A DNA stretch of 64,000 nt from Lycorma delicatula (Eukaryota > Arthropoda > Insecta > Hemiptera > Fulgoridae), in NCBI RefSeq assembly GCF_047948215.1, contig NC_134462.1, positions 115,162,937 through 115,226,936 on the forward strand, given 5' to 3'. Under the pieces are notes generated by a model that ran no database searches, had not been told where the DNA came from, and worked only from the letters and a program-made list of their open reading frames with translations. The position numbers and the translations under genes were made by a program. Shown here in pieces: positions 1 to 64,000 of the stretch; within the stretch, counting starts at the first letter, position 1, and each line of letters opens with the position of its first letter.

Positions 1-687
1 CGACATCGTCCAATATTATTTAGAGCCTTAGATGGTAAAAATTACAATTAGATTAAACTTGATATCTCCTTTTAAAATGATATAAAGAATATCCATTGTA
101 CAGTGTAAAATCTACAAAAACGTTTAGATAAAACTGTTAGATACCATAACACCTTATTATAGACAACCTAACACAAGATAAGGAGGTTATTCCCAAAATC
201 AAATATCAATTCTGAAAAATAAAACGTGTTCATGACAAGTTTACTAAGAAAACTGAAGAGTGAAGTGGTTTCCCGTTGACATTTTCATTAAGTCAAATAG
301 GTTATCACGTACCAACATTCCAAGCCAATTAACATACAGATAATATTTAGTCCTAAAATTATCTAACTGTTTAAAAAACACTAATACTATCAGAGAAAGT
401 AATGATTCTACCTCAAATGCTTTAAAAGTATTAAAGTTACAAGAAACTAGCCGATCAGGGCTTGCTTCGCTGTCCAACGGGCTGGCCTTTAGAGAATATT
501 TTTCTGATTAATTTAAAGTTTTTATATTTAAAATAGGCTTAAGGAGTGTGTAGATATAAAATTTACGAGTTTTTAATTGAAATATAATGTTTAACGCTAG
601 CCATTTATTGATAACAGGGAATTGGGTTGGGGACGCCGTTTCTTTGTTTAGCCTTGTGTCTGTTCGTGCGAAGTTGTGTTACCAGTT

Positions 688-1020
688 CAGCTGCTGCTAT
701 TGACGCAGAACGGACCACGTGATGCGCCGAGAGGATGTGCGCCAACGACTCTCCCGCTAAATAAAGAATCCTTTTTTTTAGTACTAAATATTAACTAATT
801 ATCCCTTTCTTTTATTAATAAAACTTAGTAAATAAAATTAATAAATAAAAATACATATATAAAATATAAATAAAATTATTCTACTTTCAAAAATTAAATT
901 ACATAATGTGTAAATTACTTGACAACGGACTGCTTCTAGCGGGAGATAGTCGGCCAGTGTCGCCGTGCGCAACCGTCCGGCGCACCACCATTGGTCCGTT
1001 CTACGCCAAAAGCAGCAAAA
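688..1020. repeat. Imperfect inverted repeat upstream of the transposase
   Basis: The arm at 688-762 (GCAGAACGGACCACGTGATG .. ACTCTCCCGCTA) is the inverted counterpart of the arm at 932-1020 (TAGCGGGAGATAGT .. CCATTGGTCCGTTCTACGCC). About 170 bp of AT-rich DNA lies between them. The GC-rich arms stand out from their surroundings. They may be subterminal repeats of the transposon just downstream, or two inverted copies of its 5' region. Confidence 0.6.
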
Positions 1021-1089
1021 ATAAAAATGAGACACATACAGCAAACAGATTCACTCACCATACTTTTTTTATAGGGAGCGATAATGTAA

Positions 1090-1992
1090 AATAATAAACT
1101 AATAAATAATAAACTGACCGGTTCTGTTAATAACAAGGAACACAAAAGATCTGCGTCAGTGTTGAATACAGATACAGTCACTGAAATCAAAGACCGATTA
1201 CTAGCCTCCCCAAATAAATCGATCAGACGTTTATCTGCTGAAATTAATTTTTCTAAATCAACTGTTCATCGGGTGACCAAACAATTACAATTACGACCTT
1301 ATTGCATTCAAACGGTTCATCACCTTCTTGAGCTCGACAAAGAAAAACGGCTACAATATTGTCAACGGTTCCGTCGATTTCTGCGTGAGGGAATTAATGT
1401 TATGGATTCGTTATTTTTCACAGATGAAGCACGGTTTCATTTGGACGGCTACGTAAACAGCCAAAACAGTAGAATTTGGAGCGCTGAAAATCCCCACGTG
1501 TATCACGAAAAACAATTACACCCGCAGAAGTTAAGCGTTTGGTGCGCGATATCGCGGAAGAAAATAATCGGTCCTATTTTTTTCGAGTACACCGTTAATG
1601 CAGAACGATATCAGGATATTTTATTTCAGTTCACTGCACTCTTGGAAGAGGAAGACAGACACTGCTGGCTACAACATGACGGTGCGACATCGCACTACGC
1701 AGGTTCAACTTCTGATTTCGTCGAGGAATTCTTTGGTAATCGTGTTATCGGTCGAGGCTTGTGGCCACCAAGATCTCCAGATTTGACTGCGGCGGATTTT
1801 TTTCTATTGGGTTACCTCAAAGAAAAAGCCTACCGCAACAAACCACGAACACTTGAACAATCGAAAATCAATATTGAACAAGCTGTATTAAATATCCAGC
1901 CACAAACTTTGAAAAAAGTTGCAAGAAACGCTGTAAAAAGAATTGAAGCTTGTATTCAGGAAGATGGCGGCCACTTCCAACATTTACTCTAA
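1090..1992 (+). CDS. Tc1/mariner-superfamily (IS630-type) transposase, uninterrupted
   Basis: This is an open frame for a cut-and-paste transposase that would act in the nucleus on its own inverted ends. Numbered from the Val codon at 1159, residues 18-45 form a helix-turn-helix (SIRRLSAEINFSKSTVHRVT). D89 lies in FFTDEARFHLDGYVN. A conserved block IWSAENPHVYHEKQLHPQKL leads to LSVWCAIS. D174 lies in WLQHDGATSHYA, and PPRSPDLTAADFF supplies the third acid (D208 or D213). The gap between D174 and D213 is 38 residues, longer than the 34 of classic mariner. The frame is open back to 1090 without an ATG, so the true N-terminus, probably another DNA-binding part, is missing or lies in a separate exon. 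No stop or frameshift interrupts the catalytic core, which suggests fairly recent activity. The likely right end of the element is GGGACACCCTGTATA at about 2087-2101. Confidence 0.85.
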   Translation, partial: NNKLINNKLTGSVNNKEHKRSASVLNTDTVTEIKDRLLASPNKSIRRLSAEINFSKSTVHRVTKQLQLRPYCIQTVHHLLELDKEKRLQYCQRFRRFLREGINVMDSLFFTDEARFHLDGYVNSQNSRIWSAENPHVYHEKQLHPQKLSVWCAISRKKIIGPIFFEYTVNAERYQDILFQFTALLEEEDRHCWLQHDGATSHYAGSTSDFVEEFFGNRVIGRGLWPPRSPDLTAADFFLLGYLKEKAYRNKPRTLEQSKINIEQAVLNIQPQTLKKVARNAVKRIEACIQEDGGHFQHLL

Positions 1993-2086
1993 ATGTAAGG
2001 TAATGGATGGTAATAATAAAAATTACATTTACATTTACACATGCCTTTTTATTATTTCAATACCTACCAATATAAGGTTTTACATG

Positions 2087-2104
2087 GGACACCCTGTATA
2101 TGTA
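2087..2104. repeat. Probable right terminal repeat of the 1.1-2.0 kb transposon
   Basis: GGGACACCCTGTATA, read inward, is TATACAGGGTGTCCC, a typical terminal motif of Tc1/mariner-like elements with a TA target. A clear left partner was not found; the best candidate, near 613-640, is weak. Confidence 0.4.
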
Positions 2105-3573
2105 CATAAAACACAAGCCACATTCTTTTAAAGTTAATTCGTTAGGTTACTCTATAAAATACTTTTAAAAAAAAACACTCATGAAAAATATATTGAAATT
2201 AAATAAAAAATAATCAAGTCAAAAAAATTGAAAAATAAATCAAGCAAGCTGCACAATTAGGCAAAACGGTTGTTATAAATCTAAAATTCTAAAAATTTTC
2301 AATGTAATTACAAATTCATACTCTTTGTCAACAAAACTGACTGACCTGACGTTTTAATTTATTATCTTTTTATATTTTTTTATTATATTTTGTACGGTTG
2401 GAAATATTATAAATAAAAGAAAATACTGAAAATGTATGGCTTAACATTAAATTAAAAAAAAAAAAATATCTGACCAAAAAAATATTAATTATATAATCAT
2501 TTATACTCATTACAATTTTTAATAACACATTAATATTGATGTAAAAAAATTTGGCAGCACAAAATAATTATTATTATATGACATCAAAAAAGAAAAGAAA
2601 ATTTTAGAATTATAGCTATTTACATATATTAGATAAAAATAAAGAGCATCAGCTATATTATGAAAAGGAAAACATCCCTTCCTACAAAAAAGAAAAAAGA
2701 TATTAGATTTCATAAATCTTAGTAGGGAAATCCTTAAGTTGCACTTGAAATAGTATGAGTGGCCCCTCACGGTCCGGTTAAGAATTATGGTTTCGGTTCG
2801 GGAACAGGAAGGAGAAAAGAGTAAAGCGGGTAAGAAGAGACAGAGACAGAGACACAATGAGGGAGAGAGTAACCGTGTGAGGAAGTAGGAGAGGGGGTGA
2901 ATGAGAAGAATCTATTACGAATCTTCAGAGAACAGCAATTTATATCTTATGAAAGCCATCCTATAATATAAATTATAAAATCCATTTACCAACGGACGTT
3001 TGCCAATATTATTGTCTCTTGTAGGCATTGTTATCTTTTCTATGCGTTACCAATAGACGTTTTTGTTTTACAAAATGCTTAATAATTGATTACTGTAACT
3101 TGTCTTATCAAACTGTTAAATTACTTTTATTTTAAATAAGACATATTGTAAAATATGTCCATAACGAATAACTCAGCATTATTTAAACGATCTCATGGAA
3201 CAGCTTTTGAATAAACAAAGAATTAGCACCAACTTGTATAAAAAAAAAAAAACAAAACTGGACAAGTTTTATTTCTGATTACTGTCTAGAACATGATGAT
3301 GTCAATTAGTGATCGTGCGGTCTACTTTAATATAGTCACTAATGAAAATGATTTTTGAAAAATTTCATCTTCTAACCACTGCATGATAACAGAGTTTTAT
3401 TCCATATAGATGATTAATAATTTCCGTATGTTTTTTCTAAGTTATAATTCGTCTAAGAAAACCTGCCAAAATCACGATTAAAAATACGAATAAATGGACT
3501 ATTCCACTTTTCACCTGTTATACGATGTGCAATTTAAATAATCCATAATTTTGTTTAGAGATTATGCAAAAAC

Positions 3574-3622
<49 letters not shown>

Positions 3623-4031
3623 GTACATTTAAGAACTGATTTATCACGTCCTTTAAATATATATATATTTTTTTAAATTTTCTTCTTCAATTAATAAATT
3701 ATTTGATATTTCAGCTCTTAGCAAATGTACTTTATTAGTTCTGTTTTGAAATATATTTCTTAACAACACTACTATTGTAAATATATAGTTTAACAATTTC
3801 AATTACCAAAGGGATGGAAAAAGGTTGTAAAAAATAACATCTTCGTTCAAATAGGTGGAATCTCGTGTTAAGGAATAGTTTCTAGGCATATCACCAGGAA
3901 AAATATTTTAAAACAAATTAACTCCACGAAATCTGTCTACTTACCCTATATAATGTCCTAAACCCATAACGTTAAAATATTGAAATTTTTCAGTAATCCT
4001 ACTTACCTGAATACTCCTAAATCCTTAATCC
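2105..4031. other. AT-rich stretch without recognised genes
   Basis: No coding homology was seen. It has a purine-rich tract of GAGA character at about 2800-2900 and a long (TA)n run at 3579-3620. Confidence 0.6.
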
Positions 4032-5808
4032 TTAACACGTTTAATACGGCGGATAAAAGAGGGACCATAACCATTTTGCTCTACGGGCAACTATAATGCC
4101 GTATAGTAATTACATACTATGCGTTACGGCGCATATTGATCCGTTCTGAGGTTTTGTACTGTGCGTGTAGTTTTTATACGGATTTACTGTATATGCAGAA
4201 CTGGTCGACCTTGGATTTTCGTTCAGTGTACATTTGTGCCGTACTGCATATCACATTGTTTTTAATCTCTTTCTGACTATTTCCTTTTCATATATTTTTA
4301 TAACAAGTTTTTCAATAAATCATTCATAATACTACTTAATCTTATAAATGCTGATTTTTATTTATAAATTAAATTAATTATATTACGTCACCTAATCCAT
4401 TACTCATCGTTTTGATTTGTCATCTTATTATTCCTAAATGAAATATATGTTGAGATATTTTTGTTTACAAAAAACATCCATTCAAATGTATATTTTAATA
4501 ATAAAAACACTGGACAAAATATAAAATTTATTAACAGAAATTTGGGTCTGAATCGCTTCACATAAAATGTTTATACGCTTGCTTATAAACACCTTCAAAA
4601 TTATTAAGTAACTAATAATTTATTTATTTTTTTTTTTGTCTTCAGTCATTTGACTGGTTTGATGCAGCTCTCCAAGATTCCCTATCTAGTGCTAGTCGTT
4701 TCATTTCAGTATACTCTCTACATCCTACATCCCTAACAATTTGTTTTACATATTCCAAACGCGGCCTGCCTACACAATTTTTTCCTTCTACCTGTCCTTC
4801 CAATATTAAAGCGACTATTCCAGGATCCCTTAATATGTGGCCTATAAGTCTGTCTCTTCTTTTAACTATATTTTTCCAAATGCTTCTTTCTTCATCTATT
4901 TGCCGCAATATCTCTTCATTTGTCACTTTATCCACCCATCTGATTTTTAACATTCTCCTATAGCACCACATTTCAAAGGCTTCCAATCTTTTCTTCTCAG
5001 ATATTCCGATCGTCCAAGTTTCACTTCTATATAAAGCGACACTCCAAACATATATTTTCAAAAATCTTTTCCTGACATTTAAATTAATTTTTGTTGCAAA
5101 CAAATTATATTTCTTACTGAAGGCTCGTTTCGCTTGTGCTATTTGGCATTTTATATCGCTCCTGCTTCGTCCATCTTTAGTAATTCTACATCTTTAGTAA
5201 TTTATTTATATTTGACTTTAATTTTTTTTATCGACATAATATTATTTCGTGATGGTGTCATTGTGAAAAAAACTTTTTTAAATTCATAATATGGAATGCT
5301 ATTTTATCATTTATATACTTTGAAATTTTTAATTTTATTTTTAACCTTTATTAAATTAATACCATAAATTAATTATATATCATTATAAATTACAATAAAA
5401 AAATTTTTATAGAAAATTTGTCATATTTTAATAAAATAAATGATGCTGGCACGGAACAATCCAGCAAAATTACCCCTAATAATTATTAGGAATAGACGCC
5501 AAATAAAAATATGTGTAAAAGAACGGTTTGAAATATAGTTGGTTCACATGTTTTCTGAGAGACATCGTAAACTATAAAATCATTTAAAAAATTATTTTTA
5601 ATTATAAAGAGAAATAAAATATTTTAAACATGTGCCGTAACGCACAGTCGTCAAGTACAATACGGCAACAATGAGGCCTGTACAGCCCAAGAGTTAAGTT
5701 AAATAACATACCGTTTAGCACTGTACTGGAATTACGCAAACGACGACAAGCACAGAGCAACTACGTATTACGGCACATATATGCGCCGTACCGCAGCGAA
5801 TGTGTTAA
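4032..5808. mobile_element. piggyBac-like non-autonomous element with TTAA at both ends
   Basis: TTAA occurs at 4032-4035 and 5805-5808. Reading inward from each end gives TTAACACGTTTAATACGGCG on the left and TTAACACATTCGCTGCGGTA on the right, followed there by CGGCG. The hexamer TACGGC or its complement GCCGTA recurs about eight times near the ends (about 4045, 4098, 4128, 4233, 5634, 5662, 5770 and 5786). These look like transposase-binding subterminal repeats. No transposase frame is present. A 570-bp LINE insertion (4628-5197) accounts for about a third of the length. TTAA targets and short ends are typical of the piggyBac superfamily, so the class is inferred. Confidence 0.6.
4628..5197 (-). 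mobile_element. 5'-truncated RTE/craniofacial-like LINE, 3' end of reverse transcriptase
   Basis: The minus strand reads the C-terminal part of a non-LTR retrotransposon reverse transcriptase: KRAFSKKYNLFATKINLNVR, then VALYRSETWTIG, RLEAFEMWCYRRMLKI, WVDKVTNEEILRQI and GRPRLEYVKQIVRDVG. It ends with ASNQSND and a poly(A) tail, which appears as T-rich sequence at 4628-4637. The open frame from 5103 to 4642 is intact, but the polymerase core and endonuclease are absent because of 5' truncation. TAATTTATTTAT flanks both sides (4616-4627 and 5198-5209), a 12-bp target duplication. The insertion lies inside the TTAA element and is therefore younger than it. Confidence 0.85.
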
Positions 5809-6384
5809 TCCTAAATAGTCTTAGGGTTAACTTAAAAATTGTTTTATGTTTTAAATTTTTTAATAAGAATATTAATAGAGGAATAATAAACTTTAGTGGA
5901 TTAAAAATGCTTTATCTCTCTGAAAATATACGAGTAAATAAATATATTTAATTTTTAGCTGATTAAACTTTAAATACTAAAGCTGATTAAAATAAAAATA
6001 AACTTAAGTCAATTATTCAAATGTAATAAATTAATATTGGAATAACTGTAATTAAAGTTATTGCAATAAAACTGTTTATTTTATTTTATTTTAGCCGCTG
6101 ATGACATATATGTATGTATTAAAATCGGGTTGAGTTGAGGATGGTTTCATTTAGGGCTAAGGGTTCAGATACGAAATTTTGTTAAAAGTCTCATCTTTTG
6201 TTTAAACGCCTGCAGTTGTTTCACGATGCTCATTTATAAGGCACAGAGATAACCTTTTAAGGAAACTGGGGTAAGTTGAAGGACAATTATTTATCTCAAT
6301 CAGATATCTTCCTAGGAGAAAGTTTCATAATAAATTGTCTTATTTTTCACCCGGAAATACGAACGACCAACATATTTAAAAATC

Positions 6385-7298
6385 TAACATGGAAACCACA
6401 TGACTTTCTTGCACGCCTATTAAATTACATAAACACATTTTTTGCTGCACTTCATTTAAACTTATTTTATTTGAAAGTGAGATATAATCCTTCAATTCTT
6501 TAATAAAGTGGATAGTTAAGCAATTGCATTGTAGTGGACACCATATTGCATCACATTTTTTTGTGGTGTTCGTATCAGCATTTTATTTTAGTTTATATAT
6601 TAATTCTGTTTCACGTCGCCAAAGTAGTTGTGTGGTGTAAGAGAGAACGTGTTGGATCCGTAACCATGCACACATCGGTTCGAATCTGTCTTCATATACA
6701 TATATTTTTTTGGTTTAGATATATTTATTTATTAATAATTATTAACCTGTATAAACATTTTTGAATTAAAATGAAAATTACATAAAGTTTTATTTTACTA
6801 ATAACTTAGGATTTTTGTTTTATTATTAAATTATTATTTATAGTATTTTTTTTTTACAATCAGAAGTTAATACTCGTAATTATTAATAAATTAATATGTA
6901 TAAATAAAAAAAGGTTAAAAAAAATAACCGATATGCATTCCCTTTGTAAGATCCAAATATTTCATTAATTCAAATTTTATTTGGCTACAACTCTGGAACC
7001 GATGAAAATAAGTACCATTTATGATATATCGTTGAAAAACTCTCAATGATGGCTTATTACTGCAGTTAAGAAAAAATAAAAAATTCAATATTTTTTGCAT
7101 TTTTATTTTTATATAAAAAATTTCAACATCCTCCGGTTAATCAATTTTGAGTTACACGAGATAAATACGTACAGACATCACGCCGAAAGTAGTCAAAATG
7201 GATTCAGGGATGGTCAAAATAAATACTTCCGTTGAAATCTGAAAAGCGAAATTTTTCGCGATCACAATACTTCCTTTACTTCGTACAAGGAAGTAAAG
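6385..7298. repeat. Anonymous dispersed repeat, copy 1
   Basis: Blocks at about 6385-6430 and 6765-7298 match 45838-46505 along most of their length. Shared landmarks are CACGCCTATTAAATT, TGTAAGATCCAAATATTTC, ATATCGTTGAAAA.CTCTCAA, GTCAAAATGGATTCAGGGAT and AAATTTTTCGCGATCACAAT. The 6430-6765 stretch is extra in this copy. The right end carries a perfect 9-bp hairpin, CTTTACTTC / GAAGTAAAG (7274-7298). No coding capacity was recognised. Confidence 0.75.
6600..6700 (+). repeat. tRNA-like promoter motif fragment
   Basis: TGGTGTAAGAG (6633-6643) fits the box A consensus of RNA polymerase III promoters, and GGTTCGAATCT (6677-6687) fits box B, with normal spacing. It may be a SINE head. It may instead be an inverted piece of the neighbouring anonymous repeat, whose second copy carries a similar GATTCGAATCGACGTGCCTT in the opposite orientation at about 46051-46070. 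Confidence 0.4.
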
Positions 7299-7363
7299 AG
7301 AATTTTTTTTGGAATCTGATAAATAACGTCTTTTTAAACAACAAAAAGAACAAAGCACCGAGA

Positions 7364-8674
7364 ATATATGAGAGGTTATCTGTAAAATAAAGACAGTTTC
7401 ATTGTAAAAAGATTTTCTGAAAACTTTATAAATATTTTTTTATTTTTCTTGAACAACACACGTTATACTACTTCTCTATGTAATCGTCACACGAGTTAAG
7501 ACATCTATCGTAGCAATACACCAGCTTCAATATACCCTCGTCGTATTCTTCTGCCGCCAGTCCATTTAGCCACTGATTAACAGAATTTTTAAGTTCATCG
7601 TCACCCGCTAATTGCTTATCGCTCAAACATTCTTTCAATTTCACAAACAAATGGTAATCAGAAGGAGTAAATTTCCCATCCAAATGTTCACAGTAAATCA
7701 CGTGTCGGATCCGCTACATGTGGACATGCATTATCGTGCAGCAGGACGACGTCGTTAGTCAGCCGCCCAATTCGCCGATTTTGAATGGTGCGCCGTAACT
7801 TACGTAGAATTTCGCAGTAGGCTTCTGCATTTATAGTCGTTCCACGTGGCACGACATCAATCAGCAGTATGCCAAACCGATCCCAAAAGACTGGCCATCA
7901 GTTTTCGTTCAAATGGCTGTGGCTTGACCTTTGCTGGTCTGATTGGTGACTGAGGATGACGCCATTTACTTGACTGCCGTTTTTTCTCTGGCGTGTAATA
8001 CGAAATTCACGTTTCATCGCCGGTAACAATTGAATTAAGGAACTCATCACCTTTTTCTGTGTAGCGCATCAAAAATTCCAAAGCAGTTCCCAATCGGCTT
8101 TTTTGTGACTTTCCGTTAAGACGTGCGGTACCCAACGTGCACAACGTTTCTCAAGCCTAAATGATCATGAAAAATGCGACCGATAACAGCTCTTGGAACA
8201 TCAAGCAAAAGATGGGCCAGGTCGGAAATCGTTGAGCGACGATCTTTTCCGATTTAATTATCGACGCGTTTCAACAAGTCCTCGGTGATTATTGAGGGGC
8301 TCCCCAAACGTTTTTCATCGTACACATTTATTCTGTTATTTCTAAATCTTTCACACCATTTTCGGACGTTTCTTTCATTCATTACAATATCACCGTATAA
8401 AGCAACCAACTGCCAATGAATTTCAGTCGGCTTAACGTTTTGATGGTTTAAAAAACGAATGACTCCGCGTATTTCACATTCGGTGGCAACATCGATTTTC
8501 CTATTCATTTTATAAAGTAATAACTCACACACGTAATCAACAATACTACAAAGCGATAACTTACAGACAACAATGCAGTGTGTACATTACTAGCGCGGCC
8601 ATGAAAGATATAGGTTCGCCAAGCTTAAGGAAAAATTTCCCAGCGGTCTTTACTTTAGAGATATCCCTCGTATA
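7364..8674 (-). mobile_element. Mariner element, near full length, inactivated
   Basis: The inverted ends are similar over about 29 bp. The left end (7364-7393, TATATGAGAGGTTATC..AAAGAC) mirrors the right end (8646-8674, read inward TATACGAGGGATATC..AAAGAC). The 1.31-kb length is normal for mariner. The minus strand encodes an N-terminal helix-turn-helix region (8532-8254, MNRKIDVATECEIRGVIRFL). The first catalytic motif follows as VTGDET, whose next Trp codon is now TGA, and then a second motif VLLHDNACPH. The C-terminal third motif is FTPSDYHLF, in the frame 7701-7468. At least one stop and two frame changes interrupt it, so it cannot make transposase. Confidence 0.88.
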
Positions 8675-9877
<1,203 letters not shown>

Positions 9878-10318
9878 ATTTAATGAATATATATATTCAT
9901 TAAATTACGTTTTTTGTACGAATTTTGTAGTCAGTTTTTACATTTAATATAATTTTTTTTTAAATTATTAAATGTAAAAAAAATGCGTTTCGGTATACGC
10001 GTCATCATTAGTTACAATTAAACAAAAGTAAAAAAAAATTAACCAAATGATTACACATCTATTAATAATATTATTGAAAATAACTTTATATATGCAAATA
10101 AGTTTCTACAATATGTTCTGATTTTGTATGATTTGATATATAATATTATACTATCCTTTATCTAATATTATATTTTTTATTTATTTAATAAATTGAATTG
10201 TTTTTTATTTATGAAATAATTGACTAATTTATTTTATTAGAAAAAATAATTTTCGTTAATAATTAAATAAAAATAATCTAAAAATTGTTATTTTAATTAA
10301 ATTAAATTGTTATTTAAT

Positions 10319-10445
10319 TCCATGGCGAAGTACAAGCGTCTCGGCCATTAATTTAGAGATCCCGGGTTTGAATACCGGTCAGGCATTTTTCATACGCTAA
10401 AAATTTCCATTTTCATATTCCCACGTACAAACCTTTCTTTATAAT
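10319..10445 (+). repeat. SINE family 1, old copy
   Basis: AAGTACAAGCGTCTCGGCC, then GGGTTTGAATACCGGTCAGGC and TTTTTCATACGCTAA, match the young copy at 61835-62014. Box B is still recognisable. Box A and the tail are eroded. Confidence 0.7.
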
Positions 10446-11017
10446 GTTCTGTAGTGAATAAAAAACTTTATTTGTAGTTAATAAAAGTTTTTTTTTATAT
10501 TTATGTATATAAAATTTAACATTATGAAATTTCATTATTTCGTTAATTTTTATATTAATTAGATTTATTTTTGGTGTAACAATTTTATTTATAACTAACT
10601 ATTAATGTATTTCCATTAGGTATATAATTTAATATTAAAATAAGATTGCAAGGAGACATTTTAATATTTGTATTTCATTATCAATCATGTGGTTTTTTTG
10701 TTTTATTTATTGATTACAAATGGCTTTTTAGTTATGTTTACGTCGATTTTTTTTAATTAAAAATTTTGACCTAATATATATGTATATGCGCGCGTTCGTA
10801 TTTGTGAATGTATGAAGGAATCCGTTATATTTTATAAGTTACTTAATTCTAATGGACTATTTAAATATGATTCTATTTTTTTTTAATATTATTTTTTTTA
10901 AATAAAGCTTTCATTTTGTTTTTCTGTAATTTTTAATTTGTATTTTGCATTATTGTTATATTATTAAATTACTTTAGTTTTTATTTTAGTAATTTGATTT
11001 ATACTCATTCTGTACTA

Positions 11018-11020
<3 letters not shown>

Positions 11021-11052
<32 letters not shown>
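11021..11052. repeat. (AT)n microsatellite
   Basis: About 16 AT units, followed by a short TG-rich block. Confidence 0.95.
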
Positions 11053-11055
<3 letters not shown>

Positions 11056-11418
11056 GTGTGAGTGTGTGCTCTCGCGTGCGCATGTTCGTTCAAAATTTCA
11101 AGGTTAAATAAGATTTTTAGCACGAATCTTGCAGAGGAAAATTTCAGTTGTGTGACTGGAATTTTTTTGTATATTATTTTTTAAGGTTAGACAAATATTT
11201 AGTAAATTGTAAAATGCAATTAAATTTTTGTATCATCAAATGTCAATTATATTTCTTCTTCATTAATCAAATATTTTAAAAATATATCGCCAAGATATTA
11301 TAACAGAATAATATTTTATTCAATTATTATTCTCGTTTTAGCTTTAACAAAAGATTTGATGATAAATATTTTAGTTAATACTCCTGATAAACAATTATTC
11401 ACAGCTAAATCTTAATTT

Positions 11419-11724
11419 GTCCCACCGGGCTTGTATAACCACCGGGCTTTATTAACAGCTGATTTTCGAAGTCGAAGTTTCTGAGGTTCGAATCCAAATA
11501 AAAGCCGGTTGTTTTTATATGGATTTAATTACTAGTCAGTGAATGCCGATGCACTTTGATAGTTGGGGTCCAATTAAACATACGTCTCAGGAATGGTCGG
11601 TCTGTGTCTGTACAAGATTACACTTTATTTACATGTCATACATAGCATGCTCATCTTATTGGGCTGTGGGATAGTTGCTTATTTTTAACTAGTTGAACAG
11701 ATTGTAACGTGCACATTAGAAAAA
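11419..11724 (+). repeat. SINE family 2, full copy with target duplication
   Basis: A 306-bp unit with a tRNA-like head (box B is AGGTTCGAATCC). The body contains GATTTTCGAAGTCGAAG and CAGGAATGGTCGGTCTG, and it ends TGAACAGATTGTAACGTGCA plus a short A-rich tail. TAAATCTTAATTT is repeated on both sides (11406-11418 and 11725-11737), a 13-bp target duplication. It aligns end to end with 54985-55298. Confidence 0.85.
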
Positions 11725-11737
11725 TAAATCTTAATTT

Positions 11738-14640
11738 AAATGTAGGTACTTTTAAAAAATATTAATAATATTAAGACCTTTTTATAAATAATAATAATTA
11801 TTTAGGTTACGAGGTACTTTTTAAAAATAATAATAATAATAATAATAATAATAACTACGTCTTAATAACCTTTATTAACAAATATATATTTAGCAAATTA
11901 CAAGAACTGTTGTAAAAATATAATTTTCAAATTTTTTTGTACAAAGAAAAAATTGAATGAACGATCAAATAAATAGACAACATTCATTACAATACTGAAA
12001 TTAATAACTCCGAAGGTTGGTCTCTAACTAAGAAGTATTTAGGTTAGTTTGGTAGTTTACTTTCTATAAGGTCGGGTAGTTTTTACCTTCTATAAAGTAC
12101 GGCGGCAAGTCCTTTCATAAAATTTTGATGTGAATAAGTACGAGAAGAAATAAGGTATAAGTGAAGAAAAGGGTAGATATTTAAAAGGAAGAACGAGTCG
12201 ATGTAGTAAGTGCAGCGAGCGTTGAATTTAACCTGCATCATAGCCTTCTAGGACGACGACAACGATGACGAAGGAGTAGACTTTCTTTTCCCGTCCTTTG
12301 GGACCATTCTTGCAAAGGAATAATAGGGCATTATTGGAACAGCCATTCATAGTCGGCCGCTCGAGTCCCGCTGTACCACCTCCTGCTCCTTCTCCTTCTC
12401 GTCCTTAGCCCTAAAAACCAACCGGTAGATTTTCCCTCCTCCTATTACCTTTGTTATGAGACTCGTTTGTTCTGGCACGCACTTTCTTAGCTTTTATTGA
12501 TTCTACCCTAGCCTGGCCTCCAGGAAAACAATAAAACCGACTGCTTTCCATTGTTTCCTGGAACCGCTTGGAAATAAAGACTTTCGTTCGGATGACTTAT
12601 CTAAAGAGCCGACTTTCTTACGTTATATTATAGCTGTGCAATATGCTCCAAAGAGACTGGTCTTATTATTACATAGTGAACTGCCACACCTAACTTAAAA
12701 ACCATTCACCAAAATTTACGATGTCTGTACAGAATTACTTTGAAATTATTAATAAATTCTTGTATTTAATAAAAATAAAAATAACCTACAAACAATAGTA
12801 AAGCAGTGAAACTAAGCGAGAAGTACTCTTTACTTATTTTATTACTTATAACTAGGATAGACAATAACTAATAACAAAGATTAATTAAAACTAATAATCA
12901 GCGAGATAAAAAAGATACTATGAATAGAATGAAATATTTTACAAAACCTTTTTATAATATTAGTAATTTTTTTTTTTTTTTAAACAAGATGAAAAGGTAG
13001 AATTAGTTCAAGAGGTCAAAGACGTCTAAGAAATAAGCTCTAACTGAAAAATAAAATTAAAATTTTTATGATTTTATGTTTTTTATCAAGAATTAAGTAG
13101 TTGTATTACAATTAAAGTACAAGGTAAAGTAAACGACAGAGCAAAAAAAAAAATAACAGTTTTAAAGAAGAATCTGGGTTGGATCTAGGATATTTATGAC
13201 AGGATGCAGATGAGGATTAGCCTGTATTTTCCCTCATGAAAATTCCTTAAATATCATTAATATTTCAACAACCTATATCTAAAAATTGTCAATAATTTAC
13301 AGTTATTTTAATCAAAAAACATGACCCTAAATATAACACATAAATATGTTCAAAATTAAACTTTAAGAATTTTGGTCTAATTTTTAATTCAATATTATAG
13401 AGATTATACAATATTATTATAACACAAAGAAATTATGAACGAAAGTAAAAGTACTTTTTTAACAAAAAAAAAATATAAAAAATTATTTACCAAATAATTC
13501 GCAATAGAAGCGTCCTTTTCCACATCTATATCTGCCCATACATTTTTGAACAGAATATGTATAAAAAAATATAATAATAACAAAAATATACATGTTAAGA
13601 TTTATACATGTTTAGTGACGCCCTCAATAAAACCAAACAAATAGTAAGGATGCAGTAATTTAAGTGATTCTCTCAACCTTAGCGTGGATCACAACCATTC
13701 GACGTCAAACGTAGAATAAAACCACGTAGTAAGAGAATTAAGAAAAAGGTGTAAAGATACGATAGTGAAGAAGATGCTCTATCCGCAGAATTAGTACTAA
13801 CAGTAAAGAAAATATGTCAACACGAAGAGAAAGGTCAAGGTTTCTCTAAATAATGAAGACCCAGTCAACTTAAAATTTTTCTGGAGATCAGAATATCATT
13901 TTATTCATCTGAATCAGTACAGAAAATTAACGATTTTACACCGATGAGCTCAAATATTTTTATAAAAAACTTCTTTTCAGAAAAACAATAATGCGCAAAC
14001 AAACTTAGAACAATTCTTAACGTTTCCTTAAAACAATTCTTCACGCGTTCGTGTAATTTGAGAGGAGGATATAATTAATTGTATGATTCTATTCTTTGTA
14101 GAAAAAGTCAAATTGAAAGTAAATAAGAGAATCTATGTAACAGAAAAGGTGAAAATGAGATAAAGGTTAAGATCGGAGTGTGAAACACGCAGGAAACTTA
14201 TGAATTTTTATTTTTAAGGAGGATGTTTACAAAGGATGGGCGATTTAAAGACGACATTAAAAGCATAATAGCACAATAAAGAAGAAATTTAATGAAAAAA
14301 AAAACAACGTAAGAGTAACTAAATACAGATTTTCTAATCAAAAATAAATTTTTCCATGTATTTACATGTTACAGCGCATTACATTATAGAAACACGTACA
14401 TTTACAGGCCAAAAAAAAAACAAAGAATGTAATATTTTGAAAAAGGGAGATAGAAAAATGATAAAAATTATACGGCAGTTCAAAGAGACAACGATTTTTT
14501 TTGACAATTTGAAGATAAAAAGAATCAAAATTTCTTAAGATGATCGTATTAGCTGGAGTGCTGTGTTAAGATTCAAGTTTAATTTCATGTTCTTTAAGTT
14601 TTATTATTAATGTGGAACTTTAAATTTTATTTAAAGAAGG
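11738..14640. other. No recognised gene; a GC-richer patch inside
   Basis: It has an (AAT)n run at 11827-11853 and an unassigned patch with more balanced base composition at about 12090-12640. That patch includes GACGACGACAACGATGACG and CGGCCGCTCGAGTCCCGC. It has no long open frame and no match elsewhere in the window. An unseen exon or regulatory DNA cannot be excluded. Confidence 0.45.
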
Positions 14641-14960
14641 ACTTTTAAATTTTAAAAGTCCCTCGGACAGCTATACTACACGGCTCCGGACGGCTGCACT
14701 CGGCTCAAAGCTTTACTTTACGCTGGCTCCTAGTAAAATAGTCGGTCTTCTGCCAGCCATCGACAATGACTCAACGTATGTTAATACAACATTGGTATAT
14801 ATAATGTTATTACAAGTTAAAATATTATAATACAATTAATTTACAATATAAAATAATAAAGACTATTATTTACTTAATTGAACCAGTAAAACAAAAAAAT
14901 TAGGATAATTAAACCTAACCAAGGTACTTCAGTAAGGTGGCAGTTATTCAACATTTTTAG

Positions 14961-15100
14961 TACTCCAGCCGCGGATATAATCTGCAATTTTGAAGAAACA
15001 TCATTTTAGTATTCCAGAACCTCGGATATAATTTGAAATTTGGAAAAATAATGATTTGGGTCTTCCAGAATCGCGGATATAATCTGAATTTCAAGAATCT
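14961..15100. repeat. Three tandem units of about 50 bp
   Basis: Units begin at 14961, 15010 and 15061. Each has the pattern T.(C/T)TCCAG followed by CGGATATAAT(C/T)TG and then a variable A/T-rich part. They lie just upstream of the BEL/Pao gag relic, where the untranslated leader or end of an LTR would be expected. Confidence 0.75.
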
Positions 15101-15294
15101 TAATATTCAACAAATTACTACAATAAAAGGGCTCGCAACGATTAGATCTACAACATTATTTCCGTAACATCGTTTTAATTTATTACATTTCACTTACAAT
15201 ATTTTATCATTTATGTAATATCATTCGATTCATTTCACATTTAATTTACTTTCTTAATAATTTACATTGTTAATTTAAATTATTAGTATTATCA

Positions 15295-16471
15295 TGGAGA
15301 GGCAACAATTAATTAGACAAAGAGGGTTAGTAAAGGTTGCCGTAAGTAGGATTGGCACATTCACTCACAATTATGATCCTCCACAAGGTGATATTCCTAC
15401 CCTACAAATTAAAATATGAAATGTTCTTCAATTGCAAAGCAAATATGACGTCAATCAATCAGAAATTAAATTGGAATTTGTTGATGAGATTTTAGATTCG
15501 GATCATATACAAATAGAAGAAGACTTGTGTACTATCGAGTTCAAAGTGCAACATTTAATAAAATAATAGTAAAAAATCATATAATCAAAAATTTAGTTCA
15601 AATAAAAAACTTAAACAAACTAAAACCCATTAATATAGCTTTATTTAGAGATAATGTATTAGACTGACAGCACTATTTTAATATATTTAATGATTTACTA
15701 CATAATAGAAATGATTTATCTAATATACAAAAATTACATTATTTAGATTCAAATCTGAAGGATGAAACCTTAGCGATTATTAAAAATTTACCAATATAAC
15801 TAATGAAAATTATATTATTGCTCTAGGATTATTAAAAACGAGATTTGATAAATATATAATTGTATTTATTAATGCTAAATGCATTTTAAGGTTAAATTCT
15901 ATAAAAAGAGAATCGGTAGATACTTTATCAAGATTTATTAATGAAATTTCCTTATATGTGAATTCGCTTGAAGCAATGCAACTTCCTGTAAACAAATATA
16001 AATTTATTGTCGAATTTCTAACATCAAAAATGGATTATAATACTTCAAGATTATGGAAGGAAAAGTTGTCAAATGAAAGATTTCCCACCTTCAAAGGTTT
16101 TATCGAATTTCTTAATCGGAGAAGACAAATTCTAGAAAATATTAATGCATTCACTTCAAACACGCAAGCGAAAACCGAAAACGAAACCAAAGAACAGCGT
16201 TATAACAATACAAAAAAAAAATCTTTTAAAACGATTTACTTTAAATTCTAATAAACAATTTAAAGGATATAATGTTAGTTATTATTCAAAATTAAATTCT
16301 AAGCGATGTTTGTTTAGCAAGTCAAACCATCATTTACAACAATGTAAGGAATTCTTAAATTTGTCCATCAATGAACGCAGAGACTTTTTGGGGCATAATA
16401 ATTGTTGTTTAAATAACGGCCATTCTATTAATGGGTATTACTCAAAAAAAGTTATCTACTATTTGTACTAA
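15295..16471 (+). pseudogene. BEL/Pao LTR-retrotransposon gag relic
   Basis: The frame starts MERQQLIRQRGLVKVAVSRI and meets a TGA, likely once CGA, after about 40 codons. It resumes with a coiled-coil-like acidic stretch (EIKLEFVDEILDSDHIQIEE). The DUF1759-type capsid block follows: NIQKLHYLDSNLKDE, then IIKNLPI and, after a frameshift, NYIIALGLLKTRFDKYI. ISLYVNSLEAMQL and FLTSKMDYNTSRLW come next. A frame change near 16240 leads to a decayed zinc-knuckle region: CLFSKSNHHLQQCKEF, then NNCCLNNGHS. No protease, reverse transcriptase or matching LTR pair was found, so only the 5' part survives. Confidence 0.75.
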
Positions 16472-16599
16472 AAAGATAATACACTCGTTCATATGGAAAA
16501 AATTAATAATTCTAGTTTAGATAGCAAGAAGCCTGAAAATGAAAATAAATAAAATTAAAAAAAATAAATAAAAATAAATGATGAGACGAAGGAAAACAA

Positions 16600-17830
16600 T
16601 ACTTGAGGAAGGAAGCACCTACATAAGAACAACATATCGCGTCTAGGTCTATTTGGATAAGCTCCTGGTTAAGAATAAGGCGATTAGAATTAGCTCCCCA
16701 GACGACACAACTTGTTGCGGTGGTAGGCCGCAGGAAAATACGCCAAATAGGTACAAACGTTGAGGAGTACGTATTGGGATGATGCCCCACATAAAATATC
16801 TGGATGCACAGCCGGGACAGCTCATCAAACATTTGGAAGAAATCTCAGCGAAGGCGGATTACTGGGGTACCTTATGGATCCAAATGGGAACCGAGGGCTG
16901 CAAAACATAAGCTTCTGATGACGGCCGCCGTAGCTATAATTTTATGTGCTATACCGATATGATGCAGTTCATTAGACAAGAAAAGAAATGCGAATCGATT
17001 GACCTCACTGCAAAGGAGAACTACATTAAAGATAACGACAGCGAGTAGAACAGTGTCGGCAGCAGCGGCGAGTGTGTTGGCAGGAATGCCTCCCATTCAT
17101 CTTATAGCCCAACACAGGAAAAGAATACACGAGAGTATGATAAGAGAGGACCCTAAAACCCCCCTATGGCAACAGTGGCTTAGGATGAGACACACACTGG
17201 AACATGAACACGAAGAATGATACCACGATTAGAGCCGTGACTGGGAAGAGGTCGTGGTGATGAGAGTTATTATGTTGCACAGCTTCTCTCCGGCCATGGA
17301 GAATTTGGTGAGTATTTACACCGATTTGGGAAGCGATAGATGCCCAAACTTAATAATTATAACTTTATATATTGTAGCCTACATTCACCTTACCATACAT
17401 TTTATGAATGTGACAGATGAATTGGATGTAAAGAGAGAGCAGGCCTTGGATGGATAACGCCCGAAAACACTGTAAGCTATATAATACAAGGGGCGGTAGA
17501 ATGGAAGGTTATAGTCAGATTGGCCACAGAAATTCTTCAGTTTAAAGAAATAGAGTTTCGTGACTGGAGCAGGAAACAGCAAGTATAAAAAAAGGGGAAG
17601 AGAAAGACCGAGACTCGGCTACTAGGGGGGATCTGGGAACGGTATAGCCGGACGGGTTTCCTCCCTGGTAGCTTGAGGCAAGCAAGAGGCATGACCTACT
17701 TCCGGCCTACTGTGGGGGGCCCGCGAACGGCATAGCCGGGCTCGGTCACCCCGCCTCAGTGATTTGAGGCAGGCGAATCAGGTTAATGAAAGATCCGCCC
17801 CGCTGAGTTGAGAATTGGTTGAATGCCGAT
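16600..17830 (+). pseudogene. R1-type LINE relic: C-terminal part of the RT protein and 3' end
   Basis: Fragments in several frames match the region after the polymerase core in R1/LOA-type non-LTR elements. They are IKYLDAQPGQLIKHLEEIS (16790s), then KTALKITTASRTVS-like sequence (17010s) and VLAGMPPIHLIAQHRKRI (17077-17130). A QQWLRMR segment corresponds to the usual W..RW, and HGEFGEYLHRFGK (about 17297-17335) follows. The frame is broken by stops and shifts. The GC-rich end at 17610-17830 looks like a 3' untranslated region. It holds an imperfect duplication of about 85 bp, with GAACGGTATAGCCGG at 17637 and GAACGGCATAGCCGG at 17724. Confidence 0.75.
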
Positions 17831-19756
17831 CCGACCATGAAAGCAGGAGAAAAAAAAGGTCTATTTGGAAACACTAAGAAACAAACATTCCAGAAGCGTC
17901 AGAAGCTTCACAAAGTGATTCATAAATTTATAAAAAAGTACCACTTAGGCGATTTCCCGTCTTACTTTGATGATTCGATGTTAATTATTTCTCTTTGTTT
18001 CTATGTGTGCTATCCCAAAGGACAAAATTGTGTTGGTCTGACAATACATCCACCACCGTCTGATACATAAAATTATATCTTAGGTGAAAATTTGCAAAAG
18101 AATTATGACAGCGAACTAATAGAATTACAGATCGTTTAAATTACGGGAAAAAAAGATAAACCTCCAGGTAAAGTAATGGGAATATAACGGTGAGGTAGTC
18201 TCTAAGTAATCTTTTATCTTGTCCAAATAATTGAATGATAAATTAACGTACAAAACGTTATTGAATATAATGCAATTCAACATTTTTTTAAAATAAATGT
18301 AGACGAAAGGTATGTGGTATCGTATTATACATTTTAAAAAAGTATGATGAGTTAACTAACGAGAAATAAATAATTTAAATAAAAAGTCAGCTATTTTATT
18401 ACATTATAGTAAAGGTAGTTATAATTTATTAGTACAATAAATAGTACTTTTTTTTCGGCAAACTTAATAAATTGTCTAATTTTAATTAAAATAAATGTAT
18501 TAGTGCAAAATCGTTAACAACAACTGGATGGAATTCTTTCAAGTTTCCTTATGTACGTTTATTTGTTTTTTATTCTTTTTGCATCACAACTACGTGACTT
18601 GAAATGACGATTATGGCCTGTGCCTATAATAATACTCTACTTTTAAAGTGACATGAAAGTCGTTAATATTTCAGTTGAACGAACAGCTTGCTATAGTATA
18701 GCAATTACTTTTCCACACTTGAACGTGCACCGTTTTTTTTTTTTTGCATTTGTTTAAAAAGCAATGATGTTTATAAACTAAATTGGTTGTATTAATTGTT
18801 TTCCATCTTATTGTAAAATTTATAAATTGTAACCATTTACATTCATAACGATAAATTTCTTTTATTTTTTATTTCCTAGCAACTGTTCGGAATTCGTTAC
18901 TCGAAAATGGTAAAGAATATGTTAAAGTAAATTCGTATGTTTGAAAGTAACTTCATGCAATCACTGCCAAATTGTTATTATATATTTTAGATTAAAACAT
19001 TCAAAAATATCACCAACAAACCCACGAATATGCAAACACATACACGCGCGCGCGCGCATGTATAAAAAGTGAATTTAAGAAGTATCTTCTAATTCTGCTT
19101 CCCAATCTCGGCTTCGCCTTATACGTCTTAAGTCATTAATGTTATTGTTCATCAATTAAATCATACCATGGAAATGCACATTTGTTTAGATCCCGGAAAA
19201 TCAGCTTAGACTTAGCAGGATATGTATACATCCAGACAACCAGAAATGAAAAAGTAAGGACCAGTAGAAAGGAAAATGGATAGTCATTGATAAAGAATAA
19301 GCTATCAATTTAATAGATACTACATTATGTAAATAACCTGTTCTAAAAGATAGTTCAAAGTACTTTCCAGCCGGTAAACGTGTATCCAGTCCACAATTCT
19401 TCGGGATACTGGAGTATGCAGGTTGGAAAGAAACATTATACATCAATAATTCTGTGTTGATCAGCACATATATGCTGTAACAAAAATATATTCTACTTTA
19501 GAAATGAAAGAGCCGCCTGAAAAAAAAGTAATGTGATCCTAAAGTATCATTAGGCCAACCCAAAATTACATGTGGTGTACAAGTAGCATATATTTATAAT
19601 AGTCAACATAAAATCATTGACTAGTAATGTTCCCCTCCGAACCTGATACTGGAATATCTGACACTCCTAATACTCCTGATACTCCCTAAAGACACTCCAA
19701 TATTTCGAGAGATTTTGGATGGAATATGCATCTATTGACTGGAGAGAGCCTTGAAT
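17831..19756. other. No recognised gene
   Basis: The frame 17819-18070 begins in the LINE end. Its later part (YHLGDFPSYFDDSM) matches no family I know. The rest is AT-rich. Confidence 0.4.
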
Positions 19757-19776
19757 TTATATATATATATATATAT

Positions 19777-19818
<42 letters not shown>
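19757..19818. repeat. Compound microsatellite (AT)n(AC)n
   Basis: About 10 AT units followed by about 17 AC units. Confidence 0.95.
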
Positions 19819-19979
19819 TAGTACGAATGCTCTCGTATGCGGAATACTAGTATAGTGTTTTCTATATAACATGTATTCACAACACTAGTAAGAATATTAT
19901 ACGACTGTGGATGTTATAAGAATATTATACCAGATGGGTACCTTTTAAAAAAAGGATATATTCGGATCAGGATCAATTA

Positions 19980-20490
19980 TGATGTTTCACAGAGTTCAGC
20001 ATTGGGGCCAATACTGAGGAATATTACGTATGACGAAGTCCTGTCCATCGCGCTTCACATTCGGGTTGCTCTTACCGAGTTCGCCGACGACTTGGCACTG
20101 TTGGTGATGGCGAAGTCGAAACGGGCGATGATGAACACTGGCTTCATAAATAGATCGGGCTTCATCTTTCGCCGGAGAAAATCCAACTGGCACTAGTCTC
20201 AGGTAGGCGTAAGCTGACTCCCATTTCATTTACAATTGGTACCACGGTAGTCCACCCTACACCCTAGTGTAGTGGTAGTCCAGTACAGGAGTAGTCCTGC
20301 AGTGAAATATCTCGGGGTGTGAATAGACAAGAATTCCACGTAGAATAAGTGTTAACAAAAAACGAAAAACCGGCTACCACGACCGGTCGGGTAATGGCCA
20401 ACATCGCGGGTCCTCGCACATCGAAGCGGAGGGTCTTCTCTCTGGTGTGCTTTAGAAAGTACTCTATGGAGGACAGAAAACTGCGATTGC
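19980..20490 (+). pseudogene. R1-type LINE relic: reverse-transcriptase catalytic segment
   Basis: The translation SALGPILRNITYDEVLSIAL, then VALTEFADDLALLVMAKS, is the RT domain from the QGS..GP motif to the FADD catalytic motif. A broken piece follows with PLTP-like and VKYLGV sequence, where R1-type elements have KYLGV.ID. Stops are present. The fragment covers RT sequence upstream of that in 16600-17830, so the two could be complementary pieces of one element family in separate positions. Confidence 0.75.
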
Positions 20491-20494
20491 TGCT

Positions 20495-20880
20495 ACTACA
20501 GCGAACGAACTCTTACGGGAATACGTGAAGTCAGCCTACAGATCGAAATCCCGGGATATTCCAATTCACAGCGCCATCTTGCTTCACGATAACGAGCGGC
20601 TCCACACCGCTCATTTAACGAGCGAGACACTCGTCAAACTTAACTCGAACATGCGGCCTACAATTTCAGTTTAGTCCTTGCGATTATCATTTGTTCGGCC
20701 CGCTCAAGGGAGCATTAGGGGGACATAATTTTGGGACCGATGATGAGGTTGAAGAATTTTTTACGCAATTGGTTCCAGCACAACCGAAAAAAAATCTACG
20801 AAAAGGGTATTCGAAACCTTCCAAAAAGCTGGGAAACGAGTGTGGATGTTCATGGAAACTGTCGTGAAGATTTAATATTA
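20495..20880 (+). pseudogene. Mariner transposase C-terminal relic
   Basis: AILLHDNERLHTAHLTSETL carries the second catalytic Asp of mariner. A frameshift leads to CDYHLFGPLKGALGGHNFGT with the third catalytic Asp. Another shift gives LRNWFQHNRKKIYEKGIRNL, the usual C-terminal helix block. The N-terminal half and the inverted ends were not found. It abuts the R1 relic to its left with almost no gap. Confidence 0.8.
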
Positions 20881-21404
20881 ATTTTGTCAATTTTGTTTGT
20901 AAATAAACTATTTCTGCGGACAGATTCTCATTTATATTTGAACTACCCTTTAAAAGTGTAATATATAAAATATATAGTTATGAATATATTAATACAACAG
21001 TTGATTTATTGTTTTATACATTAAAATTATTTTATATTTATAACTATTTTCAATTTGGTGGGGCGACAAAAAATAAGCTTCTTATTCTATGTTTTTACAT
21101 TCTCTTATTAATTTATATCTGGTAAACGGTAAATTAAAACTTTCTTTTTGTAACTGTTGTTAAACGTATATACTCGTACTATTACTGTTAACACACCTAC
21201 CTCCATGGCTGGTTACATCTTTGCCTTACCGGGAGATTCTGAATTTGAATCACAGTCATGTTTGAAATCTTTTCTCACACGGTACAAAAATTTATTTGTC
21301 ATTTATCATACAAAATGTAACTGTAAATGTGAAATCAGCGTATAGTTGTTTAAGACTAAATGAAAATGAATAGTATAAGTTAATATATTGTTCAGAGAAA
21401 CCTG

Positions 21405-21660
21405 CCGCATCAGTCTAGTGCTTAAATTCCTCAACGCAAAATCAACTGATTTTTGAAGTCAAGATTTCTAAGATTAGTTTTCCTTGCAAAGGCAGTAAAT
21501 TTAAATGTTAGTCTACAGATACAGGTGTTTTTTAGCGGATGGGTTTCAGTTAACCACACGTTTCAGGAATGGTCGACCTGAGTCTGTTCCAGACTTCATG
21601 TTTACCGGTACATTTACATTGCAGCGACGTCAGGACTGGCACGCCGATAGTGGTAACTGC
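21405..21660 (+). repeat. SINE family 2, degraded copy
   Basis: TGATTTTTGAAGTCAAGATT, GATGGGTTTCAGTTAACCA and CAGGAATGGTCGACCTGAGT match the body of the copies at 11419 and 54985. A short GA-rich tract follows at about 21688-21712. Confidence 0.7.
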
Positions 21661-22688
21661 ATTTGCCTATACACACACACACAGTGAGAGAGAGATAGTG
21701 GGAGAGAGAGAGAGGCTGGCAGACAGAGACGCGGCAGTAGCTGGAAAACTGGTTGCAGAAAACAATAATATTGTCGAGTGACTGTACATCACGTTAATAA
21801 GTGCTTCAATACATTTTAATAAAACAGAGACATTCATACAGAAAATATATTATTAGATTAATGAATGTGATAAAGCAAATGATAATCATTAATTTATTAT
21901 TGTGTATGTCGTAATCTAAATTCATATACTATGGATAATGAATTTTAACCCAAATATTAGTATCTTAATTACGATGAACAATCGCAATTATTTTTCTTTT
22001 TTATTATTACCAGATTATTGTAATTATATTAATTAAAAAGGATTCATACAGGATATAATTACTGAAAATGAAAAAATAATACAGAATAACATAAACTAAA
22101 CACAATATTAAAAACAGCAATATTTACATTCAAAAATGTAATTCCATATAAATATCATTGTAATTAAGAGTTGTGTTTTATTCATTTTTAGCATACTGTA
22201 TAATATAAAACGTAGCTCAAACCTTTCTGCTATTTCAATTTGTCAAAACGAATATATACACAAATCATTTTATTGTAAAGCTTGACGTTCAATATCAAAG
22301 TTTCATGTTTTAACTGTTAAATTTATCCGCTCACAATTGTACTTTGAATACTTTACTAAAAACAATAAATAAAACAAAAGATGAACAAAATATTTTTCCG
22401 CTTTGTATTTTAATTAAGTAAAAAATTCAATTCCGTATAATAATGAAAACAAATAAATACCACGCTTACTTAAGAGAGAAACACTACTTTAATTAAAATT
22501 TACTTTCATATTAAACATTTTAAAGATTCTTACAAGTAAAACATTGCAATATCGTCAATTGATACACCAGATATGAAATAACTATAATTTTTTTTACAGG
22601 ATATATTCTTACTAAAAATAAATTATTACAGAACAAATTCGATTGTAATACTTATTCCTTAATGTATTTTTTATATATACTCGTATAT

Positions 22689-23009
22689 GAATGTTAAAAC
22701 TCAGATGGGTGGATAAAGTGATAAATGAAGAGGTATTGCGGCAAATAGATGAAGAAAGAAGCATTTGGAAAAATATAATTAAAAGAAGAGACAGACTTAT
22801 TAGCCACATACTAAGGCATCCTGCAATAGTCGCTTTGATATTGGAAGGACAGGTAAAAGGAAAAAATTGTGTAGGCAGGCCACGTTTGGAATATGTAAAA
22901 CAAATTGTTAGGGATGTAGGTATACTGAAATGAAACGACTAGCACTAGATAGGGAATCCTGGAGAGCTGCATCAAACCAGTCAAATGACTGAAGACAAAA
23001 AAAAAAAAG
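22689..23009 (+). mobile_element. RTE/craniofacial-like LINE, short 5'-truncated copy with target duplication
   Basis: This is a second copy of the family at 4628-5197, closely similar in protein (LRWVDKVINEEVLRQIDEER, then GRPRLEYVKQIVRDVG). It lost about nine bases at 22920 relative to the first copy, which shifts the frame before the shared end EMKRLALDRESWRAASNQSN. The tail is a run of A at 22997-23008. ATACTCGTATAT occurs at 22677-22688 and 23010-23021, a 12-bp target duplication. Confidence 0.87.
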
Positions 23010-23739
23010 ATACTCGTATATATATCTACAATATGATTTAGCTGAATGGTTGGTAATTTTCATTTTATATATATGATAAGATTTTTCTAGCATACATTCA
23101 AGCTAGACTAGCAAAGTAGTTGATCTGTAGAATACTTTTTCTATCTCAGGTAAAGATATCCGGAGGTTCTGAGGGAATGAGGGCAAAGTAGATTTTCCAC
23201 TTCTTTGGTAAGACCAATGACACTCCGTTTGGTGAGATTATTTTTCTGGTATTTATAAATTCTTCAGTGAACAGTTCGTGCCCTTATCACCAACAAACTC
23301 TTCTATTTTCCTTCCGGATGACAGTTTTTGTAGATTTTGGGTAGATGATCATTAAATCCGTAGTAAGGACGGTGAATTTTTTTCAGTTACCAAGTCTGGT
23401 CTTTATGTGGCTTTACATATAAATGTTAATGTTATAGTTTCCTATTTGGTTGCTGTTCAAGGTCCATCCTTTGGCTGAAATGTATATCGGATAAAGCTGG
23501 CGATTTTAATATTTCCTAATGCATTACAAAACTTTTAAGTGTAGTGTTGTTCATCTTGGGCTACGATTCTGTGGCTAAATCATTCTTTCTCAATACCCAC
23601 CCACTTTTCATTTTGGTTTTCTTGGCATTTCTTTCATTACCCTAAAGCATAAGACCGAATTTCTGTACCACAAACGGCTACTGAGCCTCGAAAGAGTTTA
23701 GAGATCAGTGTCCTAAATAGGTCCTAGAGCTTACCTAAC

Positions 23740-25300
23740 AGCTTGAACGGACTAAGCGCGGTGCCATACACCACCGACTTACGTGTCCCAGCCGCTCACT
23801 TGTTATATATTTACTAAAATGGGTAGGTGCACCCCGTCAACTACTAAAAATATATATGACATCCGTAAATTAAAATTTACTTCGCCTTGACAGCAATTCG
23901 TGCCTAGGTCGCTGAGTGCCAGCAAGTGTCTGTTCACCGTATTAAAGCGCTTGGAGCCTTAACTGGCTGGTGTTCGGCCATATATATCTCTAGGTTAGCT
24001 TCAGACAGCAGTGAGGTAGGAATCTTTTCCCTTAGGTAAACTACTGATGTCGGTTGAATATAGCAACCGCATCATGGAACTCCCACACGGACCGAGAATG
24101 TGGGTCTCGCGCTTGTGAGTCCAGTTTTCCCCTTGACCTTTAAGTTCCAGGATGGTCCGGTCTCTGGCCACCCCAAAAGCAGGGCAGTCAAATATTAGGT
24201 GTTCATTTGACTGGACCTACCCGCAGACAAACAGCTCATCAGCTGTCAGGTGTAACCGAAACAGATATTGGTTCAAAATAACATGATCGGTGAGCATCTG
24301 AGCCCCCGTTGCCCTTAAAAATGAACTCGAAGCATACCATCCCCCCCAGATCCTGTATAAACTTATAAAATGATCTTTCCTTAGTCGTGGCATCCCATTC
24401 CAGCTGCGATGCTTCCATCGTGAGGCTGCGGAAGAGGCTGCAGGAGGCAACTGAAAAAAATTTATATCCAGTGCATTGTGATCACCGTTCCGCTCCGGTA
24501 CTGATTCGACTCGAAACCGCATCCCAAATATCTCGGTCTACTAACCTCTTCGCAATCTTCACAAGCTAGCTGCCCGAACTTTCACCAGTAAATCGTTTGG
24601 GAGAGCCTTTCCCAATACGATGGTAGCCTCGTAGAAGGTTGTTTTAAAAACACCATTGCATAAAATTAAGGCTCTGTGCTGGGCACTCTTTAAATTCTGA
24701 ACAGTGCTATATCCAACTTTTGCGCCCAGACTTGCGCCGCGTATGAGGTCACATCCACTTTTCATACTCTTTCTTCCCAATTTTGGGTTCTTGACTGTAA
24801 ATCAATTTGTTGGGTTCATCCTGAGAATACCATACTCTTTAGAACCATCGCATCCCTAGTATGCTGTAAAAAAGGGATTTCCTGTGGACTTACTGTAGGA
24901 TTCAAAATAAGCCAAACAGTTATTAAGTAAAGCCAACCACCCTGACCGGCGTAGGAGAGGACTCCCGCCTTGGAACGATTCCGGTCGCCACAGCATCCCC
25001 TCCGTTTCTAGCCCTGATGTACTTTACCAGATTTAGTCTTTTAGGCTCTTTAAACTTGATAACACAATAGTCATCAGTTTGGCCTCTGTCAGGATGATAC
25101 CGATGTAAATGCCTCGGCAGACATTTCCATCAGTGTATTTACACAACCTATTACCGCCTTCGTATAGCATCTTCCAAGCACCACCATCTACCGTAACTTA
25201 CAAACCCTAAAGTATCAAATCCACCGATCCGCGAAAACACAATCTCCGCGCCTACCTCTAACATCGAAGGTTTTACACAAAATTCTTCCTACACCTAACT
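23740..25300 (-). pseudogene. LINE relic (R1/I-like group), RT C-terminus and terminal zinc-finger region
   Basis: On the minus strand, GASLGAKVGYSTVQNLKSAQ and VLGKALPNDLLVKVRAA (24780-24559) match the post-RT segment of LINEs that usually read AP.W......K...VQR. A second frame (24522-24217) has MLTDHVILNQYLFRLHLTAD, then ELFVCGQVQSNEHLIFDCPA, after the terminal pattern TGHG..N.YL.R..L....C.CG....EH..F.CP. Two or more frame changes separate the pieces. The right part (24950-25300) is GC-richer and belongs with it, but I cannot place its reading. The exact class is uncertain. Confidence 0.65.
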
Positions 25301-25922
25301 TCAATTAAACCGTCGAATCCTTCTTAAAATACAAACATGAATCTTACAACATAAAATGGTGATTTAACCTCCCAAAAGGTTTTAATATTTATAGAGCTAC
25401 ATAGTTTTAATTTTTTATGTGACAAATATTCAACTTCGTTCCGTTACAAGAAATACAGATGGAACTAAGTCCTGATGATTATCTTATAAGTCAATTGCTA
25501 AATCAATGAATAGAAAAATATTTATACTACAGAAAGAATTCACTTCTAACATATTGTGAAAAACAATCATTGATCGGTCAAAATTTATGATATTAGAATT
25601 AGAAAAAATTCGAGGAAGCATCTAAAACTGAAAGATAAATCTTACCGCCATAAAAGGAAAATATCCAATCAGAAAGATTTTTATTAAAATACTTCTAACC
25701 CATCTATCGGATCACCTATTAATTGTTTTTTTTTCTAAACATTTTTCCTGATTATCCACTAATGAGTATACCACGAATCATGGATAAATTGCACCTGAAT
25801 GTATTCGCACGCTATACAATTATGTATATTGGTGAGGGTTTCTCCTGACGGAAGCTTGAGTACAAGAGTCTAATAATTAAAAAAAAAAACAATAGGCTGC
25901 AGAATATATAAACTGGTGCAAC

Positions 25923-26319
25923 TTAACATTGTTGACCTGTTCCTGTCATTTTTAGTAAAAATAGTTTGCCAACGGAACAGTGTGAACGATTACTATTTTC
26001 AAGAAGTGCTTGAATTATTATTAAGAGTTCGTTTTTATTTGTCTTATTTTGCAGCTCTTTATAGGTAAGGAATTTTTTCCTAAATAAAATCATTCCTTCA
26101 TCTTTAATTCTACACTTCTTAGTTTTATTAATTGGGTTTTGGCCAGATACATCCTGAATTTGTAAGGATGTGGTGAGGTGAACAATTATTGCACCTTGGT
26201 TTATGGAGTACGGAAAGGACGGCACTGCCTGTGTATCTACTCAAGGACACTTTTTCTAATCGGTGGCTATAAGAAACGCCCAAATTGAAATTTGGCTTGC
26301 TTGTCCGATAAAGCCACAC
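25923..26319 (-). other. Overlapping open stretches, probably non-coding repeat DNA
   Basis: Two minus-strand frames overlap here (26319-26128, starting MWLYRTSKPNFNLGVSYSHR, and 26225-25923). They have no recognised domain. The moderate base composition hints at an old transposon, but there is no homology I can name. Confidence 0.25.
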
Positions 26320-27285
26320 CTTCTTATTTTCTTATAACATTTTTCCTTGTCAGGCTATTCTATGTCTCAATCATATAGCAGTGTATAATTTAGTGTGGGA
26401 AGTTTCATTTGTTATCCTTAAGTAAAAGCCGAGTAAAAACGTCAGTATGTGATAACGGATAATGTAAAGAAATGGAATTTATTAATTAACAATCTTATGT
26501 AAGAAAATATTTTTAAAGACCGTAAAAACATATTTTGCAATCTAAAAACAGATTTAGAAAATAAAACCTTTAAATTTTATCAAATATTTTTGAAGAACTT
26601 GAGAATGTTTTTTTTTTTGTTCAAAACGAACTTTCAATAAGAAAATTTCAGAATAGTCGTACATATTTTTTCCGAGGTATAAATTAATTTAAGTACTAAA
26701 TAATATTCAATCGTAATTAAGGTTCAAACATCCGGCATTTTTCGTTTGTATTCTTCTCCGCAGGATTGACATCATTGTTTAAAACGGTAAAACTACTGTA
26801 TAAATTCTAAATATTGAATTACTAAATTTAATATTTGTATTATATTCCTAAATATAGTAATATTTAGGATCGGTTTTTAATTTATGAAAAAAAATTCCCA
26901 ATTTTTCAAAAGAAAAATGGGAAGAAACGGACTAAAAATTGTAATTTATAAAGGTAGACCTTTGAATAAACTAGTTATGAAAGATAGGGAAAATTGGAAA
27001 GAGCGATTAGGTGTATGTGTGCGCGCGCGCGTGTGGGAATGGATATTTGTATACATGAATGTTTTAGTGTTGTTGCATATGTGCAATTATACAGAGTGTG
27101 GCTAGTTTTGTTGAATGTTGTGTGATGCTGTGATGGATGTAGTGTGTGTTAATGTAATGTGGTGATATATAGCAGTAACCAGTGCTTTACAAGCCGCAAC
27201 ACGACACACATCTGCTGTTGTTTCTGACATACATTTATCTCTATAACTCCAAAATGCACAGAAATGGTCCCTTCACTAACAGCTA

Positions 27286-27320
27286 CAATAATAATAATAA
27301 TAATAATAATAACAATAATA
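27286..27320. repeat. (AAT)n microsatellite
   Basis: About 10 units with one interruption. Confidence 0.9.
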
Positions 27321-27829
27321 TTAATCACGTAACTATTTCATTAAAAAAAAAAAAACAAAATTCTATTTCAAAGCATGTGACAGTTTTATAAAATACGATG
27401 AGGCTTTATATGCAGATAAACTGTACGAATAAAAAGTAAATTATTCATAATTACTGAATTTATTAAAAATTATTTCCAGTTAATTAAAAATTCAAATGTT
27501 GTTACAATTTGGTAATTTTTAATACGTGTATTTTCGTAGAAGACAATTTGTATATTATTTGGTAAAATTTAACAGTTTTTAAAGTATTATGAGAAGCTTA
27601 TGATCCCAGTTCATATAGTTCAAGCTAAGGATTAAAGATAATATTTAATTAATATGTGCAATTATCGGAGCGTTTGATTACATAACTTTTACCGATATTA
27701 AGCATATAGAATTACCCAGGTGTCAACGGGAGTTCTGTATGTTGAGAAATTTAAATAAATAAAAAGGATTCTGTATTACAAAAAATACGGGCAGGCCATC
27801 ATAACTAAGAACCTTTCACTAAATTCACT

Positions 27830-27945
27830 ATTCACAGAATGAAATTAAATGGCGATTTTTTAGCGTGTGAATGCCATGCTGACCGGGATTCGAACCAGGA
27901 ACCTCCAGATGAAAGGCTGAGACGCTAACACTCGCGACACGGATA
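27830..27945 (-). repeat. SINE family 1, minus-strand copy
   Basis: The reverse complement reads TTAGCGTCTCAGCCTTTCAT, TGGTTCGAATCCCGGTCAGC and ATTCACACGCTAAAAAA, matching the head and body of the copy at 61835. Box B is intact, box A altered. Confidence 0.78.
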
Positions 27946-28024
27946 AAATCACAGTTCAACTGAATGTAATTAAAAATAAAATCAATGTAACGTCCTATAA
28001 AGCATAACTTATCGGTTAACAATT

Positions 28025-30839
28025 TTCACTCCATACCTTCTTTTTGCTCTGATTTCATTATACGAGTAAAATATATTAGTACGTAATAAAAAGTATGTCG
28101 ATTTCAGAAAATAGAATTAGCCGTTTTTCTTCCTTTTTTAGTGAGTCGCGCTATACCATCAAAAGTCATTTATATCTACCATGACCATTAATAGCAACTC
28201 TCCTTTATTCACGTTAAATTTAAGTTTAACTGGGTCGTAAGCTCTAGCATAACCCTTATACGAGAATAAAATATAATTTAAAACTTGTTACGTTTCTTGT
28301 GAGATGTTTCACCTAATATTGAAAAAATTATAATTATATCTGTGCAAAGCAACGTAGTCATACCAAGAATACTTAAACCACTATTATACAACTTGTTGAA
28401 TGAAACCTACAGTAAATTACGAATTAAAACATTATTTATATAATTATAGAAAACCTATAAGAGCTAACAAATTATTCATTTCCTTTTAAGCCATGATTAT
28501 AATACTTCAAAACAGGTCGTAAACCCAAGCTCGATTCTTTTTTTGTCTGTAATCAAGAGACTATTCCCTAAATATCGTAGTTAATTTAATTTCAAATATC
28601 AAATGAATTTTAAAACGCAGGAATAAAGACCGAATAAAAATAATTATTCGCGTGTTAATATTAATTTTAACCAGGTTCGAGCACCAGAGTTAATCGGATT
28701 AAAGCTGAAACTAATTACGCATCTAATCAACAGTGTTTACATTTAAACAGCGTTTTGGAGATGAATTGTCGTCACGGGACATACTATCTATTGGATCAGT
28801 ACTATCGATTAGATAATGTACAATACATTTGTCTTATTAATTCTCATCAAACTTAAAAATTATTTTAAGTATTTATTAAGTTTAATGATTTTTTCTAAAT
28901 GACCATACGAAAAAATATCGGCTTGTATCTATAAAAAAAACCAATATTAATTAGTTTTTTTATTTAGTTATTATTATTTAATTTATTTTTAGTTGTTAAA
29001 AAAATCACTTTAGACAGTCCAAGGTGAAAGCGAAAAATATACCTCCAGACTTAAACTCTAAAATACTTGAACTCACCAATCTGATTGGCATTACGTTGAT
29101 TTATATTTTCTAAAATGTTCATTTTTAAATTGAAAAATAAGGATAAAACAATCGTAAATGAATAGTCCAATAATCGGCCGAATATCCTTTTCAAGAACCT
29201 TAATTTATTGAAAACAGGAAATAGATAAATAAAATTAAAAAATAAGTATAAGCATTAATAATAAATAAACAAGAAGAAGGGCAGATAAGGCATGACGTCA
29301 AATGTAGGTAGAAGGGTTGATTAAACGCTATATAAAGATTAACAAAGATTTAAAGTATCAGTGCAATAAGTTTTGATAATGAATGGTTCTGAAACGCGTC
29401 AATAAGAGTCAAAAGAATAAAGCTAAGAAAGTTAAGCAGTACAGAACATAGAGGAAATATCTGTAACTTGTCTACAGTTTACAAAATTTAGAAAACATGT
29501 TTTCATTCTTAAAATGAATTTATTTTCTTATATATATATATATATATATATATATAAGAATTTTGTATTTATATTAATTTTTTTCATTCTCTTGCGACTG
29601 ATGAATCGAAAAACGCACTTTTTAACATTTTTTAAGTTAAATTTTAAGCGTATTAAACTGTTTATCTTATTTAAATAACAATTTAGCGTTGTTAACTTTA
29701 AAATTTATTTATTCTTTTTTTTTTTTTAATAAAATGTTACAAGTTTCAGTATCATAACAAAACAAATTTTTCATATTCAAAAAAAAAAAAATTTAGTATA
29801 TTAATTTAATTTCATACTATAAAACTTAATATAAATAAATATATATGTAAATGTTTCTTCTCAAAGCTTTAAGAAAATATGTATAAAAACGTTTGTTTTG
29901 TTAGGGAGATTTTAATTATAAACAGATAATGTATTTATATAATGATTATTAATTAATAATACAAAATTTAAAATTTTAATTTTTTTAAGACAATACGAAA
30001 GATTTTAGAAACAGTTTTTTTATTTATTAATGTGCAGAGTGTACAACTGTTATTTAAATTTAAAATAATTAAAAAACTCTGATTCAGCGTAAAGCAATTT
30101 ACAATACTGGCTGGAATTTAAAAAAAAAGATTGGTTATTCAATTTGATCGGACGTTTTTCTGTATCGTATTGATTCATGATACACAAAGTTAAAATTATT
30201 ATCAGGAAATAACACAAAAAAAAGAAACCATAACTGCAAGTACTATTTAAAATACTGCAATCTACTTAGATAACAAGAGAAATTCCAATAAAAATAATAT
30301 CAACCATGATTTCTGTCATCCAGGAGGAAGTATTTTTCAATAAGCTAAGTCAATGGTGATGGTTATAAAATATTATCACTAGTTTTATAAATCTTCTGTA
30401 CGTAAAGCTAAATTGGTTCTGTAAAATTCATTATTAATAGAACAAAAATATTGTAATAAATTCGTTACACGTGCATTACAATTGCAATATTAGTAAGAAA
30501 CTAATGTAAAATCGTGTAACAAAACTAATTATAGACTATTTAACTAGCTTAATTACTTTTGGTGTCTTTGATCCAACCCAAATACGATTAGTCAGCCAGA
30601 CGCGTACAGATCAAACATTTATACTCTCAAAGGAAATCATTTAATGTTTTAACAGCCGTACTCCTTATTTATCAGAAAATTATTTTGCACAATTCTTATA
30701 GATTATTAAATCTCATATCTGAAAAATTGTATGAGACTGAATAATATTTAGAAAAATAATTATTTTTCAGTATTCCAATTTCTTCCTCCTTCATCTAATA
30801 TATATATATCTATCTTCATCTATATATATATATTCTTCA

Positions 30840-30881
<42 letters not shown>

Positions 30882-31590
30882 TATATATATAAAATTTAAA
30901 CTGCCTACACATAAATATTTTGAATATCAGTGATATCACGTGTTAGATTACAATAACCTTAAAAAAATTTTTTTTTTCTAAATCTGTACGTTTGATCATA
31001 AATAAATTATACATATAAATAATTATATATAAGAAAATGTCAAGGATTTTTTTTGAAGTGCATAACAAATATTTACGACACTTAATACAGTTTCAATAAA
31101 AAGAGAGAATGGGGCATCTATAGTTGAGCATTAGCTATAATTAACATTGAAAATAAATTATTATGTTTATATATATTATATAAAATAAATAATTTATAGT
31201 AGTTTATCATAAATTAAATAAAATTGAACGAAACATTTTTTAGCTTACCGATAGAAAATGTTTGAAAAATCCAAACCTGCTGCAGCGAATACCATTGAAA
31301 TGAATCTGTAAAAGTACATAAAGTAAGATAAAAAATAGAAATAAAATTATTAATTAAAGTAATTATAATTACAGGTATAATAAAATTTCATAAAAAATAA
31401 CAAATTGTAAAAAACTGTACACATACATTCACTAATTCCCCGCAGATAATGATTTATTTTTATAAACCAATCTGCAATATTAAATGTGTACGCGATCGCT
31501 GGTGTGTATGTATTTGTGGGGGTGTGCATGTAGATATATGATAAAAATAAATCAAAACTAAAATGAAAAATCGCTGTAATATTTTTTCAG
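28025..31590. other. Sequence before the first visible Ddr exon; no gene recognised
   Basis: AT-rich, with (TA)n at 29529-29556 and a mixed AT microsatellite at 30797-30891. It is most likely intron of Ddr, because the exon at 31591 needs an upstream partner. I could not find that exon here. Confidence 0.5.
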
Positions 31591-31822
31591 GGTGCGTACA
31601 GAAGTAGGCGGCGGTGCATGGTGTCCGAAGCAACAGGTCACCACTGAGCCCCGCGAGTGGTTGGAAGTAAACCTGCATACGGTCCGAGTCATCACCGCAG
31701 TCGAGACTCAAGGGAGATTTGGTAACGGCCAAGGTCAGGAGTTTGCTGAAGCTTATTTATTGGAATACTGGAGACCACGTTTGGCTAAATGGGTTCGATA
31801 TCGTAATAATAAAGGAGAAGAG
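31591..31822 (+). CDS. Ddr: Ddr exon: most of the collagen-binding discoidin domain (partial gene)
   Basis: This exon encodes 77 full codons of a discoidin-domain receptor, a collagen-binding transmembrane receptor tyrosine kinase. The acceptor is a pyrimidine tract ending TTTTTTCAG just before 31591. One base completes a codon from an upstream exon, and the donor is GAG|GTATTT at 31823. The protein shows GGGAWCPKQQ (residues 6-15), EWLEVNLHTVRVIT and TQGRFGNGQGQEFAEAY. These align with vertebrate DDR2 at GDGAWCP, IDLHTLHFIT and TQGRHAGGHGIEFAPMY. The Arg and Glu eight residues apart (42 and 50 here) match, as I recall, the collagen-contact pair R105/E113 of human DDR2. The Cys of AWCP is half of a known domain disulfide, and its partner lies in the next exon. 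The exon ends in phase 0. No upstream exon was recognised in the window. Confidence 0.93.
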
Positions 31823-34467
31823 GTATTTATATTTTTATTTAAAGTTTTAAAATACGTATTCAAACTTATTTTTAATATAAAATAGAACGTAATCTTCTGC
31901 CAAATTGTTTTTCGATTTTTTTATATGATTTTGAGGATATTTTAATTATATTATAATCATTCTACTATTGTTATGGGCGTTACTTTTTAATTCCTAACAC
32001 GTAAATAAATGATAAAAAAATAACATTCAGATTATAAAATAATTATTCACTTTATAGACGATGTCATAAATGGTATTTTTGCTATTATACCATTACAAAA
32101 AAATAAATAAAAGAAAGTGTTGTAACATTCGACTGGGACATCAAATGAAAGCGTAGAAGTTGATCAGGGCACCAAAAACAGTACACAAACTTAAATAAAA
32201 AAGAAGAGCGGTTATTTTGAATATAAAAAATATAAAAATTATTTTATTAATTACTAGAATTTGAAAAAAAAATCTGTAAACAATTACAATTTTATAGACG
32301 TTTATTGTAAATATTTGAGTGCTTATTTAAATAAATGTTAAGAAAAGTATGCAAGAATTTCAGGTATATCTATTTAATAATAAAAGATGATTACTTGCTA
32401 TTATTTTAAACCTGATCGACATAGTAGTTATGATTAACGTAAACGAAAACCTTTTAATGTAATTTTAAATAAATCGATCGAAAACTGTTATAAACCTTTA
32501 GATAATGTATTGAAAATAAAAATTTAAGCTTAATAAAGGCAGAATACCTGATGTGACCATCACCGCCAAAATAATAAACTTATAAAAAATTATATTAACC
32601 AGAACTGCATTTATATTTACCTGGATTAAACAAAATCTGACAGCCAGTTTTTCTATCCTGAAAATCCATTCTGATTTTATAAGTAGCCCTATTTTCTTAA
32701 TGCAATATTTAAATGGGAGTATAACTATGTAAAATAATTATTATTTAATGAAGGTGCTGAGCTTATTGATTATTAAAAGGTGCTTCAAAGTGCCACACCT
32801 ATCACCGAACACACATACTGTGTGTGTGTGTTTGTGTGTGTGAGAGATAGGAGTGGCCCCTTAATCACCTTTTATCTCCAGAACTACTCGACCGATTTTG
32901 ACCAAACTTGGTCAGATTATTTATATGCATGGGGCATTGATTCCCTTAAATTTTCAATATAAACGGTCAAACGAGTGAGGCTGTAGAGCAAGGTCACCCT
33001 CGGTATGTCGTGATTTCGCCTAATTAAGTCTTATTTCTCTTAGGCACATTTGTTAACAATTAAAAATTAATAATATTTCCATAAACAATTTTTTGCAAAA
33101 TCAAACCCCCATCCCAAAAAAATGCTCTAAAGAAAGTAGTGTTTACGGGAGTGTACTGTGTCATTAGTACCAATTTTCATCACAAAGAATGGTAGTGTAG
33201 CACTGACGTATAGCTGCTGTAGTCGTTTTCTATGTTGTAACGTCACAGGTGAGCGGTAGAATTAAATAAATGAATAATATTTAAAGTGGCCGCTAATACC
33301 GCCACACCCGAACGAATGAATTCGTTATGCGCTGTGCGCTTTAATTGGAATCATTTAATTAAATAAACAAAAATTATTATATTTAAATAAAATTATAAAT
33401 ATTTTAAATTGAGTGTGTATATGTGTTTGTGTAAGCTGTACATTAGAAAAAATCCGCGTGGTGGGAAAGTTCTTTAATTGTGTTGTCAGCTTCTTACCTT
33501 AGAAGCCATTACGAAACGGATGACGACGAGCTTTTCGTAATTGATTCCAAAAATTTATCCAGGCGTTTTTTTAAATTATTAACTATTTCAAGTTATTGTA
33601 GATTTCAGATATTCAATGTACGATGGTTGATAGTTTTTGATACTGTTTTTAGACTGGACTTATATTTATTAAAGCAGAAGTGTTCGTTCTCATTTTGTAA
33701 AAATATTTTTTTCTTAAATTTATTATTATTTTTACTAATATGATTTTTCAACAGAATGAGATAGAAATTGAACTGAAATCTGTTTCTTAACTTATTGTTG
33801 TAATTAAATTATTTTTATCGGTTACAGAAAAAACTATTTTTTAATAGATTTAATTTTCAACTTAGTTTAATAATAAATCAAAGTAATTCTACAAATTCAT
33901 CTAGGAAAATTAATAATTGACGTAAATACAAAGTTTGTTATTAAAATTTAAATAACAGGCTATAATAATTTAATTATAAGATAAACAAAATTATTCTAAA
34001 CATTTATTTGACACAAAACAATCATAAATTACCATTTAAATCGAAGGTGAGAAATCTATACCCATAAAATAATTCACTAATTATTATAAAACTAATATAA
34101 GTAATTATTAACTGACGTAAATTGAGTCTAATAACATTAATGAATACATTATTGATAATATTCAAAAACGGCTTAGCACTTTCTTGGAATATTAATGCAT
34201 AAATTTTGATAAAATTAGAATAACGTAATTCTAAATTACGTTAAAACTAATACAATCAAAACAATCAATCATCCAACGACTTCTTGGATTAACACAGCAA
34301 TTTAAATACGAATACTGGAATTAAACAAAAGATAAATATAAAAAATTAAAAAAACACGATTACCAAAATATAGGATAATTAAAGAGCGTGCGACTGACAA
34401 TTGTATATAGTATTTATACACAGTAAAATTTTCTCAAATCTTTTATATTTATTTAAACATATATACA

Positions 34468-35416
34468 TATACGAGGAGGCTCGGCTGATAAATTTTGTCA
34501 TTTATATGCGTAGCATGGGAATAAAAAGAGATAATGGAATGAAATAAAAAATGAATAAAAGCTACAAAATACAGCATTTATTTTTCAATATAATCCCCGT
34601 TTGCACGGATACACTTTTCCCAACGTGTGACAATTTTCATTCCGTCGCTGAAACATTCTGCCGGTCTTTCTCGTATCCAAGTGGCCAAGTGGCCATACCT
34701 TCCTTCACCTCATCGTCGGTAATCATCGAGGTGTAATGATTACCTCTGAGATCCCGATTGTGACGAGGGAAGAAGTGGAAGTTGCACGAAGCCAAATCCG
34801 GCAATTATGGCGGATTAGGAATAGGATCAAACTTCAGCTTGCGGAGAGCCATCACAGAGTTTGCGCGGTATCCATCGTGCACAGATTTTACAGTAACCCA
34901 ATCGCTTGATAATATGGCCTACTCGTTCTTTAGGTATGTCTAACTGAATAGCGATGAGTTGCTGGGTGATGCGCCGGTCACGTTGAAGTAAATCGTCCAC
35001 CTCCTTTCGATGTTTCTCGTCAGTCACAGAAACTGGTCGTCCGCTCCGAGGTACGTCCCCAATTGTCACTTTACCAGCTTCACATTCGCGAAATTTCAAC
35101 GCCCACCTGTTCACAATACTCCTGTCAACCGTTTCACTACCGTAAATCGCTTTTAAACGATGAAAAATATTCGTACGATTAACATTTTCTGCTGTTAAAA
35201 AGTTGATCATTGTGCGCTATTTTAAACGTGTTGAGTATTGGCCGTATTCGACTCCATTTTAACTACTACTGAAAACAAACCGGTAAACGGATTTCAACGC
35301 ATTACAGCAGGTTTTTAGAAGGGATTTTACCTATCATGTGCTTCCACCTCCAACTCGATAGTACCTTTTGTCTCCGTGTAGCACGCTAGTTTGCAAAATT
35401 TATCAGCCTCGTATTT
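34468..35416 (-). mobile_element. Internally deleted mariner (about 0.95 kb)
   Basis: The ends are inverted. The left (34468-34497) reads ACGAGG, 8 extra bases, then CTGATAAATTTTG, and the right (35394-35415), read inward, is ACGAGGCTGATAAATTTTG. The minus strand from 35210 encodes the N-terminal DNA-binding half with two helix-turn-helix parts: FLTAENVNRTNIFHRLKAIY and QLIAIQLDIPKERVGHIIKR. The linker GRPVSV lies between them, and it runs to CARWIPRKL. The reading then jumps to the C-terminal third motif, where PPYSPDLAPSDF has become PP*LPDLASCNF (34790s), so the third Asp is Asn. The first two catalytic motifs are deleted. Such a form could have moved only with help from another copy. Confidence 0.85.
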
Positions 35417-35950
35417 ATATAGCCTATGACATTTCAGGAAAGGATTCCAACGCGGAGTCATACATCTAAATCGGCTCAGCCGTTGAACTGCTACGGTGAA
35501 ACATATATACATACATACGCCCTATAGACATTACACTTCTTTTTGAGCAGTCGTGTAAAAACATTACGTCGCGTCGGCCTTATTAGCAAAGGACGTAACT
35601 CCACTTTTTGACAATTTTAAGATTTTTATATCACAGCCTTCAGAAAAGGCAGTAACACTACATAATTAATTTAAACGTAAAAATCAAATTTTAGTCAAAA
35701 TCGTATCTAGATAGCCAGTTAACGTTACTTAGCAAGTTGTAATTCTCTTTAGTCAATGTGAATGTTATGCCGTTAAGATTAGTGTTGCTACAGTGCCTCT
35801 TTTTTTTTACTTCCAAGCGTTCATTAAGGTTTGTCTAACAGTAGAAGATTATTTTAAAAAATCTTTAATAACCACACTAACTCATTTGTGATAAAAACTA
35901 AGAGTGATCAGTTTTTGTGGTCAATGAAAGAACTAATTATTTTCGGAAAT

Positions 35951-36000
35951 GGAGTTACGTCTGTTGCTTATTAAAATCGCTAAGCAAATGCTGTAACTCC
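35951..36000. repeat. Internal palindromic copy of the transposon end motif
   Basis: GGAGTTACGTCTGTTGCTTA and TAAGCAAATGCTGTAACTCC are near-perfect inverted copies separated by 10 bp. The second arm also resembles the element's own tip AGCAAAGGACGTAACTCC. Confidence 0.8.
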
Positions 36001-36256
36001 AATCAGATTAAATAAAAACTGCAGTTCGTTGATCATCGGAAAAAACTCAAATGAACTTTTTTCTTTTATTTTTCACAAACATGTTCAAATATAAACTAAT
36101 AGATTGGATAAAGTATTTTAGTAACTTAAAAATATTTAATGGCCAGAAAATAACATGTAGCATACTGATTTAGCAGCTTTTATAAAGAGTTAACACGATT
36201 ATATATCTTTTATTTCAGATTAAAGGCTAATTCTTATTTTAAGACTGTTACCGTGT

Positions 36257-38660
36257 TTGCTTCAAGAACTGATAAAACAATGTGAACCTGAAACTAAAAA
36301 TTTAATTGAAAATATGAATAGTGTTTTTAATGCCGATAGTTTGTTAATTGTTAGTGAAAATGGAACTGTCTCTGATTTTAACGTGAAAATAAATAAAATC
36401 GTTCAGTGTTATGTCGTAGGCTTAAATCGAGGCAAGGATTCTGTAAAACTAGTTAGAAAAGAACACATTAATCAAAACAATGATGATACATCAATTGATG
36501 TTGAAAAATACAGTGATAAAAGGATTTTTGATCTAAATAGTCAACCATGTTTTGGTGGTGAAAACGATATTCATTTCGAAGTAATGACTTCAGATCCCAA
36601 CTCACACAAAAAGTGTTGACCGAAACTGATGATTTCCTGGTTAGTGAAAATCAAAATTTAAACCAATCACCTGTCAATTTTGAAACAAGTACTGATGAAG
36701 AACGGCTAGATGATACAGTTATCATACTGATCGCGAGCCTTCATTTAGCTCAGACAAAAATTATGAACATGCCTACCGTACAATTAAAATTCAATTGGAT
36801 AGTAGAAATCAAGCTGAAATGGATGAAGAAATACTTCTGAGTGGCATACTGACAAAACAAGATAATCCTCAGCAAAAAAGATAAAGGCTAAAATACTAAC
36901 ACGTCACTGAAAAAGACTGGCAAGTAAATGTCAACTAAACTGCTAGAGAAAAAGTAAAATCTTATTTGGGAAAGGTATGTAAACGGAAAATGGAAATGAT
37001 AAACCAAAACAAGAAAGAAAAGTTAGAGAATGTTGTAGATATAAGCAGATAGTTAATTCAAAAATTAGGTGTGCCAGTATTTCAGAAGATTAAAAAAAAA
37101 TTATTTTTGAAAACTTCCGAAAAATAACGAAGCAAAAAAAAATTTACCTTAACATGTTTGTTGTGGTTCGTCCAACATCTGAAAAAGAGATCGCAGAGAC
37201 CATGAGACAAGTAGACGAGAATCTTCTTTCATTTATTATTTGAAAGAAAATCAAGAAAAAATCCGGGTCTGTAAAACAATGTTTTTGAACACTTTTGGAA
37301 TAGGAAAGAAGGAAGTCAGAAACTGGAAAAAACTATTAGTATTGCAGAAAATAAACAAGCAATGGGTGATGATAGACATAGAGGCAAGGGTAAATAAAAC
37401 TATGAAATCACAACTAATATTAAGAAATACCGAATGATTTCATTTCTGATGCAAGAAATAGATTCTTTGGTGATTCTAAAACTGCGATGAATAATTTTTT
37501 TGGGTAGCCTATCAATAATGTAGTCTCATTACTGTAGAAAAATTTCATCAAAACTATACTTGGAACCGATGTGGGTTACAAAGCAAGGCCTTTATAGAGA
37601 AGATAGTGATGTACAAAACGTAAAACCATTATCCATTGCTGTATTTTCGAAAACATTTTCAGATAAAAACATCAGTTTTCAGTGTTTGTAGGTCAAAAAA
37701 ATATGAATGTGTTATTTGCATTGTACAGGGTATAATTTGCATGGTACAGGTGTTTTTTGTACAGGGAACATTACTGAAGATGTTCACATCAAGCATATCA
37801 AGATGAAAGATAAAGCAAAAAAGAAAGTGATAAGGCATGTGAAAAAATGTTGTATTTACAGTGGACTTACAGTCTATCTTACTGTGCCCTAAATCAAATG
37901 TCTCAAGTTTATATTATAAAACAAAATTGGCTGTACATAATTTGACATTCTTTAATTTAAAAACTAAAGAAGTATTCTGCTATATCTGAAATGAATGTAA
38001 GGGCGGATTAATAGGTAATGATTTTTCATTTATCATTTGTGTTAGTTACAAAACAATGCCCTCACTTTAACATTGAAATCATAATTATGTACAGTGATGG
38101 GTGTTGCTATCGAATCTTTCAAACGCTTTGTTCAATCTAGCCAGACTAAAAAAAAAACTATTGAACAGACGTTTCTTGAAAAACGACACACGCAGATGGA
38201 AGCCGACTCAGTACATTCCCAGATTGAAAGGCAAGCGAGAAATACAAATGTCAATGTTCCTGCAGATTACGTTGCTGCCATAGAAAACGCACGACGTACC
38301 CCTTCTCTTTACTTAGTGAGATACCTAGACCACACATTTTTCCAAAATTTTGAGTCTTCAATACTTTAAATCTGTATGACCTGGTAAAAGAGTTGGTGAT
38401 TCTTTCGTTGTAGATACCCGAGCATTTAAATACACCTCAACTGAAATAAAATACAAGCTCAGAAATAGGGACGCATGGGAAGACTTTCCAATACGATTGT
38501 TAGACACAGTACATTGTTAAGCTGTTTTATCTGAAATTCCACCCTTATACAAAGAAATATTAAAAATATAGAAACGAAAGTATGAGTTCTGCAAAGTTTA
38601 AAAAATACTCTACCAGCTGATTACCATTCTTTTTATAATAATTTACCTTATAATAGGTGT
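36257..38660 (+). pseudogene. Decayed gene of an uncharacterised insect transposase-like family
   Basis: The 5' part is an intact 120-codon frame starting near LQELIKQCEPETKN. It runs through many stops and shifts to readable landmarks: VCKTMFLNTFGIGKKEVRNW (about 37268-37327) and DLQSILLCPKSNVSSLYYKT (from 37864), then KLAVHNLTFFNL. After these come IMYSDGCCYR (38083-38112), FLEKRHTQMEADSVHSQIER (about 38174-38233) and, near the end, LPADYHSFYNNLPYN (about 38611-38655). From memory these blocks, in this order, define a large set of predicted insect proteins with no assigned function. The Asp of DLQ, the Asp of YSDG and the Glu of QMEADS stand where a DDE nuclease would have its metal-binding residues. 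That role, and the likeness to Sola-type GHT-M-ADS-H motifs, is inference. Confidence 0.68.
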
Positions 38661-39357
38661 TAAAAAAAGTTGTGTTTAAATTAAAAATATACTTTATCAT
38701 TTTTGTTGTTCACAAATTTCTCTCGATTCTTGGAAGTTTTGTAACTCGTATTTTTTACATATTAGAATCTTAGTATTCTCATTTTGTATCTATAATTTTT
38801 AATGATATCTTTTTATTTAATAAATAGATTTTCTAAGCTAAAATATTCTTTATGTTAATAGTATCTAAAAATTAAAACCAGCTGAATAATTTTTACTTCC
38901 TAGAAATAAAATATCGTAACTCCAAAGAAGAAATAGGATTTTAAAAAGAAATAGTCGTAACTCCTTGAAAATTTAAAAATATTAAAACTTAGCTAGTAGA
39001 AGTTAAGTACAACAAACAATGATAAATTTTACTAAAATTAAAGACCAACAGAAGTTTCTTCGTTTCTAAAATAGGAACAGAAACAGTTTTATTGTTTCCC
39101 TGTAAAATTTGTCATTTTGGAGTTACTGCCATTACTAATTACGTCGACTACTAGTAAAACTTCACGCGTATGAGATACATCTTTTTAAATTCAAAAATTT
39201 TAAATTGTAAATTAAAATTACGAACAAAAGATTTGAAAAACTATATAGAGCAACTGATGATGCGAGGTACTCGCGAAAGCGCTCTTGCTTGGATTATGGA
39301 ATAAGATAGGTGTCATCTTATTTTATTTTATTAATCTGTAGTTGGTTGATCAGATTA

Positions 39358-39492
<135 letters not shown>

Positions 39493-39718
39493 AAAGGTGG
39501 CATAATACTTTTTAGAGGCGTAGAATAAATTTTAGAAATATTTTTCTAATATATTCATATGTAAGTTAAGGTTAAAAAATTTGCTTAACTAAAGTTTTCT
39601 CTAAATCTAACACCCACTTCAATAAAAACTAGAATAAGAAAAAGAAAATTTTCAAATAATATTTTAAAGATCCGAGGTCAATAATTTAAAAAAAAAAAAA
39701 ATAGACATTTCTTGATAG

Positions 39719-39721
<3 letters not shown>

Positions 39722-39763
<42 letters not shown>

Positions 39764-39769
39764 TATATG
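39722..39769. repeat. (TA)n microsatellite
   Basis: Pure TA run with two small interruptions near its right end. Confidence 0.93.
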
Positions 39770-40245
39770 TAGTATAAACTTCCAAAAAATTTTTGAAAAA
39801 TATTTTTTTTTCAAAGGAAGAAAAAACAACAGAACAAAAAACATGTATTTCAGTTTTAAGAGGCTGGGATTGATTTCTTTGAAAAATGCTTCCTTTTTTT
39901 ATTTACAGTGTAGCATTGTAGATAACAAGTTTTCTTTCATAAAGATTTCTCTAAAAAAGCTCTGAAGAAAATTGAAAATTTTTTCACGATATCCCTCACT
40001 CACTTAACGAATTTTGAGAAATATTTGAGCCAAATTTGAAAAATATCGATTCAGTCAATCCTTAAATCAGTCAGGCCAAAAGCAGTGCGACACATATGTT
40101 CAATATATATTATGCACATACATACATACATGTTTTTTTTTTTGGTGTAGATAAACTGTTTGGACCCTAAAATATAAAGATTTGAAAAATCCCGATACTC
40201 CATTTTTCACATGGTCACCATACGTTTCCCTTTAATAGAGCTAAT

Positions 40246-40271
40246 CTATATATATATATATATATATATAC
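40246..40271. repeat. (TA)n microsatellite
   Basis: About 13 TA units. Confidence 0.9.
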
Positions 40272-43200
40272 TACAAAATTGTTTATGGCTTATTTTTACA
40301 ACCTAAATAATAATATAAAAGCAATCTGTAAATAATTTTATTAATTTCATTGATTCTAAAGAATACGGTAATATTTTGTTTGTTGAGTCGGTTTTCTGTA
40401 AAACTTGTTTTTACAGAAAACTGTCTGCATATTATCTGACATCTTTTTGTCTGAACACTGCTCTAATTAATCAGTTTCTTATTTTCCATATCTAAAAATA
40501 TACAAGGTAATTTACTCTTACTTTTGTCTTATTGGTGTATATGCACTTTTACTTCTTTGGACATCGTGGAAGAAATGCCGAACCGTTTTATAATCAAAAT
40601 ATTACCATCGATTACATTTATTTTATTATGTTACAATGCAGACTTAATTAAACTTTAAATTATTCTTTGACAGTTTCAAAAAATCGAAAACCTTTACTGT
40701 AGCATATAGTATTCATGAAAACAAATAGAAAGATGAACTTAATTAAAGTCATATACAATTCTCTTTTTAAATACCATAACCAAATAAATGTAGATAAGCT
40801 GATATGAATCTTAAGTCATTTCAGAACAAAGTTGTTTTCAAGCAAAAAAACATTCTTTGTTCAGCTTACTAAAGAACTTCAGAAGTGAATTTATATCATA
40901 AACAAACCTTAATATGCTTTTCCTTAAATATTATCTGTATCGTTCAGAAATACAGCTGATAGTTAGCCGTAAGTGATGCAGAAATTACGTTTACCACTAT
41001 TTAGACTGGCTGTGTAGTGAGCATAATTTAGTTCAGCAAGTCAGTTAATTTAAATATCGCACAGCCATAATAATAGTGAAACAAAATAAAATTAATACGG
41101 CAACAAAATAATGGGCCCTTTTTCAAGAAGTTATAACTAATTACCACCCCCAGAATCATAATTCAAGAAAATAAATAAAAATATCATTAGCAGCTACCCG
41201 TAAATGCGTAACCTAAAATATAGTAAACTCGAGTAGAAAATATTTAGTTTTTTTTTTAACATTATGATTATTCTTAAATAAAATAACATTCAATGAAAAC
41301 ATTATCAAAAATAAAATTTGAGTAGGTAAGTAAAAATGTTTAAAAATTTTTTTGCCTTCCAGTTTATGTGCAAGAAAAAAATGTTTATAATCATTTTTGA
41401 GCTTTAGATAAATTGCGAACAATTAAAACATATAAAACATATAATATAAATAAAATAACAGCATAATTTTAAAATGAGCCATTCAACGAATAAAAACAAT
41501 AATGTACTAAAAAAATTAATAAATATAATACTTTATTTAAATATCAAAATAAAATAATTAAGTGTTCGTACATATTATGCTAAGTGAAAATTATATTAAC
41601 GATATGAGTGTAAGTTAAATGCGAACAAACGGTCGATCCAAATTATCAGCAAGACTCCTTCGCTACACGAAAGAAGAACTTTAAATTAGGATGGTAGGTT
41701 GGTGTAGACATGCAGGTCGTTCAGTTAACAATTATTGTTAGTATAGTACAGAGTTAGAAGGAGAAGGAATAATACAAAATGAAGGACTGGAAAGGAGCGA
41801 AGAAGGAGAGGAGAAACGAAAGCGACTCGGCGGCAACCGTACCTAAAACCAGCAGGTAGGTAGGTGGGTAGAGAGCAGCTCTATTGATTGTTGCTCACTC
41901 CACTAGCTTGGTCTACCTGTACAGCGGCCGTTCGCCTGTTTAAAATCGACCAAACATGATACTATATCTCCACTCCTTCCTCTATGATACCACACACCTC
42001 ATCTACAGTACCCGTAAACCATGCGGCATACGCACATTACATATTCTACCCGTATAATAACCGACTAACTTGAAACACACCACCAAATAGCTAAATGAAC
42101 ATTCCTTAATATTTTGTACATTAACATTTTACCGATATATAAATATTAATAAACTTATAAATAAATAATAAATACTTTAAAAGGGAAGAAATCCACATAC
42201 ATTTACCGTTATAAATAATTAATAATATAAATTAATATTCATGAATTGCCATTATCGCGATAATGGCAATTTTTACCTATTAAAATATCAACGGTAATAA
42301 TATAAGTGAAAATATTTTCCAATTTCTCGGATTTTCCAATTCTTCTCGATAATACACGTTTTTTTCTATAACTTTCCTTTTTTACTTGATTTCAATAGTA
42401 GTGATTTGACTACCGATGTTTACCAATCTGAATATTAGCATAATAGAGCAAATTGTTTAGCTATCAAAAGAAAATCTGTTGAACTCATCCGTTTATTACA
42501 CTTTTTGTTACTTAGTAACCGCATACTTTATGTATAAATATCAGGTTGTACTAATAATTGAACATGAAGAAAAGCTCATTCATAAAAAGTAAGAAAAAGG
42601 TGCAATCTTTTCCTATTCCTCTCTAAATTTTATATAACACAAAATTAAGAGAAAAATTTCAAACTAGAGTAACTACCCAAGGAAAAAGAATAATTTCGTC
42701 AATGACCTTTTTTTTGACAGAAATAAAAAAAGAAAAAAAAATTAATAAAATGGATTAGCAGTACGGAAAGAAATTTAATTAGAAAATAAAAAAAAATAAA
42801 CAAAATGATAGAAATATATTATAAAGGAAGGTAATTAGGAATTAAATATTAATAATAATATAAACGTTAATAATATTAATATACCATATGGTATACAGCT
42901 AAGGGGTACAACTAGGAAGAGTAACATTAAGGTTAAACAACACTTCCAGAATATGTTGACGAGAATCATTACAGAGGCGCCGTAGTTTCCACAGAACGAA
43001 TAAATTCATATTTATCTGGAATTGTCTTACGTCTGCAAAGAAACCAAGCGATTCGGTTCACATTACAAACAACGCTAGGTAATCGTGTGAATTATTTAGC
43101 GTTTAATCTCCTAGACAAAAGAGAGGATATCCTGGCAACTCAAACGCATTCACGTGCTGGACCTCGGGGAGTCTGAGTCTCTTGGGATATGAAGACATCC

Positions 43201-43500
43201 TTTAAGTAATGAGCATCTCTCTATGCTTAATGAAGAGTATAAATTCCTTTCATATGCAAATTATTTTGCTATTTGGTTTTAATTTTCCTTTATCTTTTAA
43301 TATTATTTGATTTTTTTCCTTTTTTGGGGGTTTTATGGACTTTTGTACTTTTATAAAGTGAATCTGTTTAAGTGCACTTATATAAATGAACTATTGTCTG
43401 TGTGTTTATTTATATATTATCTTATATTTACATCACATTTGAATTATTGTCTTACGTATTTATCGTTTTGAGGAAGATTCATTGGAAATTTCTCATCAAG
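40272..43500. other. Intron sequence with an unexplained GC-richer patch
   Basis: No gene was recognised. The patch at about 41640-42070 contains GGCGGCAACCGTACCTAAAA, CAGGTAGGTAGGTGGGTAG and CAGCGGCCGTTCGCCTG. It differs from the surrounding A/T-rich DNA and matches no repeat family here. A second, weaker patch lies at 42960-43190. Confidence 0.4.
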
Positions 43501-43522
43501 CGCAATTATTATTATATCTACT

Positions 43523-43660
43523 TATAGTTTTTTTCTTGTTTAACCTTCGTGATGGCACCCTTAGGTACTTCAGAGAATGAGATGAATGATTTGTAGCATG
43601 TGTGAAAATACCATGCCTGACCGGTATTCGAACCCGGGACCACCGGATGTATTTAATTAT
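43523..43660 (-). repeat. SINE family 1, minus-strand copy, head shortened
   Basis: The reverse complement reads CCCGGGTTCGAATACCGGTC, then CATGGTATTTTCACACATGC, TCATCTCATTCTCTGAAGTA and GAAGGTTAAACAAG before an A-rich tail. It matches the young copy from box B to the tail; box A is missing. Confidence 0.82.
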
Positions 43661-45837
43661 ACCTCCTTCTTGGAACCGATTGTAAATAAACGAACTGTAA
43701 TAAAATTTAAAAAAAAAATTCGAAACATTAGACATCAGAATTTGTAGAATTTAGTAAAAATATAAAGGAATGATGATATAAAGTTGAAATCAAAACCGAT
43801 TGGCAGATGTAAGATGCTTTTGGGCAGAAAAATCTGAGGAATATAAAATACAGAGATTATTACAAAAGATATTCCAAAAAAATATTTGTATGTAGCGTGA
43901 AACTTTTTAATCATGAACAAGAGAAAAGGCAGCGAGGTTGATTATAGAAACGTTTGATATAACCTATTACAGATAGAATTAAAAAATTAAATAGGTTGAT
44001 AAAGTACAAAATAAAGAAGTCTTAAGAGGAGTAGAAGAAGAAAAATATTATTGAAGAATGCCCACTAGATTGCAGAGATGAACATAATCGTATCCGAGAT
44101 TAATATATTTGTCATTGGAAAGAAGCATAGATAGTAAAAACTGTTGGATAAAACAGGTTACTAGGCTCAGAATATAATATTATGTTAAAGTTCCAGAATT
44201 ATTACAAAGTAAAAGAATAAATAAAGCACAATCGATTATAAAATTACTGGAAAAAAGTATTGTATTGTACGCTACAGATTATACGAAAAGAATAACATAA
44301 AAATAAAATTGCAAGACCTCCATTAACAACGTAACTGTAACCATACCTAATATGATATAATAATAACTAAGAAGTTGGCTAATTCGCGAAGAACGCAACA
44401 GAAAACGTACTTTAGAACATGTTCTATTGGTGAAAATAAAAAATAAAATTTTTATAAACTTGTCCCTTTCTTTATAAAAAAAAAATTTAATCTATGAGTT
44501 GTTAGACTGCTAGATTTGCTTGTAGAGTTGCTCAATCGTGCTTATTTGTTACTTTTCTAAAATATCTAACTCTTTTATTCAGTGATATTGAGATTTTTTT
44601 TTCGTTTAATATCTAATTAAAAACTGCCATATTCTGATTTGTTATGATAAAAAACTTCAATATTGTTACTATTTTATTTAAATTTGTAGACTTTATTTAT
44701 AGCATTTTACCCACAATTAGATTTTCTACAAGTTTGATTTAAAACGCTTTTATGTTTATTACTCATTTAACAAAGTTATGTTATCCCACACAAAAAAAAT
44801 GCCTTTGTAGACCCAGTCTTTTGCATTTTGCCCCACGTTTATCGAAAACTTATTTTTCAGGTGATATTTTATAAAAAATTACTAAAATTTATCCCTTAAT
44901 CTGGGATTCAAGATTACAGTCTGGATTAACTTTAGTGAGGTTACAGAAATCAGCGAAAAATATTTTGCCAGCCGATATCGCTAACAAAGCGTTTCCGAAT
45001 CTGTTTGTATGAATTTTCTACTTTATTTTCAGTAATAGATCATGTCTGGAAAAAAGTTTTTACATTCTACGAAGAATGTAAAAAAATTTACATAGTTTAA
45101 AAAAGTAGTTTGTAAAAGTTTATACATAGTGATTCACGAGAATCACTCTGTATAAACTACATAACTACGGTGTATCAAAACCAAAATGGCTTTACGCCCT
45201 TTTACATGAATCAAATGATTCCGGAATCTGGCATTATTATTCACTTACATTTAATATAATTTATTATATTTAATAACTTTTTCTATATAAAAACTTTTGA
45301 TAATGAAATAGTGAACAGTTAAACTACAGCAAAATTTAACCGTTTACAATATCTTAAAAAGAATTATTTTAACAAAAATTTAACCTGTTTATTTATTGTT
45401 AAATTGCTTGTTGTCCCAAAAGTTTCATATTCCATTAATTATTTGAGTTATATTTTGTTATTCTACAAAATATGAAAAATAAGTATTGGTTTAAATTTAA
45501 ATAATTTGAAGGTAGAAAAAATAGAAAAATTTCAATAATTTTATTTCTTTATTATTTTTTTTTATAATGCTTTCTCAGCTCTTCCTTTATTTTCACGTAG
45601 ATGAATAGAAAATAAAAAATCTAGTAACATAGTGAACTACTCCTGTTTCAATTTGGTAATAAGTAATGTTTTATGTAGATTTAAAAAAATAAATAAATAA
45701 AATGAACAATGACAAAAATGGTAATTTAGAAAAAATATATTGGATATCAACCCAGCAGTTTTAAGCAACCGTACAGGGAATAAAATGTTCAAGAAAATGA
45801 CACAGCAGTTACTTTTACAAGAATAAAAATCTGATGT

Positions 45838-46505
45838 AGACACTACATGACTTCCTTGTACGCCTATTAAATTGCATATACACATTATTTAAAATGAAAA
45901 GTACATAACATTTTATTTTATTAATAACTTCTGATATTTTTTCATATTTGTTTTTTTTTTATTACTGAATTATTATTCATCGTAAAAGTTTTTTTACAGT
46001 GAAAGGTTAATAATTATTAATAAATCAATATTTTTAAATGGAGATGATGTCTGATTCGAATCGACGTGCCTTCCCCTTGTAAGATCCAAATATTTCATTA
46101 ATTAAAATTTTATTTTGCTATAATTCTGGAACTAATGAAGAAAATAAGTACTACTTACGATAATATATCGTTGAAAAGCTCTCAATGAGGTCTTATTACT
46201 GCACTTATGAAAAAGTCAAAACCCCTGATTTTTTTTGGATTTGGGGCTTTTTTGGATACTTTGTTCAGTCAACTGCAATCAAAAATGAAGGTGCACAGCT
46301 ACATTTTAAAACAATCCTAAATCCAAACTTTCAACATCCTACAGCTAATCGTTCTTGAGTTATGCGAGATACGTACGTACGTACAGACGTCAAGCCAAAA
46401 CTAGTCAAAATGGATTCAGGGATGTTCAAAATGGATATTTACGTTGAAATCTGAAAACCGAAATTTTTCGCGATCACAATACTACCTTTACTTCGTATAA
46501 GAAAA
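45838..46505. repeat. Anonymous dispersed repeat, copy 2
   Basis: This is the most complete copy of the family also found at 6385-7298. It adds a central part missing from copy 1, with GGATTTGGGGC and CAACTGCAATCAAAAATGAA. The hairpin at the right end has decayed on one arm. Confidence 0.75.
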
Positions 46506-49500
46506 TAAAAATCATTCCATTTCCAACAAAATATATAAGTAGTGAAAATGGTTTTTTAGAATATGCATCTCCATATCAGCATTTTGAACTGTTATGCGTA
46601 CAATATTCAACCTTAAGAGTGACAAACTCGTATTGATTTACCAAACAGACTGATTGTATACCAAACACAATTACTTTTAGTAAAAGTAACTCCCCTTATT
46701 TCCGCTTGTATCTATCAGATTTTTTATATCTGTCACAGCCACTACACAAGTCAGGGTGTGATGAAGCAAAAAATTAATGTACTGCTACTGTGCAATTTTT
46801 TTATTTTTATTCACCGTCTCTATACAATAAGGGATTCAGTTATTACTTCTGAAAAAATGTCTTAATCTATATATGAATATAATAAATAAGTAAGAGCGCA
46901 TATATATTCGAATAGATTTTTTTACAAGAACATAAAAACGTATAACATGCTTAAGCAGCATTACGTGTAAATATAACTGAAATAATATAGAACGATTAGA
47001 CGAAATCGTTATATACTCCACTACAAATCTGGAGCCTTACTAGTATATATACAAACTTTTTTCTTTAGAACCAAAATTTACAATCGGTTTCTCTTGACGA
47101 AATCATAAGTAAATAATATGTTAAAATATCACACGAGAGAGGGTCATCCAACGATCCAGACCCCCTCTCACGTTAACAAATATTAAATGATTATAATAAC
47201 AGTAAACGACCATCTTAATAAACATACTTAAAGTAACAACTAAGATCCAGTAAACACTCATTACGTCATAAGCACTACCGTAACTGGATTCTAGAACCTT
47301 TCCAATATATGGACGACATTTGTCCAACACATTCAGTTCGCATTCGATGTGTTTTATCAAACCGAAGGTACTAATGAACTAATGAACACAGGTAGATAAA
47401 CGAACGAATGAAATAGTAAAACAAAGGCTAACAAAATAAGTGAATTATAGGTAAATGCAAAGCAAGAATACGATAAACAGTAAAAGCATTAAAACAACAA
47501 CAGTAAATAGGTAGCAGCAATTAAAATAAAAAATAATAACAAAAAGAGGTAGACGCAAAAGTACCGAACGTAGCCTTATATGAAAAAAATAATAATAATA
47601 ATAAATATCAAACCTAGAGAAATGATATGAAGTCATATCAAATTAATTCGTCCAGTCAACGTTATGAAACTATGATACCATGAAACTTAATGTTGTTTGA
47701 AAACAGAATTCTTCCAAAACTAATTTTTGCTTGTTACGTCATCCCCAGACAACCTAAATTATTCCTACTGTAAAGAAATTTTCTATTTAAAAAATTTCCG
47801 AAGTGTAAGAGCTTATAATAGAGTTATCCCTCCTAAAAACATCCCTAAGGAATGTTTTAGAAGATTTCAATATATTTATGATAATGAAATGAATAATATA
47901 AAATTTATTAAGATACAGCGATTTCAAAATAAATGATCTTTAGTAAGAGAGGAAGTGAACTCGCAGAATTTTCCAGATATATCACCTTTTAGATATTTTA
48001 ATGCTGAAGCAACCAGAAGGTATTTTAGATACTTTACGGTTATTGGTAGCGAATAGTTAGTTGTAATATATCGATTACTGACTTCAATGAACAGAGGGTT
48101 AGTTAGTGCTTGATATCCTGTGCGGGAGGTAAATAATACGAGAGCTATTGGACCTGTTACAATCAAACAGTAAGAACTCTTCAACATGTCTCTTGGTCAC
48201 CATTCTAAGGGATATTGGATTCAAATTACCAAAACGCACTGGCCTGGTGAACTAGAGATGTAACAAGATACAAATGAAGTCTAGTAAGGGACTTAACCGC
48301 CTAAGAACTCCGATTCATGAAAACAGACTTCTTGGAAATTTTGAGAAAATAACAATAATCGATAAAAAAACGGATAAAAACTGTTAAAAGTTGTACTTAA
48401 AATTACTTTCGTCCTGATTACAATTTTAATTTTAGATTGTAAAATTGATCCTTAGCGCATACTAAATTTAAATGAAATCAAACTGTTAGTCAGCATTTAT
48501 GGATTTAAATTCATTACTTACCAGAAAATCAAGACCAATGAAAAAATGAAATAATTGCATGATCTATCTCAGTTCTTTCTTTTATATATTTCATGTTTAG
48601 AAAATATAAATATTTTTGAATACGTTTAAAAAACACAAATGTATAAAAATCGTCACGCTTAGCAAACCAAATATAAGAAGCATTAAAAAAACAAGCTTAG
48701 TGTTTTAAGTACATAAATAATATGCACGAAATTGAAACATAATAAACTTGAAAGTAAAGTGTGAGAAAAAAATTATATTTATATATATAAACACACACAC
48801 ACACACAAAATTCTTATCTTTTACATAGTCGGCCTACGTAAAGACATTGCGTGACATTAAAATATAAATAAATATTAAATTTCTGGTTTATTAAATATAC
48901 GAAATAATTCAGCATATAATATCTTGATTACCTATTTAATATAATTAATTAATATTTTTTTCTGAATTATACGTTCATTTATTTTATTTTATATTAGCAT
49001 ATTATTTAAGTGTTATTGCATATAACAAAAAAATAAAAAATAAATAACCAAAAGCAAACGTTTTTGTTGAATAATCTTTACCGAATAGAAACGAGAAATA
49101 TTACTGTACTCTATACATAATGTATTGAACTTTATTTACAAGTATACACAGCTTAAGTTCTTGTATTTCATAATATTCCTGCATTTAATAATATAAATTT
49201 GAAGACAATCTTAAACGATCATCTGTCTCCATTTGCATTTGTTTATTTGTTTGAATAACTATTTGAAAATGAAGCAGGAATGGCTTAACAAATTTAAATT
49301 ACATTTTGCAGGACGAACTGGCAAAGTAATTCTTAAAACGAAAGAGGGAGAAGTCATTAAAATCTTAGTATTATCTCACAGAATATTTACAAAACCAAAT
49401 AAATTGTAGCATTTACTAGTTAAGCTCCTTATATTTTACAAAATATATACGTAGATATAAAAGAAAAGTATATTCCTTGAATACATAAAGGTTGCTGTAA

Positions 49501-52500
49501 ATCAGTATTTCTGGCTGAGTGAAGAAAAAAATGAAAAACCACGAATAACATCTAAAATGAGCAAAAACACGGTATAACTGTTATTCTTGAGAAAAAATAT
49601 TCCAAATTTCAAAGGAAACCTTTGTCTCAGATCAAGTTGCTTACAACTTTTGATTAGTTACAAATAGATAAAATTTCCAACGAATTCTGTTACAAAATTG
49701 AATTAAACGTTTTTGTTTTTTTTATAACTTTTTGTGTAATACAGAAAGTTATTAATCCCAGATTTGTTTTCCGATATGTTATCTATAGGATACCTTACAA
49801 CAACATATTATAAAAAGAATTATTAAAATTAAATTTGAAACAACTTTTTATAAAATCTTTTCTAAAATCTGTTGAAAGAATATGACTGATTAAAGGAAAA
49901 TATTATTTCTCAAATAATACATATAAAAAACCTGACGAGTTGAAAATTGTGTCAAAAAAAAGAATGGTTATACGCAACTACAATAACAACTTATAAAAAC
50001 GGTACTAAGCTATTTCAGTATAAAATATGTCTTGAAGTTCTCATATGTAGTCATTTCAAATGTAGAACATTTGATATTCTTAGACTAGGGAATCAGAGGA
50101 TGAGTGTAGTATAAATATGCTACTGTAGTACTTCAGTATTTACATATATACTACTTATAAAACCTTACGATATAGGGTCCTGGAAAGGAAGTATGAACAA
50201 TACACACTAGCGCAATAAACTACTAGTAGAATTTTGCGCCTTCAGTACGCATACATACAATATGTAATACATACAACTTTATAGACTAAATGTCTAATCT
50301 TATAAATAAGTTTACGAGTTTATATTATCATTTATCTACAGTTTTCTATGTATGTAGACTGCTAAAAGAGGTTAAAAATGTACTGTTAATTCATGGATAA
50401 ATTTGTTTTAAACCGAATAAAAATAATGGGTCTCATAATGAAAATTATAAATTAAAATATGTAATATAAAATAAAAATTAAATATAATTTTCTATTTAAA
50501 AAAAAAAAAACATTAAAATATAATTAAATTAAATAAAATGAAATTTTCTAATCCAAAATCAATTTCAGGAAATTTGACACATATTACCAAACAATATACT
50601 TACTGTTTTTATTTGATCAGATGATAAATTTTTTAAACTTTGGAACAAAGCAAAATATCTCAGCTGATTACACTACAGATTATTTTTAATCGATGTAAGT
50701 CAAAGGAGCTAAACTGTATCAATCAGTTTAATGAAGTAAAATTTATTTATACCTTTAGCAAAATAATTTACAATTTACTACTAATCAGAACACACGGGAA
50801 TGAAATTGAAAATTTGTAGTTGGTACAACTGCTACCGAATTGAATACCTAAATATAAGCTTAACGTACGTAAATTTAAACGATTCGTATATGTGTAGGAT
50901 GATTGCATATATAAATACAATAAAAACAAATACACAACGAACTGAATACACCGACATTAACGATGTTTATATTACCTCTATAAACAACAAATAATATTTT
51001 ATTATAAAATACTAGTATTCTCTCTGACAATTCCCTTTGTTTTTTGTGTCCGTGTAAACCTTTATTATATACCTCCTATAGCCACAAAAAGTAACATCGC
51101 TGATTACATAATCAAACGATCTATATTAGACAAAACCAAACTACGTAGTTTTCAATAAAATCTCCCCATTGTACTTTACTCTGTAATCACTAAACTCTAC
51201 GCTTCATTAACTAACACAAACTTTTTTCTACATTATAGTAAATTGCTATTTCAAGTAAGGCACATAAATCTTGTTCTATTTTTCTAAATGCATAGTTTTA
51301 TAGATTATACTTATATTAAAAGTATATTTAATTAAATAATTTTTAATTTTAAAAAATAAAGTAATTTCACATAAAATTAAATTAACATAAAATTTTCTTT
51401 TATAAATATACTTTTGTTACAGAAACCGAATTATCCAGCGTACATTTTATATTTTCTATAAACATTATTTAATAAAAATCATTAAAAAACACACCATTTT
51501 TTTTAAATAAATACTTTAAACTTCAACTTTTAGAAGTCATAGCTTTGGAAAAACAAACTACTATCAACACTTTACCAACCCTTAATTTGGCCTTTTAAAA
51601 GAATCATTTTAAGTAAAAGAAAAAAATATTAACTTTATAGTTAAGTCCTTAAATGTTTGATTGATATTTTTTAACTAGCTGTGTCCCACAGAATTACTCA
51701 CGAGAATTTTTGATTTGTTCGCAGAACAATTTCTCAAAAGTCACACCAAACGTTTGCTAATACACTACTAGTTTAAAGGTTCATGATTTAGTCGTCATAC
51801 TGGAAAATTGGTCTATTTACATTTAAATTGGTATAAATTTTAGTTGAGCATCAAAGTAAGAATATTTAATATAGAATTTGACCGGAGTCATCTCTAAGAA
51901 TACAATGATTATTCATTACATAATATGAAATATAAAACTTTTATAAAACAATTTTGTCCAAAACCATTTTCCCCTCCCTCTCAAATTGGATTTTCGAAAA
52001 AAGTTGAAATGCGCCTTTTACAAAGAAAGATCTAAACATTAATTTTTTCGACACATACTTACAAATGTAATAAATAAAATACATTAAAGTAAAATGATTA
52101 TATATTACACCTATTATGTTATTTTACTTTTCAAAGGAGTGTCTAAATAACAATTTTCGCGACTGCATCAATTTTGTTTTCTGTGATGTAGGAATTCCTT
52201 AAAAAAAATGTTATCCCCTTTTAGCCTTCCCTTATAACCGATTTATATATATATACAGAGAGATATACAGAGAGATAATTTTTAGTCGAAATTTATAGAA
52301 GTTATAAAGTTTATGCTTAAAAGTAAGTAAAAAAAGCGTTGATCACCTAGAAGGCGAGAAAACCTGCGTTTTGATAAAAGTAAGAAAAGTAAAATAAGTA
52401 ATGGGATTGCTCTTTATACTGGAGGCAGCCTACGTATTATTTTTTATTCATAATCTTTCACTTTATTTTATTAAATAATTCTTTACCAAAAAATAAACTA

Positions 52501-53627
52501 TAACGAAAGAATAAATATTCTTAAAAACTGTCCAAGAATAAAACTTACTTTCATGTAAAAATATCTTCTGTTTAAATTATAATGAAAATCTTAAAATTGT
52601 GTTAGAAGAGGTCTCTCCACTACAAAAAAATCATCAAAATTTGTTCAAACAAATGGACCGATTTCAAGAAATAATAATTAAAAAGAAATACCTCTTATTT
52701 TCCTTTTTAATACATTAAGTAGAGATATTTTTCTATACAATCTTAAATTTATTAGTTAAAAGTACACGAAAGCCTTATAAGCGAAAGTTTTTGGTTCTTT
52801 ATGAACCAAGGGGTAGATTTTTGTAGAAGTTTTAGCCTTCATAAAGGTAATATATAAATTCCAACCAACTTTTTAAGTTTTAAAACCTATAAAAATTCAC
52901 TTACATAATGCTCAGACTCAGACGTTTTAAGTAAACTTTATCAGACAACTGATGTGTTTCACAATAATAACGAGATCTACGTTAACACATTTATCAGTGA
53001 TTTAAAAGAAAAGTTGATTAATTAACGGCTAAAACTGTGGACGACTTTATTTTAAAAATAAAGTTAGCATTTTATCAGTCGAAGAGGTAAATTTTACATA
53101 CTTATTACAAAACAGGAAAAGTCAATATCTGAAGCCAAAGAAATGAAGAAAGAAAATAAAGGAAATGCTTTTGTGTGAAAGTTTGTAAAGTCTTAAGATG
53201 GAAAACATATTTTGGCTTAATAACATACAAAGGGGAAGAGTACTTTTAAAGATAGGAAAAACATACTAATATACAGTGCTGAATATATTATAATAAAGCA
53301 CTCCTAATGATATGTAAAACTAAATATTTTATTGATCTACTTGTTTCTTTTTCTTTTTTTTAATATATATAACTTATTTTATTTGAAGAGTGACAAGAAA
53401 TAATCATAAATAGGAAATTAAACATTATTCTTTCAATTTTTTGGGTCTTTATTTATCTCTTTTCTATACAATATAGATCAAATATTTATGTCAATATACA
53501 TTTAAAATTAGTTCAATAGGATGACTAATATTTATTTTAAAAATTTCTTTATTACTTACTGATTTTTTACGCCAACAACTCTTATTTTATCTTACTTATT
53601 AGCAAAGATATTATTTTAGACAGCTTA
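46506..53627. other. Long AT-rich intron stretch without recognised genes
   Basis: It holds only short open frames without similarity to known families. One at 47727-47936 (SYCKEIFYLKNFRSVRAYNR) is open but unassigned. A short (CA)n occurs at about 48791-48806. Confidence 0.5.
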
Positions 53628-53700
53628 TAATGTGGTAGCAACAGATGATTCTAGGTTCAAGCCCCGATTAGACATAGCATTTTTCATACACTACTAATTT
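53628..53700 (+). repeat. SINE family 1, small degraded copy
   Basis: TGTGGTAGCAACAGATGATT, GGTTCAAGCCCCGATTAGAC and CATTTTTCATACACTAC follow the head and first part of the body of this family. Box B has one change. Confidence 0.55.
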
Positions 53701-54102
53701 TATTTCATATATGTCACTGTAATTAGACAACTTATATTTACTTAGGAAAATAAAAATATATAAATAACGGTTCAGTTTTAAACACTAAATCAATTTTTTT
53801 TCCTTTTGGAATTGACTACTTACAACCTTAATTGAATGATAAAAAATTAAACGTTCTAAATCTCTAAAGAGACGATTTGAAAGAATTTTTAATTTTTTTT
53901 TATTACTATTTTTATTGGATAGTTTTAATGTAATTATAAATAAATACAAACCATCCTATTATTTAAAATATTTTCAAACAGAATTTTAACTAAATTTGCT
54001 TTATGTAAGAAATTTAATTATATATATTATATGAATGAACTCGAATAAACTTAAAAGGTAAAAATATCAATACGTATTTCCGAATTCAATAGAGCATTGA
54101 TC

Positions 54103-54320
54103 TTATTCAACGGTATTCGATAGCAATGTTTCTTGCCAACCATGGAGTATTAGTGATGATTCTGAGGTCGTTGTTTGGAAACGGTGGTAAATTTCTAGGT
54201 TGCTGTTGTCAGTAATTCCGAACAACTGAATCTGATAAATCCAGAATTGTTTCAAAATTGTTTTATACAGCAATATATTGTTATATAATGACAAATCTGA
54301 TTTTCTTCTAGGTAACTAAA
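54103..54320 (-). pseudogene. Jockey-like LINE reverse-transcriptase fragment
   Basis: The minus strand reads PRRKSDLSLYNNILLYKTIL, then KQFWIYQIQLFGITDNSNLE and IYHRFQTTTS. A one-base frame change then gives RIITNTPWLARNIAIEYR. This is the segment after the RT core of Jockey-type elements, whose usual form is LLYK..LKP.WTYG.QLWG...SN...IQR.Q.K.LR.I..APW. Only about 70 residues are left. Confidence 0.82.
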
Positions 54321-54742
54321 AAAATCATTCAGTTACTTGAGAATTATACACGTTTATTTTATAATAAAATTATTTTTCTTTTATCCAGACGTATTCCCAA
54401 ATATTCATATTTTTCTGTTGTCGTCATCATTCATTTTTTTACAGTTGGGTATTTTACTCAAAGTGCTGGATGCTAGTATTTATTTATTTTTTTATTTTAA
54501 ATAATCATTCTTGTTGCCACAATTAGAAAGTTTTGGTTGTTCTTGAATTTTTTGTGGAAGGTTTACGGATTTTATTCTTCTTGACAAGTAGTTTTGTCAG
54601 GAATCATGGTTATTTTCAGCCCATCGGTTTCCAATTAATTTTATACATAAATGTATGGGTTAAAATATTTAAAAAATATATATATATTTTACGTTTTAGT
54701 TTTTAGGAGTTTATATATGTAAAGTTTAGGATATTGAGAGAT

Positions 54743-54749
<7 letters not shown>

Positions 54750-54786
<37 letters not shown>
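54750..54786. repeat. (TA)n microsatellite
   Basis: About 18 TA units. Confidence 0.94.
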
Positions 54787-54789
<3 letters not shown>

Positions 54790-54984
54790 GTTTTTAATTT
54801 TAAAAAATCTATTATAAGGTGAGAAACTTCTGATCAAGATTCATTTGCACGGTAAAATAATCATTCGGAGTAGATCGATCCAATGTTCAATCAGTTTGAA
54901 GTATAAACATGTATTGACACTTAACAAAACTTTTGTATAATTAATGCGGTTTAAATAAACACTTACAAGTATAATATTTTATTT

Positions 54985-55298
54985 AGCCCACCTTGTGGTC
55001 TTGTGGTTAACTCGACGTCGCAAATCACTTAACAGTTGATTTTCGAAGTCGAAGGTTCTTAGGTTTAAATCCTAGTAAAAGTTAGTTGCTTTTATACGGA
55101 TTTGAATACTAGACAGTGGATACCGGTGTACTTTAGTGGTTGGGGTTTAATTAACCAACGTCTTAAGAATGGTCGGGCTGAATCTGTACAAGACTACACC
55201 TCGTCAAACATATCATCCTCGTCTCATTGGACTGTGGGGAGGTTACTTATTGTTCACTAGATGAACAGATTGTAACGTACACATTAGGAATAATAAAA
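54985..55298 (+). repeat. SINE family 2, full copy with target duplication
   Basis: A 314-bp unit from AGCCCACCTTGTGGTCTTGT through box B (GGTTTAAATCC) to TGAACAGATTGTAACGTACA and an A-rich tail. AATATTTTATTT occurs at 54973-54984 and 55299-55310 as the target duplication. It is the best guide, with 11419-11724, to the family's full length. Confidence 0.87.
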
Positions 55299-55845
55299 AA
55301 TATTTTATTTTACGTCAATGACAAAAATAGTAAATGTAAAAAATATCTATTTTTAATATTTTAATTAATTTTTTAACTAAGTCCAAAAAAAACAACAAAA
55401 CAAGAGTCTGATAAGTCATAAGTGTTTACAAAAATATTAAACATGAATAATAATAAATGAGACGAATGAAAAAAAATTAGATGATAAACATTCTACCGCC
55501 CTAATACAATTTGCTAAATTACTATTTAATATATATATATTGAGAAAAAACAAGATTTCTCAATTGTTTTTTAATCTCTGAAGTCACCTTCTACCTTGTT
55601 ATTCGATACATTTACTCGTAGATCAATGACTTTTGAACTTATAACTTTTACAATTCAGTATAATGGGATTTTTCCAAATATGCAAAATAAGCGGTTGTCT
55701 CAGATTTTGCCTCGTTGTTTGAAATGAACTTTTATCCCGTAAGCCATTTTATCAGGTTTGAGAAAACGAGGTAATCACTGGAAACTAAATTTGGTAAGTG
55801 AAAATAATTTTCAATTGTTTTCACATGCCAGATTCCTTATGAGGA

Positions 55846-56340
55846 TAGGTGTCGGTATGCCAGGTTGCACCATGGCATGACCATGGTGGAGATAAGGGGT
55901 TATAACATAACTACATGTGGGGAAAAAAAGGGGGGGGGCGAATCGTGGTCGCCGTGCAGGGCCAGGGATGCAGAGGACGTTCTGGCTCCTTCATATGCAA
56001 GAATGAGGGTTAGTCAGGGCGCTCCGATGATGCATTTGGGACCCTCAGGTATGATAGAGGCGACGCGGTGGTTTGCTGAGTGCGCGCAATGCGTCCTAGC
56101 AACCTAGGTCAGGAACGGGATGACCACTCCACCCCTGCCTTCTAGCGGAGGGGTGTAATGGTCTTCCAGAAGGGAAGGCTACTGCTCCTCGATGAAGCTA
56201 GAAGGACCCCGTTGAGACGCCCTCAGAGAAGGGAAAGACAGGGGGGCAGACGACTGCCACGACACCCTGAAGTTACTGTGTGAAGTTTAACGGCAAGGAC
56301 CGGTCACTTTGGGGGTGTTAAAAAAAGGATAAAAAAAAAA
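55846..56340 (+). mobile_element. Short GC-rich LINE 3' end (R1-like?) with 16-bp target duplication
   Basis: AGATTCCTTATGAGGA is repeated exactly at 55830-55845 and 56341-56356. Between the copies is 495 bp of markedly GC-rich DNA ending GGGGGTGTTA and an A-rich tail. This is the form of a 5'-truncated retroposon. Its composition resembles the 3' end of the R1-type relic at 17610-17830, but no protein homology is visible, so the class is a guess. The insertion cut the last third of the mariner gene. Confidence 0.8.
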
Positions 56341-56484
56341 AGATTCCTTATGAGGAAGGACATTATCGTGTTGACACAATAACTTTTGAACAGCACTTCT
56401 TTTGTCCAGATATAGACGTTTAGACTGAATAGGCCTTACGATTGATACACTAGTGAAGCGTAAACTCCCTGGTGGTGGTCCTTC

Positions 56485-56776
56485 ATTCTTTTTCTGTTTA
56501 TCCTGTTGAACCACCGTAAGGTATTACTTCAGAGGATAAATGAAGATGATATGTATGAATGTAAATGAACTGTACTTTTGTACAGTCTCAGGTCGACCAT
56601 TCCTGAGATGTGTGGTTAATTGAAACCCAACTACCGAAGAATACCGGTATTCACGATCTAGTATTCAAATCTGTGTAAAAGTAATTGCCTTTACTAGGAT
56701 TTGAACGTTAAAACTCTTGACTTCGAAATCAGTTTATTTGCGATGACGACTTAACCACAAGACCAGCCCGGTGTAT
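56485..56776 (-). repeat. SINE family 2, minus-strand copy A
   Basis: Reading the minus strand: TGGTCTTGTGGTTAAGTCGT, GATTTCGAAGTCAAGAGTT, GGGTTTCAATTAACCACAC and CAGGAATGGTCGACCTGAG, as in the full copies. It is flanked by the target-like sequence TGGTG(G/A)TGGTCCTTC at 56470-56484 and 56777-56791. Confidence 0.85.
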
Positions 56777-56791
56777 TGGTGATGGTCCTTC

Positions 56792-57061
56792 TTTCTTTTT
56801 CCTGTTTAGCCTCCGGTAATTTCCTTTCAGATAATACGTCAGAGGATGAATGAGGATGATATGTATGAGTGTAAATGAAGTGTAGTTTTGTACAGTCTCA
56901 AGTCGACCATTCCTTAGATATGTGATTAATTGAAACCCAACTACCAAACAACACCGGTATCCCCGATCTAGTATTCAAATCCATGTAAAAATAACTGACT
57001 TTACTAGGACTTGAACTTTGGAACTCTCGACTTCCAAACCAGGTGGTTTGGAAAGACGCGT
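56792..57061 (-). repeat. SINE family 2, minus-strand copy B
   Basis: Same family and orientation as copy A, 15 bp to its right. The flanks are TGGTGATGGTCCTTC (56777-56791) and TGGTGATTGTCCTGC (57062-57076). The right-hand flank runs directly into mariner sequence, so it represents the original target. Confidence 0.83.
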
Positions 57062-57559
57062 TGGTGATTGTCCTGCCCTTTATCACTATTTCCGCTATGA
57101 GCAACATACCACGAGAATCCTCAAAAACCGTTGGAATGACTTTTCTGTAGATGAAACAGTTTTCGTTTTTTTGGCGAATTTTTACCTGCTCTCATCTGCA
57201 GTTAGGGCTTTGGTATATAATGGTGAATAAATGTTTCATCAACTGTTATAAAAAACCAATAAAACTCAGCGAAATCGAGTTTACAAAAGTTGAAACACCC
57301 TCAAGAAATGTTCAGTCAAATGAGTATTTGGTCCACTGTTAAAAACGCGGCAACTATTATCGAGTGGAGAGCTATTTCATACCCAAAACATCGTGTAAAA
57401 CGAAGTGGTCACAATTTGTCGAGATGTTTGCAATGTCAGAGAATACGTGTATCTGCAATCGGCGGTCATTTAATACGATGCAGTTGATTTTTGTGAATAT
57501 TTCGTCGTCGTAGTGATTTGTGAGCCCCCCGAGCTTTCATTACCTTGAAAAAATGAACA

Positions 57560-60500
57560 TCGCGTGTAAATTCAGCATACATATATTTACCGTCGAAAAA
57601 AATTAAGGGTAACGATCCCTTAAAGAGAAATTTACATAAATCTTTCCGTAAATCCGTCGAGGTTACTTTTAAAAAAATTAATAATTTATAAAAGCTCGAA
57701 CTTAAATTTTTGCCATTTTTTCAGAAAATATCAAAACTTGTTTGCTTTACTCGGTCGCCACAAACTAAACCCAAGCATTTAAAAAATTCACAGCACGCTA
57801 CCATCATACTTGACAAATATCGTAGTCATAGTTGATCGTATTTACTTCATCTCAGTGTGAAGCCGAGAATTTCCCCTACGACCCCAGAATGTATATATAT
57901 ATATACATATATATTAAAAAAAAATAAACACAAATAAATATTTACTCATATTTTCTTTTGAATTATAATATTGCTATAAAATTTAGTGATAGAGTAATAT
58001 TAATATATTATCCGATTAAAATAATAAAACGTTATACACAATCCTCATATTTATTACAAATTAGCTACTAATATAATCGAGATTAAAAATCAGTTCGATA
58101 CTCAATAATACAGAACACTAAATACTGATAATTATATAAAGGAAATTAAAAAATACTAACTATAAATTTTATCGTTACACGCGATTTAAGGTCGTAATAC
58201 GTAGTAGTAGCTAGTATTGGTGTACTAACGCACGAAGAAAATATCTAGTAAAGGGAAAAAGGGATAAAGAAGTACAGGGATGAGGACAGACTGTCGCGTG
58301 ACCACAGTCTTCCCTCTTTTTTTTAGGGTAGGGAGTGGCGATTATTTTGATGAGATGGGGGTGCTCGCTTCACCCAGCATTTTCATTCCCTCTTCACGGT
58401 AGTCCTATACCCTCCTCATCTAGTCACTAAAAGTAGAAGCTGCCCCTTTGCAGACATTAGTGTATTTCATTTGCACCCTACATTACTTGAAATTCTCTTT
58501 TTTCTGTGTTTCTCTGTCTTTCTTACTCTTATCTAAAAGAATTTATAGTTTCCTCCCTAAATTTTTCTTATCTTTTCACACTCAAAAAGAAAAATCCTTA
58601 AAATTATTTTAAATTATCTTAAAATACTTTTGTTTTTAAAAATATTATAAGTCCTGTTTTTTTCCTAAAAAAACCTTTCCGTACCAAACGGAAAAAATCA
58701 AAAACTTCTAGTGGTTTTGCCAACGATTTCTGTTTTATCTACCAATAAGACAAAAAATTTGAGTAACCTATGAAAAGAAATTATAGTAACCAGTAACCCA
58801 TTAAAAGGTAATGGATAACAAAACCAAATTGTAAAATTAAATTATCTATATACCTGTGAATACAAATTCTTTTTAATTACTCGGAAGTCAAAGTACCAAA
58901 AAAATATATAATTCGTATAAAACTTTTTAAATTCTTATTTGTCTTGGTTCTTATCTCCTTGAAATCTTCTACAAAAACTTATGCAAAGACTTTAGATTAC
59001 AAAAAAAATATTACCGCACGATGGAAATAGTTTTCGCACAATAGAAATTCCGAAATAGTTTTTTCTAAAAATACTATAAAAAAAGTTTTCTTGAATTGTT
59101 TTGCAAAAACGTTTTTTGATAAAATTTAAATTTCAAACTTTTTTTTACGTTTAAATTAAATATATATATCTATATATATTAATAGAAAAAATTTGGTTTA
59201 ATATATTACTTACTTACCTTATTATCTAACCAAAATGCGTTGTTATTCTAACTCTAAGATTAGTTATAATTTAATTTTTCATAATCTCAAAAAGATGTGT
59301 ATTTTTTTAAATAATATTTAGCTAGTATATTTGACTAAGTAAAGAAAATAAAATCTACAAGAGGTGGCTCACCAATTGTTTGTATTTAAGTAACAAAACT
59401 AAATGAGTTGTATCGACTAATATTTTTACATAGTAGTAATAATAATAATACTAAGATAAACTATATTATTAGTACATAATAACAACTGATAACGAAATCA
59501 TTTTTTAATCTTTAGCATAGATTCATAGTACGAGAAACATTTTCCATTAATTCTTAGCTGTTTAAAAAGTTGATGTAACAAAACAAGGTGTCATTTTTCT
59601 TCAATGAATCACTTAAAATTTAGATAATAAACGATTCCATCATGATGCTAGTATTTCTTGAGATAACGTAGACGGAAATATTATACTGACTGCCGTTTTT
59701 AAATTTACGAATATAAACATTTTGATATTTATTTCAAGGAAAATAAAGGCTTTTCGGGATTTATTATTTAATGGAACCTTTTTATCTATTACTACTGCTA
59801 CAAATACACTGCTGAAATATTGAATGCCCTTTATATATCGGTAATAAAAATATAATAAACTTTTAAAAAGTTTGATTTTAAGTAAAAAGGTATGAATAAA
59901 GTCCATAGAAGCAAAATAAAAAGGTTAACTAGGTATTAAACGAAACAAAATTTTCAAATTAGGAAATAAAAAATTTAACAGGGGCTGTTCAACCAGCAGA
60001 ACCTTTGGTTTGGTATTTTGGTGCTTACGTACCACCGTATCACTGCCGCATCTTCTTCATACACTGCTGTATGGCAAGTTTAAACTTCTTGTTAGCAAAG
60101 AAGAAAACTTAATTCAACACATTGAACGTAGGGGCATCAGTACCAGAACAATTTCTTACTATACTGGTTTAACAAAGTAAGGTACGGCGAATACTTCGAA
60201 ATGATAAGCTCCATCCTTTTAATTTAGTCGTTCAGCGTTAACTTCGCTCGTCCTTTACGTCTAGCCAGAGATCGGAGGCCCTTAAACTCCCCTTCTGTTC
60301 GTTATCCTCACAGTTGTGAGAATAATACTATAAATAACAATTAAAGCATAAAAAGCTTTTTCCTCCAACGTTTCCCTTTTTCTTTCATATAAACTCTGGT
60401 AAGTTTCTGCTGTGAAGAAGCTCCCGTTGTTTATGTGTTTCTGAAGCACGAACGGCTTTATTTTGGCTTCAGGAGTTATTTGACCGATATAAATAACTCC

Positions 60501-61434
60501 ATCGCTGGCACTTCTATAAATTTGAGGGATATGAAATAAAAAGTTTCAATGCAAAATTTCCAAAACTATTAATTTTCCAACACCCTTTATTTAAACCTAT
60601 TTTCCCAGTATTATTATTTTTCCACTTCTAGTTATCCTGCTATTCAAAGATAATTTTTTCAATTATCATTCATCGATATCCATAGTAACGATCTTATTTT
60701 CTTGCTATGTTTTTGTAAATATAATCGCAAAATTTGAGGTTAGTTAGCGGCTACACTGAGCAAGTAAGAAGAGAGGTGGAGGCCTTTTGGTTCCCGTTTC
60801 CATTTCCGAGCATGACAATAGCAAATAGCTTCTGTTGCCACCAATATGTACACGATCGACATACTTAATCTGTACATTATTGATGAATTCGTTTCCATCC
60901 TTACGTGACCATGGTAGCTCTACAATCACGTCAATGCGAACTCGTTAAAAATTTAACTGCAACTCGTATTGCGAATTTATTGCAGTTTGAGTTTGTGTGT
61001 AACGCTCTCGGTCAGTATTAACAGATAATCATCATCGTGATTCTCGGTTAGGTACTGCTGACGAGAAACAGCTGTTTCAGAGAACCGTGATACTCTCATT
61101 CTTTTAAAAGACCTTGAATAATAAGAAAGTTTACTTTTCTTTCTTGAAGGCATATTTTTTTAACTTCTGACAATCCAATAACATCAGTGAAAATAAATCA
61201 TCAAAACCGATAAAATTTTGCTAAATGTAATGTAATTTAAGTTAATTAAAATAATATTATTAATAAATTAATAAAATATTACAATATTTAAAAATAATAA
61301 ACATTTTACAGATTAGGTTTAATGATTAGTGTATAGATATGAATGCAGCCTTTTTTCCCTTTACCATGGTAACAAAAATACAACGAAGTAAAAGGATTTT
61401 TTTTTCTTAAATGAATGTGTTTAATATCTTAACT
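57560..61434. other. Intron sequence, mostly without recognised genes
   Basis: A GC-richer patch at 58230-58450 and another at 59980-61100 (with GGGGCTGTTCAACCAGCAG and CACTTCTATAAATTTGAGGG) lack recognisable coding sequence. The minus frame 60929-60744 is unassigned. Confidence 0.4.
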
Positions 61435-61554
61435 CCAAATAGGGTTACACCGTGATAATGACCAAGCCTCAAGGTATAAAGCGCAAAGTTTTACTAAAAT
61501 CTGTCCAGTAGTTTTTAAGTTATGCGCGCCCAAGGACGATCCTAATTATTATAC

Positions 61555-61563
<9 letters not shown>

Positions 61564-61596
<33 letters not shown>
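61564..61596. repeat. (TA)n microsatellite
   Basis: About 16 TA units, with short CA and TG runs on either side. Confidence 0.93.
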
Positions 61597-61603
<7 letters not shown>

Positions 61604-61834
61604 CATATCTACGTTTACAAATAAAATATTTTCATATTTTTTAAAAATAAATTAATTATTAGAAATCAGGAATTATGGAAAACAATTACTGCACCAAAAC
61701 ATTATTATACTGCTATTCCAAAACAGTTGTTGGTTTTTACTAAAAATTGGACTTAATATAGAATATATATATATTTTGTTACCCGGATAATAAATACCGG
61801 GGTGCAATATAAAATGTACAAAAGAATTATACCT

Positions 61835-62014
61835 AGTCGGCCTCCGTGGTGCAAGTGATAGCGTCTCGGCCTTTCAACCGGAGGTCCTGGGTTCGAATCC
61901 CGGTCAGGCATGACATTCTTCACACACGTTACAAAACACTCATCTCATCCTTTTCGGAAAAGAATTGCTTGACTGCGGACCCCGAGGTTAAACAAAAAAA
62001 AAAAGAAGAAGAAA
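61835..62014 (+). repeat. SINE family 1, young full-length copy
   Basis: A 180-bp unit. Box A is TGGTGCAAGTG (61847-61857) and box B is GGTTCGAATCC (61890-61900); both fit the RNA polymerase III consensus exactly. The head resembles a tRNA: the 61850-61910 region ends in ATCCCGGTCAGGCA. The body ends GAGGTTAAAC and an A-rich tail with GAA repeats. AAAGAATTATACCT is duplicated at 61821-61834 and 62015-62028. The perfect duplication and promoter boxes suggest recent insertion. Confidence 0.88.
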
Positions 62015-62696
62015 AAAGAATTATACCTGAAGAGAAATTTTATACTGGCCCTGCTTTATTCGATCTCAGTAGAAGACCATACACCATAGATATTAATACA
62101 TTCAACTACATTATTATTAAGTAACGTAGAAATAAATTAACCGATACCATTATGTTATTTTATTACGTGTAGTGACCTACTTTCCTTTCAAAAGCTTTAG
62201 TAAAATAAACTGAAACCGTAAAATAAAGTACAGATTGTTATTATATTCTTTGCGTATAAAAATATTTACTTCTTGTTATTATTTAATTATAGTTTTATCA
62301 TCTTTTGGATTTTATCCAGGACTGATTTTTGTAGGACCATGTTTTAACCTCCATTTCTTTCTATTTTTTTATTTTTTCTCTTCCCAGAACTTCATTCTAT
62401 CTAATTGTTTTTGCGTTCCTCCCAAGATTTCATTTTTCGATTTTCTTTCCCGGTCTTTTTTTCTTGGTAAACATTATAATTTTGGTTAAAGTGAGGAAGT
62501 GATTTTTTGACAAGATTATCATATTTTCCCCTTGTTATACGTATATTATAACCTCTACTTTAAGCAGCAGTAAAATAAAAATTATAAAAACTTTACAGTT
62601 ATATAACGTTTGTCTATATTGAGTTTTCTTTTTTTAAATTAACTTACGTTGCCGATATTAAAGCAGTAAATAAAAATTTGTATTTTTGTATTTCAG

Positions 62697-62844
62697 GTGA
62701 TAACTGGAAATTCTAACACATATCTGGAAGCAAAATTAGACCTAGATCCACCAATGTGGGCTTCAAAAGTGCGTTTTCTTCCGTACAGTTACCATATGAG
62801 AACAGTTTGCATGCGTGTTGAATTATATGGCTGCCTTTGGACAG
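62697..62844 (+). CDS. Ddr: Ddr exon: end of the discoidin domain
   Basis: The exon is 49 codons plus one base, after TTTTTGTATTTCAG and before the donor CAG|GTAAAT. It starts in phase 0, so it joins cleanly to the exon ending at 31822. The join gives RNNKGEE followed by VITGNSNTYLEAKLDLDPPM, which parallels human DDR2 RNRHGKQVLDGNSNPYDIF. It continues through ASKVRFLPYS to CMRVELYGCLW. The two cysteines eight residues apart match the two that close the discoidin domain in DDR1 and DDR2. Phase and homology agree, so the assignment is secure although the two exons are almost 31 kb apart. Confidence 0.94.
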
Positions 62845-62919
62845 GTAAATTTAATATTTTTCCTCTTCCTTGTGTGGTTGCTTTTGTGTACGCATGCGTG
62901 CGAGTGCGTATATGTGAAC

Positions 62920-62951
<32 letters not shown>

Positions 62952-63062
62952 CGAGAGAGAGAGAGACATATATGCTTCTTTGTAAATACATTTTTTTCTA
63001 TTAATAACAGATTAAAAGAATAAAAATATAACAACTATTATTTGTTCTGAACATTTGTACAG
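62845..63062 (+). other. Ddr short intron (218 bp)
   Basis: GT..AG intron in phase 1. It contains a TG-rich then (TA)n then (GA)n simple-repeat block at about 62885-62966, so its length is likely to vary between individuals. Confidence 0.9.
62885..62966. repeat. Simple-repeat block in the short Ddr intron
   Basis: TG/CG-rich start, (TA)n at 62921-62950, then (GA)n to 62966. Confidence 0.9.
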
Positions 63063-63239
63063 AGGGTATCGTCAGTTACTCAATGCCCCAAGGGGACAAA
63101 CGTGGGGCCGGCTGGGAATTCTTTGATGCCACATACGACGGTCACTGGGATTCAGTGTTACAACGTGGATTAGGCCAACTGACAGACGGAAAATTAGGTC
63201 CTGATAACTTCAAGATGGCATACTATGATTACGATAGAG
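63063..63239 (+). CDS. Ddr: Ddr exon: start of the second, discoidin-like domain
   Basis: The exon follows TTTGTACAG, and its donor is AGAG|GTAAAG. Its first two bases complete a Glu codon begun at 62844, giving LYGCLWTEGIVSYSMPQGD. This matches the DDR pattern LYGC.W.DG.VSY..P.G. Further on, ATYDGHWDSVLQRGLGQLTD and GKLGPDNF match the vertebrate YDG...GLGQL.DG..G.DDF block of the discoidin-like domain. The exon leaves one base over (phase 1). The rest of that domain, the membrane span and the kinase domain must lie beyond the right edge. No further exon was recognised in 63240-64000. Confidence 0.94.
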
Positions 63240-64000
63240 GTAAAGATTTTTTTTAAATAATATATTTTTTACACAATATTATTATTAATATATAACTAAG
63301 TGCTTTTAAATTTACTTTGCAAATAATAGTGTAATTCTTATTAAGTGTATCATTAACTTTGAATATTATTATTACCTGTATTAAAACAAAAAAAGTTAAC
63401 GTATATCACGCTTATTACACAATTATAATTTTATATGAAAAGGTTGCAAATTTTTCTTGAATAAATTTCAGTTATAAAAAGTAACGTTAAACACTGTCTA
63501 CCCCACTATGAAAAGAAGGGTAACATTTTTCTTTGTGATCCCGATCGGTAGCTCTGATTTTTGTGAAAAAAAAGTTAAATGGTTTTTCTCACCAAAAATG
63601 AAATCCAATGTAAAAGGCAATTTAAATAAAACAAAATTTTGGTTAAAGTTATTTTCTCCAAACCAAAAACCGAACTTCAGTTTGGTTCGTTTGAAAGATT
63701 CAAGGGAGAACGACAGATAGCTAAGATTTTAACCGATTAAAATGTAACGCGTAGTTGAGATTAATTCATTTTACATTTTTTTAATAACAAAATAGAACTT
63801 AAACAGAAAATGAGCTAATATAATAATGAGAATAAATTGAATTAAACAGACTTTGGTCCATTTTTATATGAAATGCAAAGAAGAAATTAAAATATAATCT
63901 TAAGAATTAACTGCCAAAATTACGCTACGAAAAACTGCCCCAATCACTGTGGGAAATAATGGGATGAACCATAAAATTTCCCCCTGAGTCGATGGTATAT
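63240..64000. other. Start of the next Ddr intron; nothing else recognised
   Basis: It starts with the donor GTAAAG. An open frame at 63508-63720 has no DDR similarity and does not continue the phase-1 exon. Confidence 0.6.

Follow-up and report, generated by a model that had tools for sequence, protein, structure and literature searches.

A dead DNA transposon copy in Lycorma delicatula and its young relatives point to a transposase function, most probably of Sola2 kind, for DUF7869 proteins

A 64-kb window of the Lycorma delicatula genome (the whole stretch of DNA that was analysed, 64,000 nucleotides, C8:115162937-115226936 of the 2.2-Gb assembly) contains a broken gene between imperfect inverted ends, and raises the question of whether the protein family of this gene belongs to the host or to a mobile element, and, if to the latter, to which kind. 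A first-pass annotation made from the sequence had proposed a complete transposon at 35583-39138, encoding a D, D, E nuclease of an unclassified or Sola-related superfamily. According to our analysis, the window element is quite likely an old DDE/D cut-and-paste DNA transposon copy that is now dead. Its family, DUF7869, is most probably identical with Sola2 or a part of it. The mechanism is of a known kind; what the analysis adds is a function for the DUF7869 domain. The following features were located in the window:

35580-35582 (TTA, with the element at 35583-39138) or 35581-35584 (TATT, following the 4-bp family rule), no strand: left target-duplication candidates, from the sequence
35583..35618, plus strand: left terminal inverted repeat, imperfect, with GTAACTCC, from local alignment; start may be 35585, and similarity extends out to 35573
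35595..35602, plus strand: terminal GTAACTCC site
35951..35958, minus strand: subterminal GTAACTCC site
35993..36000, plus strand: subterminal GTAACTCC site
36256..38651, plus strand: relic of a DUF7869-family transposase gene, interrupted by stops and frame changes; P0003 aligns by tblastn over 37007-38651, C-terminus included
37864..37890, plus strand: DLQSILLCP, block with the candidate first catalytic Asp (P0003 D495)
38090..38104, plus strand: YSDGC, block with the candidate second catalytic Asp (P0003 D573)
38187..38219, plus strand: HTQMEADSVHS, block with the third acidic residue (P0003 E612/D614)
38916..38923, plus strand: subterminal GTAACTCC site
38957..38964, plus strand: subterminal GTAACTCC site
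39105..39138, minus strand: right terminal inverted repeat, from local alignment; end may be 39136, and similarity extends out to 39148
39119..39126, minus strand: terminal GTAACTCC site
39139-39141 (TTA) or 39137-39140 (AATT), no strand: right target-duplication candidates, from the sequence

Local alignment paired 35573-35618 with 39148-39105, and GTAACTCC is common to both arms, as had been claimed; within the bounds first proposed, the left arm begins with TTAGCAAAGGACGTAACTCC and the reverse-complemented right arm with TTAGTAATGGCAGTAACTCC. This repeat scores 18, a value also attained in 28 of 2827 comparisons of randomly paired window pieces, and is by itself only moderately unusual. The position of the gene inside inverted ends, put forward at first as the main evidence, is weaker evidence than was supposed, and that role passes to the younger copies described below. 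Six occurrences of GTAACTCC or its complement fall within 35583-39138, against one in the remaining 60.4 kb of the window (Fisher p 2e-7, far above chance), and the sites cluster towards the two ends of the element, with starts at 35595, 35951 and 35993 on the left and at 38916, 38957 and 39119 on the right. With bounds at 35583 and 39138 the element spans about 3556 bp and is flanked on both sides by a perfect 3-bp TTA, while the 4-bp rule of its relatives suggests 35585-39136, flanked by TATT and AATT with three of four positions equal; the boundaries are thus uncertain by about 2 bp. The window is AT-rich and short AT-rich matches are frequent: of random pairs of 4-mers, 7.9% agree in at least three of four positions. 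Because the sequence at both ends holds no perfect 4-bp duplication, and because a 618-bp left-end query matched only itself in a genome search skipping very common words, the ends of this copy rest on the imperfect repeats. Within the 64-kb window, further copies of the ends amounted to one 25-bp match, and no empty site of the left flank was found. A 9-bp direct repeat noticed by eye, ATTACGTCG (35563-35571 and 39138-39146), was rejected as target duplication because the two ends would become unequal by 12 bp. A long AT dinucleotide tract follows at 39354-39494, some 215 bp beyond the right end of the element.

The three blocks listed above, named as landmarks by the first-pass annotation, are present between these ends in the expected order, each in a different frame. 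The homologous C-terminus was found at 38589-38651 by tblastn of P0003, and the designation as complete therefore holds for the extent of the element, while the gene, broken by stops and frame changes, is dead. In the stretch matching P0003 residues 174-760 we counted 32 stops (9 TGA, 6 TAG and 17 TAA), which were read through in matching and some of which may stem from out-of-frame reading; at the N-terminal side, FASRTDKTM was likened by eye to MxSRxxKI of the family. A read-through of the core identified 230 relatives, with P0003 as the best at 44% identity, and a mollusc member used as query identified 757. Additionally, a 94-residue open piece of the relic matched two fragments, one of which bears Pfam DUF7869 (PF25273), a domain for which Pfam states no function. 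Four of eight full-length relatives passed the cut-off of this profile, three (P0003, P0009, P0038) fell below it and P0076 was unmatched; the window's own fragment, at 13.7 bits against a cut-off of 26, is likewise below.

In both searches 120 matches were listed, most without name and organism and with names shown shortened. Among those listed of the 230, the visible names were 'uncharacterized', 'unnamed', 'hypothetical' and 'DUF7869', together with two 'Integrase catalyti(c)', and 'transposase' appeared in no visible name among the 120 listed per search (of 230 and 757). This agrees with the earlier statement that the relatives are known only as uncharacterised proteins, many of the named ones among the listed matches coming from insects; named organisms among those listed of the 757 were Patella, Littorina, Mytilus, Periplaneta, several Lepidoptera, beetles, a leafhopper and the fish Leuciscus. 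NCBIfam gave no meaningful match, blastn against phages no nucleotide relative, and scans of viral_contigs and genome_contigs no relatives within two or three peptide patterns per scan. One DUF7869 protein, P0132, is filed under a Sedimenticola MAG; its gene probably comes from an animal host whose DNA was binned with the bacterium, because the genome_contigs scans gave no prokaryotic relative within the patterns used.

Investigating the best 120 of the 230 relatives, we observed that the acidic residues are almost invariant (D495 in 119/120, D573 in 119/120, E612 in 117/120 and D614 in 120/120, P0003 numbering) and that a Cys-rich region lies ahead of the core in the alignment. An RNase H/DDE fold is predicted, in which strands 1 and 4 and the last helix carry the acids; this assignment was made from predicted models and residue conservation. 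Foldseek also lists endonuclease V, Argonaute, NurA and MutS, which have an RNase H fold as well, with similar E-values. In a viral fold library the top match was an IS4 family transposase (4.8e-4), the remainder being weak. The transposase domains of Mos1/mariner and SETMAR resemble the family in the RNase H catalytic fold (here predicted), the strand and helix order and the three acidic residues, but the A1 profile finds no sequence similarity to these solved chains and nothing meaningful among the sequences of solved structures; mariner duplicates TA (2 bp). The D, D, E nuclease proposed at first agrees with the predicted fold and with the two candidate Asp; the third acid may be the E of QME (E612) or the D two residues on (D614).

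Whether such proteins move DNA could be addressed in the genome itself, where at least 66 stretches match P0003, three of them being the window relic. Five loci (L010, L011, L012, L015 and L017) form a young family, 97.0-99.6% identical in matched pieces, which is remote from P0003 (32-36% identity) and whose ends differ from those of the window copy. L011 is open across P0003 residues 176-758 and encodes 651 aa from an ATG, L010, L012 and L015 are open across shorter parts, and L017 has one TGA. The L011 protein passes the DUF7869 cut-off of 26 with 32.6 bits and matches the family profile over 542 columns (E 2e-73), with all catalytic blocks in register. L015 and L017 hold both ends inside the locus (the missing left flanks of the others were fetched separately) and have ends that match in inverted orientation over 39 bp, of which ATAT and one further base are subtracted to give repeats of about 34 bp; the elements measure 3263 bp (L015), 4098 bp (L017) and 4198 bp (L011, C2:215841287-215845484).

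All five young copies are flanked by perfect 4-bp target duplications, ATAT in four and ATTT in L011. The latter is a true duplication because ATTT is not self-complementary, whereas ATAT could be counted as part of the inverted repeat. Furthermore, the joined flanks of L011 with one ATTT gave 40 matches in the genome, two of them L011's own flanks, and the four best others, all of which were fetched, span the junction at 93-97% identity with a single ATTT, which in one of them, L039, has changed neighbouring bases; the empty-site evidence concerns the L011 copy. Because of these five out of five duplications and four out of four fetched empty sites, we read DUF7869 proteins as DDE/D cut-and-paste transposases, in agreement with the initial proposal that they are transposases. 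Recent activity of the young family is suggested by its clean target scars and by the long open frame that L011, at least, has kept.

How an intact element would work we infer from homology and the predicted fold, and from the repeats at the ends, the duplicated targets and the empty sites seen in relatives. It would encode one protein, 650-770 aa long in relatives, in which a Cys-rich and probably zinc-binding region precedes the catalytic core. This protein would attach to the repeats at and near the ends, the presumed role of the GTAACTCC sites, and would excise the element by an RNase H-fold active site formed by two D and by a third acid, E or D, located on the last helix. Insertion at an AT-rich 4-bp target would then create the 4-bp duplication, and the window copy would once have moved likewise.

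Considering the classification, Sola elements are described in PMC10741241 as encoding a transposase of the DDD type, producing 4-bp duplications, measuring mostly 2-9 kb and ending in inverted repeats of at least 11 bp, and amoebozoan Sola2 elements in PMC3627910 as having AT-rich 4-bp duplications of the form AWWT (e.g., ATAT, AAAT, ATTT) and inverted ends of 12-21 bp. The young family shares the AWWT duplication, a rule described for amoebozoan Sola2 families, and its transposase is likewise large and has an acidic core, D/D/(D or E); three young copies are 3.3-4.2 kb long. Its repeats of about 34 bp and its elements of 3263 and 4098 bp lie within the ranges described for Sola, yet the repeats are longer than the 12-21 bp of amoebozoan Sola2, and next to the DDD type the 120 aligned relatives show two Asp plus E612 (117/120) or D614 (120/120) as candidate third acid. 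Sola2 is already known in insects, since PMC11245825 and PMC5199201 report, respectively, only old Sola2 copies in a pygmy mole cricket and Sola2 among insect MITE superfamilies. Because target, size and core match these published descriptions, we file the family as Sola2-like and not as new. Of the two labels offered initially, unclassified is not the best reading and Sola-related is preferable, because the 4-bp AWWT duplication is the one that PMC3627910 reports for amoebozoan Sola2.

An unlikely alternative is that DUF7869 represents a separate, deep and unnamed superfamily of DDE/D transposons in eukaryotes, whose named members come from insects, from molluscs and, in one record, from a fish, and which only converged on the 4-bp AT-rich target of Sola2. 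The likeness to Sola2 being drawn from published descriptions of its elements, such a reading is consistent with a literature search in which we found no papers mentioning DUF7869 or PF25273 and no usable paper on a DUF7869 transposon family, and with the visible names described above, which include two integrase labels and no transposase. Against it, the AWWT target, the D/D/(E or D) core and the sizes of element and repeats all coincide with the published features of Sola and Sola2, and a family so common would presumably have been noticed by Repbase. That DUF7869 proteins are instead encoded by host genes, whether domesticated or never mobile at all, with the relic lying between chance inverted repeats, is very improbable: the moderate score of the window repeat taken by itself would allow it, but for the family it is contradicted by the young copies, which have repeats at their ends, duplicated targets and, for L011, empty sites, and 54 of the 66 genome stretches carry at least one stop, as in decayed repeats. 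Least credible is a PIF/Harbinger-like element, a group with 3-bp TWA targets, as implied by the perfect TTA around 35583-39138, against which stand the DUF7869-family protein, the 4-bp and not 3-bp TWA duplications of young relatives and the frequency of short AT-rich matches.

Hundreds of proteins (230 and 757 matches), uncharacterised or DUF7869 where labelled, become readable as transposases, which cleans gene annotation and supplies a function for the Pfam domain. The genome contains other DUF7869 families. A second, more diverged one comprises L003, L006, L016, L018, L023, L025, L026, L028, L029 and L030, about 74-97% identical in matched pieces, and in its examined copies AT-rich 4-mers precede the right-end repeat. 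For an older family (A), right ends with such 4-mers were located, but only one left end was convincing (L003), without clear duplication. At the ends of families B and D, near-matches were seen by eye (L008, ATAA/ATAT; L032, ATAT/ATAT with an extra base). L016 was considered as an empty site for L017 and dismissed, the similarity being weak. A third family (L004, L014, L019, L020) contains internal tandem duplications of about 200-480 bp.

The window may hold remnants of other mobile elements as well. Near the left end of the element, a relic at 34827-35216 on the minus strand gave HTH matches below cut-off, including the Mos1 transposase HTH, and is probably a mariner remnant. By eye, an open frame of 277 aa at 1159-1992 on the plus strand resembles a Tc1/mariner-type transposase, and one of 153 aa at 4642-5103 on the minus strand resembles the end of a non-LTR retrotransposon polymerase.
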